Of a DNA stretch of 64,000 nucleotides, positions 1 through 64,000 are shown in pieces. The stretch is taken from NCBI RefSeq assembly GCF_022533585.1, contig NZ_CP092827.1, forward strand, positions 4,690,001 through 4,754,000, given 5' to 3'. The DNA is from Pseudomonas sp. LS.1a (lineage in GTDB: Bacteria; Pseudomonadota; Gammaproteobacteria; Pseudomonadales; Pseudomonadaceae). Made by a program: the position numbers and the translations under genes. Each line of letters begins with the position of its first letter. Position 1 is the stretch's first letter. Under the pieces are notes generated by a model. That model ran no database searches. It had not been told where the DNA came from and was given only the letters and a program-made list of their open reading frames with translations.

Positions 1-620
1 TTGAGGTTGTGCACGCTGGTGAAATCGACTTTGTTCAGGCCGTTGCCGATGATCGCCACACGCCCCTTGCGCTGCATCTGCATCAGCCGCGGGAAGATAC
101 TGGCATCGCCGGCGCCGGTGACGAAACGCGGACGCAGCGCCAGCACCTCAAGGCCGAACTCCTGGGCACCGAACACTTTCTGCTCGGCCATGTACTTGGT
201 CTGCCCATAGTGGTCGTGGAAGCGGCGCGGCACCTGGTCTTCACGGATATCCAGGCGCGAGCGGCCATTGAAGTAGATCGATGGCGATGACAGGTGCACC
301 AGGCGTCGTACGTGCTCCTTCAAACAGCCCTCGACCACGTTTTCGGTGACCACCACATTGCCTTGGTAGAAGTCCTGGTAGCGCCCCCAGTTGCCCACCG
401 CGCCAGCGCAGTGCACCACGGCCTCGACGCCCTGGCACAGGCGACGGGCCAGCTCGGCATCACCCAGGTCGCCGGGGATGAACTGGGCGCCGCGCTTGAC
501 CAGGTGCTCGACCCCTTCGGCCCGACGGCCGCTGACCCGCACGTCCAGGCCCTGCTCCAGGGCAAAGCGCGCAAAGCGCCCGCCAATGAAGCCACTCGCG
601 CCGGTGACCAGAATTCGCAT
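1..620 (-). CDS. NAD-dependent epimerase/dehydratase (3' end cut by window)
   Basis: Short-chain dehydrogenase of the extended (epimerase/3-beta-HSD-like) type. About 206 residues are visible; the C-terminus lies beyond base 1. It opens with MRILVTGASGFIGG, the Rossmann TGxxGxxG NAD(P)-binding motif at residues 6-13. A catalytic SS pair lies near 111-112 and the YxxxK active site (Y138, K142 in HDHYGQTK). The ATG is the complement of 618-620. It lies 49 bp downstream of argP on the same strand and may be co-transcribed with it. Substrate cannot be told from sequence; sugar-nucleotide and steroid-like ketones are both possible. Confidence 0.85.
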   Translation of the reverse strand, partial: MRILVTGASGFIGGRFARFALEQGLDVRVSGRRAEGVEHLVKRGAQFIPGDLGDAELARRLCQGVEAVVHCAGAVGNWGRYQDFYQGNVVVTENVVEGCLKEHVRRLVHLSSPSIYFNGRSRLDIREDQVPRRFHDHYGQTKYMAEQKVFGAQEFGLEVLALRPRFVTGAGDASIFPRLMQMQRKGRVAIIGNGLNKVDFTSVHNL

Positions 621-669
621 GTAAGACTCCGTCTTGCCAGATTTCAGATGCAACTGACGCCAGCCGTGG

Positions 670-1560
670 CTACAAGGGCACCAGCCATTGCCGTGCGGTG
701 TGCCGCAGGTGGTCGGTCAGTTGCGCGAGCAGTTGCCCGCCATTGCGCCAATGATGCCAGTACAGCGGCACATCGATGGGGGTATCGCTGCAGATTTCCA
801 CCAACTGGCCGCTGGCCAGTTGCTCGCGGGCCTGCAATTCGGGCACCAGGCCCCAGCCCAGGCCGGCTTCGGTCATGCGCAGGAAGCCTTCGGACGACGG
901 GCACAAGTGGTGCAGGAAGCCATCCGCGATGCCCAGCGATGCCAGGTAGCGGTGTTGCAGGAAGTCGTCCGGGCCGTACACGATCGCCGGGGTACGGGCC
1001 AGGCGGCTGGCAGCGAAGCCCTGCGGAAAATGCCGCGCCATGAACCCGGGGCTGGCCAGCGCCCGGTAGCGCATGGCGCCCAGTGGCAGGCTGCGCGCCC
1101 CGGCCACCGGCCGCTCGCTGCCACACAGGCAGGCCGCCACTTCGCCCGCACGCATGCGTTTCAGGCCCACTTCCTGGTCCTCCACCACCAGGTCGGTCAG
1201 CACGTTCTGCTGTGCGCAGAAATTGCCCACTGCGCCGGCCCACCAGGTGGCCAGGCTGTCGGCGTTGAGGGCGATGCGCAGGCGCTCCGGCATGCCCTCC
1301 TCGTCCAGCGCCGGCACCTGGCGCTGCAGGTCGCGTTCAAGCAGGCGCACCTGCTGCACATGGTTGAGCAACTGGCGGCCGACTTCGGTCGGGCTTGGCG
1401 GTGTGGCTCGCACCAGCACCGGCTGGCCGACCCGCGCCTCAAGCAGCTTGATGCGCTGGGAGATGGCCGACTGCGACAACCCAAGCACCTGCGCCGCGCG
1501 TTCGAAACCACCCTGTTCGATCACCGCGGCGAGGGCGGCCAGCAGCTTGTAGTCGAACAT
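670..1560 (-). CDS. argP: LysR-family regulator ArgP (LysG/IciA)
   Basis: LysR-type transcriptional regulator, 296 residues, the usual length. The N-terminal winged helix-turn-helix spans about residues 3-60 (AAQVLGLSQSAISQRIKLLE is the recognition region), followed by a two-lobed effector domain. ArgP senses lysine/arginine and activates the amino-acid exporter gene. That role is supported here by the divergently transcribed LysE/ArgO exporter 104 bp away, the classic lysG-lysE layout. The shared gap 1561-1664 should hold the operator. Assignment is from family resemblance and context. Confidence 0.9.
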   Translation of the reverse strand: MFDYKLLAALAAVIEQGGFERAAQVLGLSQSAISQRIKLLEARVGQPVLVRATPPSPTEVGRQLLNHVQQVRLLERDLQRQVPALDEEGMPERLRIALNADSLATWWAGAVGNFCAQQNVLTDLVVEDQEVGLKRMRAGEVAACLCGSERPVAGARSLPLGAMRYRALASPGFMARHFPQGFAASRLARTPAIVYGPDDFLQHRYLASLGIADGFLHHLCPSSEGFLRMTEAGLGWGLVPELQAREQLASGQLVEICSDTPIDVPLYWHHWRNGGQLLAQLTDHLRHTARQWLVPL

Positions 1561-1664
1561 CGATTTCCCTAATGACTGATCAGCTCTATTTGTTTTTCTT
1601 ATACAGCGCAGTTCATCACAATGGCCAGCATCTTTTACGGCAATTCATTTCTGGAGAGCACGCC

Positions 1665-2264
1665 ATGTGGCAAAGCTATCTCAACGGCATGCTCGTGGCC
1701 TTCGGCCTGATCATGGCCATCGGTGCACAGAACGCCTTCGTCCTCGCCCAGAGCTTGCGCCGCGAGCATCACCTGCCGGTGGCGGCCCTGTGCATCATTT
1801 GTGACGCCATTCTGGTGGCCGCCGGGGTGTTCGGCCTGGCGACGGTGCTGGCGCACAACCCGACCTTGCTGGCGATCGCCCGCTGGGGCGGCGCGGTGTT
1901 CCTGATCTGGTACGGCGCCAAGGCTTTGCGCAGCGCCTGCTCCAGGCAGAGCCTGCAGCATCAGCAAGGCCAGGGAGCACGCTCACGCCGCGCGGTATTG
2001 CTCAGTGCCCTGGCGGTGACCCTGCTGAACCCGCACGTGTACCTCGACACGGTGTTGCTGATCGGCTCGCTGGGTGCCCAGCAGACCGCACCTGGTGCCT
2101 ACGTGGCCGGTGCCGCCAGTGCCTCGCTGCTGTGGTTCTCGACCCTGGCAATCGGCGCGGCCTGGCTGGCACCGTGGCTGGCCCGGCCAGCGACCTGGCG
2201 CATGCTCGACCTCATGGTGGCGGTGATGATGTTCGCGGTGGCGGCGCAGTTGATCTTCAACTGA
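1665..2264 (+). CDS. argO: LysE/ArgO-family amino-acid exporter
   Basis: Inner-membrane exporter of basic amino acids (arginine/lysine), 199 residues with about six hydrophobic segments. The family signature is seen at the start (GLIMAIGAQNAFVLAQ, about residues 12-27) and in the NPHVYLDTVLLIG stretch. An in-frame ATG exists at 1572, but the start at 1665 is chosen because GGAG sits at 1653-1656 and LysE proteins begin MWQSYLNG-like. It is divergent from argP, which probably activates it. A 23-bp-arm palindrome at 2290-2339 follows the gene. Confidence 0.92.
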   Translation: MWQSYLNGMLVAFGLIMAIGAQNAFVLAQSLRREHHLPVAALCIICDAILVAAGVFGLATVLAHNPTLLAIARWGGAVFLIWYGAKALRSACSRQSLQHQQGQGARSRRAVLLSALAVTLLNPHVYLDTVLLIGSLGAQQTAPGAYVAGAASASLLWFSTLAIGAAWLAPWLARPATWRMLDLMVAVMMFAVAAQLIFN

Positions 2265-2289
2265 CTCTGGGCTTGTCACAACATTTTTA

Positions 2290-2339
2290 GCGCCTGTGAG
2301 ATCGAGCGCCGCGCGGGCGGCGCTCGATCTCACAGGCGC
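2290..2339. repeat. Perfect 23-bp-arm palindrome (REP class C)
   Basis: Arms 2290-2312 and 2317-2339 are perfect inverted repeats around a 4-base loop, built on the core ATCGAGCGCCGC. There is no T-tract, so it is not a standard terminator. The right arm plus its flank (GATCTCACAGGCGCCACA) closely matches the right end of the long inverted repeat at 26704-26936, marking both as one repeat family. Confidence 0.9.
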
Positions 2340-2435
2340 CACAAGGGGTAAGCCGAGCACCACCGGTCGGCACGCCCCACCCGCTCTGGAACCTCTATTC
2401 CCTATCTTTGTTGCGTGGTTATGCGCCGGGCCCGG

Positions 2436-2444
2436 TGCTATGAT
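2436..2444 (+). promoter_or_regulatory. Candidate extended -10 promoter of sodB
   Basis: TGCTATGAT is a good extended -10 (TGnTATnAT), about 100 bp upstream of the sodB ATG. No convincing -35 sits at 17 bp, which an extended -10 tolerates. This is a pattern match only. The sequence from 2445 to 2547 would then be a roughly 100-nt leader with no gene in it. Confidence 0.35.
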
Positions 2445-2547
2445 CCAGCCCTTGCGTCGCAAAGAGTACAAACTCGCCGACGCTCATCGGGCCGCCCGTG
2501 ATCGGCCTTGCGCAAACCGCAAACAGACCTGAATCAGGAGATCCACC

Positions 2548-3144
2548 ATGGCTTTTGAATTGCCGCCGCTGCCGTACGCCCACGATGCCCTGCAGCCGCA
2601 CATCTCCAAGGAAACCCTGGAGTATCACCACGACAAGCACCACAACACCTATGTCGTGAACCTGAACAACCTGGTCCCAGGCACCGAATTCGAAGGCAAG
2701 ACCCTGGAAGAGATCGTCAAGACCTCTTCGGGCGGCATCTTCAACAACGCCGCTCAAGTCTGGAACCACACCTTCTACTGGAACTGCCTGGCACCAAACG
2801 CCGGTGGCCAGCCGACCGGTGCCCTGGCTGACGCCATCAACGCCGCTTTCGGTTCCTTCGACAAGTTCAAGGAAGAGTTCACCAAGACCTCGGTTGGCAC
2901 CTTCGGTTCCGGCTGGGGCTGGCTGGTGAAGAAGGCTGACGGTTCCCTGGCCCTGGCCAGCACCATCGGCGCCGGCTGCCCGCTGACCAGCGGCGACACC
3001 CCGCTGCTGACCTGCGACGTCTGGGAACACGCCTACTACATCGACTACCGCAACCTGCGTCCCAAGTACGTCGAGGCATTCTGGAACCTGGTCAACTGGG
3101 CCTTCGTTGCCGAACAGTTCGAAGGCAAGACCTTCAAGGCCTGA
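2548..3144 (+). CDS. sodB: Iron superoxide dismutase SodB
   Basis: Cytoplasmic Fe-dependent superoxide dismutase converting superoxide to oxygen and peroxide, 198 residues. All four metal ligands of the Fe/Mn family are present: H27, H74, D157 and H161 (in [11 protein letters not shown]). The short N-terminus [15 protein letters not shown] and the [14 protein letters not shown] segment are typical of the Fe enzyme. The SD (AGGAG at 2538-2542) is well spaced before ATG. A strong terminator lies at 3193-3230. I recall sodB and bifA as direct neighbours in other pseudomonads; here five extra genes lie between them. Confidence 0.97.
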
Positions 3145-3166
3145 GTCATCCAGCCTTGAGACAGAA

Positions 3167-3185
3167 CCCCGGCGCCACGCCGGGG
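3167..3185 (+). terminator. GC hairpin after sodB
   Basis: CCCCGGCG-CCA-CGCCGGGG is a perfect 8-bp stem 22 bases past the sodB stop. It has no T-tract of its own and is followed at once by the stronger T-tailed hairpin at 3193-3230. Confidence 0.5.
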
Positions 3186-3192
3186 CTCTTCG

Positions 3193-3230
3193 AAAATCCG
3201 ATGCCAGTCCTCTGGTATCGGATTTTTTTT
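3193..3230 (+). terminator. sodB: Rho-independent terminator of sodB
   Basis: A 14-bp stem (3193-3206 with 3213-3226, one G-T pair, 6-base loop) runs into eight T residues at 3223-3230. The matching A-run on the left also lets it work for the convergent gene ending at 3263. Confidence 0.85.
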
Positions 3231-3262
3231 CGGGGCATGCGAGGGGCCAGAACGCCGTATTT

Positions 3263-4012
3263 TCAGGAAACGTACCGATCAAGCCAGCCAAGGCTATCTA
3301 CAGTGGCACCCGTAGGCCGATACTCACATCCAACCCACCCTGCATACCCGCGCTGCTCCAGCGCCGCCAGCAACCCTGCAACATCCATCTGCCCCGTCCC
3401 CGGCTGATGCCGCCCCGGGCAGTCGGCCACCTGCACATGCACTGTCCGCTCAAAGAACTGCGCCAGCACATCGGCAGCATTTCCGGTCAGCAACTGTGCA
3501 TGATAAAGATCAAGGATCAGCCCCATACCGGGATGCGCCTCCAGTACCCGCTGCGCCTTGCCGAAGTCGGACATGTAATACCCCGGCATTGCCTGCGTGC
3601 AGATCACCTCGATCAATGGCCGCAGCCCCTGGTCTTCAAAATACTTCACGGCATAGTCCAGGTTGCTCGCATACACCTTGTCGGCGCCATCCTCATGGGT
3701 TACCCCGGACATCAGGTGCACATCCGCACACGCCAGTGCGCGGGCATAGCTGACGGCCTGGCGTAACCCGTCACGGAACTCGGGCTCCTTGCCCGCCACC
3801 GCGGCAATACCCTTGGAAACGCCAGCCGGCGCAGCGAACTGGACCAATGGCAACCCATATTGCGCCAGTTGATCAGCCAACAAACTCGCATCGAATTCAT
3901 AGGGCGACGGGAATTCCACCGCACGAAATCCGGCGGCGGCAGCGGCTTCGATACGCTGCAGAAAAGGCAGTTCATTGAACTGGAAGCCGAGATGAGCATT
4001 GAATTTGAGCAT
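3263..4012 (-). CDS. hyi: Hydroxypyruvate isomerase-family sugar isomerase
   Basis: TIM-barrel xylose-isomerase-like protein, 249 residues, close to the ~258 of Hyi. It begins MLKFNAHLGFQFNELPFLQR and ends with the family's C-terminal block (PGTGQMDVAGLL, GWVGCEYRP). Metal-binding acidic and His residues are present, including IEVIC, ILDLYHAQ and VQVADCPGRHQPG. The family interconverts hydroxypyruvate and tartronate semialdehyde, or epimerises related 3-oxo sugar acids. An upstream in-frame start exists at 4438 but would overlap the divergent regulator and lacks family similarity. No glyoxylate carboligase gene is nearby, so the real substrate is open. Divergent from the GntR gene across 93 bp. 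Confidence 0.8.
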   Translation of the reverse strand: MLKFNAHLGFQFNELPFLQRIEAAAAAGFRAVEFPSPYEFDASLLADQLAQYGLPLVQFAAPAGVSKGIAAVAGKEPEFRDGLRQAVSYARALACADVHLMSGVTHEDGADKVYASNLDYAVKYFEDQGLRPLIEVICTQAMPGYYMSDFGKAQRVLEAHPGMGLILDLYHAQLLTGNAADVLAQFFERTVHVQVADCPGRHQPGTGQMDVAGLLAALEQRGYAGWVGCEYRPTGATVDSLGWLDRYVS

Positions 4013-4105
4013 GCGTATAGATCCATCCGTGTGTGGTATTTTCCTGCCCCCAGTCCGACCCGAATCTGCTGGATCGACTGAAGATAACCATTCGGAATAC
4101 AGCCT

Positions 4106-5008
4106 GTGATAAAGAAAGATCTCGCCCTGCAGCTGGCCCCTCGCGTCATCGAGATGATCCGCGCCCGGTCGATGAAGGCCGGCGAGCCATTGCGCGAGCA
4201 GACCTTCGCCCAAGCCTTCGATGTCTCCCGCTCCCCCATTCGCAGGGTATTTGCCCTGCTCGCCGAGTGGAACATCGCGGTGCAGGAGCCCAATCGCGGC
4301 TACTTTCTGAAACAGGACGCCGGGCAGATCCAGGAAACCACTGTACCGCCCACCTGCGACCCATTCGAAGACTTCTACCTGCGCGTGGTGGACGACATCC
4401 TCAGCGGGGAAGTCCCTGCCGAATTCTTTGAGGCCCAATTACTGCGACGCTACTCCGTGCCCCGCGGGCAACTGCTCAAGGTCCTCAACCGGCTGGCCAG
4501 CGAAGCCATGGTCGAGCGCAAGCCCGGGCAAGGCTGGAGCCTTAACGAATTCGTACACAACGCCCAGACCCACATCCAGAGCTACCGCTTCCGCATGGCC
4601 ATCGAGCCGGCCGCACTGCGCGAGCCAGGCTACAAGGTCAACCAGGCCGCATTTGCCAAAGCCCGGGAGCAACAGCAGGCCATGCTCGACGGCGAAATTC
4701 ACCAGCTGTCACGTGCCCAACTGTTCGAAATTGGCGCCCAGTTTCACGAAATGATCGTGCAGTGCTCGGGCAATCTCTTCTTCATAGATGCCATACGCCG
4801 GCAAAACCAGCTCAGACGCTTCATGAGCTACAAAGCCAACGTCGACCGCAGTCGCCTGATGACGCAATGCCTGGAGCACCTGCACCTGCTCGACTTGATC
4901 GAGTCCGGTCGGCGTGAAGAAGCCGCTCAGTTTCTCTGGAAACATCTGGACGAAGTCGGCCGGCTCAAGACCCGTCAGGATGCCTTGCTGGAAAGCCAGC
5001 AGGCGTAA
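4106..5008 (+). CDS. GntR/FCD regulator with two winged helices
   Basis: Regulator of 300 residues, longer than the ~230 of ordinary FadR-type proteins. One GntR winged helix spans about residues 7-70 (FAQAFDVSRSPIRRVFALLAE). A second GntR-like winged helix follows at about 88-147 (LLRRYSVPRGQLLKVLNRLA, then a KPGQGW wing). An FCD effector domain covers about 155-290, with FHEMIVQCSGNLFF around H214 and EHLHLLDLIESGRREEAAQFLWKHL-like ends. The start is GTG at 4106. It is divergent from the isomerase gene and upstream of the PQQ dehydrogenase, so it probably controls the islet in response to a carboxylic acid. Effector unknown. Confidence 0.82.
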   Translation: MIKKDLALQLAPRVIEMIRARSMKAGEPLREQTFAQAFDVSRSPIRRVFALLAEWNIAVQEPNRGYFLKQDAGQIQETTVPPTCDPFEDFYLRVVDDILSGEVPAEFFEAQLLRRYSVPRGQLLKVLNRLASEAMVERKPGQGWSLNEFVHNAQTHIQSYRFRMAIEPAALREPGYKVNQAAFAKAREQQQAMLDGEIHQLSRAQLFEIGAQFHEMIVQCSGNLFFIDAIRRQNQLRRFMSYKANVDRSRLMTQCLEHLHLLDLIESGRREEAAQFLWKHLDEVGRLKTRQDALLESQQA

Positions 5009-5220
5009 CCCCTTCCCCCGCCTACCTTTCATTACCCGCGCGTTCAGATCAGGGAAGGCAGCTTAGACATTGCCTTCTTTTCACGCAAGATACAAAACCG
5101 CCCTGAGATTCAGCGCCAGGAGTAAATTTCGCGCCACTTATTGTATTTCATTGCAAGAATAAGCAATTATGCGCGCCGCTCGGACGCACTGTGGCACCGA
5201 ATCACACAGGGATGATTGCA

Positions 5221-7677
5221 ATGAAACAAGGAACGTTGGCTAACGGGACGGGGGTCTCCAGCCTGCTGTTCGGGGTGTACACGATTCTGCTGGCCCTGCT
5301 TGGCCTGACGCTGGCCTGTCAGGGAAGCACGCTGGTCAGTGCCGGCGGCTCGCCTTACTACGCAATGATGGGTACCGCATTGCTGCTGTCAGCCGCACTC
5401 ATGGGCCTGAAGAAGTCGCTCGGCATCTATCTCTACGGTGCAGCATCCCTGGCCACCTACGGCTGGGCAATCTGGGAATCCGGCTACAACGGCTGGGCCT
5501 ATATCCCACGTCTGGCATGGCTGGTACTTCTCAGTGTGATCTTTCTGGCCTTCTGGCCTCTTGTCCGGCGCGACTTTGCCAAAGTCAACAAGGCACTGTA
5601 TTTCAGCATCATGGGGGGGCTGCCGCTGCTGATGGCGGCCACCATCCTGACACCGCTGTTCTTCCCCAACACCGTTCACCTGGCCGACTCGCCCGCTATC
5701 ACCGCGCATACACAGCAACCCTTCAGCCGCAGTACTGTGACCTCACCGGACGCCAATGTCGCCGCGTCCCACGACAAGACCAACTGGACCGCCTATGCCG
5801 GCTCCAACCTCGGCAACCACTATTCCGCTGCGGCGCAGATTACCCCAAGCAACGTTTCCGGCCTGGTCAAGGCCTGGGAGTATCATCATGGCGATGTGAA
5901 ACAGCCTGGCGAAAAAACCAAGTATCTGAACGAGGCCACGCCAATCAAGGTTGGCGACTCGCTGTATACCTGCACGCCCAAGCAAATCATCATTTCGTTG
6001 AACGCCACTACCGGCAAGGAGAACTGGCGCTACGACTCGAAAGTCGACCCGGACTATTTCGCCAACGGTGGTGCCTATTGCCGTGGTGTCTCGTACTACG
6101 AAGTACCCAATGCCAGTGGCCTGTGCGCCAAACGCATCATCTGGGGCACCAACGACATCCGCCTGGGTGCAGTTGATGCGCTCACCGGGCAGGCCTGCCC
6201 AGATTTCGGCACGGCAGGCTTTGCCGACCTCAAGGACGGCCTGGGCACGTTCCGCAAAGGCTCCACCGGCATCACTTCTGCACCATTGGTAATCCGCGGT
6301 GTGGTCATTACCGGTGGCCGGGTGCTTGACTCGGATGTGCGCCCGGCGCCGTCAGGTGTGGTTCGCGCCTACGACGCAGTCAGCGGCAAACAGAAGTGGG
6401 CCTGGGACCTCGGTCGCCCCGACAGCACTGCGCCTGCCGACGCCGATGAAACCTATACGCTCAGCACGCCCAACTCATGGGCGCCGATTTCCGCCGACGA
6501 CGAACTGGGGCTGGTCTACATCACCACCGGCAATGCTGCAGGCGACTTCTATGGCGGTACCCGTACCGAACAGGAAGACAAGTTCAGCTCTTCACTGGTG
6601 GCCCTGGATGCGCTCACCGGCAAGGTCAAATGGCATTTCCAGACCGTCCATCACGACCTCTGGGACTACGACCTGAGCCCACAACCGGCGCTGATCGATT
6701 TCCCCACGAGCAGCGGCCCACGCCCGGCAGTCATTCAAGCCACCAAATCAGGCCAGTTGTTCGTCCTCGACCGCGCCACCGGCGAACCGCTGGTCGATGT
6801 CGTGCAGGCTGCCGTCCCGCAAGGCACGGCCCCTGGGGACTACACCGCGGCCACGCAGCCGCTGTCACCGGGCATGCCGAGCACCATGGGCCGCCCATCG
6901 AAAACCCCGGAAGTGCTGAACGAAACCAATGCCTGGGGCCTGACGCCGTTCGATCAGTTGCAATGCCGCATCGAGTTTCGCCAGGCGCGTTACGAAGGGA
7001 TCTTTACGCCACCGGTGGTCGGCCAGCAAAGCCTGATCTTCCCCGGCCATCACGGCGGCCTGAACTGGGGCGGGGTGATGGTGGACCTGCAACGAGGCCT
7101 GCTGATCATCAACAACCAGCGGCTGCCGTACATGCAGGGGCTGGTTCCACGGGAGCAGCTCGATGCGATCAATGCCAAGTCGTTCCAGGAGTCGCCAGGC
7201 AATAACCAGGGGTTCCGCGTCCAGGCCGGTCTGCCGTTCGGGGCAATCAAGGACCCATGGATGTCAGCGCTGGAACAGCCGTGCATCGCACCACCCTGGG
7301 GGTTCATCTCCGCTATCGACCTGCGCACACGTGAAGTGCGCTGGAGCCGCCCGTTCGGCACCGGCTATGACAGTGGGCCCTTGGGCATCGCCTCGAAACT
7401 GCGCTTCGAAATCGGCACTCCGAGCGACGCCACTGGCGTGGCTACAGCAGGAGGCGTGACCTTCATTGGCGCTGCCATCGACCGTTTCATGCGCGCCTAC
7501 AACAGCGAAAGTGGTGAATTGCTGTGGGAGGAGCGCCTACCGGCCGGCAACCAGGCTTCGCCCCTGACCTACATGAGCGAAGGGCGGCAGTACGTTGTTG
7601 CCGTGGTCGGCGGGCATGACCGGATTCCGACCAAGCTGGGTGACAGCATCATTGCCTGGGCGCTGCCGGAGAAATAG
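5221..7677 (+). CDS. Membrane PQQ-dependent dehydrogenase (glucose/quinate/shikimate type)
   Basis: Inner-membrane quinoprotein of 818 residues passing electrons to ubiquinone. About five hydrophobic segments fill the first ~150 residues, then an eight-bladed PQQ propeller faces the periplasm. Family blocks are clear: ALDALTGKVKWHFQTVHHDL, WDYDLSPQPALIDFP, ATKSGQLFVLDRATGEP with the catalytic Lys (K509), and the tail LPAGNQASPLTYMSEGRQYV. GTG 5191 and ATG 5212 are alternative starts; 5221 is chosen for AGGGA at 5208-5212. The ending resembles quinate/shikimate enzymes more than glucose dehydrogenase, but substrate is inference. No PQQ synthesis genes are in the window. Confidence 0.88.
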   Translation: MKQGTLANGTGVSSLLFGVYTILLALLGLTLACQGSTLVSAGGSPYYAMMGTALLLSAALMGLKKSLGIYLYGAASLATYGWAIWESGYNGWAYIPRLAWLVLLSVIFLAFWPLVRRDFAKVNKALYFSIMGGLPLLMAATILTPLFFPNTVHLADSPAITAHTQQPFSRSTVTSPDANVAASHDKTNWTAYAGSNLGNHYSAAAQITPSNVSGLVKAWEYHHGDVKQPGEKTKYLNEATPIKVGDSLYTCTPKQIIISLNATTGKENWRYDSKVDPDYFANGGAYCRGVSYYEVPNASGLCAKRIIWGTNDIRLGAVDALTGQACPDFGTAGFADLKDGLGTFRKGSTGITSAPLVIRGVVITGGRVLDSDVRPAPSGVVRAYDAVSGKQKWAWDLGRPDSTAPADADETYTLSTPNSWAPISADDELGLVYITTGNAAGDFYGGTRTEQEDKFSSSLVALDALTGKVKWHFQTVHHDLWDYDLSPQPALIDFPTSSGPRPAVIQATKSGQLFVLDRATGEPLVDVVQAAVPQGTAPGDYTAATQPLSPGMPSTMGRPSKTPEVLNETNAWGLTPFDQLQCRIEFRQARYEGIFTPPVVGQQSLIFPGHHGGLNWGGVMVDLQRGLLIINNQRLPYMQGLVPREQLDAINAKSFQESPGNNQGFRVQAGLPFGAIKDPWMSALEQPCIAPPWGFISAIDLRTREVRWSRPFGTGYDSGPLGIASKLRFEIGTPSDATGVATAGGVTFIGAAIDRFMRAYNSESGELLWEERLPAGNQASPLTYMSEGRQYVVAVVGGHDRIPTKLGDSIIAWALPEK

Positions 7678-7867
7678 CGCGCCCGCTGCGTAAAGGCGCT
7701 GCTCGGCACTGAAAGCCAGGCGCTGACATACCCGCTATCAACCAATCATCGACAGCCGATGGCGCGCCGTGCGCCGTCGGGTGGCTGCGTGCGCGCCACA
7801 AACAGCAACGAGCAACTGCGGTACAGAAGTGCCCGCTTGAATTCATGTCAATCAGACAGGAGTGACA

Positions 7868-8611
7868 ATGTTTGAACTATCCGCTGGCCTATATGTTTTG
7901 GTGGGCGTCAGCTTTCTAACTTCTTTGATGACTGCCGCTATCGGCGTAGGCGGCGGGATTGGCCTATTGGCAGTCATGCCGCAGTTCCTGCCCATTTCTG
8001 CCGTTGTGCCGGTGCATGGCCTGATTCAGATGGTCAGCAACGGCAGCCGCTTCGCCTTCGATTACAAGCACGCAAAAATCGAGATTCTCCCGCGTTATGT
8101 CATCGGCTGCCTTTCAGGGGCAGCCATCGGTTACTTCTTCATTGGGCATTTCCCGGAAAAGTACCTGTCGTTGATTCTCGGCATCTTCATCCTGGCGATT
8201 ACCTGGACCAAGCTGGTCGCCTCGCTCGGCTTTGTCCTGAAAAACTTTGCCATCGTTGGCTTCCTGCAAACGTTTCTATCACTGTTCGTTGCCGTCACCG
8301 GGCTTATTTCCCAGCCGATCCTGATGAGGATGAACATCAACAAGGATCAGGTCATCGTCACCCACGCCATGCAGATGAGTGTATTGCACGGTCTGAAAGT
8401 AGCTGCCTTTGTCTTTGCCGGCTTTGCCTTCATGGACTATGCCCAGTTGATCATCATCATGATCACCGCCTCCACCGCCGGTTCCTACCTGGGCGGCTTT
8501 CTTCGAAATCGAATATCGCAACGTGTTGGCGCCATCCTGCTTAAAGCCGGGGTGACGTTCTTCGGTTTGAAAATGATTGTGGACCATTTTATTCAAAACG
8601 TCTGAGCTTCA
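7868..8611 (+). CDS. TauE/SafE-family membrane permease
   Basis: Inner-membrane anion permease of about 245 residues with seven to eight hydrophobic segments; the reading frame stops at 8605 (TGA), the remaining bases being the spacer to the next gene. The glycine-rich TAAIGVGGGIGLLAVMP motif in the first helices and TASTAGSYLGGFLRNRIS near the end are family hallmarks. Members export or import sulfonates, sulfite or organic acids. The start is ATG 7868, because the AGGAG at 7858-7862 overlaps a possible GTG at 7862. It forms an operon with the dioxygenase starting at 8635. Its neighbours suggest it moves the dioxygenase substrate or product; which is not known. Confidence 0.82.
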
Positions 8612-8634
8612 TCCATTCAAACAAGGAGTTTGAA

Positions 8635-9603
8635 ATGATCGCGCGTAAAAAGTTTGATTCCAAGGACACCCAGGGGATCTCGACTTTTCTTCATGAACAT
8701 GGATATTGTGTAATCAACCCCGAGGACGATTCGCTCGAGGCCTTTCGCGCGGTGGCAGGCCGGTTCGGCCTGATCCAGTTCCATACCAAATCCGACAAGA
8801 CTGGCGTGGTCGGCGGCGGCGATCCGATCAACAAGGACTGGCAAGCGTTCAGGGACGACTACCACGGCGAACTGTCGAGCGACTTCTATCCCCATACGGA
8901 TGGCTCGTTCCTCAATGGCATGGCGTATATCGATGGGGTTGCCAGGAAGATTACCCCGCCCAAATACGTCATTCTGCAGTGCGTTTCCAAACCGCAGTTT
9001 GGCGGTGATAACTTCCTGGTGGATGGGCAACGCATTTATAATGACCTGCTGGTGAATCATCCCGACATCCTGAAGATCCTGATGACCAGTGGCAGTGTCA
9101 CGTACTGCCGTGATGACCTTCTGTCGATCGATTGTTCTGTCTTCGAAAAGGTCAACGAGAACAAACTGCGTATTCGCTACCGCTATGACAGCACTGCGTT
9201 CAGTCCGGAATGGGCCAGTTCCGCCTTCCAATATATCCAGGATAAATATTCAACCAACCCGGACTACATCACCAACATTAGCCTGGAACCCGGCGAAATC
9301 CTGGTCATGGACAACTTGCGAGTATTGCATGCACGCCACCAGTTCACTGACGGCAACATGAAAAGAAAAGTCCGTCGGCTGTGGATTGCCGATGACACCA
9401 GCATGGTATTCAAGAATATTCTCAACCAGTCGCCGGTGCGCAGGGCCATGTTGCCGTTCCAGAAATACAATATTGCCGCCGCCGAGAACGCGCCTGCCTT
9501 CATCGATTACAGTTGCGGGATTCGGTTTCAGTCGGACATGTTCCTGACCCCGCCCTGTGCCGAACTTGAACAATGGCCGGCCAGCAGTGCCAATCGCCAA
9601 TAA
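8635..9603 (+). CDS. TauD/TfdA-family 2-oxoglutarate/Fe(II) dioxygenase
   Basis: Non-haem iron oxygenase, 322 residues. The facial triad is readable: H87-x-D89 in FYPHTDGSF and distal H232 in DNLRVLHARHQF, with the 2-oxoglutarate-binding arginine probably at 247/248 (KVRRLW). The MDNLRVLHAR block is closer to gamma-butyrobetaine/trimethyllysine hydroxylase-like members than to taurine dioxygenase. A strong AAGGAG at 8623-8628 precedes the ATG. It is 29 bp downstream of the TauE gene and so co-transcribed. Codon use is visibly richer in AAT, ATT and AAA than in flanking core genes, which fits acquisition. Substrate unknown. Confidence 0.85.
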   Translation: MIARKKFDSKDTQGISTFLHEHGYCVINPEDDSLEAFRAVAGRFGLIQFHTKSDKTGVVGGGDPINKDWQAFRDDYHGELSSDFYPHTDGSFLNGMAYIDGVARKITPPKYVILQCVSKPQFGGDNFLVDGQRIYNDLLVNHPDILKILMTSGSVTYCRDDLLSIDCSVFEKVNENKLRIRYRYDSTAFSPEWASSAFQYIQDKYSTNPDYITNISLEPGEILVMDNLRVLHARHQFTDGNMKRKVRRLWIADDTSMVFKNILNQSPVRRAMLPFQKYNIAAAENAPAFIDYSCGIRFQSDMFLTPPCAELEQWPASSANRQ

Positions 9604-9733
9604 CCCTTTCCCCGCACTACTGTAACTGCCCGATAACGCGTGCCTTCACAGTGCCTGCCTGATGGCGGATGCTGTGCTCGTCTGCATGCGTACACAGGTG
9701 GTTGCCTTTCATCGCAGGGATCCGTCCGCTTCT

Positions 9734-9829
9734 CCAGCGGCGAGCAAATCCCGGTCCGCTCCCACAGGCTTTACACTGTTCGAAGAATGTGCAATGCCTG
9801 TGGGGGCGGGCTTGCCCGCGAAGTGGCCT
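9734..9829. repeat. Degenerate REP pair upstream of bifA
   Basis: A 'CCGCTCCCACAGG' half at about 9751-9768 faces a 'CCTGTGGGGGCGGGCTTGCCCGCGAA' half at 9798-9822. The left arm is decayed. This is the main content of the 425-bp gap 9604-10028, with the inverted repeat at 9944-9978; no gene is seen in the rest. Confidence 0.7.
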
Positions 9830-9943
9830 GCACAGTTTTCACCTGCGCCCCACCCGCAAAATGCTTGCTCAACCCGCATACCACGCTAACATCAAACCTC
9901 TGGAAGATTGATACAGCGCATTCAAGTTGCGGGGTCAGGCAAC

Positions 9944-9978
9944 CGATACACTACTAATGGTCGGCCGATAGTGTATCG
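9944..9978. promoter_or_regulatory. 10-bp inverted repeat in the bifA upstream region
   Basis: CGATACACTA (9944-9953) and TAGTGTATCG (9969-9978) are perfect 10-bp arms separated by 15 bases, 50 bp ahead of the bifA start. The spacing suits a dimeric regulator's operator. No T-tract, so not a terminator. Function is inference. Confidence 0.5.
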
Positions 9979-10028
9979 TCATCGTTGATGGCAAAATGAT
10001 GCCATGCGTATGGATTAAGGAAACCCCA

Positions 10029-12083
10029 TTGAAGCTGGAATTGCGGAACAGCTTGTCGGTCAAGTTGCTCAGGGTCGTGCTGCTGTCGGCGCTGGCGGTC
10101 GGTGTCGTGCTCAGCTGTGCGCAAATCGTCTACGACACCTACAAGACCCGCCAGGCCGTGAACAACGATGCCCAGCGCATCCTCGACATGTTCCGCGACC
10201 CCTCGACCCAGGCGGTATATAGCCTGGACCGCGAAATGGGCATGCAGGTGATGGAAGGCCTGTTCCAGGACGAATCGGTACGCATGGCGTCCATCGGCCA
10301 TCCCAACGAAACCATGCTGGCAGAAAAGTCCCGCCCGCTGCAGGACACGCCCATGCGCTGGCTGACCGACCTTATCCTCGGCCAGGAACGTACCTACACC
10401 ACGCAACTGGTCGGCCGCGGCCCCTACAGCGAATACTATGGCGACCTGAGCATCACCCTCGACACCTCGTCCTACGGCGAAGACTTTCTGATCAACGCCG
10501 TGATCATCTTCATTTCCGGTGTGCTGCGGGCCCTGGCCATGGGCCTGGTGCTGTACCTGGTCTACCACTGGCTACTGACCAAACCGCTGTCGAAGATCAT
10601 CGAGCACCTTACCCAGATCAACCCCGACCGCCCCAGCCAGCACCAACTGCCGCTGCTAAAGGGCCACGAGAAGAACGAACTGGGCTTGTGGGTAAACACC
10701 GCCAACCAGTTGCTGGCCTCGATCGAGCGCAATACCCACCTGCGCCATGAAGCGGAAAACAGCCTGCAACGCATGGCGCAGTACGACTTCCTCACAGGCC
10801 TGCCCAACCGCCAGCAGTTGCAGCAGCAACTGGACAAGATCCTCGTCGACGGCGGCCGCCTGCAACACCGTGTGGCGGTGCTATGCGTAGGCCTGGACGA
10901 CTTCAAGGGCATCAACGAGCAGTTCAGCTACCAGGTCGGCGACCAGCTGCTGCTGGCCTTGGCCGACCGCCTGCGCGCCCACAGCGGCCGCCTGGGCGCC
11001 CTGGCACGGTTGGGCGGTGACCAGTTCGCCCTGGTACAGGCCAATATCGAGCAGCCCTACGAGGCGGCCGAGCTGGCACAGAGTATCCTCGACGACCTGG
11101 AAGTGCCGTTCGACCTCGACCACCACCAGCAGATCCGCCTACGCGCCACCATCGGCATCACCCTGTTCCCGGAAGACGGCGACAGCACCGAGAAGCTGCT
11201 GCAGAAAGCCGAACAGACCATGACCCTGGCCAAGGCCCGTTCGCGCAACCGCTACCAGTTCTACATCGCCAGCGTCGACAGCGAGATGCGCCGCCGTCGC
11301 GAGCTGGAAAAGGACCTGCGCGAAGCCCAGGCGCGCAACCAGCTGTACCTGGTGTACCAACCACAGATCAGCTACCGCGACCACAGCGTGGTTGGTGTCG
11401 AGGCACTGCTGCGCTGGCAGCACCCGGAGCTGGGCATGGTGCCGCCAGATCAGTTCATCCCCCTCGCCGAACAGAACGGCAGCATCATCAGCATCGGCGA
11501 GTGGGTGCTCGACCAGGCCTGCCGGCAGCTGCGCGAATGGCACGACATGGGCTTCAGCGACCTGCGCATGGCGGTCAATCTGTCCACCGTACAGCTGCAC
11601 CACAACGAACTGCCGCGGGTGGTCAACAACCTGCTGCAGGCCTACCGCCTGCCGCCACGCAGCCTGGAGCTGGAAGTCACCGAGACCGGCCTGATGGAAG
11701 ACATCAGCACCGCCGCCCAGCACCTGCTGAGCCTGCGCCGCTCCGGAGCACTGATTGCCATCGACGACTTCGGCACCGGCTACTCGTCGCTCAGCTACCT
11801 GAAATCGCTGCCGCTGGACAAGATCAAGATCGACAAGAGCTTCGTCCAGGACCTGCTGGACGACGATGATGACGCCACCATCGTTCGCGCCATCATCCAG
11901 CTGGGCAAGAGCCTGGGGATGCAGGTGATCGCTGAAGGCGTGGAAACCGCCGAACAGGAAACCTACATCGTCGCCCAGGGCTGCCACGAAGGCCAGGGCT
12001 ACCACTACAGCAAGCCGCTGTCGGCCCGTGAGCTGACCAACTTCCTCAAGCAGGCGCAGCGCAACCAGGTTTCGATGTTCTGA
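10029..12083 (+). CDS. bifA: BifA: c-di-GMP phosphodiesterase (degenerate GGDEF plus EAL)
   Basis: Inner-membrane GGDEF-EAL protein of 684 residues that hydrolyses cyclic di-GMP and thereby promotes motility and biofilm dispersal. N-terminal helix at about 10-32, periplasmic loop, second helix at about 155-178, HAMP-like linker, then GGDEF. The cyclase signature is degenerate (G329-G330-D331-Q332-F333, GGDQF), as known for BifA. The EAL domain has E458-A459-L460 and a DDFGTGYSSLSYL loop. The start TTG 10029 is preferred (AAGGAA at 10017-10022) because the protein then begins LKLELRNSLSVKLL as in BifA; ATG 9996 is an alternative. In other pseudomonads it sits next to sodB. Confidence 0.92.
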   Translation: MKLELRNSLSVKLLRVVLLSALAVGVVLSCAQIVYDTYKTRQAVNNDAQRILDMFRDPSTQAVYSLDREMGMQVMEGLFQDESVRMASIGHPNETMLAEKSRPLQDTPMRWLTDLILGQERTYTTQLVGRGPYSEYYGDLSITLDTSSYGEDFLINAVIIFISGVLRALAMGLVLYLVYHWLLTKPLSKIIEHLTQINPDRPSQHQLPLLKGHEKNELGLWVNTANQLLASIERNTHLRHEAENSLQRMAQYDFLTGLPNRQQLQQQLDKILVDGGRLQHRVAVLCVGLDDFKGINEQFSYQVGDQLLLALADRLRAHSGRLGALARLGGDQFALVQANIEQPYEAAELAQSILDDLEVPFDLDHHQQIRLRATIGITLFPEDGDSTEKLLQKAEQTMTLAKARSRNRYQFYIASVDSEMRRRRELEKDLREAQARNQLYLVYQPQISYRDHSVVGVEALLRWQHPELGMVPPDQFIPLAEQNGSIISIGEWVLDQACRQLREWHDMGFSDLRMAVNLSTVQLHHNELPRVVNNLLQAYRLPPRSLELEVTETGLMEDISTAAQHLLSLRRSGALIAIDDFGTGYSSLSYLKSLPLDKIKIDKSFVQDLLDDDDDATIVRAIIQLGKSLGMQVIAEGVETAEQETYIVAQGCHEGQGYHYSKPLSARELTNFLKQAQRNQVSMF

Positions 12084-12146
12084 ACCGCCTGCCCGGTTAC
12101 AGGCCGTGACCGGCATTTACCCGAATTGCACGCCCGCCCCTTTACA

Positions 12147-12165
12147 GCAAATGCAAATCTTTCGC
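12147..12165. promoter_or_regulatory. Candidate Fur box
   Basis: GCAAATGCAAATCTTTCGC matches 12 of 19 positions of the Fur consensus GATAATGATAATCATTATC, hand-aligned. It lies 75 bp before the first gene of an imelysin/di-haem cluster of a type regulated by iron in other bacteria. Confidence 0.5.
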
Positions 12166-12240
12166 ATGATGTTGTGGTTTCGCGTGCCACGGCGCACGGT
12201 CCACCCCTTGGTCCAACCACACGATGCAGGAAAACCAATA

Positions 12241-13578
<1,338 letters not shown>

Positions 13579-13596
13579 TCCTGCTGTAGCGGTTCT

Positions 13597-13626
13597 GAAA
13601 AAGGCGGCCTTCGGGTCGCCTTTTTT
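13597..13626 (+). terminator. Rho-independent terminator after icmP
   Basis: AAAAAGGCG pairs with CGCCTTTTT around a CCTTCGGG loop and ends in six T. It lies 20 bp past the icmP stop, so transcription of the next genes may be reduced or restart from the 196-bp gap that follows. Confidence 0.8.
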
Positions 13627-13774
13627 GCTTGCCGGCGATTGGGCCCGACCAGGCACCCACAAACCATGGCCAACTGACACCGATTTCATCCAGCAATTGC
13701 AAATTGCTCTTATTCAAACTCCCCCACCCTGCTAAGCTTGCACGCCGGTTTTTCGCTCACGCCCAGGATTCTCG

Positions 13775-15202
13775 ATGTCCTTGTCGCTGTCCCGACTCTC
13801 CCCCCTGCTGCTGGCCTTTGCCCTCGCCGCCTGTGACGACGCCCCGCGTTTCACCCAGGCCGAGCCCGGCGAAGCGCTGTCGGGCGGCAACGCCACCGTG
13901 CAGCGCACTGACCGCAATGCCTATTCCCTGCCCTCGGCCAACCTCTCGCCCGAGCGGCGCCTGGACTTCGCCGTCGGCAACAGTTTCTTCCGCAACCCCT
14001 GGGTAATCGCCCCGTCCACCACCACCGCACGTGACGGCCTGGGCCCGCTGTTCAACACCAATGCCTGCCAGAACTGCCACGTACGTGACGGCCGCGGCCA
14101 CCCGCCAGAACCGGACGACAGCAATGCCGTATCGATGCTGGTACGCCTGTCAATCCCCGACCAGCCCTACCTGGCCAAGGTGGTGGAGCGCCTCGGCGTG
14201 GTGCCGGAACCGGTCTATGGCACCCAGCTGCAGGACATGGCCATCCCGGGCGTGACGCCAGAAGGCAAGGTGCGGGTGAGCTATACCAGCGAAAAGGTGT
14301 CGTTCAAGGACGGCCACCAGGTCGAACTGCGCAAGCCGGCCCTGCAGATCACCCAGCTTGGCTATGGCGTGATGCACCCCGACACGCGCTTTTCGGCGCG
14401 GGTGGCGCCGCCAATGATCGGCTTGGGCCTGCTCGAAGCCATCCCCGAAGCCGACCTGCTGGCCAACGAAGACCCCGACGACCGTAACCGCGACGGCATC
14501 CGCGGCCGGGCCAACCGGGTGTGGGACGACGCCCAGGGCAAGACCGTGGTCGGCCGCTTCGGCTGGAAGGCCGGGCAGCCCAACGTCAACCAGCAGAACG
14601 TGCACGCCTTTGCCGGCGACATGGGCCTGACCACCACCCTGCTGCCCAACGACGACTGCACCGCGGCGCAGGCCGACTGCCTGGCCGCGCCCAACGGCAA
14701 CGGTGCCGGTGACGAGAAGGAAGTCAGCGACAACATCCTGCGCCTGGTCACCTTCTACACCCGCAACCTGGCCGTGCCGGCCCGCCGCGATGTGGGCTCG
14801 CTGCAGGTGCTGGCGGGCAAGAACCTGTTCTACCAGGCCGGCTGCCAGGGCTGCCATACGCCGCAGTTCACCACCGCCGCCAATGCCGCCGAGCCGGAGC
14901 TGGCCAACCAGCTGATCCGCCCCTACAGCGACCTGCTGTTGCATGACATGGGCCCGGGCCTGGCCGACGAGCGCACCGAGTTCGCCGCCAACGGCCAGGA
15001 CTGGCGCACCCCGCCACTGTGGGGCATCGGCCTGAGCGAAACGGTCAGTGGGCACAGCCAGTTCCTGCACGACGGCCGCGCCCGCAACCTGCTCGAAGCC
15101 GTGCTCTGGCACGGAGGAGAGGCCGAGGCGGCACGCAATTTCGTACTCACTTTCAATGCCGGGCAACGTGCCGCGTTGCTGGCGTTCCTGAACTCACTTT
15201 AA
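13775..15202 (+). CDS. Di-haem oxidoreductase lipoprotein (DUF1111 / thiol-oxidoreductase family)
   Basis: Periplasmic or outer-membrane-anchored c-type cytochrome, 475 residues. The signal peptide has lipobox LAAC (C20). Two haem c sites are visible: C98-QN-C101-H102 and C357-QG-C360-H361. The family resembles MauG and bacterial di-haem peroxidases and is often found beside imelysins, where a redox role in iron uptake has been proposed. The gene is followed after 20 bp by a second imelysin and then a DUF1513 gene, forming a compact operon. Exact reaction unknown. Confidence 0.87.
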   Translation: MSLSLSRLSPLLLAFALAACDDAPRFTQAEPGEALSGGNATVQRTDRNAYSLPSANLSPERRLDFAVGNSFFRNPWVIAPSTTTARDGLGPLFNTNACQNCHVRDGRGHPPEPDDSNAVSMLVRLSIPDQPYLAKVVERLGVVPEPVYGTQLQDMAIPGVTPEGKVRVSYTSEKVSFKDGHQVELRKPALQITQLGYGVMHPDTRFSARVAPPMIGLGLLEAIPEADLLANEDPDDRNRDGIRGRANRVWDDAQGKTVVGRFGWKAGQPNVNQQNVHAFAGDMGLTTTLLPNDDCTAAQADCLAAPNGNGAGDEKEVSDNILRLVTFYTRNLAVPARRDVGSLQVLAGKNLFYQAGCQGCHTPQFTTAANAAEPELANQLIRPYSDLLLHDMGPGLADERTEFAANGQDWRTPPLWGIGLSETVSGHSQFLHDGRARNLLEAVLWHGGEAEAARNFVLTFNAGQRAALLAFLNSL

Positions 15203-15222
15203 AAAGCGCATAGGAGCCGGGC

Positions 15223-16287
15223 ATGTTCCGACCCAAACTGTTGTTCACCAGCCTCGCCGCACTCGCCCTCGGCGCCTGCTCGCCGCAGGACCCGCAAGCC
15301 GTGACCTCCGCTGCCATCGCCAAGCAGGTGATCCTGCCTACCTACAGCCGCTGGGTCGAAGCCGACCGCACGTTGGCCGCCAGCGCCCTGGCCTACTGCG
15401 AAGGCAAGGAAACCCTGGACAAGGCCCGTACCGACTTCCTCAACGCGCAAAAGGCCTGGGCCGAGCTGCAACCGCTGCTGGTCGGCCCGCTGGCCGAAGG
15501 CAACCGTGCCTGGCAGGTACAGTTCTGGCCCGACAAGAAGAACCTGGTCGGCCGCCAGGTCGAGCAGCTGGTCAACGCCGACCAGCCGGTCGATGCCGCG
15601 GCCCTGGGCAAGGCCAGCGTGGTGGTACGTGGCCTGTCGGCCTACGAGTACATCCTCTTCGACAGCAAGCCGGATATCGCCACTGCCGAGCAGAAAGCCC
15701 GCTACTGCCCGTTGCTGGTGGCCATCGCTGAACACCAGAAAGCCCTGGCCGAAGAGATCCTCAAGGGCTGGAACAGCACCGACGGCATGCTCTCGCAGAT
15801 GACCAAGTTCCCCAACCAGCGCTACGCCGATTCCCACGAGGCCATCGCCGACCTGCTGCGCGCCCAGGTCACCGCCCTGGACAGCCTGAAGAAAAAGCTC
15901 GGTGCACCGATGGGCCGCCAGAGCAAGGGTATCCCGCAGCCACTGCAGGCCGAAGCCTGGCGCAGCCACAGCTCGCTCAAGAGCCTGGAGGCCAGCCTCA
16001 AGGCCGCCGAAGCGGTCTGGGTCGGGGTCGACAACCGAGGCCTGCGCGGCTTGCTGTCCAGCGATCAGAAAGCCCTGGCGGACAAGATCGACGCCGCCTA
16101 CGCTGCCTCGCTCAAACTGCTGGCCGACAACCAGAAGACCTTGGGCGAGCTGCTGGCCGACGACGCCGGCCAGCAAACCCTGAACCAGATCTACGACAGC
16201 CTCAACGCCGTCCACCGCCTGCACGAAGGCGACCTGGCCAAGGCGTTGAACATCCAGCTGGGCTTCAATGCCAACGACGGTGACTGA
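15223..16287 (+). CDS. Imelysin-family lipoprotein (second copy)
   Basis: Exported lipoprotein of 354 residues with lipobox LGAC (C19). Helical imelysin fold with AWAELQPLLVGPL near residue 75 and a GLSAYEYILFD block in place of the strict GxHxxE motif of the first imelysin, a known subtype difference. AGGAG at 15212-15216 sets the start. The stop is 2 bp ahead of the DUF1513 gene, so the two are translationally close. Probable role: periplasmic iron handling together with the di-haem protein. Confidence 0.85.
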   Translation: MFRPKLLFTSLAALALGACSPQDPQAVTSAAIAKQVILPTYSRWVEADRTLAASALAYCEGKETLDKARTDFLNAQKAWAELQPLLVGPLAEGNRAWQVQFWPDKKNLVGRQVEQLVNADQPVDAAALGKASVVVRGLSAYEYILFDSKPDIATAEQKARYCPLLVAIAEHQKALAEEILKGWNSTDGMLSQMTKFPNQRYADSHEAIADLLRAQVTALDSLKKKLGAPMGRQSKGIPQPLQAEAWRSHSSLKSLEASLKAAEAVWVGVDNRGLRGLLSSDQKALADKIDAAYAASLKLLADNQKTLGELLADDAGQQTLNQIYDSLNAVHRLHEGDLAKALNIQLGFNANDGD

Positions 16288-16289
16288 TC

Positions 16290-17387
16290 ATGCTGCGACG
16301 CCAGGCCCTCAAACTCGGTAGCGTATTGCTCAGCGCCCTCACCCTGGGCGGCTGGAGCCTGTTCCGCAACAAAGGCAGCGAGCCCCTGCTGCTGTCGGCG
16401 CGTGACGACGGCGACGGCAAGCACTATGCGGTCGGGTTCCGCCTGGACGGCACCCCGGTGTTCAGCACCCAGGTCGCCCAACGTTGCCATGCCATCATCC
16501 ATCACCCGCAACTACCGATCGCCCTGTTCGTCGCCCGCCGGCCCGGCACTGAAAGCTACCTGGTCGACCTGCGCGACGGGCGCCTGCTGCAGACCGTCAC
16601 CTCGCAGCCGAACCGGCACTTCTACGGCCACGCGGTCATCCACAAAGGTGGCGAATGGCTGTATGCCACCGAGAACGACACCACCGACCCGGGGCGTGGC
16701 GTACTCGGTGTATACCGCTTCGAGGGCGAGCGCCTGGTGCATAGCGGCGAGATTCCGACCCACGGCATCGGCCCGCACGAAGTGGCCTGGCTGCCGGACG
16801 GCGAGACGCTGATCGTGGCCAATGGTGGTATCCGCACCGAAGCCGAAAGCCGGGTGGAGATGAACCTCGACGCCATGGAACCGAGCCTGGTGCTGATGCA
16901 GCGCGACGGTACCCTGCTGAGCAAGGAAACCCTGGCCCAGCAGATGAACAGCGTGCGCCACCTGGCGGTGGGCAGCGATGGCACGATCGCCGCCTGCCAA
17001 CAGTTCATGGGCGATGCCGATGAAACCGCCGAACTGCTGGCAATCAAGCGCCCGGGCGAGCCGTTCAAGGCCTTCCCGGTGCCGGAGCGGCAGTTGCAGG
17101 CCATGGCCCAGTACACCGCCAGCGTGGCTATCCACAGTGAGCTGCGGCTGGTAGCGCTGACCGCGCCACGGGCCAATCGCCTGTTCATCTGGGACCTGGA
17201 CAGTGGCGCGGTACGGCTGGATGCGCCAATGCCCGATTGTGCGGGGGTGGGCGCGGTGCAGGACGGTTTTGTCGTCACCTCCGGGCAGGGCCGTTGCCGG
17301 TTCTATGATTGCCGCAAGGCCGAGCTGGTCGGGCAGCCGATGAACCTGCCGTCCGGTTTCTGGGACAACCACCTGCATCTCGTCTGA
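16290..17387 (+). CDS. DUF1513 beta-propeller-like protein with Tat signal
   Basis: Protein of 365 residues with a twin-arginine signal at its N-terminus (MLRRQALKLGSVLLSALTLG, RRxxLK core), so exported folded. The body is repeat-like beta structure, with WLPDGETLIVANGGIRTE-type blade segments. DUF1513 members accompany imelysins and di-haem oxidases in iron-regulated clusters; no enzymatic activity is assigned. A REP pair follows at 17407-17498 and may end the transcript. Confidence 0.85.
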   Translation: MLRRQALKLGSVLLSALTLGGWSLFRNKGSEPLLLSARDDGDGKHYAVGFRLDGTPVFSTQVAQRCHAIIHHPQLPIALFVARRPGTESYLVDLRDGRLLQTVTSQPNRHFYGHAVIHKGGEWLYATENDTTDPGRGVLGVYRFEGERLVHSGEIPTHGIGPHEVAWLPDGETLIVANGGIRTEAESRVEMNLDAMEPSLVLMQRDGTLLSKETLAQQMNSVRHLAVGSDGTIAACQQFMGDADETAELLAIKRPGEPFKAFPVPERQLQAMAQYTASVAIHSELRLVALTAPRANRLFIWDLDSGAVRLDAPMPDCAGVGAVQDGFVVTSGQGRCRFYDCRKAELVGQPMNLPSGFWDNHLHLV

Positions 17388-17406
17388 TTTTCGGGTTGGC
17401 TGTACT

Positions 17407-17498
17407 GGCCCCTTCGCGGCTAAAGCCGCTCCCACAGGAACCGCGCAACCCACTGACTGCGCGGTCCCTGTGGGAGCGGCTTTAGCCGCGAAGGGGCC
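17407..17498. repeat. REP pair (class B)
   Basis: Long imperfect inverted repeat GGCCCCTTCGCGGCTAAAGC ... GCTTTAGCCGCGAAGGGGCC with internal CCGCTCCCACAGG / CCTGTGGGAGCGG halves. It sits between the DUF1513 gene and the RND operon. Confidence 0.9.
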
Positions 17499-17620
17499 CT
17501 CACAGGCATTTATCCCTCCATCCAACAAAAAACAGTCAATACTTCCCCCATTCACACGTGGGCAGGATCGCCCGTTGTCGTGTCCAAGCGAATAACAACC
17601 GCATCCAAGGAACCGGACCT

Positions 17621-18769
17621 ATGCTGCGCCGCCGCATGCTCATCATGTTGGCCGTGGTTCTGCTGATCGTGCTGGCCCTGGGGGGCTACAAAGCCTTTTC
17701 GATCTACCAGCAGATCCAGATCTTCACTGCCCCCAAGCCGCCCATCACCGTGGCGGCCGCCTTGGCCGAACAGCGCCCGTGGCAAGAGCGCCTGCCCGCC
17801 GTCGGCAGCCTCAAGGCGCTACAGGGCGTGGAGCTGAGCCTGGAGGTGGAAGGCATCGTCAAAGCCCTGCACTTCGACTCGGGCCAGCAGGTAAAGGCCG
17901 GGCAGCTGCTGCTGCAGCTCAATGACGACCAGGAAACCGCCCTGCTCGGCACCGCCCAGGCCGACCTGGGCCTGGCCAAGGTCGATTTCGGCCGTGGCAG
18001 CCAGCTGGTCGGCGACTCGGCCATCTCCCGCGGCGAGTTTGACCGCCTCACCGCCCAGTACCGACGGAACCAGGCGGTGGTCGACCAGCTCAAGGCATCG
18101 AAGACCAAGAAAAGCATCAGCGCCCCGTTCAGCGGCACCATCGGTATTCGCCAGGTGGACGTTGGCGACTACCTGGCCGCCGGCACGGTGATCGCCACCC
18201 TGCAGGACACATCCAGCCTCTACGTCGACTTCAACGTACCGGAACAGGCTCTACCACACCTCAGCCTGGGCCAGCAGGTACTGGTGCAGGTGGCCGCCTA
18301 CCCGGGCCAGACCTTCCCCGCCAGCCTCAGCGCCATCAACCCCAAGGTCGAGGAAACCACGCGCAACCTGCTGGTGCGCGCAACCATGGCCAACCCGGAC
18401 GGCAAGCTGCTGCCGGGCATGTTCGCCAGCCTGCTGATTCTGCTGCCCAACCCGCAGCCACAGGTGGTAGTGCCGGAAAGCGCCATCACCTACACCCTGT
18501 ATGGCAACTCGGTGTACGTCGCCACGCCGAAGAAGGACAAGGACGGCAAGCCGGAAAACGACGACAAGGGCCAGCCGCAGCTCACCGCCGAGCAGCGCAC
18601 GGTGCAGACCGGCGAGCGCCGTGACGGCGTGGTGGTGGTCAGCAAGGGCCTGCAGGCGGGGGAACAGGTGGTCACCGCCGGCCAACTGAAGCTCACCCCC
18701 GGCGCCGCAATCCGCATTGGCCAGGACAAAGCCCTCAAGCCCGCACAGGGCGCGCCGGGCAAGGACTGA
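17621..18769 (+). CDS. mexV: RND efflux membrane-fusion protein (MexV-like)
   Basis: Periplasmic adaptor, 382 residues, with one N-terminal membrane anchor (about 7-27) and no lipobox. Lipoyl halves at about 60-95 (VEGIVKALHFDSGQQVKAGQ) and 150-190 (SAPFSGTIGIRQVDVGDYL) flank a short hairpin; beta-barrel and membrane-proximal domains follow. A Lys/Asp-rich insertion at about 300-320 is unusual. The start is ATG 17621 (AAGG at 17607-17610). It is paired with an RND permease 12 bp downstream. By gene order it corresponds to mexV (PA4374) as I recall it. Confidence 0.85.
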   Translation: MLRRRMLIMLAVVLLIVLALGGYKAFSIYQQIQIFTAPKPPITVAAALAEQRPWQERLPAVGSLKALQGVELSLEVEGIVKALHFDSGQQVKAGQLLLQLNDDQETALLGTAQADLGLAKVDFGRGSQLVGDSAISRGEFDRLTAQYRRNQAVVDQLKASKTKKSISAPFSGTIGIRQVDVGDYLAAGTVIATLQDTSSLYVDFNVPEQALPHLSLGQQVLVQVAAYPGQTFPASLSAINPKVEETTRNLLVRATMANPDGKLLPGMFASLLILLPNPQPQVVVPESAITYTLYGNSVYVATPKKDKDGKPENDDKGQPQLTAEQRTVQTGERRDGVVVVSKGLQAGEQVVTAGQLKLTPGAAIRIGQDKALKPAQGAPGKD

Positions 18770-18781
18770 CAGGAGGCTGGC

Positions 18782-21700
18782 ATGGCGTTCACCGACCCGT
18801 TCATCCGCCGCCCGGTGCTGGCCAGCGTGGTCAGCCTGCTGATCCTGCTGCTGGGCTTCCAGGCCTGGAACAAGCTGCAGATCCGCCAGTACCCGCAAAT
18901 GGAAAACGCCCTGATCACGGTGACCACTGCCTACCCCGGTGCCAACGCCGAGACCATCCAGGGCTATATCACCCAGCCGCTGCAGCAAAGCCTGGCCAGC
19001 GCCGAAGGCATCGACTACATGACCTCGGTGAGCCGGCAGAACTTCTCGATCATTTCCATCTACGCACGTATCGGCGCTGACAGCGACCGGTTGTTCACCG
19101 AGCTGCTGGCCAAGGCCAACGAAGTGCGCAACAAGCTGCCCCAGGACTCGGAAGACCCGGTACTGAGCAAGGAAGCCGCCGATGCCTCGGCGCTGATGTA
19201 CATCAGTTTCTACAGCAAGGAGATGAGCAACCCGCAAATCACCGACTACCTGTCGCGGGTGATCCAGCCCAAGCTGGCCACCCTGCCGGGCATGGCCGAA
19301 GCGGAGATCCTCGGCAACCAGGTGTTCGCCATGCGCATCTGGATCGACCCGGTGAAACTGGCAGGCTTCGGCCTGTCGGCCACCGACGTGACCAATGCCG
19401 TACGCCGCTACAACTTCCTCTCCGCGGCCGGTGAGGTAAAGGGCGAATACGTGGTCACCAGCATCAACGCCAGCACCGAACTGAAGTCGGCCGAAGCGTT
19501 CGCCGCGCTACCGGTCAAGACCAGTGGCGACAGCCGCGTGTTGCTGGGCGATGTGGCGCGGGTCGAGATGGGTGCGGAAAACTACGACACGGTCAGCTCG
19601 TTCGACGGCACCCCATCGGTGTACATCGGCATCAAGGCTACACCGGCCGCCAACCCGCTGGACGTCATCAAGGAAGTCCGGCGTATCATGCCCGAGCTGG
19701 AAAGCCAGCTGCCCTCGGCGCTGAAGGTATCGATCGCCTACGACGCCACGCTGTTCATCCAGGCCTCCATCGACGAAGTGATCAAGACCCTCGGCGAAGC
19801 GGTACTGATCGTCATCGTGGTGGTGTTCCTGTTCCTCGGTGCCCTGCGCTCGGTGCTGATCCCGGTGGTGACCATCCCGCTGTCGATGATCGGCGTGCTG
19901 TTCTTCATGCAGATGATGGGCTACTCGCTCAACCTGCTGACCCTGCTGGCCATGGTGCTGGCCATCGGCCTGGTGGTGGACGATGCGATTGTCGTGGTGG
20001 AGAACATCCACCGGCACATGGAAGAAGGCAAATCGCCGTTCGACGCGGCCCTTGAGGGCGCCCGGGAAATCGCCATGCCGGTGGTGTCCATGACCATTAC
20101 CCTGGCGGCAGTGTATGCGCCGATCGGCTTCCTTACCGGGCTCACCGGCGCACTGTTCAAGGAGTTTGCCCTGACCTTGGCCGGTGCAGTGATCATCTCC
20201 GGCATCGTTGCCCTCACCCTGTCGCCGATGATGTGTGCCCTGCTGCTGCGCCAGGAGCAGAACCCCAGCGGCCTGGCCCATCGCCTGGACGTGCTGTTCG
20301 AACGCCTGAAGGTGCGCTACCAGCGCCTGCTGCACGCTACCCTCGACAGCCGGCCAGTGGTGCTGGTGTTCGCCGTGATCATCCTGTGCCTGATCCCGGT
20401 GCTGCTGAAGTTCACCCAGAACGAACTGGCGCCCAACGAGGACCAGGGGGTGATCTTCATGATGAGCAGCTCGCCGCAGCCGGCCAACCTTGATTACCTC
20501 AACGCCTACACCGACCAATTCACTCCGCTGTTCAAGGCGTTCCCGGAGTATTACTCGTCATTCCAGATCAACGGCTTCAATGGCGTGCAGACCGGCATCG
20601 GCGGCTTCCTGCTCAAGCCCTGGAACGAGCGCGAGCGCACGCAGATGGAACTGCTGCCGCTGGTGCAGAGCAAGCTTGAGGAAATCAGCGGCCTGCAGAT
20701 CTTCGGCTTCAACCTGCCGTCGCTGCCCGGCACCGGCGAGGGCCTGCCATTCCAGTTCGTGATCAACAGCGCTGGCGACTACCCGGCACTGCTGGATGTG
20801 GCTCAGCGCATCAAGGCCCGCGCCCAGGAGTCCGGCAAGTTCGCCTTCCTCGACATCGACCTGGCCTTCGACAAACCCGAGGTGGTGGTGGACATCGACC
20901 GGGCCAAGGCGGCGCAGATGGGGGTGTCGATGGACACCTTGGGCGGCACCCTGGCGACCTTGCTGGGCGAAGCGGAAATCAACCGTTTCACCCTCGAAGG
21001 CCGCAGCTACAAGGTGATTGCCCAGGTCGAGCGGCCGTACCGCGATAACCCCGGCTGGCTGAACAACTACTACGTGAAGAACGACCAGGGCCAGTTGCTG
21101 CCGCTATCGACCCTGATCACCCTCACCGACCGCGCCCGTCCGCGCCAGCTCAACCAGTTCCAGCAGCTGAATTCGGCGATCATCCAGGGCGTGCCCATGG
21201 TCAGCCTGGGCGAGGCACTGCAGACCGTGCAGGGCATCGCCCGCGAAGAGGCTCCGGAAGGCTTCGCCTTCGACTATGCCGGCGTGGCCCGCCAGTACGT
21301 GCAGGAAGGCAGTGCGCTGTGGGTGACCTTCGGCCTGGCGTTGGCAATCATCTTCCTGGTGCTGGCGGCGCAATTTGAAAGCTTCCGCGACCCGCTGGTG
21401 ATTCTGGTGACCGTGCCGTTGTCGATCTGTGGCGCGCTGCTGCCGCTGTTCCTCGGCGTATCGAGCATGAACATCTACACCCAGGTCGGGCTGGTGACGC
21501 TGATCGGGCTGATCAGCAAGCACGGCATCCTGATTGTCGAGTTTGCCAACCAGTTGCGTGAGGAACGCGGCCTGAGCGTGCGCGAAGCGATCGAGGAAGC
21601 CGCGGCGATTCGCCTGCGACCAGTGCTGATGACCACGGCAGCGATGGTGTTCGGCATGGTGCCGCTGATCCTGGCGACCGGGGCGGGGGCGGTCAGCCGT

Positions 21701-21826
21701 TTTGACATCGGCACGGTGATTGCGACCGGGATGTCGATTGGCACGCTGTTCACCCTGTTTGTGTTGCCTTGTATCTACACCTTGCTGGCGCACAAAGAGG
21801 TGGCCAGACAGACATCGGTTGCCTGA
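18782..21826 (+). CDS. mexW: RND multidrug efflux permease (MexW-like)
   Basis: Inner-membrane proton-drug antiporter of the HAE1 class, 1014 residues, with 12 expected transmembrane helices and two large periplasmic loops. The proton-relay signature is seen in TM4 (GLVVDDAIVVVENIHRHMEE). The N-terminus FTDPFIRRPVLASVVSLLI and the ending domain IRLRPVLMTTAAMVFGMVPL are typical. AGGAGG lies just before the ATG. No outer-membrane factor gene follows, so it probably borrows one such as OprM/TtgC. The substrate range is not predictable from sequence. Confidence 0.9.
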   Translation: MAFTDPFIRRPVLASVVSLLILLLGFQAWNKLQIRQYPQMENALITVTTAYPGANAETIQGYITQPLQQSLASAEGIDYMTSVSRQNFSIISIYARIGADSDRLFTELLAKANEVRNKLPQDSEDPVLSKEAADASALMYISFYSKEMSNPQITDYLSRVIQPKLATLPGMAEAEILGNQVFAMRIWIDPVKLAGFGLSATDVTNAVRRYNFLSAAGEVKGEYVVTSINASTELKSAEAFAALPVKTSGDSRVLLGDVARVEMGAENYDTVSSFDGTPSVYIGIKATPAANPLDVIKEVRRIMPELESQLPSALKVSIAYDATLFIQASIDEVIKTLGEAVLIVIVVVFLFLGALRSVLIPVVTIPLSMIGVLFFMQMMGYSLNLLTLLAMVLAIGLVVDDAIVVVENIHRHMEEGKSPFDAALEGAREIAMPVVSMTITLAAVYAPIGFLTGLTGALFKEFALTLAGAVIISGIVALTLSPMMCALLLRQEQNPSGLAHRLDVLFERLKVRYQRLLHATLDSRPVVLVFAVIILCLIPVLLKFTQNELAPNEDQGVIFMMSSSPQPANLDYLNAYTDQFTPLFKAFPEYYSSFQINGFNGVQTGIGGFLLKPWNERERTQMELLPLVQSKLEEISGLQIFGFNLPSLPGTGEGLPFQFVINSAGDYPALLDVAQRIKARAQESGKFAFLDIDLAFDKPEVVVDIDRAKAAQMGVSMDTLGGTLATLLGEAEINRFTLEGRSYKVIAQVERPYRDNPGWLNNYYVKNDQGQLLPLSTLITLTDRARPRQLNQFQQLNSAIIQGVPMVSLGEALQTVQGIAREEAPEGFAFDYAGVARQYVQEGSALWVTFGLALAIIFLVLAAQFESFRDPLVILVTVPLSICGALLPLFLGVSSMNIYTQVGLVTLIGLISKHGILIVEFANQLREERGLSVREAIEEAAAIRLRPVLMTTAAMVFGMVPLILATGAGAVSRFDIGTVIATGMSIGTLFTLFVLPCIYTLLAHKEVARQTSVA

Positions 21827-21827
21827 A

Positions 21828-21926
21828 CCGGCCTCTTCGCGGGTAAAACCGCTCCCACAGGTACGGCACCGGTATCCGAAATTGGTGCAGTACCTGTGGG
21901 AGCGGGTTTACCCGCGAAGAGGCCGG
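21828..21926. repeat. REP pair (class B)
   Basis: CCGGCCTCTTCGCGGGTAAA ... TTTACCCGCGAAGAGGCCGG with CCGCTCCCACAGGTAC / GTACCTGTGGGAGCGG inside. It starts at the mexW stop codon and probably acts as the 3' end of that transcript. Confidence 0.9.
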
Positions 21927-21937
21927 CAATGCAGAAG

Positions 21938-21979
21938 CAAAAATGCCAGAGGCCCCGCAATCGCGAGGCCTCTGGCATC
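21938..21979 (-). terminator. Rho-independent terminator of the inaA operon
   Basis: On the minus strand GATGCCAGAGGCCTCGCG pairs with a GGGGCCTCTGGCAT arm and ends in TTTTTGC. It closes the leftward operon ending with the small exported protein. Confidence 0.85.
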
Positions 21980-21993
21980 CATCTACACCGGGT

Positions 21994-22227
21994 TCAACCG
22001 AACGGCCGCAACCCCTGGCGCATGCCGAACAGGAATAGCAGCAGGTCCTGATCCGGCGCGACCTCGGCCTGTTGCTGCGGTTTCACTTCCCGCGGCAACG
22101 CGCACTGGTCAGCCGTCTCGGCCTTGCTGAACACTGTCGGCCTCGGCTCTTCCCAGGCGGCCACCGCCACGGTGGTCACCGCCAGGCCAGCTACCAGGAA
22201 CAAAGCTCGAGCTATTTCTAGTTTCAT
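21994..22227 (-). CDS. Small exported protein, unknown function
   Basis: Protein of 77 residues with a clear signal peptide (MKLEIARALFLVAGLAVTTV, cleavage probably near AVA-AW at ~24). A mature part of about 53 residues is rich in Glu/Gln, has one cysteine (DQCALP) and a hydrophobic LLLFLFGM patch. The ATG overlaps the stop of the InaA kinase gene, so the two are translationally coupled in the methyltransferase-inaA operon. It ends just before a terminator. I do not recognise the family. Confidence 0.75.
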   Translation of the reverse strand: MKLEIARALFLVAGLAVTTVAVAAWEEPRPTVFSKAETADQCALPREVKPQQQAEVAPDQDLLLFLFGMRQGLRPFG

Positions 22228-22925
22228 TGCCCTAACCCTTTGACAGCGCTGCCAAACGCCATCTGGTAAAAGTAGAGCAGGGTTTGCCATTCTGCGTCAT
22301 TGATCGACGAATGGCGGCGCAGCTGGCGCAGGTCATTGCCCGCCGCGCGCTGGCAGCTGATACGTCGCCGACACTTTTCCAGGTCCAGCAGCGCGACTTC
22401 GACCCGAGCCTGCTCACCCTCGCCAATTACCTTGATGAACACGTGCTTGCCATACAGGCAGCCGTGCTGCCAGTGCCCCAGGTGCATCCGCGCCAGGTTG
22501 TCCGCCAGGTCCTTGAGCATGCGCTCATGCACCACCTGCGGGTAACGCTCGCGGGCACCTTCGGCATGCCAGGTGTCGAGCTCGACGAAACCGTCGAGTG
22601 CTTCGCTCACCAGCAGCGCACGCCACTGGTGGTCGGCATCACGCTCGGCGCCACAGAAGACGATGCGCGGTACGCGCACGCCCAGTTGCTCGAAGCTGTT
22701 CAGCGCATCGAGTTCACGCAATACGGTTGGCCGACCGAAAGGGTGCAGCAGGCTCCGGTAGATATGCCCGACCTGGCGCTTGGCATACAGCAGCTTGCCA
22801 TTGCCATCGTTGAGGCGTTGCACACCACTCTCGCCACCACGGCGCTGGTTAGGCTCCTCGACCCACTCGCCCTGCTGGCGCCAGTAAAAATCGAACCGCG
22901 ACTCCCCTTTCTGGGCTACAGCCAT
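22224..22925 (-). CDS. inaA: InaA-family lipopolysaccharide kinase-like protein
   Basis: Kinase-fold protein of 233 residues (Kdo/WaaP-InaA family). Catalytic-loop residues are recognisable in HLGHWQHGCLYGKHVFIK, and the metal-binding LLDLEKCRRR follows. It is expected to phosphorylate core heptose/Kdo or an unknown envelope target on the cytoplasmic side. A TTG at 22928 directly precedes the ATG at 22925, which is used here (AAGGGG upstream). It lies 6 bp from the methyltransferase gene. The colRS-methyltransferase-inaA order is the one reported for P. putida. Confidence 0.85.
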   Translation of the reverse strand: MAVAQKGESRFDFYWRQQGEWVEEPNQRRGGESGVQRLNDGNGKLLYAKRQVGHIYRSLLHPFGRPTVLRELDALNSFEQLGVRVPRIVFCGAERDADHQWRALLVSEALDGFVELDTWHAEGARERYPQVVHERMLKDLADNLARMHLGHWQHGCLYGKHVFIKVIGEGEQARVEVALLDLEKCRRRISCQRAAGNDLRQLRRHSSINDAEWQTLLYFYQMAFGSAVKGLGQ

Positions 22926-22931
22926 CAAACA

Positions 22932-23615
22932 CTACCCCTTACGCAATACATAGACCCGCCACATGGCATAGAACGGCAGGAAGTCGAGGCGTTCCTGGAT
23001 TCTGAAGCCGGCGGCTCGGAATTCTTCTTCGACCGTTTCGGCCGGTAACACAAATCGGTTCTGGTAATTGTCCTGGTCGCCCTTCCTGGCGCTGCGACGC
23101 TGTTCCAGCTTCTTCCGGCGCCAGGCTTTGAAATTACCGTCCACCCACAATGACAGGATCACACTATCACGGCTAACCCGTTGAAATTCCGAAAGAATGG
23201 TTTTTCTGTGGGCCGCTTCGCCAATGTGGTGGAACAGGCGCATGCAGAAAATGCTGTCCACCGAGTTGTCTGGCAAGTCGATGGCAAACGCCGATGTCTG
23301 CAAAGGACGTACCCGCGCCACCACCTCTGGCGGTTGCGCGGTACAGGCTGTCTCGATCATCGCTTCGGAGTTGTCGGCGCCGATGATCACCCGGTTGGGC
23401 TTTTCTGCCAGCAACGGCCAGAAGCGGCCGGCACCGCATGGCAGGTCGAGGACCAGGCCAGGCTCACCCGCCAATGCCAGGGCGCGACGCGCCAGCTGCT
23501 CATCTCGCTTGTGGGAAAGGCGACGCGCCAGGCCATCCTGGTGCTTGAGAAAGTACTCGCGCGCATGTTCTTTGTCGTACTTCTCGGAAAATTCAAGCTT
23601 GATGGGGCTACGCAT
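22932..23615 (-). CDS. Class I SAM-dependent methyltransferase
   Basis: Methyltransferase of 227 residues. Motif I is VLDLPCGAGRFWPLLAE (about 55-71), motif II region IIGADNSEAMIE (about 77-88), and post-motif DNSVDSIFCMRLFHHI (about 116-131). It heads the operon with inaA and the small exported protein. A perfect ColR-box match lies 67 bp upstream, so it is probably ColR-controlled. Substrate unknown; the context suggests an envelope lipid or LPS-related molecule. Confidence 0.87.
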   Translation of the reverse strand: MRSPIKLEFSEKYDKEHAREYFLKHQDGLARRLSHKRDEQLARRALALAGEPGLVLDLPCGAGRFWPLLAEKPNRVIIGADNSEAMIETACTAQPPEVVARVRPLQTSAFAIDLPDNSVDSIFCMRLFHHIGEAAHRKTILSEFQRVSRDSVILSLWVDGNFKAWRRKKLEQRRSARKGDQDNYQNRFVLPAETVEEEFRAAGFRIQERLDFLPFYAMWRVYVLRKG

Positions 23616-23681
23616 TGGGCATCTCCTGACTCCATTCCGCCCACATTAGGTAAGCGAGCGTAGGAATCAGGTCATGCCGAT

Positions 23682-23697
23682 GTGAAAAAAATGTTGA
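23682..23697 (-). promoter_or_regulatory. ColR-binding site upstream of the methyltransferase operon
   Basis: Read on the minus strand, TCAACATTTTTTTCAC fits the published ColR consensus (T/C)(T/C)NA(C/G)NN(T/C)TTTTTCAC at every position. It is 66 bases upstream of the ATG at 23615 and points towards it. Confidence 0.8.
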
Positions 23698-23725
23698 GCC
23701 CCGCATGACCTGTTACGACAAATTA

Positions 23726-25033
23726 CTAGACCAAAGCCTCCGGGTCGCCCTTGGCCGCAGTATTGCTCAGGTCCACCCTGAAACGGCAGCCGTGCGGCAA
23801 GGTCGATGTCAGGGTGACACGCCAGCCCTGGTCGTCACAGATCCGCTGCACCAGCGACAGGCCCAGGCCCAGGCCCTCGCCGCGCCGCTCATCGCCGCGC
23901 ACGAACGGCCGGAACATCGCCTCGCGCTGTTCTTCCGGGATACCCACGCCACTGTCCTCTACGCTGAAACCGTTGGCTTCCAGGCTCAGGCGGATGTAGC
24001 CGCTGTCGGTGTAATGCGCAGCATTGCGCAGCAAGTTGCCCATCACCGACTGCAGGAAGGTGGCGTTGTACAGCACCGGGCTGGCACTGACGCGGCCATC
24101 GAAATACAAGGCCAGGCCTTTCTGCTCGATGGTGTCGCGCCAGACCCCGACGAGTTCGTCGGCCACTTCCCGCAGGGTGGCCCGTGAAGCCACCGCGCCC
24201 TCGTCGCGCTGTGCCCGGGCCAGCATCAGAAAGGTCTTGACCAGTTCACGCATTTCTTCCGTGGCACGCGCCACACGTTCCACCTGGCTGCGCGAGCGGG
24301 CGTCCAGCGTCGGGTTCTCCATCAGCAGTTCGCACGAAGTGGCCAGCACCATCAAGGGCGTGCGCAGTTCGTGGCTGACGTCGCTGGTGAACAACCGTTC
24401 GCGGGTCAGCGCATCGCGCAGGCGGCCCAAGGTATCGTCGAAGGCTACCGCCAGCTGGCCGACTTCGTCCGCGGCATAGTCCGGCGCCAGCGGCGGGGCC
24501 AGGCCCAGCAACTGGTCGCGGTGACGAACCTGGCGCGCCAGGCGGATCACCGGCGCCATCACCCGACGCGCCACCAACCAGCCGAGGATGACCGCCAGCA
24601 CCAGGCTGAGCACGAAGCCCACTACCACTACCGCAAACAGCACGCGCTCGCGCTCTTCGAAGTCGCTCTGGTCCTGCAGCAGCACATAACGGCGGCCATC
24701 GACGATCTCGACCATGGCGTGGTACGACAGCTGGTCGCGGAATACCTCGTGGAAGCCGCGGTCGAGATGACGCAGGTCCTTGGGCAGCTCGAAGTCGTCA
24801 CGCCCGCCACTGAAGTAGAACAACTGGTCGGGGCGTGGCCGGTGGCTCCAGTCGCTGACGCTGTCCATGCGCAGCAGGCGCTGCAGGTCACCGCCCAGCA
24901 CCGAGGAAATCAGCCGCTCTTCGACCAGGTGCACGGTGCCGACAATGCCGAAGGCGAAGGCCCCGGCCACCAACGCGCTCATCAGGGCAAAGGCGATGAT
25001 GATGCGCTGGGCAAGGCTTTGCTTAAACTCCAT
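23726..25033 (-). CDS. colS: Sensor histidine kinase ColS
   Basis: Inner-membrane sensor kinase of 435 residues that, with ColR, responds to excess iron, zinc and other metals. TM1 at about 10-33, periplasmic domain to ~130, TM2 at about 131-153, HAMP, then HisKA with H221 (SDVSHELRTPL), and HATPase with N, G1 (DSGVGIP) and G2 (GLGLGLSL) boxes. The periplasmic ExxE metal motif is E126-E127-R128-E129, with E38, H95, E96 and H105 also present. The ATG at 25033 overlaps the colR stop by 11 bases; a longer frame from 25066 is less likely. Confidence 0.95.
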   Translation of the reverse strand: MEFKQSLAQRIIIAFALMSALVAGAFAFGIVGTVHLVEERLISSVLGGDLQRLLRMDSVSDWSHRPRPDQLFYFSGGRDDFELPKDLRHLDRGFHEVFRDQLSYHAMVEIVDGRRYVLLQDQSDFEERERVLFAVVVVGFVLSLVLAVILGWLVARRVMAPVIRLARQVRHRDQLLGLAPPLAPDYAADEVGQLAVAFDDTLGRLRDALTRERLFTSDVSHELRTPLMVLATSCELLMENPTLDARSRSQVERVARATEEMRELVKTFLMLARAQRDEGAVASRATLREVADELVGVWRDTIEQKGLALYFDGRVSASPVLYNATFLQSVMGNLLRNAAHYTDSGYIRLSLEANGFSVEDSGVGIPEEQREAMFRPFVRGDERRGEGLGLGLSLVQRICDDQGWRVTLTSTLPHGCRFRVDLSNTAAKGDPEALV

Positions 25034-25706
25034 CACGGCCCTCGGCGAGGCGATAGCCGACGCCATGGACGGTATGCAGCAGCGGTTTTTCGAACGGTTT
25101 GTCGATCACCTGGCGCAGTTGGTGCACGTGGCTGCGCAGGCTGTCGCTGTCGGGGCAATCATCGCCCCACAGGGCTTCCTCCAGCACTTCGCGGCGCAAT
25201 ACGTGCGGGCTTTTCTGCATCAGCACCGCCAGCAGCTTGAGGCCGACCGGGTTGAGCTTGAGCAGGCGGCCCTGGCGGCTGACTTCAAGGGTGTCGAGGT
25301 CATAGCTGAGGTCGGCCACCTGCAGGGTGCGGCGCCCGCCACCCTGGGCTCGGCGCAGCACAGCTTCGATGCGGGCTGCCAGCTCCGACAGGGCGAAGGG
25401 CTTGAGCAGGTAGTCGTCGGCACCGGAGCGGAAGCCTTGCAGGCGGTCGTCCAGTTGGTCGCGGGCGGTGAGCATGATCACCGGCGTGTCACGGCGGGCG
25501 TCTTCGCGCAGGCGCTTGCACAGGGTATAGCCGTCGATGCCGGGCAGCATGATGTCGAGCACGATCAGGTCGTAGTGCTCGGTGGCAGCCAGGTGCAGGC
25601 CGGACAGGCCATCCTGGGCGCAGTCGACGGTGTAGCCTTTCATGCCCAGGTAATCGGCCAGGTTGGCCAGGATATCGCGGTTGTCTTCAACCAAAAGAAT
25701 GCGCAT
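25023..25706 (-). CDS. colR: OmpR-family response regulator ColR
   Basis: DNA-binding response regulator of 227 residues. The receiver domain has D51 as phosphoacceptor (DLIVLDIMLPGIDGY), T/S and K102-region residues (MLTARD, YLLKPF). The C-terminal winged helix ends in HTVHGVGYRLAE. AGGAG sits before the ATG at 25706; a long upstream extension to 26093 in the same frame overlaps the divergent PAP2 gene and is rejected. It controls envelope genes through the box seen at 25805-25820 and 23682-23697. Confidence 0.95.
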   Translation of the reverse strand: MRILLVEDNRDILANLADYLGMKGYTVDCAQDGLSGLHLAATEHYDLIVLDIMLPGIDGYTLCKRLREDARRDTPVIMLTARDQLDDRLQGFRSGADDYLLKPFALSELAARIEAVLRRAQGGGRRTLQVADLSYDLDTLEVSRQGRLLKLNPVGLKLLAVLMQKSPHVLRREVLEEALWGDDCPDSDSLRSHVHQLRQVIDKPFEKPLLHTVHGVGYRLAEGRDGV

Positions 25707-25804
25707 CGGTTTCTCCTGTGCGGCGCTTCTCGCTGTGGTGCGCGGCAGGCGCAGCTTAAGGCCTATGCCTGCAGGGTGCCAGCCCCAGGGATAATTCACC
25801 GCAC

Positions 25805-25820
25805 TTGACGGTTTTTTCAC
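25805..25820 (+). promoter_or_regulatory. ColR-binding site upstream of the PAP2 gene
   Basis: TTGACGGTTTTTTCAC fits the ColR consensus at every position. It is 69 bases upstream of the PAP2 ATG at 25890 and oriented towards it, the same geometry as the site at 23682-23697. Confidence 0.8.
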
Positions 25821-25889
25821 TGATCCTTCACGGACACAGGATAGCGGGCGGTCGACAATGCCCGATCTTTTTCGCGCCCTGGAGCCGTC

Positions 25890-26618
25890 ATGCAGCAACC
25901 AACCCGCCCTCGCCCGATCAATTTCTGGCTGTACCTTGGGCTCCCCCTGGCGACCGCGCTGGGCTTGATCCTGCTGGAACTGACCTCGATCGACATGGAC
26001 ATTGCCAACCTGTTCTTCGACCCTGCTGCCGGGCAGTTCATCGGCCGCCACAGTTATTTGCTGGAGAACATCCTGCATGACCGGGTCAAGCAAGTGGTGA
26101 TCCTGCTGGGCGTGCTGTCGCTACTGACCTTTGCCGCCAGCTTCTTCGTGAAGCGCCTGTTCGGCTGGCGCCGTGAACTGGGCTGCCTGGTGCTGGCACT
26201 GGGCCTGTCCACGGCGTTTGTCACGCCGCTGAAAAAGGTCACCCAGGTGCAGTGCCCGTGGAGCCTGACCCAGTTTGGCGGCACCGAGACCTACAGCAAG
26301 CTGCTGGAACCGCGACCGGCAACCGAAAAGCCCGGGCTGTGCTGGCCGGGCGGGCATGCGGCGACCGGGTTCTGCCTGTTTGGCTTGTTCTTCATGCTGC
26401 GTGACCGCAAGCCGCGGCTGGCGCGGGTGGCATTTGCAGTGGCGCTGATAGCCGGCTCAGTGCTGTCGGTTGGCAGGATGATGCAAGGGGCGCACTTCCT
26501 TTCGCATAACGTGTGGACGGCGGTGTTCTGCTGGTTGATCGGGTTGGGGTCGTATTACCTGGTTCTGTATCGTCGGGGAATGGCTGAGGTACCTGCCGCT
26601 GAGCGTAGCGTCGCCTGA
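25890..26618 (+). CDS. PAP2-family membrane phosphatase
   Basis: Inner-membrane phosphatase of 242 residues with about six hydrophobic segments. PAP2 motifs: a lysine-bearing LKKVTQVQCPWSL (motif 1 region), CWPGGHAATGF (motif 2, PSGH variant), and SVGRMMQGAHFLSH (motif 3 with R and H). Relatives remove phosphate from lipid A, undecaprenyl diphosphate or phosphatidylglycerol-phosphate. It is divergent from colR with a ColR box in between, so an envelope-remodelling role under metal stress is likely. Exact substrate unknown. Confidence 0.87.
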   Translation: MQQPTRPRPINFWLYLGLPLATALGLILLELTSIDMDIANLFFDPAAGQFIGRHSYLLENILHDRVKQVVILLGVLSLLTFAASFFVKRLFGWRRELGCLVLALGLSTAFVTPLKKVTQVQCPWSLTQFGGTETYSKLLEPRPATEKPGLCWPGGHAATGFCLFGLFFMLRDRKPRLARVAFAVALIAGSVLSVGRMMQGAHFLSHNVWTAVFCWLIGLGSYYLVLYRRGMAEVPAAERSVA

Positions 26619-26703
26619 CCCAGGGGCCGCATTGCGGCCCTTTCGCCGGGAGATGGGCTCAAGGCTACCAGGTGCCTGTCTTGAGTTTTGAGGTGGTGCG
26701 TAA

Positions 26704-26923
26704 ATCGAGCGCCGCCCGCGCGGCGCATCGCGAGCGAAGCTCGCTCCTACATCTGTTTCGGGCCAGTATCGCCTGTGCCAGCGCGCGCGACCGCCTTGTT
26801 TGTACGACGCGATATCGAACCATGCGCCAAGGCGTTCGCGCGCAAATCCCACAGGAATAATTGGCCCGAAACAAATGTAGGAGCGAGCTTCGCTCGCGAT
26901 GCGCCGCGCGGGCGGCGCTCGAT
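26704..26923. repeat. Long inverted repeat (REP class C doublet)
   Basis: Two 62-base arms, 26704-26765 and 26862-26923, are inverted copies with a single mismatch. Each contains two nested palindromes (GCGCCGCCCGCGCGGCGC and GCGAGCGAAGCTCGC). The 96-base centre has no gene. It fills most of the 393-bp gap 26619-27011; the remainder is the groEL terminator. The outer end shares sequence with the palindrome at 2290-2339. Confidence 0.9.
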
Positions 26924-26952
26924 CTCCCAGGCGCCACACAACCCACGACAAT

Positions 26953-26985
26953 AAAAAAGCCCCGGCTCTCACGAGCCGGGGCTTT
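26953..26985 (-). terminator. Rho-independent terminator of groESL
   Basis: On the minus strand AAAGCCCCGGCT-CGTGAG-AGCCGGGGCTTTTTT is a long GC stem followed by T residues, 27 bases after the groEL stop. Confidence 0.9.
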
Positions 26986-27011
26986 CTGATGGTGCAGGGG
27001 GTAAGGCTGGC

Positions 27012-28658
<1,647 letters not shown>

Positions 28659-28700
28659 TTAATCCTTGGAATTCTTTGGAGTAACGGGAAGTCGGGGAAA

Positions 28701-28994
28701 TCAGCCTTCGATAACGGCGAGAATTTCGTTCTCGGCCATGACCAGCAGGTCTTCGCCATCGACTTTCACGGTGTTGCTGCCCGAGTAAGGGCCGAAAACC
28801 ACTTTGTCACCCACTTTCACGGCCAGCGCACGCACTTCGCCGTTGTCCAGGATGCGACCGGTGCCGACGGCGACAACTTCGCCGCGGTTTGGTTTTTCAG
28901 CGGCCGAACCTGGCAGGACGATACCGCCAGCGGTTTTCGATTCTTCTTCGCTGCGACGGATGACTACGCGGTCATGCAGAGGACGAAGCTTCAT
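28701..28994 (-). CDS. groS: Co-chaperonin GroES (10 kDa)
   Basis: Heptameric lid of GroEL, 97 residues. It begins [18 protein letters not shown]; the mobile loop [13 protein letters not shown] contacts GroEL. It is first in the operon. A GGGAGAG SD precedes the ATG at 28994. The upstream in-frame extension to 29162 lacks similarity to GroES. A sigma-32-like promoter lies about 150 bases upstream. Confidence 0.99.
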
Positions 28995-29141
28995 TGTCGA
29001 TCTCTCCCAAATAGTGGTTTTCATCGGCCGGTGTCGACACCGGCGGGTTGATGCTGTCCGGCGTTGCCGGGGGTGGCCCGCAATGGGCGAACCACCTGAG
29101 TTATGCCTGGTGTTGCCACCAGAAACCTTGCGGTGACCACT

Positions 29142-29169
29142 ACATGAGGCCGCCATATTCAATTACAAG
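29142..29169 (-). promoter_or_regulatory. Sigma-32-like heat-shock promoter of groESL
   Basis: Minus strand: CTTGTAA (29163-29169), a 13-base spacer, then CCTCATGT (29142-29149), against the consensus CTTGAAA-N(11-15)-CCCCATNT. One mismatch is seen in each box. Confidence 0.7.
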
Positions 29170-29217
29170 GCTTGCTTCAGAAAATTTTTCACTAGCGTCT
29201 TTGGCCCCGTAAAAAGC

Positions 29218-29322
29218 TGGGGCCGCTTCGCGCCCCTTTCGCGACACAAGGCCGCTCCCACAGGAGGTATGCGTCCCCTGCCGGAGCGGCCTTGCGTCGG
29301 GAAAGGGGCGCGAAGCGGCCCC
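29218..29322. repeat. REP pair (class A)
   Basis: GGGGCCGCTTCGCGCCCCTT ... AAGGGGCGCGAAGCGGCCCC with internal GGCCGCTCCCAC-type halves; one half has GCCGGAGCGGCC, slightly decayed. With the promoter at 29142-29169 it accounts for the 334-bp gap 28995-29328. Confidence 0.9.
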
Positions 29323-29328
29323 CGGTTG

Positions 29329-29790
29329 TTACTTGTCGCGGCGCTCGTACTCGCCTTCGATCACGTTCGGACGGTGCCCGCCATCACGCGGCTGTGCCTG
29401 GAACGGGTCGTCCTGGAAGGCGCGCTGGCGCATGGCCTGGGCCTCGGCACGCTCGCGCATCTTGCGCGCAGCCAGGTGACGGGTGAATGGCAGCAGGCAC
29501 AGCAGGCCCAGCACGTCGCTGATGAAACCTGGCAGCAACAGCAGGCCACCACCAACAGCCAGCATCATGCCCTGGAACATGTCCTCGGCGGGCAGTTCGC
29601 CGCGCTGCAGGCTTTCACGGGCGCGCAATGCGGTGGCCAGCCCGGCCACCCGCATCACCAGCACACCCAGGGCGGAGCCGGCGATGATCAGCAGCAGCGC
29701 CGGGAAAAAACCGATGGCGGCACTGACCTTCACGAAGACGAACAGCTCCAGCACGGGAAACAGGAGAAACAACAATAGAAAAGCACGCAT
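29329..29790 (-). CDS. fxsA: FxsA family membrane protein
   Basis: Inner-membrane protein of 153 residues. About three to four hydrophobic segments cover residues 1-110 (MRAFLLLFLLFPVLELFVF, then FFPALLLIIAGSALGVLVMR, then GGGLLLLPGFISDVLGLLCL). The charged C-tail ends EGEYERRDK, typical of FxsA. E. coli FxsA relieves phage T7 exclusion by the F plasmid; its cellular role is otherwise unclear. The ATG at 29790 is chosen (GAGGAA upstream) over a longer frame to 30033. It follows the HugZ-like gene by 67 bp. Confidence 0.92.
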   Translation of the reverse strand: MRAFLLLFLLFPVLELFVFVKVSAAIGFFPALLLIIAGSALGVLVMRVAGLATALRARESLQRGELPAEDMFQGMMLAVGGGLLLLPGFISDVLGLLCLLPFTRHLAARKMRERAEAQAMRQRAFQDDPFQAQPRDGGHRPNVIEGEYERRDK

Positions 29791-29857
29791 CAAAGCATTC
29801 CTCGTTGGAAGAGAACCTTCCTGTAAGACCAACAGATGGATGCGTGCGCTCGGCTTT

Positions 29858-30589
29858 TCAACCCTCGACTTCCGTCGCAACCGGCCACTGGTCGGCGCGG
29901 GCCAGTAAAACCAGGGCTTCGCGGACTTGTGTCGGTGTGTTGCAAGTACTGGGGAAAGGTAACCAGTGCACCGCCTGACCAATACGCAGGTGCATGCCTT
30001 CGCTGTCCACCCCGACCATTTGCGCCGGCGCATGGCGTGGCAAATCGGTCAGCTCCACATAATGGGCGATGGCGTTGGCGTGGTCATTGTTCATGTGCTC
30101 GACCATGCTCGCCTCGGCCTTGCCGGCGAACGGGTTGGCCAGGGTCACCTGGTCGAGCCAGTGGATTGCGCCGAAGCCGCCGATGTAGCGGTGGCGCACC
30201 GGCTGCAGCACCCAGAAGTCGAAGTCGTGGGCCTTGTGGTAGTTGGCTGCGTCCGGGAAATAGCGGTAGTAACGCTCGGCGGCGGCCTCGATGGCGGCCT
30301 CCTCCACCAGCTTGTGTGCCTCGGCCATCACCGTCAGGCGCCCCACGGCCTGTACGTCCTCGGCTTCGCGCTCACCTACCAGCAGCGAGCACTTGGGGTC
30401 TTTCTGCAGGTTGTGGGTGTGCTGGGCGATGCGGCTGATCAGGATCAGCGGGTTGCCCTGGGCGTCCAGGCAGTACGGCACGACCGAGCCGAAGGGGTAG
30501 CCGGGCATCGACTTGGAATGGGTCGAGAGCACGCCGCGGTATTCCTTCAGCAGCAGCTCCCGGGCGGGACGGATGGCGTTGGTACTCAC
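29858..30589 (-). CDS. HugZ-like FMN/haem-binding protein (PNPOx fold plus DUF2470)
   Basis: Protein of 243 residues. The N-terminal split-barrel of the pyridoxamine-phosphate-oxidase type (about 10-150, SVVPYCLDAQGNPLILISRI) is followed by a DUF2470 domain (MVEHMNNDHANAIAHYVEL, about 165-240). This architecture is shared with HugZ/HutZ haem-utilisation enzymes and with flavin-binding general stress proteins. The start is GTG 30589 with AGGAG 10 bases ahead; a longer frame to 30697 exists. Role in haem breakdown is inference. Confidence 0.82.
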   Translation of the reverse strand: MSTNAIRPARELLLKEYRGVLSTHSKSMPGYPFGSVVPYCLDAQGNPLILISRIAQHTHNLQKDPKCSLLVGEREAEDVQAVGRLTVMAEAHKLVEEAAIEAAAERYYRYFPDAANYHKAHDFDFWVLQPVRHRYIGGFGAIHWLDQVTLANPFAGKAEASMVEHMNNDHANAIAHYVELTDLPRHAPAQMVGVDSEGMHLRIGQAVHWLPFPSTCNTPTQVREALVLLARADQWPVATEVEG

Positions 30590-30654
30590 TTGGGGGCGGC
30601 TCCTGGCGGCAGACTGGATGGGGACAAGATAAGCATTATCAGATCCAGTGCCAA

Positions 30655-30770
30655 TGGGGCTGCTTTGCAGCCCATCGCGACACAAGGCCGCTCCCACAGA
30701 GACCGATGTACATCTTGCCTTTGTGGGAGCGGCCTTGTGTGGCGAAAGGGGCGCAACGCGCGCCCGGCGG
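30655..30770. repeat. REP pair (class A, partly decayed)
   Basis: GGGGCTGCTTTGCAGCCCATCGCGACACAAGGCCGCTCCCACA faces TTGTGGGAGCGGCCTTGTGTGGCGAAAGGGGCGC. It lies between the HugZ-like and DUF481 genes. Confidence 0.85.
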
Positions 30771-30771
30771 T

Positions 30772-31782
30772 TTACCAGGTAACGCCGAAGCCTGCGGTAT
30801 AGCGGGTCTTGTCCAGGTCACTGTCCCGCGTACCGGTGATGATGTCCTTCTCCGCCTTGAGGTTGAGCGAGGCCCACTCGGTGACCTTGTAGCGCAGGCC
30901 AACCTCGGCATCCAGTGCATAATCGGCCACGCCACCCAGCGGTTTGGCGAACTCGCCGTTGGTGAACAGCTGCACGTTCTTGCCGATCAGGTAGCGGGTG
31001 TAGTCCCACTTCACCGCCGCAGAATAGAAGTTGTCCTTGGCGCCATCCTGGTATTCGAAGTCGGTGCGGTTGATCAGCGAACCCAGCGAGAACGCGCCCA
31101 GTTCGTCATCCCAGAACTGGTAACCCGGGCCGGTACCCACGGTGCGCTGGCGAGCCAGGTCTTCGATGCGGTCGCGCTTGTACTCCATGCGCCCCTGCCA
31201 GAACCACTTCTCGGTGAGGAAGCGGTCCAGGGCATACTCGGCACTCCAGTTGTCGGTGGTGGTGACGTCGTCCTTGGTCTCGCGGTTGTATTCGCCTTCG
31301 GCGTTGTGCCGCCAGCGGCCATGGCGGGCGCTGGTCTTGAAACCGACGTCGTAGTCGTCGGTGTCGTTCTCGGCGCGCTTGTAGTCCAGCGCCACGTCAA
31401 CGTTGCCCTTCCACACGAAGTCCTCGACCAGCGGCTTGGGCTTCATGATCTGCTCGATGCTGGCCAGCTCCACGGTCTTCGGCGCATCGCCATTGGCCAG
31501 GGTCACCTTGCCGGGCTCGGCGGCCTTCAGCGACTTGGCCCGCTCACCGCTGTAGGCGTCCTGCTTGACCAGCATTTCCTGGTCGCTCTGCAGGGTCTGG
31601 ACCTCTTTCCAGTCCAGGGCGATGGAACCGCCATAGGGGGTTTCCAGCAGCAGCTTGCCGCCGTCGAAGACTTTGATCTTGCCGCTGAGCCGATCACCGT
31701 TCTTCATCCACACGGTGTCGGCGAACACCGGGGAGGCGCACAGGGAAACAGCAAGCAGGCACAACAAGGATCTAGAATACAT
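30772..31782 (-). CDS. DUF481 outer-membrane beta-barrel-like protein
   Basis: Exported protein of 336 residues with a signal peptide MYSRSLLCLLAVSLCASPVF (cleavage after VFA, ~22). A short N-terminal domain (DTVWMKNGDRLSGKIKVFDG) resembles the start of YdiY-type proteins, and the C-terminal two thirds is alternating beta structure ending in TRYTAGFGVTW, with a terminal aromatic as in outer-membrane barrels. Function unknown. It is divergent from the ATL gene. Confidence 0.83.
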   Translation of the reverse strand: MYSRSLLCLLAVSLCASPVFADTVWMKNGDRLSGKIKVFDGGKLLLETPYGGSIALDWKEVQTLQSDQEMLVKQDAYSGERAKSLKAAEPGKVTLANGDAPKTVELASIEQIMKPKPLVEDFVWKGNVDVALDYKRAENDTDDYDVGFKTSARHGRWRHNAEGEYNRETKDDVTTTDNWSAEYALDRFLTEKWFWQGRMEYKRDRIEDLARQRTVGTGPGYQFWDDELGAFSLGSLINRTDFEYQDGAKDNFYSAAVKWDYTRYLIGKNVQLFTNGEFAKPLGGVADYALDAEVGLRYKVTEWASLNLKAEKDIITGTRDSDLDKTRYTAGFGVTW

Positions 31783-31948
31783 AAGCGGGCTATTGTTTGC
31801 AGACTACGGGTTCGATTTGACGAAAAAAGCCGGGCATTATCCAGATAACGACGACCAGAGCAAGGACAGACCGGGAGCATGCCGTTGAGTTCAACTCTCA
31901 TTTGCCAGACCGCCGGTCCGGTTTCATCTGCAGCCCAGGGGGGGCCTG

Positions 31949-32302
31949 ATGTCTGATGGATATGAGCATGCCCTCGACACCGCCGAGGGCCGACGGACGG
32001 CGCTGTATTCGGTACTCGGCCAAGTACCGGCCGGCAAGGTGGTCAGCTATGGCCAGCTGGCCGAGCTGGCGGGGCTTGGGCGGGCGGCACGCTGGGTCGG
32101 GCGCACCCTTGGGCAACTGCCCGCGGACACCCGTCTGCCCTGGCACCGGGTGCTCGGCGCAGGCGGCCGGCTGAGCCTGGCACTGGGTACCCCGTCGGGG
32201 GATGAACAACGGGCGCGGCTGCGCGCGGAGGGTGTAAATGTAACCAACAATCGTGTGGATATGACGCGCCATGGCTGGCGCCCGATGGAGCACAGCGGTT
32301 AG
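31949..32302 (+). CDS. Alkyltransferase-like protein (ATL, MGMT family)
   Basis: DNA-binding protein of 117 residues of the O6-methylguanine methyltransferase fold. The active-site PCHR is P64-W65-H66-R67 here, so the acceptor cysteine is replaced by Trp and the protein cannot transfer alkyl groups. It can be expected to bind O6-alkylguanine, flip it out and flag it for nucleotide-excision repair, as known for ATL proteins. Y34 and the arginine region RAARWVGRTL fit the fold. It is 43 bp upstream of ampG. Confidence 0.9.
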   Translation: MSDGYEHALDTAEGRRTALYSVLGQVPAGKVVSYGQLAELAGLGRAARWVGRTLGQLPADTRLPWHRVLGAGGRLSLALGTPSGDEQRARLRAEGVNVTNNRVDMTRHGWRPMEHSG

Positions 32303-32345
32303 AGTGCGCGCTTTGTTTTCGCAAACTTGAGGCAGATGTTGGCCC

Positions 32346-33893
32346 ATGCCCCGTAAAACCTGGCGCGCTGCGCTTGCTGCCTATGCCAGCCCGTCAACCT
32401 TGGTACTTTTGCTGCTCGGCTTCGCCGCCGGTCTGCCCTACATGCTGGTGTTCTCCACCCTTTCGGTGTGGTTGCGCGAAGCGGGCGTGGCCCGCGAGAC
32501 CATTGGTTACGCCAGCCTGATCGGCCTGGCCTACGCCTTCAAGTGGGTGTGGTCACCGCTGCTCGACCAATGGCGCCTGCCGCTGCTCGGCAGCCTGGGG
32601 CGCCGGCGTTCGTGGCTGCTGCTGTCGCAGGCGCTGGTGGTGATCGGGCTGGTCGGCATGAGCCTGTGCGACCCGCAGCAGCACCTGTCATGGCTGATCG
32701 CCCTGGCGGTACTGGTGGCCTTCGCTTCGGCCACCCAGGACATCGCCGTCGATGCCTACCGCCTGGAAATCGCCGACGACCAGCGCCAGGCCGCGCTCGC
32801 CGCCAGCTACATGGCCGGCTACCGGGTGGCGGCCCTGCTGGCCACGGCTGGTGCACTGTTCTTCGCCGAGTGGTTCGGCTCCACCGGTTTCAGCTACCTG
32901 CACAAGGCCTGGGCCGGCACCTACGTCATGTTCGCGGTGATGATGCTGCCCGCCGTATTCACCACCCTGATCATGCGCGAGCCACCCGTGCCCATGCGTA
33001 CCCAGCTGTCGGCAGCGCGCTATGGGCTGGTGCACCAACTGGCCTCGGTGTTCGTGCTGATCATCCTGCTGGTGTCAGTACCGGCCAGCTTCACCCAGAT
33101 GTTCAATACCGGCTGGTCCAGCGTCATCTCCGGTGATGCCACGCCACTGGACCTGCTGCTGGAAGACCGCGCCTTCCTGCGCCTGATCCTCTATGTGCTG
33201 CTGACCTGGGCGTGCCTGTCGAGCCTGGGCCGTCGCGGCCTGGCCCCGGTGCTGACCCCGGTCAACGACTTCATCGCCCGCTACCGCTGGCAGGCCTTGC
33301 TGTTGCTCGGCCTGATCGCCACCTATCGCATGTCGGACACGGTCATGGGCGTGATGGCCAACGTGTTCTACATCGACATGGGCTTCACCAAGGACCAGAT
33401 CGCCAGCGTCAGCAAGATCTTCGGCCTGATCATGACTTTGGTCGGCGCCGGGGTTGGCGGCCTGCTGATCGTGCGCTTCGGCATCATGCCCATCCTGTTC
33501 ATCGGCGGTGCGGCCTCGGCGGGCACCAACATCCTGTTCCTGATGCTGGCCGACATGGGCCCGAACCTGCAAATGCTGGTGGTAACCATCTCGCTGGACA
33601 ACTTCAGCTCCGGCCTGGCCACTTCGGCTTTCGTCGCTTACCTGTCGAGCCTGACCAACCTGAAGTTCTCGGCTACCCAGTATGCGTTGCTCAGCTCGAT
33701 CATGCTGCTGTTGCCGAGGCTGATCGGGGGGTATTCAGGGGTCATGGTGGAGAAGTTCGGTTACCACGACTTCTTCCTGATCACTGCCCTGCTGGGCGTG
33801 CCGACGTTGATCCTGATTGCCCTGCAGTGGCGCCAGGAAGCCGGGCCGGGCAAGCCGGTGGCTGAGGAAGGTTCGGCGGCCGAGCGGCCCTGA
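32346..33893 (+). CDS. ampG: AmpG muropeptide permease
   Basis: MFS-type inner-membrane transporter, 515 residues, with about 12 to 14 hydrophobic segments. It imports GlcNAc-anhydroMurNAc peptides for cell-wall recycling and thereby sets the ampC-inducing signal in pseudomonads. AmpG blocks are seen at FAAGLPYMLVFSTLSVWLRE (about 22-41), FKWVWSPLLDQW (about 62-73) and DIAVDAYRLE (about 134-143). The order ATL-ampG-(MFS)-mscS-yajQ matches what I recall near PA4393. A REP pair follows at 33907-34016. Confidence 0.92.
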   Translation: MPRKTWRAALAAYASPSTLVLLLLGFAAGLPYMLVFSTLSVWLREAGVARETIGYASLIGLAYAFKWVWSPLLDQWRLPLLGSLGRRRSWLLLSQALVVIGLVGMSLCDPQQHLSWLIALAVLVAFASATQDIAVDAYRLEIADDQRQAALAASYMAGYRVAALLATAGALFFAEWFGSTGFSYLHKAWAGTYVMFAVMMLPAVFTTLIMREPPVPMRTQLSAARYGLVHQLASVFVLIILLVSVPASFTQMFNTGWSSVISGDATPLDLLLEDRAFLRLILYVLLTWACLSSLGRRGLAPVLTPVNDFIARYRWQALLLLGLIATYRMSDTVMGVMANVFYIDMGFTKDQIASVSKIFGLIMTLVGAGVGGLLIVRFGIMPILFIGGAASAGTNILFLMLADMGPNLQMLVVTISLDNFSSGLATSAFVAYLSSLTNLKFSATQYALLSSIMLLLPRLIGGYSGVMVEKFGYHDFFLITALLGVPTLILIALQWRQEAGPGKPVAEEGSAAERP

Positions 33894-33906
33894 CAGATTT
33901 GTATTG

Positions 33907-34016
33907 CCTGTACCGGCCTCTTCGCGGGCTTGCCCGCTCCCACAGGTAAAGCACAGCCCTTGAGAGCTGTGCAGTACCTGTGGGAGCGGGCAAGCCCGCG
34001 AAGAGGCCGGTACAGG
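33907..34016. repeat. REP pair (class B)
   Basis: CCTGTACCGGCCTCTTCGCG ... CGCGAAGAGGCCGGTACAGG, arms over 40 bases nearly perfect. It lies between the convergent ampG and MFS genes, so it probably serves as their shared 3' structure. Confidence 0.92.
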
Positions 34017-34026
34017 TAATCAAAGA

Positions 34027-35271
34027 TTACTGAGTGACAGCCCCTTCCCCAGGCCGCCCACCCACCACGAACCACAGCGGCCACAGCGCCAAGGCCCCCG
34101 CCACACCCGCCGCCAGGGCAAAGTGCAGCAAGCTGGCCCCGGCACCAATCATCGCCAGCACCGCCCCACCCAGCCCCAGCAAGGCAATGGTGATCATCCC
34201 CAGCATGGCCGAGACCAGGCCTTTGCTCTGCTCGCTGGCGAACAGCGTCATGCGATACAGCACCGCGTTGGCCACGCCCAACCCCAGCGCGTACAGCGAC
34301 ATGCCCGCCACCACGCTGGTCACGCTTGGCCAGTACCAGGTCGCCAGCAGCATCAGGCACAGGCCGGCCAGGTAAGGCCACAACGCACCGCGCACCAGCG
34401 CCGGCAACGGATAGCGGTCGGCGATGCGGTTGATGATCAGGTTGCCAAGGATCAGTCCGCCAAACACCGGCAACTGCCACAAGGCGTACGCCATGGTGCT
34501 CAACCCCTCGTCGTGGATCAGCAGCACCGGTGACAGGCCAATCCAGCCAATCAGCGGCAAACCGACCAGGCCCAGGGCTGCGCTGCCAGCGACAAAGCGA
34601 CGGTTGGCCAGCAACTGGCCGTAACCGGCCAGCAGCGGCAGCAGGTGGATCGGCGTGAACGCCAGGCGCGAGCCGTCACGGCGCTCCACGCCCAGGGTTT
34701 CCGGCATCAGCCGGTACAGCAGCAGCCAGGCCACGACCGCGCCGATGGCAAAGGCCACGAACAGCCAGCGCCAGTCCAGCCACTGCAGCAACAAGGTGCC
34801 CACCAGCGGCCCGAGCAGTGGCGAGAGCAAGGCGATATTGGCCAGCAGGGCCATCATGCGCACGGCGTCCGCCTCACTGAAGGCTTCGTTCAGGGCCGGG
34901 TAGCTGACCGTGACCACAAAGCCCAGGCCGATACCCTGCAGCAGGCGCAGCACGTTGAACAGGCCGATGTCGTGGACCCAGAAGGAGGCCAGGCAGGCCG
35001 CGCCAAAGAACGCGCAACCGGTCAGCAGCAACGGGCGCCGGCCATAGCGGTCGGCCAGCGGGCCGATCAGCCATTGCAGCACCACGCCGCCCAGCAGGTA
35101 CAGGTTGAGGGCGTGGGGAATGTATTCGGGGCTGGCGTTCAGGTCGCCGACCACCACCGGCATGGCCGGCATGACGGCGTCGCTGGCCAGGTAGGTGAGC
35201 AGCTCGAACAGGGCCAGGGTCAGGCCGAACAGCAAGGCGCGCAGGGGGGTGATGTACAGCAGTGGTTTCAT
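34027..35271 (-). CDS. MFS drug efflux protein (MdfA/Cmr-like)
   Basis: Inner-membrane transporter of 414 residues and 12 hydrophobic segments, DHA1 family. It resembles MdfA: ALFELLTYLASDAVMPAMPV in TM1 carries the acidic residues (E and D) that bind substrate and proton, and GPLADRYGRRPLLL is motif A. The antiporter motif C region reads LLSPLLGPLVGTLL. Substrate not predictable; drug or cation/proton exchange is possible. It is convergent with ampG. The gap 35272-35345 before the next terminator holds no gene. Confidence 0.88.
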   Translation of the reverse strand: MKPLLYITPLRALLFGLTLALFELLTYLASDAVMPAMPVVVGDLNASPEYIPHALNLYLLGGVVLQWLIGPLADRYGRRPLLLTGCAFFGAACLASFWVHDIGLFNVLRLLQGIGLGFVVTVSYPALNEAFSEADAVRMMALLANIALLSPLLGPLVGTLLLQWLDWRWLFVAFAIGAVVAWLLLYRLMPETLGVERRDGSRLAFTPIHLLPLLAGYGQLLANRRFVAGSAALGLVGLPLIGWIGLSPVLLIHDEGLSTMAYALWQLPVFGGLILGNLIINRIADRYPLPALVRGALWPYLAGLCLMLLATWYWPSVTSVVAGMSLYALGLGVANAVLYRMTLFASEQSKGLVSAMLGMITIALLGLGGAVLAMIGAGASLLHFALAAGVAGALALWPLWFVVGGRPGEGAVTQ

Positions 35272-35345
35272 GATGGCGTATCGGGTGTGGCAGGTGGGGT
35301 CAGGCTATATGCCAGAAATCCCGGGGTATTGCTGTGAACAAGTGT

Positions 35346-35378
35346 AAAAAAGCCGGGGCCGCTTTGTGCCCCGGCTTC
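35346..35378 (-). terminator. Rho-independent terminator of the mscS-type gene
   Basis: Minus strand: GAAGCCGGGGC-ACAAAGC-GGCCCCGGCTTTTTT. It lies 10 bases beyond the mechanosensitive-channel stop. Confidence 0.9.
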
Positions 35379-35387
35379 AGCGCGGTA

Positions 35388-36230
35388 TTACTGCGCTGCA
35401 GTCTCCTGCACCACGCGAATCACCCGCTGCGGGAACGGAATGTCGATCCCTTCGGCCTTCAACCGGTCACGCGCATGCTCGTTGAGCATGAACATCACAT
35501 CCCAGTAATCGGCGGTCTTGGTCCACAAGCGCAACGACACGGTGATCGAGCTGTCGCCCAGGGTCGCGACCACCGCCTGCGGCGCCGGGTCGGACAGCAC
35601 ACGCGGGTCCTGCGCCAGCTCCAGCAACACGTTGCGGGCCTTCTGCAGGTCGGCCTCATAGTCCACGCCCACGTCGAATACCACCTTGCGCGTCGGCTGG
35701 CGGTTGGTGTTGGTGATGATGCCGTTGGACAGGCTGCCGTTGGGCATGATCACGGTCTTGTTGTCACCGGTACGCACCACGGTGTGGAAGATCTGGATGC
35801 TGTCAACGGTACCGGCCACGCCTTGCGCCTCGATCCAGTCGCCGATGCGGAACGGGCGGAATAGCAGGATCAGCACACCACCGGCGAAGTTTGCCAGGCT
35901 GCCCTGCAACGCCAGACCGATGGCCAGCGTGGCACCACCAATCGCGGCCACGAACGAAGTGGTCTCAATGCCGATCATCGAGGCAACGCTGATCGCCAGC
36001 ATGACCTTGAGGATGATGTTAGCCAGGGTGCGGATGAAGCCCTGCAGTGCCGGGTCTTGTACGCGCAAACCCACCAGCCTGGCGAGTCGATCACTGACCA
36101 CGTTGGTAAGCCACCAGCCGATCGCCAAGGTCAGCAGTGCCAGCAGCAGGCGGCTGCCGTATTCCATGATCAAGGGGACCCAGGTCTGCGATTGGCGGAC
36201 CAGCTGATCGACTTCAGCGCTCAAATCCAT
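35388..36230 (-). CDS. mscS: Small-conductance mechanosensitive channel (MscS family)
   Basis: Inner-membrane osmotic safety valve, 280 residues like E. coli MscS (286). Three TM segments lie at about 20-45, 60-80 and 90-115. The pore helix TM3 contains FVAAIGGATLAIGLALQGSL; LANFAGGVLILLFRPFRIGD follows, then the beta domain and the cytoplasmic vestibule. ATG 36230 is preferred: the AGGAG overlaps the ATG two codons earlier (36236) and is correctly spaced only for 36230. It is 113 bp downstream of yajQ. Confidence 0.93.
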   Translation of the reverse strand: MDLSAEVDQLVRQSQTWVPLIMEYGSRLLLALLTLAIGWWLTNVVSDRLARLVGLRVQDPALQGFIRTLANIILKVMLAISVASMIGIETTSFVAAIGGATLAIGLALQGSLANFAGGVLILLFRPFRIGDWIEAQGVAGTVDSIQIFHTVVRTGDNKTVIMPNGSLSNGIITNTNRQPTRKVVFDVGVDYEADLQKARNVLLELAQDPRVLSDPAPQAVVATLGDSSITVSLRLWTKTADYWDVMFMLNEHARDRLKAEGIDIPFPQRVIRVVQETAAQ

Positions 36231-36343
36231 ATTCATCTCCTGATGCCGAGCGGCATGTACACGTATAGCAGGCCGCCGTCGGTTCGGCGGCCATGGCCCC
36301 CATGGACATCATTACGCCATCGGGGTTCCGGACAACCCTGCGA

Positions 36344-36829
36344 TCAGTCGCGGAAGTTGTTGAACTGCAGCGGCATGTCGAATTCCTTGGTACGCAGCAG
36401 GGCAATGGCTTCCTGCAGGTCGTCACGCTTTTTACCGGTAACGCGCACCTGCTCGCCCTGGATCGCGGCCTGCACTTTCAGCTTGGCATCCTTGATGGTG
36501 GCGACGATCTTCTTCGCCAGGTCCTTGTCGATGCCTTCGCGGAATTTGGCTTCCTGCTTCTTTTCCTTGCCCGAGGCGTACGGGTCCTTGGTTTCCAGGC
36601 ACTTCACGTCGATCTTGCGCTTGACCAGCGCCAGGCGCAGGATTTCCAGCATCGCTTCGAGCTGGAACTCTTCCTCGGCGGTGAGCATCACGGTCTGCTC
36701 TTTGTCCTTGAACTCGAAGGTACCCTTGCCCTTGAGGTCGTAGCGGCGGTCCAGATCCTTGATGGCGTTGTCGACCGCGTTCTGCACTTCGTGCTTGTCC
36801 AGTTCCGATACCACGTCGAACGAAGGCAT
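36344..36829 (-). CDS. yajQ: YajQ-family nucleotide-binding protein
   Basis: Cytoplasmic protein of 161 residues, the exact family length. It begins [20 protein letters not shown] and ends [10 protein letters not shown], both near invariant. Two ferredoxin-like domains. In Xanthomonas a YajQ protein binds c-di-GMP and acts with a transcription factor; in pseudomonads it also affects phage phi6 transcription. A weak hairpin (36271-36292) without T-tract follows. It is divergent from panE. Confidence 0.96.
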
Positions 36830-36887
36830 GGTTGTTCTCCCAAAATAAAAGCGCGCTCAGGCTGAAGATGGAGCGCGCTGGGTTTGA

Positions 36888-37847
<960 letters not shown>

Positions 37848-37884
37848 CGCGGCCCTTTAAACGGATACGGATATTGCCTAGCCC

Positions 37885-39915
37885 ATGACCTTGCGCCAAC
37901 GCCTGGAAAACCTCCCGGTCGGGCAGAAACTGCTGGCGGCCCTGCTGGTGTTGCTGGTGACCATCTTGCTGGTGGCCAACCTCACTTTCATCAGCGCCGC
38001 CTACTGGATTACCCAGGAAAGCATGGCACCGCAGGCACTGCACACCATCGGCCGGCTGGTGGCCAACCCGCAGCTGGCGGCACGCGCCGGCGATGCGCCG
38101 GACACCGCCAGCGCCCTGCTCAAGGAACTGGACAGCTATACGCCGCTGCGCGCCGCCGCTGTCTATGGAGGCGATGGCCGCATACTGGCGCAGTTGCAGC
38201 ACGGCGAGCCGCTGGCCCTGCCCAGGCGTTTTCGCGACATTGACGGCTGGCGCCTGATGGAGTTTCGCAGCACCCAGCTGATCCGCATGCCACGTGACGC
38301 CAACCCGCCAGCGCACCTGCTGCTGGTGGCCAGCAGCGAATTGCCCACAGCCTTCTACACCGGCACTCTCAGTGCCAGCCTGGGCATCCTTGTGTTCAGC
38401 ATCCTGCTGTGGATCGTCATTGCCCGGCAAATCAAACGCCTGATCACCCAGCCGATCAACCAGCTCGAAGAGCTCAGCCGCCAGGTCACCCGCGAAGAGA
38501 GCTATGCCCTGCGTGCGCAGCGCGGCAACGACGACGAAATCGGCAGCCTGGCCGAAGCGTTCAACACCATGCTCTCGCGCATCGAGGCCCGCGAACAGCA
38601 ACTCAAGCGCACCCGCGACGAGTTCCAGGAGGCCTATGACCAGGCCCAGGGCCTGGCCGAGGAAACCCGCCACACCAACCGCAAACTGGAGCTGGAAGTC
38701 CAGGTGCGCAGCAAGATCGAGAAAAAACTCACCGGTTTCCAGAACTACCTCAACAGCATCATCGACTCGATGCCCTCGGCGCTGATCGCCCTCGACGAAC
38801 AGCTCTACGTGACCCAGTGGAACCACGAAGCCACGGTGCTTTCCGGCACGCCACTGGACGAAGCGCTGAACCAGCCGATCTTCATCGCCTTCGAACCGCT
38901 CAAGCCGTTCCTGCCGCAGTTGAAGGAAACCGTGGAGAAACACCGCGTTGCGAAGATCGAGCGGGTCACCTGGCCCAAGGGCGACGACCTGCGCCACTAC
39001 GCCCTGACCTTCTACCCGCTGACCGGTGGCGGCGGCCGTGGCGTGGTCATCCGCATCGACGACATCACCCAGCGCCTGTCGCTGGAAGAAATGATGGTGC
39101 AATCGGAGAAGATGCTTTCGGTCGGTGGCCTGGCCGCCGGGATGGCCCACGAGATCAACAACCCGCTAGGCGCGATCCTGCACAACGTGCAGAACATCCG
39201 CCGGCGCCTGTCACCAGAGCTGCCGCGCAACCAGGAGCAGGCCGAGGAACTGGGCATCGACCTGCCCACGGTCAACCGCTACCTGGAGAGCCGCGAAGTG
39301 CCGCAATTGCTCGACGGCATCCAGCAGGCCGGTGCCCGGGCGGCAAAGATCGTCACCCACATGCTCAGTTTCAGCCGACGCAGCAATCGCCAGCTGGCGC
39401 CATGCGACCTGCCGGCGCTGATCGACCAGGCGGTGGAGATTGCCAGCAACGACTTCGACCTGGCCATCGGCTTCGACTTCAAGGGCCAGGCCATCGTGCG
39501 CCAGTTCGACCCCGAACTGGGGCCGGTGCCATGCACCGCCAACGAACTGGAGCAGGTGCTGCTCAACCTGCTGAAAAACGCCGCCCAGGCCATCCACCAG
39601 CGGCCGCAGCCGAGCGAGCCCGGGCGCATCATCCTGCGTACCCGCTTGAACCCGCCATGGGCGGAAATCCAGGTCGAGGACAACGGCGTCGGCATGCCCG
39701 AGGGGGTGCGCAAGCGCACTTTCGAGCCGTTCTTCACCACCAAGGAAATCGGCCAGGGCACCGGCCTGGGCCTGTCGGTCTCGTACTTCATCATCACCAA
39801 CAACCACAAGGGGCAGATGGAAGTACAGTCCACGCCCGGCCAGGGCACCTGCTTCACCCTGCGCCTGCCCCTCGGCCAGCCGGCAACGGCGGCGCCGGCC
39901 AAAACGGAGAAGTGA
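37885..39915 (+). CDS. Membrane sensor histidine kinase (orphan)
   Basis: Sensor kinase of 676 residues. TM1 at about 14-36, periplasmic loop, TM2 at about 155-178, HAMP at about 180-232, coiled coil at about 232-285, a PAS-like domain at about 290-395 (LNSIIDSMPSALIALDEQLY), then HisKA with the histidine in GMAHEINNPLGAILHN and HATPase (N box LNLLKNAAQAI, G1 DNGVGMP, G2 GTGLGLSVSY). No response regulator gene is adjacent. The stop is 1 bp before the next ATG, so it is coupled to the cobalamin adenosyltransferase gene. Signal unknown. Confidence 0.9.
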   Translation: MTLRQRLENLPVGQKLLAALLVLLVTILLVANLTFISAAYWITQESMAPQALHTIGRLVANPQLAARAGDAPDTASALLKELDSYTPLRAAAVYGGDGRILAQLQHGEPLALPRRFRDIDGWRLMEFRSTQLIRMPRDANPPAHLLLVASSELPTAFYTGTLSASLGILVFSILLWIVIARQIKRLITQPINQLEELSRQVTREESYALRAQRGNDDEIGSLAEAFNTMLSRIEAREQQLKRTRDEFQEAYDQAQGLAEETRHTNRKLELEVQVRSKIEKKLTGFQNYLNSIIDSMPSALIALDEQLYVTQWNHEATVLSGTPLDEALNQPIFIAFEPLKPFLPQLKETVEKHRVAKIERVTWPKGDDLRHYALTFYPLTGGGGRGVVIRIDDITQRLSLEEMMVQSEKMLSVGGLAAGMAHEINNPLGAILHNVQNIRRRLSPELPRNQEQAEELGIDLPTVNRYLESREVPQLLDGIQQAGARAAKIVTHMLSFSRRSNRQLAPCDLPALIDQAVEIASNDFDLAIGFDFKGQAIVRQFDPELGPVPCTANELEQVLLNLLKNAAQAIHQRPQPSEPGRIILRTRLNPPWAEIQVEDNGVGMPEGVRKRTFEPFFTTKEIGQGTGLGLSVSYFIITNNHKGQMEVQSTPGQGTCFTLRLPLGQPATAAPAKTEK

Positions 39916-39916
39916 C

Positions 39917-40483
39917 ATGGGCTACCGCCTGTCGAAGATCTACACCCGCACCGGCGACAAAGGCGAAACAGGCCTGGGCGACGGACGCCGGGTGCCCAAG
40001 GACCACCCACGGATCGAGGCCATTGGCGAGGTGGACAGCCTGAACAGCCAGTTGGGTTTGCTACTGGCGGGGCTGGCCGAACAAGGGCTGGATGAAGTGA
40101 GCGCGGTGTTGGCGCCGTGTCAGCACCGCTTGTTCGACCTGGGTGGTGAGCTGGCGATGCCCAGTTACCAGGCGTTGAACCAGGCGGAGGTGGAACGGCT
40201 GGAGGCGGCGATCGATGTGTGGAACGAAGAGCTGGGGCCGTTGAAGAACTTCATTTTGCCCAGTGGTTCGGCGCTGGTGGCACAGGCACATGTGTGCCGC
40301 AGCCTGGCGCGCAGTGCGGAGCGGCGGTGTCAACAGTTGAATGCGCTGGAGCCGTTGGCGGGGGTTGGGCTGGCGTATATCAACCGGCTTTCGGACCTGC
40401 TGTTTGTGGCGGCGCGGATCATTGGGCGACGGCAGGGGGTGGCAGAGGTTTTGTGGCAGCCTGCTGAGAAACCGAAAGGCTGA
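39917..40483 (+). CDS. Cob(I)alamin adenosyltransferase, PduO type
   Basis: ATP:cob(I)alamin (or cobyrinate diamide) adenosyltransferase that makes adenosylcobalamin, 188 residues. Family motifs: IYTRTGDKGETGLGDGRRV (about 8-26, ATP binding), FILPSGSALVAQAHVCRSLAR (about 112-132) and CRSLARSAERR in the helical core; INRLSDLLFVAAR near the C-terminus. It overlaps no gene but follows the kinase stop by one base. Third-position base use is less C-biased than in the kinase gene before it. Confidence 0.93.
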   Translation: MGYRLSKIYTRTGDKGETGLGDGRRVPKDHPRIEAIGEVDSLNSQLGLLLAGLAEQGLDEVSAVLAPCQHRLFDLGGELAMPSYQALNQAEVERLEAAIDVWNEELGPLKNFILPSGSALVAQAHVCRSLARSAERRCQQLNALEPLAGVGLAYINRLSDLLFVAARIIGRRQGVAEVLWQPAEKPKG

Positions 40484-40491
40484 TATTTCTG

Positions 40492-40612
40492 GGGCCGCTT
40501 TGCGGCCCTATCGCGACACAAGGCCGCTCCCACAGGGATAGCGCACAGCCGCAACGCTGCGCCGTCCTTGTGGGAGCGGCCTTGTGTCGCGATCGGGCCG
40601 CAAAGCGGCCCC
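40492..40612. repeat. REP pair (class A)
   Basis: GGGGCCGCTTTGCGGCCCTA ... GGGCCGCAAAGCGGCCCC, with CGCGACACAAGGCCGCTCCCAC and its inverse inside. It lies between the convergent adenosyltransferase and Nudix genes. Confidence 0.93.
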
Positions 40613-40625
40613 AATTACAGGCGAA

Positions 40626-41570
40626 TCAGATCTCGGGCCAGAACGCCCGGATCCCGGCAACACCCTGCGCCCCCGCTTCCCAAGCCTGCTCGCGCTCACC
40701 CGGCCCTACCCCACCCAGCAGGTAGACCGGCTTGTTGAAGCCGGCGATCAACCGCTGCGCCTCATCCCACCCCAACGGCACCGCCTCGGGGTGAGTCCGG
40801 GTCGCCTGGACAGGCGACAGGGTGACAAAGTCCACGCCCATCTGCTCCGCCAGCGCCAACTCTTCAGCACTGTGACAGGACGCCGCCAGCCAGCGCTCCT
40901 TGGGGAACGGCCGGCCGTTGGCGGCATACTTGCGCAGTTGTGCAGCCGTCAGGTGCCAACCCGCGGCAGGAAAGTCACCCAGCCACTCCAGCGGCCCCTT
41001 GAGCATCAGCTGCGCCTTGCCCGCGCACAGGCCGACCGCATCCACCGCCACATCGCGGTACTTGGGGTCGTACATGTCCGGGGCACGCAACTGGATCAGG
41101 CGAATGCCGCTGGCCACCGCCTTCTGGATGCCCTTGAGCATCTGCGGCACTTCCAGGCCATCGGGGGTGATCAGGTACTGGTCCGGCAGGCGCGCGGCCG
41201 CAACGATCGGTTTATTGGCCTCGGGGAATTCGTACTGAGGCAAATCGCGTGGGGCAACCCATTCCAGTGGCTGGCCCTCGGCGCCATGCGGCTCGCCAGT
41301 GAACGCCTCGACTTCGCGCACGTCCAGCAGCACCTGCTTGTCCGGGTAGTCGTGGCTGACCTTGATCAGCGCGCGCGAACGGCTCACCTCGATGCCCAGC
41401 TCCTCGCGCAGCTCGCGGGCCAGCGCTGCCTCGACACCTTCACCCTCTTCCACCTTGCCGCCCGGGAATTCCCACAGGCCGCCCTGGTGCTGGGTATCGG
41501 CACGGCGTGCGATCAGAATGCGGCCGTCAGTACCACGAATGACGGCGGCTACAACATGAATCCGTTTCAC
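40626..41570 (-). CDS. Nudix hydrolase fused to a ThiE-like domain
   Basis: Two-domain protein of 314 residues. Residues 1-130 are a MutT-type Nudix hydrolase with a full Nudix box (GGKVEEGEGVEAALARELRE then ELGIEV, about 38-64), expected to hydrolyse 8-oxo-dGTP. Residues about 135-314 resemble thiamine-phosphate synthase (RLIQLRAPDMYDPKY, GVDFVTLSPVQATRTHP, YLLGGVGPGE). The fusion is known in pseudomonads; whether the ThiE half is active is uncertain. GTG start at 41570 overlaps the GST stop (GTGA), so translation is coupled. Confidence 0.9.
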   Translation of the reverse strand: MKRIHVVAAVIRGTDGRILIARRADTQHQGGLWEFPGGKVEEGEGVEAALARELREELGIEVSRSRALIKVSHDYPDKQVLLDVREVEAFTGEPHGAEGQPLEWVAPRDLPQYEFPEANKPIVAAARLPDQYLITPDGLEVPQMLKGIQKAVASGIRLIQLRAPDMYDPKYRDVAVDAVGLCAGKAQLMLKGPLEWLGDFPAAGWHLTAAQLRKYAANGRPFPKERWLAASCHSAEELALAEQMGVDFVTLSPVQATRTHPEAVPLGWDEAQRLIAGFNKPVYLLGGVGPGEREQAWEAGAQGVAGIRAFWPEI

Positions 41571-42199
41571 CCTTCACGCTCCGCCAGGCCAGCCTGCTGC
41601 CAGGCCTGGAAGGCCGGCCACTGGTAAATGGTTTCGATATAGGCAGCCGCCTGCGCAGGCACTTCCACGCGGTAGGTGCGCAGGCGCACGGCCACCGGGG
41701 CGAAGAAGGCATCGGCCAGGCTCGGCTTGCCGAACAGGAACGGGCCGCTGTCCTTGGCCGCCAGGCGGCATTCCGACCACAGTGCAACGATACGGTCGAT
41801 ATCGATTTGAACCTCCAGCGGCACGCTGTCCAGCGCCTGGTCGCGCGACAGGTCGAACGGCATCGCGCCGCGCAGGGCGAAGAAGCCACTGTGCATCTGC
41901 GCGCAGGCCGAACGGGCCTGGGCCCGGGCCGCCACGTCGGCAGGCCACAGCTGGGCGTCGGGGTGGCGTTCGTTGAGGTATTCGGCAATGGCCAGCGAGT
42001 CGGCGATCACACCGTGCCCGGTCTTGAGCAGCGGTACCTTGCCGGTGGCAGAGAAGGCGAGGATGCGCTGACGGGTGTCAGGCTGGTTGAGTTTGATCAG
42101 GGTTTCTTCGTAGGGCACGCCAGCCAGCTCGAGAGCCAGGGCGCCACGCAGCGACCAGGAGGAATACAGCTTGTCGCCGATGATCAGGTGATAGCTCAT
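41567..42199 (-). CDS. Glutathione S-transferase family protein
   Basis: Cytosolic GST of 210 residues. The thioredoxin-like N-terminal domain (about 1-78) has the catalytic-serine region KLYSSWSLRG (S12-S13), a cis-proline TGKVPLL and the ADSLAIAEYL glutathione-binding helix. The C-terminal domain is all helical and contains PSLADAFFAPVAVRLRTY. The start ATG 42199 is preferred to a longer frame at 42256. It sits between argJ and the Nudix-ThiE gene. Role: detoxification; substrate unknown. Confidence 0.9.
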   Translation of the reverse strand: MSYHLIIGDKLYSSWSLRGALALELAGVPYEETLIKLNQPDTRQRILAFSATGKVPLLKTGHGVIADSLAIAEYLNERHPDAQLWPADVAARAQARSACAQMHSGFFALRGAMPFDLSRDQALDSVPLEVQIDIDRIVALWSECRLAAKDSGPFLFGKPSLADAFFAPVAVRLRTYRVEVPAQAAAYIETIYQWPAFQAWQQAGLAEREG

Positions 42200-42230
42200 G
42201 GTTCGGCTCCATCGTTTGGGAATTTTGGGG

Positions 42231-42325
42231 CTGCTCTGCAGCCCCTCTCGCGACACAAGGCCGCTCCCACATGAAGCGGTGTACGCAGGAGCCTTGTGTC
42301 GCGAAAGGGCCGCAAAGCGGCCCCA
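42231..42325. repeat. REP pair (class A, degenerate)
   Basis: GGGGCTGCTCTGCAGCCCCT with CGCGACACAAGGCCGCTCCC faces GAGCCTTGTGTCGCGAAAGGGCCGCAAAGCGGCCCC. One internal half (AGGAGCC) has lost the CTCCCAC complement. Confidence 0.85.
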
Positions 42326-42331
42326 ATTACA

Positions 42332-43549
42332 TCAGGTACGGTACTCGGCGTTGATCTTCACGTACTCGTGGGACAGGTCGGTGGTCCAGATGGTTTCGCT
42401 GCACTGGCCACGGCCCAGCTCGATACGGATGGTGATCTCTTCCTGGGCCATTACCTTGGCACCCTGGTCTTCGGTGTAGCTCGGGCTGCGGCCGCCTTTG
42501 CTGGCAATGCACACGCTGTCCAGGTACACATCGATCAGGCTCACATCCAGCTCTGGTACGCCGGCACGGCCAACGGCAGCGAGGATGCGGCCCCAGTTCG
42601 GGTCGGAAGCGAACAGCGCGGTCTTGATCAGTGGCGAGTGGGCCACGGCATAGCCGACGTCCAGGCACTCCTGGTGGTTGCCACCGCCGTTGACCTGCAC
42701 GGTCACGAACTTGGTAGCGCCTTCGCCGTCACGGACGATGGCCTGGGCCACTTCCATGCACACTTCAAACACCGCCTTCTTCAGCGCTTCGAACAGTGCG
42801 CCGCTGGCTTCGGTGACTTCCGGCAGGTTGGCCTTGCCGGTGGCGATCAGCATGCAGCAGTCGTTGGTCGAGGTGTCGCCATCGATGGTGATACGGTTGA
42901 ACGACTTGTTGGCGCCGTCCAGCATCAGGTCCTTGAGCACCTTTGGTGCCACCTTGGCGTCGGTGGCGATGTAGCCGAGCATGGTGGCCATGTTCGGACG
43001 GATCATGCCTGCCCCCTTGCTGATGCCGGTGACGGTAACGGTCACGCCATCGTGCTGGAACTGGCGGCTGGCACCCTTGGGCAGGGTGTCGGTGGTCATG
43101 ATGCCGGTGGCAGCTTCGGCCCAGTGGTTTTCCGACAGGTTGTCGAGGGCGGCCTGCAGCGCGCCTTCGATCTTCTCGACCGGCAGCGGCTCGCCGATTA
43201 CACCGGTGGAGAACGGCAGTACCGACTCGGCCGGTACACCGGCCAGTTCGGCCAGCTTGGCGCACGTGCGTTCGGCGGCGGCCAGGCCTGGCGCGCCGGT
43301 GCCGGCGTTGGCGTTACCGGTGTTGGTCAGCAGGTAGCGCACGGTGCCCTGTACACGCTGCTTGGACAGGATCACCGGCGCCGCGCAGAAGGCGTTGAGG
43401 GTGAACACGCCAGCCACGCTGGAGCCTTCGGCACAGCGCATGACCACCACATCCTTGCGCCCCGGGCGCTTGATGCCGGCAGAAGCGATGCCGAGTTCAA
43501 AACCCGGAACCGGGTGCAGGGTGGGCAAAGGACCAAGACCAACAGCCAT
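42332..43549 (-). CDS. argJ: ArgJ bifunctional glutamate N-acetyltransferase
   Basis: Ornithine acetyltransferase of the cyclic arginine pathway, 405 residues; it moves acetyl from N-acetylornithine to glutamate. The self-cleavage site is in [20 protein letters not shown] (nucleophile Thr follows NMA as MATMLG). The oxyanion-hole residues [12 protein letters not shown] are also seen. The ATG at 43549 has AGGAG at the correct spacing; a longer frame to 43711 crosses a REP element and is rejected. Confidence 0.96.
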
Positions 43550-43587
43550 TAGAGCGCTCCTAGAAAATACGGTTGATATCGAAAAGC

Positions 43588-43709
43588 GGGGCCGCTTCGC
43601 GCCCCATCGCGACACAAGGCCGCTCCCACATAGGACGGCGCAGCGTTGCGGCTGTGCGCTATCCCTGTGGGAGCGGCCTTGTGTCGCGACAGGGCCGCAA
43701 CGCGGCCCC
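43588..43709. repeat. REP pair (class A)
   Basis: GGGGCCGCTTCGCGCCCCAT ... GGGCCGCAACGCGGCCCC with two CGCGACACAAGGCCGCTCCCAC-type halves. It separates secA and argJ, which are transcribed in the same direction. Confidence 0.93.
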
Positions 43710-43721
43710 ATTCAGGTCAGA

Positions 43722-46457
<2,736 letters not shown>

Positions 46458-46766
46458 ATCGGCAGGATCTTCCACACGTAGGGATGGAGGGCGGCCCCAT
46501 GAGTCGCCCGTGCAGCCCTGAGGCCGCATGCGAACGAGCATTCTACCCGGAAACGATGGTGAAGAAAGTGGTGGATTGCCACGATGCTTGTACAGCGTTT
46601 TGGCGGGGGCTTGTTTTAGATAGGGGCATTTTCCCTGAGTTCAAGGTTCGGGAAGATGAAACGTATCGAGAATGAGTCTTGTCTCTTGTTAACTGTGGGA
46701 GCGGGTTCACCCGCGAAGAGGCCGGGACAGGCTATAGAGGTGTTAGACTGCGGACCATGTAACCTC
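46458..46766. other. Gap between secA and the DUF721 gene
   Basis: 309 bp with the divergent promoters of secA and the DUF721 gene. It contains a single REP half at 46694-46725 (CTGTGGGAGCGGGTTCACCC GCGAAGAGGCCGG). A short frame (46484-46675) shows no family resemblance. I see no other gene or RNA. Confidence 0.6.
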
Positions 46767-47234
46767 ATGCGTACTCCCATGGCCTACAAACCCTCCCCCG
46801 CCCAGCCGCCCTCCGCCCTGCTCCGCCAGGTGCGCCCGCTGCGCCTGCTGCTGAACCAGGCTGAACGCCTGGAACACCTGCAGCGCCTGCTGGAAAGCCA
46901 GCTGCAACCGGCCGCCCGCGAGCACTGCCATGTGGCGTCGTGGCGCGATGGCACATTGTTGCTGGTGGTAACCGACGGCCACTGGGCCACTCGTCTGCGC
47001 TATCAGCAAAAACGCTTGCTGGCGGCATTACAGGCGATGGAAGCATTCGGCAACCTCAGGCGTATCCTGTACAAGGTGCAGCCGCCGCTGGTGCCGGCCA
47101 AGCGTGGTGGCCATGCCGCAGAGCTGTCGAACAACGCGGCCGAGAGCCTGCGCGATACCGCCGAGGGCATCAACGACCCCAAGCTGCGCGCGGCACTGGA
47201 AAGGCTGGCAGCTCATGCCCAGGACAAGCGCTGA
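46767..47234 (+). CDS. dciA: DUF721 (DciA-type) protein
   Basis: Protein of 155 residues of DUF721. The N-terminal KH-like domain (about 12-110) has LRLLLNQAERLEHLQRLLES and the conserved DGTLLLVVTDGHWATRLRYQ, followed by a basic tail. DciA loads or guides DnaB helicase in bacteria lacking DnaC; pseudomonads lack DnaC. ATG 46767 gives MRTPMAYKPS; an ATG four codons in (46779) is an alternative. No clear SD. It lies divergent from secA and convergent with lpxC. Confidence 0.82.
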   Translation: MRTPMAYKPSPAQPPSALLRQVRPLRLLLNQAERLEHLQRLLESQLQPAAREHCHVASWRDGTLLLVVTDGHWATRLRYQQKRLLAALQAMEAFGNLRRILYKVQPPLVPAKRGGHAAELSNNAAESLRDTAEGINDPKLRAALERLAAHAQDKR

Positions 47235-47255
47235 CACCTTCGGGACTACTGCGCA

Positions 47256-47352
47256 GTCCATTCGCGGGCACGCCGGCTCTCATAGAACTGCACATAACTC
47301 ATTGAATTAGCGGGGACTCTGTGGGAGCGGGCGTGCCCGCGAATGGCCGGAC
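47256..47352. repeat. REP pair (class B, decayed left half)
   Basis: CCATTCGCGGGCACGCC ... GTGGGAGCGGGCGTGCCCGCGAATGG. The left 'CTCCCAC' part has become CTCTCATAG. It lies after the DUF721 gene. Confidence 0.8.
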
Positions 47353-47376
47353 CTGCCGGGCAAAATGCGTCAGCCA

Positions 47377-47404
47377 TAAAAAAGGCCACCCGAAGGTGGC
47401 CTTA
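47377..47404 (-). terminator. Rho-independent terminator of lpxC
   Basis: Minus strand: TAAGGCCACC-TTCG-GGTGGCCTTTTTTATGG, 22 bases after the lpxC stop; it ends the whole leftward dcw transcript. Confidence 0.92.
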
Positions 47405-47426
47405 ATGAACTAGAGAGTGTTCGAAC

Positions 47427-48374
<948 letters not shown>

Positions 48375-48379
48375 TCAAC

Positions 48380-48411
48380 AAAGGCTGGGGATGATAACAG
48401 ACCCAACCTTT
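48380..48411 (-). terminator. Weak hairpin between ftsZ and lpxC
   Basis: Minus strand: AAAGGTTGGG pairs with CCCAGCCTTT (one G-T pair, 12-base loop) but is followed by only TTTG. Possibly an attenuator; it could also be unimportant. Confidence 0.35.
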
Positions 48412-48450
48412 GATGAATACCAATCACCTTTATACCCCTGATAAATTCCA

Positions 48451-49647
48451 TTAATCAGCCTGACGACGCAGGAATGCCGGGATATCAAGGTAGTCCAGGT
48501 CATCCTGAGGGTTCAGTTTAGCGGCTGCAGCAGCCCCTGCATGGGCCTGGTTGCGCATTACGGTCGGGCGCTCCAGGTCACGGTAGTTGACCGCAGGCTG
48601 CTCCTGGCGAACCGGCGCCGGGTTGGATGCCTCGTACACCTGCTGGGCAGTCTGCAGGGTGTTGTCGACCACCTTCACAGGCTTCTCGATGCGCGCGCCA
48701 AGGCCAGTGGCCACTACGGTCACGTGCAGCTCGTCACGCATGTCCGGGTCGATCACGGTACCGACCTTGACCATGGCGTGGTCGGAGGCGAAGGCTTCGA
48801 TGATGCTACCCACGTCGGAGTACTCGCCCAGCGACAGGTCCGGGCCTGCGGTGATGTTCACCAGGATACCGCGGGCGCCCTGCAGGTTGACGTCTTCCAG
48901 CAGCGGGTTGCGAATTGCTGCCTCGGTGGCTTCACGCGCACGGTTCGGGCCGCTGGCACAGCCAGTACCCATCATGGCCATGCCCATTTCACCCATCACG
49001 GTACGCACGTCGGCGAAGTCGACGTTGATCATGCCCGGGCGCTTGATGATATCGGAGATACCACGCACGGCACCGGCCAGTACGTCGTCAGCCTTGGCGA
49101 AGGCGGACAGCAGGCTGGCATCCTTGCCCAGGATGGTCAGCAGCTTCTCGTTGGGGATGGTAATCAACGAGTCGACGCTTTCAGCCAGCATGCGGATGCC
49201 TTCATCGGCAATCTGCATGCGCTTGCGGCCTTCGAACGGGAACGGACGGGTCACCACGGCAACGGTGAGAATGCCCATTTCCTTGGCCACTTCGGCGATG
49301 ATCGGCGCTGCACCGGTACCGGTACCGCCGCCCATGCCAGTGGTGATGAACACCATGTTGGTGCCCTGCAGCACTTCAGCGATGCGCTCACGGTCTTCCA
49401 GCGCGGCCTGGCGGCCGACTTCCGGGTTGGCACCGGCACCCAGGCCTTTGGTCACGCCAGTGCCCAATTGCAGGATGGTGCGCGCGCCGATGTTTTTCAG
49501 CGCCTGGGCATCGGTGTTGGCGCAGATGAATTCCACGCCTTCGATGCTGCTCTTGACCATGTGATTGACGGCGTTGCCACCACCACCACCAACGCCGATC
49601 ACCTTGATGACCGGGCTTTGCGGGACGTTGTCTACGAGCTCGAACAT
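48451..49647 (-). CDS. ftsZ: Cell-division GTPase FtsZ
   Basis: Tubulin homologue forming the Z-ring, 398 residues. The GTP signature GGGTGTG lies at about 107-113 (TTGMGGGTGTGAAP). The C-terminal peptide DDLDYLDIPAFLRRQAD binds FtsA and ZipA. It begins MFELVDNVPQSPVIKVIGVG. It sits 55 bp downstream of ftsA with AGGAGAGGG ahead of the ATG. It is the penultimate gene of the dcw operon. Confidence 0.99.
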   Translation of the reverse strand: MFELVDNVPQSPVIKVIGVGGGGGNAVNHMVKSSIEGVEFICANTDAQALKNIGARTILQLGTGVTKGLGAGANPEVGRQAALEDRERIAEVLQGTNMVFITTGMGGGTGTGAAPIIAEVAKEMGILTVAVVTRPFPFEGRKRMQIADEGIRMLAESVDSLITIPNEKLLTILGKDASLLSAFAKADDVLAGAVRGISDIIKRPGMINVDFADVRTVMGEMGMAMMGTGCASGPNRAREATEAAIRNPLLEDVNLQGARGILVNITAGPDLSLGEYSDVGSIIEAFASDHAMVKVGTVIDPDMRDELHVTVVATGLGARIEKPVKVVDNTLQTAQQVYEASNPAPVRQEQPAVNYRDLERPTVMRNQAHAGAAAAAKLNPQDDLDYLDIPAFLRRQAD

Positions 49648-49702
49648 TTTCCCTCTCCTTACAGTTCTCTAGTTGTCGCGCCTACCACTACTGCTTTGAA
49701 AC

Positions 49703-50959
49703 TTAGAAGTTGCCCTGGACCCAGCGCTTGAAGCGTTCAAGCACTGGAGCCTTCGGTTCATCGCCATAGCTGTTGTTGCTGCTGTTACCGGTCAAGGGCA
49801 GGTCTTCGGTCTGCTTCTGCAGGCCGTAGGTGAGCAAGCCCACGCCGGTGGAATAGATCGGGTTGCGAACCACGTCGCTAAGCCCCCGAACGCTGTGCGG
49901 TACGCCCAGGCGTACCGGCATGTGGAAGATTTCCTCGGCCAGTTCCACGGCGCCTTCCATCTTCGCGGTGCCGCCGGTCAGGACGATGCCGGCCGGCACC
50001 AGGTCCTCGTAGCCGCTGCGGCGCAATTCGGCCTGGATCAAGGTGAAGAGCTCGTCGTAACGTGGCTCCACCACCTCGGCCAGGGCCTGGCGCGACAGCT
50101 CGCGCGGTGGGCGATCACCCACGCTCGGCACCTTGATGGTCTCGCCGGCGCCAGCCAGTTTGGCCAGGGCGCAGGCGTAGCGGATCTTGATTTCTTCGGC
50201 GTACTGGGTCGGGGTACGCAGGGCCATGGCGATATCGTTGGTCACCTGGTCGCCGGCAATCGGGATCACCGCGGTGTGACGGATCGCGCCCTCGGTGAAG
50301 ATGGCGATGTCGGTGGTGCCACCACCAATGTCCACCAGGCACACGCCCAGTTCTTTTTCATCGTCGGTCAGCACCGAGTAGGCCGAGGCCAGCTGTTCGA
50401 GGATGATGTCGTCGATTTCCAGGCCGCAGCGGCGGACGCACTTCTCGATGTTCTGCGCCGCGTTGACCGCGCAGGTGACCACGTGGACCTTGGCTTCCAG
50501 ACGTACGCCCGACATGCCCAGCGGCTCGCGCACGCCTTCCTGGTTGTCGATCACGTAGTCCTGCGGCAGGGTGTGCAGCACGCGCTGGTCGGCCGGGATG
50601 GCCACGGCCTGGGCGGCGTCGAGTACGCGCTCCAGGTCGGCCAGGCTGACCTCGCGGTCGCGGATGGCGACGATGCCGTGGGAGTTCAGGCTGCGGATGT
50701 GGTTGCCGGCCACGCCGACGAAGGCCGAGTGGATGCGGCAGCCGGCCATCAGCTGCGCCTCTTCCACGGCGCGCTGGATCGACTGCACGGTGGACTCGAT
50801 GTTCACCACCACGCCTTTTTTCAGGCCACGGGAGGGATGGGTACCGATCCCGACGATCTCCAGGGTACCGTCCTCGCCCACTTCGCCCACCAGCGCCACC
50901 ACCTTGGAGGTGCCGATGTCCAGCCCGACGATCATTTTGCCGCTATGCGCGTTTGCCAT
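49703..50959 (-). CDS. ftsA: Cell-division actin-like protein FtsA
   Basis: Actin-fold membrane tether of FtsZ, 418 residues. It begins MANAHSGKMIVGLDIGTSKV (phosphate-1 motif DIGTSKV), with phosphate-2 CLVDIGGGTTDIAIF, and the C-terminal amphipathic helix APVLERFKRWVQGNF that binds membrane. ATG 50959 is chosen; a longer frame to 51028 overlaps ftsQ and is unlikely. The gap to ftsQ is 14 bp. Confidence 0.99.
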   Translation of the reverse strand: MANAHSGKMIVGLDIGTSKVVALVGEVGEDGTLEIVGIGTHPSRGLKKGVVVNIESTVQSIQRAVEEAQLMAGCRIHSAFVGVAGNHIRSLNSHGIVAIRDREVSLADLERVLDAAQAVAIPADQRVLHTLPQDYVIDNQEGVREPLGMSGVRLEAKVHVVTCAVNAAQNIEKCVRRCGLEIDDIILEQLASAYSVLTDDEKELGVCLVDIGGGTTDIAIFTEGAIRHTAVIPIAGDQVTNDIAMALRTPTQYAEEIKIRYACALAKLAGAGETIKVPSVGDRPPRELSRQALAEVVEPRYDELFTLIQAELRRSGYEDLVPAGIVLTGGTAKMEGAVELAEEIFHMPVRLGVPHSVRGLSDVVRNPIYSTGVGLLTYGLQKQTEDLPLTGNSSNNSYGDEPKAPVLERFKRWVQGNF

Positions 50960-50973
50960 GGTCCTGCCTCTCT

Positions 50974-51843
50974 CTAATTCTTCGCAACGGCGGGTTGGGC
51001 CGTCGTCGGTGCAATCGGTTCCCGCCAACCAACGGCAAGTCCGTTGGAATAACGCAGATCAATGCGGGCGATAGTGGTGATCTGGTCTTTGAGTGTTTTG
51101 TCGTATATGGCAATGAAACGGCGCATTTTCTCCACCAGATGGTCGCGCCCCAGCAGCAGCTCGATGCCCGGCCCGGCGCTGCTCGCGCCGGTGGTCAGGA
51201 ACCAGCTGCCTCGCTCGCGCAGCTCCAGGCGAGCGATGGAAAAGCCCAGGGGGCGCAGCATCTGGCTCAATACCTGATACTGCTGCATGACTTGTTGCTG
51301 AGCACGCTGCGGCCCGGCCAGCTGCGGCAGATGCTCGTAGTTGGCCAGCTCGCGCGGGGTGAATGCCTGGCCCTGGTTGTTGAGCAAGGCTTCGTCACCC
51401 CAGCGTGCCACCGGCAACTGTTCTTCCAGGCGGATCACCACCTCGTCGGGCCATACCCGGCGCACTTCGGCATGGGCAATCCACGGCATCTGTTCGAGCT
51501 CGGCGCGCATCGCCGGCAGGTCGACGCTGAAGAAGCTCGCCGCCACGTAGGGCGCGATACGCTGCTGCACCGACTGCTGGCTGATGTAGCTGAGGTCACC
51601 CTGCACGTCGATCTTGGTGATCGGCCGGTCGGCGTATGGCATCAGGCGAATGGCGCCCTCATAGGCGCCAAACCCGGCCGCCACCAGCAGCACCGGCCAC
51701 AGCAGGCGCTTGAGCCCCCCCAGGCTTGGCCGCGGCAGGCGCGCCGATACGGGCTCGTCAGCCACCAGCCGACTGGCACCACGCGGCACCGGCTTGCTAC
51801 GGCCGGTAACGGGTTGCTGCTGACGTATCATCGCGCCTTGCAT
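50974..51843 (-). CDS. ftsQ: Cell-division protein FtsQ
   Basis: Bitopic inner-membrane divisome protein, 289 residues. Cytoplasmic N-tail to ~42, one TM ([20 protein letters not shown], about 45-64), POTRA domain ([20 protein letters not shown], about 75-145) and a beta domain. It links FtsB/FtsL to FtsA and the Z-ring. It is 5 bp from ddlB. Confidence 0.97.
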
Positions 51844-51848
51844 GGTTG

Positions 51849-54242
<2,394 letters not shown>

Positions 54243-54250
<8 letters not shown>

Positions 54251-55322
54251 GGGCCACCTCCAGGCAGATATCGACCACGGTGCTGGTTGCGGCAGGTTTG
54301 GCCAGGCGCCGTGCGGTGCCTGCCATGACGTTGAGTTTCTCGGGTTGCATCAGCACCTCGTTCAGGCGTTCAGCGAGCTGCGCTGCGCCAGTTGTCGCTT
54401 GTGGCATCAGGAAGGCAGCACCTTCCCGGGCCAGATATTGGGCGTTGTGGGTCTGGTGGTCGTCGATCGCGTGGGGCAATGGCACCAGCACCGAAGGCAG
54501 GCCTGCTGCCGCCAGCTCGCTGACGGTCAGGGCACCGGCCCGGCACACCACCATGTCGGCCCAGCCATAGGCTTGGGCCATGTCCTTGATGAAGGGCTCT
54601 ACCTGCGCCTCGACACCCGCCTCGTGATAACGCTCGGCGGTGATCGGCGCGTGTTGCTTGCCAGCCTGGTGGAACACCTCTGGCCGCAGCGCGGCGGGCA
54701 CCTCGGACAGGGCCTTAGGCAACAATTTGTTCAATGGTTCCGCGCCCAGGCTGCCACCGAGCACCAACAGGCGTGCACGGCGCTCGGTCAGGGGCGCGCG
54801 ATGCGCGTCCATGAACAGCTCCGGGCGCACCGGGTTGCCGGTGGTGCGACGTTTGTCGCTGGCCTCGAAGGTGTTCGGGAAAGCTTCGCAAACCCGTGCC
54901 GAGAGTGGCACCAGCAACCGGTTGGCAGTGCCGGCGCGGGCGTTCTGCTCATGGATCACCAGCGGTACGCCGCACAGGCGTGCGGCGACGCCGCCCGGGC
55001 CGGTCACATAGCCACCGAAGCCGACCACGCATACCGGCTTGAGCTCACGCACGATACGCCGCGCCTGCAGCACGGCCTTGACCAGGGTGAACGGCGCCTT
55101 GAGCAACGACAGCTTGCTCTTGCCGCGCAGGCCACTGACCTGGATCAGGTGCAACGGCAGGCCAGCCTGGGGCACCAGTTCATTCTCGATGCCACGCGGG
55201 GTGCCCAGCCAGTGCACGCTGTAACCACGTGCCTGGAACTCACGGGCGCAGGCCAGGGCCGGGAACACGTGGCCCCCGGTGCCGCCCGCCATGATCAGTA
55301 CATTCTTGCCGTCAGCGGCCAT
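54243..55322 (-). CDS. murG: MurG N-acetylglucosaminyltransferase
   Basis: Peripheral membrane GT28 enzyme making lipid II from lipid I, 359 residues. N-terminal [12 protein letters not shown] (about 12-23), middle [17 protein letters not shown], and donor-site [29 protein letters not shown] 55322 is used (11-base overlap with ftsW); an upstream extension to 55427 is rejected. Confidence 0.98.
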
Positions 55323-56526
55323 GATTGGTCTCCTCGGCAAAATCGCTTTCGCTGAACTCGTGTTCCTCACTGCCCAGGTGCGTGCGGCTTTCCCACTCGA
55401 TACGCAGCAACAGCCCCACGCAGGCACAGCAGATCACCAGCGAGCTGCCCCCGTAGCTGAGGAACGGCAGGGTCAGGCCCTTGGTCGGCAGCAGGCCGAC
55501 GTTCACACCGATGTTGATCAGGAACTGGCCGATCCACAGGAACGCCAGCCCGAAGGCGACATAAGCGGCAAAGAACTGCTTGGCTTTTTCAGCCCACAGG
55601 CCGATGTACAGGGCACGCACGGTCACGAACACGAAGAGCGCGATGGTCAGCAGCGAGCCGACCACGCCGAGTTCTTCGGCCAGTACCGAGAACACGAAGT
55701 CGGTGTGCGCTTCAGGCAGGTAGAACTGCTTCTGCACGCTGTTGCCCAGGCCAACGCCCAGCCACTCGCCACGGCCGAAGGCAATCAGCGCCTGGGTCAG
55801 CTGGTAGCCCGAGCCGAACTGGTCGGACCACGGGTCGGTAAAGGTAATCAGGCGCGCCATGCGGTAAGGCTGCGCCTGTACCAGGACGAACACCGCGACC
55901 ACCGCCAGCACCACCATCAGGCTGAAGCGGAACAGCCCCACACCGCCCAGGAACAGCATGGCCGCCGCCGCGCCCATCATCACCACGGTGGCACCGAAGT
56001 CCGGCTCCATCAGCAGCAGGGCCGCCATGGGCAGCAGCACGATGAACGGTTTGAAGAAGCCCATCCAGGTTTCGCGTACCTCGGTCTGCCGGCGTACAAG
56101 GTAGCCGGCCAGGTAAATGACCACGAACACCTTGGCGATTTCCGAGGGCTGCACGTTGAAGAAGCTGAAGCCGATCCAGCGCATGGAGCCGTTCACTTCG
56201 CGGCCGATACCCGGCACCAGCACCAGCACCAGCAGGCCGAAGGCCCCCAGCAGCATCATGAAGCCCATGCGCTGCCAGGTGGCGATCGGCACCAGCATGG
56301 TGGCGCCACAGGCGACCAGGCCGAGGAACACGTACACCAGGTGGCGGAACATGTGGTAAAGCGGGTTGCCCGACTGCACCGCAGCCACTTCCGAGGACGC
56401 CGAGGTGATCATCACCAGGCCCAGGCCCAGCAATGCCAGGCAGCCAGCGAGCATCGCAAAGTCCAGGTCGATGCCACGGCCGCTGATCAGCGGCGACGGA
56501 TAGGGCTTGAGGATGCCGAAGATCAT
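55312..56526 (-). CDS. ftsW: FtsW SEDS glycosyltransferase
   Basis: Septal peptidoglycan polymerase of the SEDS family, 404 residues, about 10 TM helices. SEDS blocks: GYQLTQALIAFGRGEWLGVG, VFSVLAEELGVVG and GVNVGLLPTKGLTLPFLSYG. Works with FtsI (PBP3) and receives lipid II. The ATG at 56526 overlaps the murD stop by 4 bases; a longer frame to 56601 is rejected. Confidence 0.97.
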   Translation of the reverse strand: MIFGILKPYPSPLISGRGIDLDFAMLAGCLALLGLGLVMITSASSEVAAVQSGNPLYHMFRHLVYVFLGLVACGATMLVPIATWQRMGFMMLLGAFGLLVLVLVPGIGREVNGSMRWIGFSFFNVQPSEIAKVFVVIYLAGYLVRRQTEVRETWMGFFKPFIVLLPMAALLLMEPDFGATVVMMGAAAAMLFLGGVGLFRFSLMVVLAVVAVFVLVQAQPYRMARLITFTDPWSDQFGSGYQLTQALIAFGRGEWLGVGLGNSVQKQFYLPEAHTDFVFSVLAEELGVVGSLLTIALFVFVTVRALYIGLWAEKAKQFFAAYVAFGLAFLWIGQFLINIGVNVGLLPTKGLTLPFLSYGGSSLVICCACVGLLLRIEWESRTHLGSEEHEFSESDFAEETNHGR

Positions 56527-57875
56527 GCAAGGCCTCCCGCTGCCTGGGCGAACAGGCGCCCGCGTTCTTCGAAGTTCCTGAACATGTCGAGGCTGGCGCA
56601 CGCCGGCGACAGCAGCACGGCATCACCCGCCTGGGCCAGTTCGGCGCATTGCTGCACGGCATCGTCGAGGGTTTTCACGCGGACCAGTTGCACACCATCG
56701 CCAAGGGCTTCGGCCAGGCGCTCGGCATCACGGCCAAGCAGTACCACAGCACGGCAGAAGCGCTGGACCGGCTCGCGCAGTGCAGCGAAGTCGGCGCCCT
56801 TGCCATCGCCACCGGCGATCAGCACCAGCTTGCCTTCGATATCGGCACCCAGGCCCTCGATGGCGGCCAGGGCAGCACCGACGTTGGTGGCCTTGGAATC
56901 GTCGTACCAGTTCACGCCGTTGCGCTCGCGCACCCACTGGCAGCGATGGGCCAGGCCACCGAACTCGCGCAGGGCTTCGAGCATCGGCTCGAACGGCAGG
57001 CCGGCAGCATGCCCCAGGGCCAACGCCGCCAAGGCATTGCTCTGGTTGTGGGCACCACGAATCTTCAGTTCGCGCACCGGCATCAGCGCCTGGAACTCGA
57101 ATGCCAGGTATTTCTCACCGTCCACTTCGCGCAGGCCAAAGGCCTTGAAGTCTGGCTGGTTGAGGCCGAAGGTCCAGCATGGGCGGCCTTCGACCGGCAG
57201 TGGGCGGCTCAGGGCGTCCTGACGATTGACGACAACCTGTTTGGCGCCACGGAAGATCCGGTGCTTGGCCAGGTGGTAGGCCGGCAGGCCGCTGTAGCGG
57301 TCCATGTGGTCTTCGCTGATGTTCAGCACCGTGGCCACTTCGGCGTTGAGCTGGTCAGTGGTTTCCAGCTGGAAGCTGGACAGTTCCAGCACGTACAGCT
57401 CGACATCATCGGCCAGCAAGTCCAGCGCCGGGGTACCGAGGTTGCCGCCCACCGCCACGCGCTTGCCGGCCTTGGCGGCCATTTCGCCAACCAGGGTGGT
57501 GACGGTGCTCTTGGCGTTGGAGCCGCTGATGGCAATGATCGGGGCCTTGGCGTAGCGGGCGAACAGTTCGATGTCACCGGACAGCTTCACGCCACGCGCG
57601 GCCGCCTGCTGCAGGGCCGGGGTGGCCAGGGCCAGGCCGGGGCTTACGTACAGCTCGTTGGCGCGGCACAGGAAGTCCACGTCCAGCTCACCACAGCGCA
57701 CTTCCACCTGCGGGTAATCACGGCGCAGGGTGTCCAGTTCCGGCGGTTGCTCGCGGGTGTCGGCGACCGCAAAGGCAACGCCCCGGCTCGCCAGGAAGCG
57801 AACCAGGGACATGCCGCTCTTGCCGAGGCCGACAACGATGCGGAATTGGTCGGAAGCGATCAAAGACACGCTCAT
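56523..57875 (-). CDS. murD: MurD UDP-MurNAc-Ala--D-Glu ligase
   Basis: Adds D-Glu to the stem peptide, 450 residues. N-terminal IVVGLGKSGMSLVRFLASRG (about 13-32), P-loop ISGSNAKSTVTTLVGEM (about 116-132), and WYDDSKATNVGAALAAIEGL. The stop to ftsW overlaps by 4 bases. The ATG abuts the mraY stop with no gap. Confidence 0.98.
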   Translation of the reverse strand: MSVSLIASDQFRIVVGLGKSGMSLVRFLASRGVAFAVADTREQPPELDTLRRDYPQVEVRCGELDVDFLCRANELYVSPGLALATPALQQAAARGVKLSGDIELFARYAKAPIIAISGSNAKSTVTTLVGEMAAKAGKRVAVGGNLGTPALDLLADDVELYVLELSSFQLETTDQLNAEVATVLNISEDHMDRYSGLPAYHLAKHRIFRGAKQVVVNRQDALSRPLPVEGRPCWTFGLNQPDFKAFGLREVDGEKYLAFEFQALMPVRELKIRGAHNQSNALAALALGHAAGLPFEPMLEALREFGGLAHRCQWVRERNGVNWYDDSKATNVGAALAAIEGLGADIEGKLVLIAGGDGKGADFAALREPVQRFCRAVVLLGRDAERLAEALGDGVQLVRVKTLDDAVQQCAELAQAGDAVLLSPACASLDMFRNFEERGRLFAQAAGGLA

Positions 57876-58958
57876 CTACCTCAGTTTCAGGGTTGCAAGG
57901 CCGATCAGCACGAGGATCACGGTGATGATCCAGAAACGGACGATCACCCGTGGCTCTGGCCAGCCCTTGAGTTCAAAGTGGTGGTGGATCGGCGCCATGC
58001 GGAACACGCGCTTGCCGGTCAGCTTGAAGGAGGCAACCTGGATCACCACCGACAGGGTTTCCATGACGAACACGCCGCCCATGATGAACAGCACGATTTC
58101 CTGGCGAACGATCACGGCGATGGTGCCCAGCGCGGCGCCCAACGCCAGTGCGCCAACGTCACCCATGAACACCTGCGCCGGGTAGGTGTTGAACCACAGG
58201 AAGCCCAGGCCGGCACCGATCAGCGCGCCGCAGAACACGATCAGCTCGCCCGAGCCCGGCACATAGGGGATCAGCAGGTATTCGGCGAACTTCACGTTGC
58301 CCGACAGGTAGCAGAAGATGCCCAGGGCACCACCGACCATCACCGTCGGCATGATCGCCAGGCCGTCGAGGCCGTCGGTAAGGTTGACCGCGTTGCTCGA
58401 GCCGACAATGACGAAGTAGGTCAGCACGACGAAGCCGATGCCCAGCGGAATGGTGACATCCTTTACGAACGGCAGGATCAGCGTGGTTTCGACGCTGGTC
58501 GGTGCGGTCTTGTACAGGAAGATGGCGGCTGCCAGGCCGAACACCGACTGCCAGAAGTACTTCCAGCGGCTTGGCAGGCCGCGCGAGTTCTTTTCGATCA
58601 CCTTGCGGTAGTCGTCGACCCAGCCGATGGCACCGAATGCCAGGGTAACGATCAGCACCACCCACACGTAGCGGTTGGTCAGGTCGGCCCACAGCAGGGT
58701 GCTGACGGCGATGGCGGACAGGATCAGCGCCCCGCCCATGGTCGGGGTGCCGGACTTGGACAGGTGCGATTGCGGGCCGTCGTTACGCACGGCCTGGCCG
58801 ATCTGGCGGATTTGCAGGGTACGGATCATCCACGGCCCCAGCCACAGCGCCAGGGACAACGCGGTCAGCACACCCAGAATCCCGCGCAGGGACAGGTACT
58901 GGAAGACCGCGAAGCCTTTGTGGAACTGTTGCAGATACTCGGCCAACAGCAGCAGCAT
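57876..58958 (-). CDS. mraY: MraY phospho-MurNAc-pentapeptide translocase
   Basis: Inner-membrane enzyme making lipid I from UDP-MurNAc-pentapeptide and undecaprenyl phosphate, 360 residues, 10 TM helices. [19 protein letters not shown] holds the catalytic aspartates; the ending segment is [17 protein letters not shown]. It starts at 58958 where its ATG overlaps the murF stop by one base. Confidence 0.98.
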
Positions 58959-60317
58959 TAATGTTTCTCCCCGCTGGCACCGCACAATGCCGCCACGACG
59001 TTTTCCATCGCAGCGCTGCGCGAGCCCTTGATCAAGATAGTGGTGTCGCTGGCATTCTCGGCGCCAACCGCGTCGATCAGTTCAGCTTGAGTAGCGAAAT
59101 GGTGGCCATTGGCGCCGAACGCCTTGACCGCGTGTGTCATGTTGGTGCCCACCGCGTACAGGGCGTCTACCTTGCCACGCGCGTAGTCACCCACCTGACG
59201 GTGGCCTTCCTCCGCCCATTGCCCCAGTTCGCCGATATCCCCAAGCACCAGGATGGTGCGTCCGGAAAAGCCGGCGAGTATATCAATGGCTGCGCACATG
59301 GAGGTGGGATTTGCGTTGTAACTGTCGTCGATCACCCGCACGCCGTTCGGCGCGATCTGCGCCACGGTACGGCCCTTGACCGGTTGCACGGCAGCCAGGC
59401 CGGCGGCGATGCCGCTCAGGCTCAGACCAACGGCATGGGCAGCGGCGGCGGCGGCCAGGGCGTTGCTGACGTTATGCGTACCCAGCAGGTTCAACTGCAC
59501 CGGCACCTTGCCATCAGGCCCATGCAGGGTGAACGACGGGCAGCCACGGGCATCACGGCCGATGTCACTGGCATGGAAGTCAGCCTGCGGGTTGTCCAGG
59601 GCAAAGCTGAGGATGCGGTGGTTGCCGGCACGTTTGCGCCAGATATCGAAGGCCTTGTCGGCCAGATTGAGGATGGCAGTGCCGCCCTCGCCCAGGCCTT
59701 CGAGAATCTCGCCCTTGGCTTCGACGATCTTTTCCGGGCCGCCGAACTCGCCAACGTGGGCGGTACCGGCGTTGTTGATGATGACCACCTGAGGCCGGGT
59801 CAGGCCGACGGTGTAGCGGATCTCGCCAATGCGCGAGGCGCCCAGCTCGATCACCGCGGCGCTGTGCTCTGGGGCGATCTCCAGCAGGGTCAGTGGCGCA
59901 CCGAGGTCGTTGTTCAGGTTGCCGCGGGTGGCGTGCACCAGGCCACGGGTACGCAGGATGCTGGCGAGCATCTCCTTGACCGTGGTCTTGCCGCTGGAAC
60001 CGGTGATGGCCACCACCGGCTTGTCGAAGGCAGCACGGTTCAGCGCGCCAAGCTGGCCGAGGGCCAGGCGGCAATCGGCCACCAACAGCTGCGGCAGGTC
60101 TACATCGGCCACTTCACGCTCGACCAGGGCCGCGACAGCGCCCTTGGCCTTTACATCGGCCAGGTAGTCGTGGCCATCGAAGCGCGGGCCGGCCAGGGCA
60201 ACGAACAGCTGCCCGGCGCCAACACTGCGGCTGTCGATGCTGACGCCGGTGAACGTGGCGTCGGCACCGACTTGTTGACCACTCAGTGCTGTGGTCAGCT
60301 GGCTGAGTGACATCGGC

Positions 60318-60325
<8 letters not shown>
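58958..60325 (-). CDS. murF: MurF D-Ala-D-Ala adding ligase
   Basis: Adds D-Ala-D-Ala to the UDP-MurNAc-tripeptide, 455 residues. P-loop [20 protein letters not shown] (about 104-123), [19 protein letters not shown], and [19 protein letters not shown]. It overlaps the murE stop by 8 bases. Confidence 0.98.
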
Positions 60326-63836
<3,511 letters not shown>

Positions 63837-63840
<4 letters not shown>

Positions 63841-64000
63841 CGCAGTTTCTCCGCCACGCGCATCACGGCGCTACGCGACCGTGGGTTGGCCTTGAGCTCG
63901 GCTTCGGAGGCGAACTGGGCCTTGCCGATGAGCTTGATTTTCGGCTCGAAGACCTTGTGCTGAACCGGCAGGTTGCGCGGCAGGTTGTCGGCCTCTCCCT
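63837..64000 (-). CDS. rsmH: RsmH 16S rRNA m4C1402 methyltransferase (5' part outside window)
   Basis: Only the C-terminal ~53 residues are present, ending [20 protein letters not shown], then [15 protein letters not shown] and stop. This is the highly conserved RsmH (MraW) tail (compare IGKAxxPSExEVxxNPRARSS). It is the first gene of the dcw operon, and its stop overlaps ftsL by 3-4 bases. The N-terminal SAM-binding part lies beyond 64000. Confidence 0.93.

Follow-up and report, generated by a model that had tools for sequence, protein, structure and literature searches.

A probably co-inherited five-gene accessory cassette between sodB and bifA in Pseudomonas sp. LS.1a, with a TauD-type oxygenase of a rare subfamily

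Genes and control regions of the islet

The window, a 64,000-nucleotide stretch of contig NZ_CP092827.1 of Pseudomonas sp. LS.1a, contains five genes at positions 3263–9603, between sodB (2548–3144) and bifA (9996–12083), just where the original prediction had placed them. The first, hyi (3263–4012, minus strand), encodes a 249-residue xylose-isomerase-like TIM-barrel protein that matches PF01261 with 127 bits (cut-off, 31) and resembles hydroxypyruvate and 2-oxo-tetronate isomerases. Its best NCBIfam score is for 2-oxo-tetronate isomerase (OtnI). Because it scores below the cut-offs of both that model (NF043033; 240.3 versus 325 bits) and the hydroxypyruvate isomerase model (TIGR03234; 228.8 versus 353 bits), Hyi belongs to neither curated equivalog. 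The same genome carries a gcl-hyi-glxR-ttuD-pyk-type operon, with its genes named by resemblance except for hyi, which was named by profile and whose product passes the hydroxypyruvate isomerase cut-off (407 versus 353 bits). Both Hyi proteins have, in their likely metal-site motifs, the same E, D, Q and E residues, which are the presumed metal ligands. Like this operon, the islet has a hydroxypyruvate-isomerase-like Hyi, albeit one under the cut-off; unlike it, the islet contains no carboligase or reductase. At 39% identity to this paralogue, the islet protein was rejected as the isomerase of the glyoxylate carboligase operon.

Divergent from hyi lies gntR (4106–5008, plus strand), the product of which exceeds the cut-offs of PF00392, in two GntR-type stretches, and PF07729, as a GntR/FCD-family regulator. 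The predicted divergent promoter region between them (4013–4105) holds TGGTATTTTCC, which is present in all 13 loci read and could be either an operator or a −10 region. The intergenic region between gntR and pqqDH (5009–5190, plus strand) holds TTGTATTTC, found in all 11 loci that keep the region. A KGTATTT-type element, chosen by eye post hoc, is common to the two regions and might itself be a −10 region; we give it no weight in what follows. Control of the whole islet by one GntR is plausible; tauE and tauD may have their own promoter, because they lie 184 bp behind pqqDH (up to ~615 bp in other copies).

The third gene, pqqDH (5191–7677, plus strand), encodes a membrane-bound PQQ-dependent dehydrogenase, and its true start may be an in-frame ATG inside the open reading frame. 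The protein passes TIGR03074 (membrane PQQ dehydrogenase, glucose/quinate/shikimate; 924.7 versus 832.65 bits), the subfamily of Gcd and QuiA, and PqqE is present in the genome. It is 41% and 38% identical to the two other membrane PQQ dehydrogenases of the genome, which we take by resemblance to be Gcd and QuiA; unlike those systems with their OprB-type porin, the islet has no porin. Quinate or shikimate oxidation was considered and rejected, because pqqDH is about equally far from both paralogues, the islet has no 3-dehydroshikimate dehydratase, and the QuiC profile scores 20.8 bits on Hyi against a cut-off of 1200.

The remaining two genes encode a TauE/SafE-family membrane permease (tauE, 7862–8605, plus strand; PF01925, 53.4 versus 32.6 bits) and a TauD/TfdA-type Fe(II)/2-oxoglutarate oxygenase (tauD, 8635–9603, plus strand; PF02668, 81.4 versus 27 bits). 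The likelier start of tauE is the ATG at 7868, preceded by AGGAG; no solved structure matched its sequence at E ≤ 1. tauD begins 29 bp behind tauE, with AAGGAG 6 bp ahead of its ATG. In an alignment of the window protein with 29 of its 35 homologues (P0001, near identical to the window protein, P0017, P0020, P0023, P0025 and P0034 were left out), H87, D89, H232 and R244 are invariant in all 30 sequences; these are presumably the residues of the HxD...H...R motif with Fe-site and cofactor roles. R248 is also invariant, at what we take to be the spacing of the sulfonate-binding arginine in taurine TauD. Because the predicted model has pLDDT below 50 at residues 62–88, H87 included, we make no claim about active-site geometry.

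TauD belongs to a rare subfamily. A scan of clustered proteins, 5.8 billion in all, able to reach only relatives that share short exact words, gave its 35 homologues (E ≤ 0.001). Nine relatives of TauD are 37–43% identical to it. A plasmid search returned two records at 28–30% identity, a phylum-wide profile search matched a single genome out of 398, namely the one from which the window comes, and a scan of genome contigs gave three loci, every one in Pseudomonas. The Nostoc plasmid homologue (28% identity) has a P450 gene and a large gene annotated as SDR as neighbours. The best structural relatives of TauD are enzymes for betaine-type substrates, and its PDB relatives include carbapenem and clavaminate synthases, which are antibiotic or natural-product enzymes. 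None of its five NCBIfam matches at E ≤ 0.001 is a taurine dioxygenase model, and it falls far below the gamma-butyrobetaine dioxygenase and TmpA cut-offs (46.7 and 46.2 bits versus 414.75 and 400). TauD also differs from TmpA and gamma-butyrobetaine hydroxylase in sequence (~20% identity) and in length: these enzymes are at least 60 residues longer, and the match begins at their residue 115–119.

Third-position GC content (GC3) sets part of the islet apart. tauE (0.677) and tauD (0.684) have the two lowest values among the 47 genes called in the window, compared with 0.834 for sodB and 0.865 for bifA. The stated enrichment of tauD in A/T-ending codons relative to the flanks is therefore correct, and it holds equally for tauE and for hyi (0.668), which the simple gene caller missed and which lies outside the 47. 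In all three copies measured (the window, L018 and L021), tauE and tauD are the lowest in GC of the five genes.

Insertion site and distribution of the five genes

Flanking genes were surveyed in 149 Pseudomonas genomes, with sodB assigned at E ≤ 1e-85 and bifA at E ≤ 1e-240. sodB was found in all 149 and bifA in 148; gaps were counted in the 141 genomes with both on one contig, leaving out seven in which they are split between contigs and the one with no bifA match. The original prediction took the two genes to be direct neighbours in other pseudomonads, and they are indeed separated by less than 600 bp in 115 of the 141 genomes. The gap is 600–3000 bp in 23, 115 kb in one, and ~6.9 kb in two, the window's genome and G057. 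Similarity to all four empty sites compared stops at 3184, within the left junction (3145–3262), and resumes between 9790 and 9864, within the right junction (9604–9995), which carries a REP-like element. No recombinase-like gene is among the five, and an exact-match comparison of the two junctions at this site found no direct repeats of 8 bp or longer.

Presence or absence of the cassette genes was scored by tblastn, because the simple gene caller missed many genes besides hyi. tauD is present in 9 of 398 Pseudomonas genomes. In each of the nine, gntR, hyi, pqqDH and tauE adjoin it and all five are uninterrupted, and the complete sets occupy at least four chromosomal neighbourhoods. The proposed search for co-occurrence elsewhere thus finds the five genes together at several sites, and, as far as gene content goes, both of the observations named in advance as counting against an islet (universal, core-like presence at this site, or no co-occurrence outside it) are answered in the islet's favour. 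These results support the view that the five genes are an inserted accessory islet and are found together at other sites as well.

Several further patterns bear on how the genes travel. tauE and pqqDH (at 87% identity or more) are present in the same 4 of 169 genomes. When identity matrices are compared between the five genes, the correlations are 0.92–0.99 over 36 non-independent pairs from nine loci, a result that joint vertical descent would give too. An Asp/Glu-racemase-like gene accompanies four of the nine complete copies and is absent from that in the window. GntR is found at 82% identity or more in 13 of 398 genomes, of which nine have the complete cassette and four lack tauD genome-wide. 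gntR-hyi adjoins a pqqDH remnant in G103 and G233 and has no pqqDH, tauE or tauD alongside in G237 and G304; the converse, tauD without gntR-hyi, occurs in none of the nine tauD genomes. At the sodB–bifA site itself, G103 has a deletion that runs from within pqqDH to ahead of bifA, and G145 has an intact hyi alone; to judge from G145, Hyi may have a function independent of the oxidative genes. On these comparisons, the five genes very probably form a co-inherited mobile unit.

Relatives of the regulator, isomerase and dehydrogenase

OtnI, OtnK and OtnC make up a four-carbon acid-sugar route. Among 11 loci with a GntR 63–69% identical to that of the islet, a racemase-like gene is present in 10, a CitMHS-type transporter in 10, an isocitrate-type dehydrogenase in 9 and Hyi in 7; pqqDH, tauE and tauD are present in none of the stretches fetched. 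The CitMHS and isocitrate-type counts are lower bounds, taken from clusters of called genes named by profile matches of members at one locus, L071. The profiled locus has OtnK (616 versus 350 bits), OtnC (278 versus 250 bits) and citMHS (548 versus 260 bits). The GntR–racemase–Hyi core resembles part of larger clusters, of which the profiled one encodes acid-sugar enzymes. Like the OtnI-OtnK-OtnC route (cf. PMC12540250 and PMC10580937), the islet has an isomerase of the same superfamily; unlike it, the cassette has a PQQ enzyme, TauE and TauD and no kinase, decarboxylase or isocitrate-type dehydrogenase. OtnK (PF07005) has no match in the LS.1a genome, in a search whose control matched 3 of 14 genomes.

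Outside Pseudomonas, the closest pqqDH relatives assigned to an organism are from Pigmentiphaga (69%) and a Rhizobium plasmid (61–62%); further matches at 71–82% identity have no assigned host. On the Rhizobium plasmid, an unannotated GntR/FCD gene (34% identical to the islet GntR) immediately precedes the 61% relative, which favours a regulatory link between gntR and pqqDH. Searched at E ≤ 1e-5, that locus yielded none of hyi, tauE and tauD, and an amidohydrolase comes after pqqDH, indicating that a related pqqDH works without them. More distant relatives occur in G051 (55%) and G086 (44%), genomes outside the GntR match set; no cassette gene lies within 19 kb of that in G051.

A possible oxidative route and its alternatives

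The original prediction read the islet as a complete small pathway. That claim is weakened by the scores of Hyi under both isomerase cut-offs, by the failure to find the tetronate-route kinase in the genome, and by four other genomes in which gntR and hyi persist but lack the oxidative genes beside them. The islet belongs to accessory metabolism and includes an oxygenase from a rare subfamily; it does not amount to a new type of system. Among the papers found, judged by title and the start of the abstract, none appeared to describe the five-gene set, which does not prove that no description exists.

We tentatively favour, at somewhat less than an even chance, a co-inherited accessory cassette in which an oxidative front end feeds a borrowed acid-sugar GntR and Hyi. 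GntR and Hyi, with the racemase-like enzyme in some copies, would be a core from a four-carbon acid-sugar regulon, and it is about evenly balanced whether pqqDH, tauE and tauD are an oxidative add-on to it. The PQQ enzyme, with PQQ made by the cell, would oxidize a periplasmic alcohol, aldose or cyclitol to an acid and pass the electrons to quinone. TauE would carry the organic anion over the inner membrane, and TauD would hydroxylate or oxidatively cleave the imported anion in the cytoplasm. Hyi would then isomerize the resulting 2-keto-3-hydroxy acid; because OtnK is missing from the genome, the product would most likely enter the cell's own GlxR–TtuD–Pyk-type route. GntR would sense an acid intermediate. 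This catabolic order, from PQQ enzyme through TauE and TauD to Hyi, is conceivable but doubtful: TauE-family proteins are known chiefly as exporters of anions, and were TauE an exporter the transport step would be reversed. The low GC of tauE and tauD and the gap behind pqqDH mean that the pair could also be separately regulated. A bolder and somewhat unlikely reading is an undescribed route in which the PQQ dehydrogenase and the oxygenase, with TauE linking them, share one carbon compound as substrate and have replaced the transporter, dehydrogenase and kinase–decarboxylase of an ancestral acid-sugar cluster that kept its GntR and isomerase. Were such a reading right, it would show how a bacterial catabolic regulon is remade when an oxidative module takes the place of its front end, and the cassette would offer a small, testable gene set through which to seek the substrate of the rare subfamily to which TauD belongs.

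Alternatively, the genes might be linked but unrelated modules, with GntR–Hyi in an old acid-sugar role, pqqDH in its own role under GntR, and tauE–tauD independent, for example with TauD oxygenating a sulfonated, betaine-like or other anion and TauE exporting sulfite or the product. The composition of tauE–tauD, the separate gap ahead of tauE, and the Rhizobium GntR beside a pqqDH relative without the other genes all fit such modules, as do the betaine-type structural relatives of TauD and the invariant R248. We nevertheless consider this reading unlikely, given that the full five-gene set is present in every one of the nine tauD genomes and is spread over at least four neighbourhoods, and that the shared presence pattern of tauE and close pqqDH relatives is unexpected for unrelated neighbours.

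A biosynthetic or secretion cassette, in which periplasmic and cytoplasmic oxidations yield a small product exported by TauE, would accord with the anion exporters of the TauE family, the antibiotic synthases among the PDB relatives of TauD and the genes beside the Nostoc homologue. It is improbable, however, as none of the five genes is a synthetase, ligase or tailoring gene and the relatives of the regulator and isomerase sit in acid-sugar-type clusters. Incomplete copies, both at this site (G103 and G145) and elsewhere (G233, G237 and G304), could instead be taken to mean that the cassette is a decaying relic, functionless in this strain. Such decay is very improbable: all nine complete copies are free of stops and frame breaks in every gene, the presumed Fe-site residues of TauD are invariant, and the cassette proteins are 99–100% identical among this genome, G057 and G368.

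The sodB–bifA islet

The islet at window positions 3263–9603, flanked by sodB and bifA, comprises hyi (a Hyi-type isomerase, on the minus strand), the divergent gntR (a GntR/FCD regulator), pqqDH (a membrane PQQ dehydrogenase), tauE (a TauE/SafE permease) and tauD (a TauD/TfdA-type oxygenase), in that order. The last two genes are spaced by 29 bp, and the gntR–pqqDH and pqqDH–tauE spacers measure 182 bp and 184 bp. Of the five genes, tauE and tauD are the poorest in GC, both in the window (52–53%) and in the cassette copies L018 (46–47%) and L021 (48–50%). These two genes also exhibit the GC3 minimum among the 47 called window genes; hyi, which is outside that set, has a GC3 below even theirs. 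A KGTATTT-type element, which might be an operator or a −10 region, occurs in both 4013–4105 and 5009–5190 and is repeated in the 11 loci that keep both promoter regions.

Among the Pseudomonas genomes searched, sodB was present in 149/149 and bifA in 148/149. The gap between them, measured in the 141 genomes with both genes on one contig, was <600 bp in 115 and 600–3000 bp in 23; two genomes, the window's own and G057, carry 6.9 kb there, and a single one 115 kb. Junctions were mapped against four short-gap genomes (G072, G081, G077 and G134): similarity stops at window position 3184 on the left and resumes between 9790 and 9864 on the right, adjoining what we take to be a REP-like element. 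No exact direct repeats of ≥8 bp were found between the two islet flanks. The five-gene islet is an insertion between sodB and bifA. The islet of the original prediction is real and unusual, and the refutation tests set for it, as far as they could be carried out, came out in its favour. Thirteen other genomes carry 1.4–2.5 kb between the two genes (G046, G135, G100, G053, G018, G049, G038, G005, G027, G008, G078, G118 and G063), so further small insertions may be tolerated at this site.

Complete and partial copies

Of 398 Pseudomonas genomes, nine have a match to tauD at E ≤ 1e-20, and in all nine the other four genes adjoin it, without stops or frame breaks. Homologues of tauE and pqqDH at ≥87% identity were confined to the same 4 genomes of a 169-genome set, two further genomes of which hold pqqDH relatives, at 55% (G051) and 44% (G086). 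Gene-to-gene correlations of the pairwise protein identities among these copies are 0.92–0.99, the pairs being non-independent; this fits joint inheritance, but descent with host clades would give the same. The five genes form one unit, which recurs in full in at least four neighbourhoods, told apart by shared flanking genes whose types are named by resemblance. It lies between sodB and bifA in G000 (the window's genome), G057 and G368; beside a sugar ABC-transporter operon in G231 and G396, with which G036 has one flank gene in common; beside a short-chain dehydrogenase in G178, where G233 and G237 have their partial copies too; and in a fourth neighbourhood common to G099 and G238. An Asp/Glu-racemase-like gene, which in L018 matches PF01177, lies between hyi and gntR in the copies of G231, G396, G036 and G178, and is absent from those of the window, G057, G368, G099 and G238.

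GntR at ≥82% identity occurs in 13 of the 398 genomes, nine of which have the complete cassette. At the same sodB–bifA site, the G103 copy has a deletion from inside pqqDH (~5796 in window coordinates) to before bifA (~9817). The G233 copy retains a pqqDH remnant, and in G237 and G304 no pqqDH, tauE or tauD lies beside gntR–hyi. No tauD was found elsewhere in these four genomes. Without gntR–hyi, tauD occurred in 0/9 tauD genomes and tauE in none of 169. Because tauE and tauD were never seen without gntR–hyi, these observations suggest, without proof, that they depend on the regulator–isomerase core, and that the dependence is one-way, not the reverse. The case for the same dependence is weaker for pqqDH, because its 44–61% relatives occur without hyi, tauE and tauD at the loci examined for context, those of G051 and of a Rhizobium plasmid. 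At the level of sequence, these comparisons establish the cassette as a unit, along with where it sits and which copies are partial.

An intact orphan hyi (249 aa; 86% identical to the window gene) stands alone between sodB and bifA in G145 (locus L090, 432–1181, plus strand), although the sodB there is 98% identical. The N-terminal membrane part of pqqDH alone is kept at two different sites (L054, 10100–10603, and L055, 8214–8828), with matches ending at residues 201 and 198; this may be coincidence or a retained membrane fragment.

Origin of the regulator–isomerase core

GntR at 63–69% identity was found in eleven further genomes. The fetched stretches around it contain a racemase-like gene (10/11), a CitMHS-type transporter (10/11), an isocitrate/isopropylmalate-type dehydrogenase (9/11) and Hyi at 49–53% (7/11), and in none of the eleven pqqDH, tauE or tauD. 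In L071, the one profile-scanned locus, 3-oxo-tetronate kinase (OtnK), 3-oxo-tetronate 4-phosphate decarboxylase (OtnC) and citMHS scored above curated cut-offs. Its profile-tested cluster (6739–13521) comprises GntR, an isocitrate-type dehydrogenase, OtnK, OtnC, an SDR, a racemase-like gene and CitMHS; L062–L070 and L072 are grouped with it, and L062 has an RraA-like gene. More distant GntR relatives on Paraburkholderia and Cupriavidus plasmids have a racemase-family gene and an isocitrate/isopropylmalate-type dehydrogenase nearby, with otnK also annotated in the former; a third, on an Agrobacterium plasmid, adjoins tripartite tricarboxylate transporter genes and acnA. Both the Paraburkholderia and Cupriavidus relatives are also near pyk and an NADP-dependent glyceraldehyde-3-phosphate dehydrogenase, and the Cupriavidus one near ppc, eno, tpiA and gpmA.

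In the best-supported model, a regulator and an isomerase would have been taken from a four-carbon acid-sugar regulon and joined to an oxidative front end, which would consist of periplasmic PQQ oxidation, TauE transport and 2-oxoglutarate oxygenation. OtnK was not found in the window's genome. An operon there resembling gcl–hyi–glxR–ttuD–pyk could receive a tartronate-semialdehyde-type product. The complete pathway originally proposed stays hypothetical; reaction order, transport direction, substrate and regulation are what we infer. What is new lies in how the genes are combined and in the rare subfamily of the oxygenase; every part comes from a known superfamily.

The GntR–pqqDH pair outside the cassette

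On the Rhizobium plasmid (L088), a GntR/FCD gene, annotated as hypothetical and 34% identical to the window GntR, lies directly before the 61% pqqDH relative, which is followed by an amidohydrolase-family gene in a three-gene row (10950–16197). A search of this locus for hyi, tauE and tauD was negative at E ≤ 1e-5. The GntR–pqqDH pairing therefore exists outside the cassette, which supports putative control of pqqDH by GntR and shows that such a pair can work without hyi, tauE and tauD. With its simpler make-up, L088 might help to identify the pqqDH substrate.
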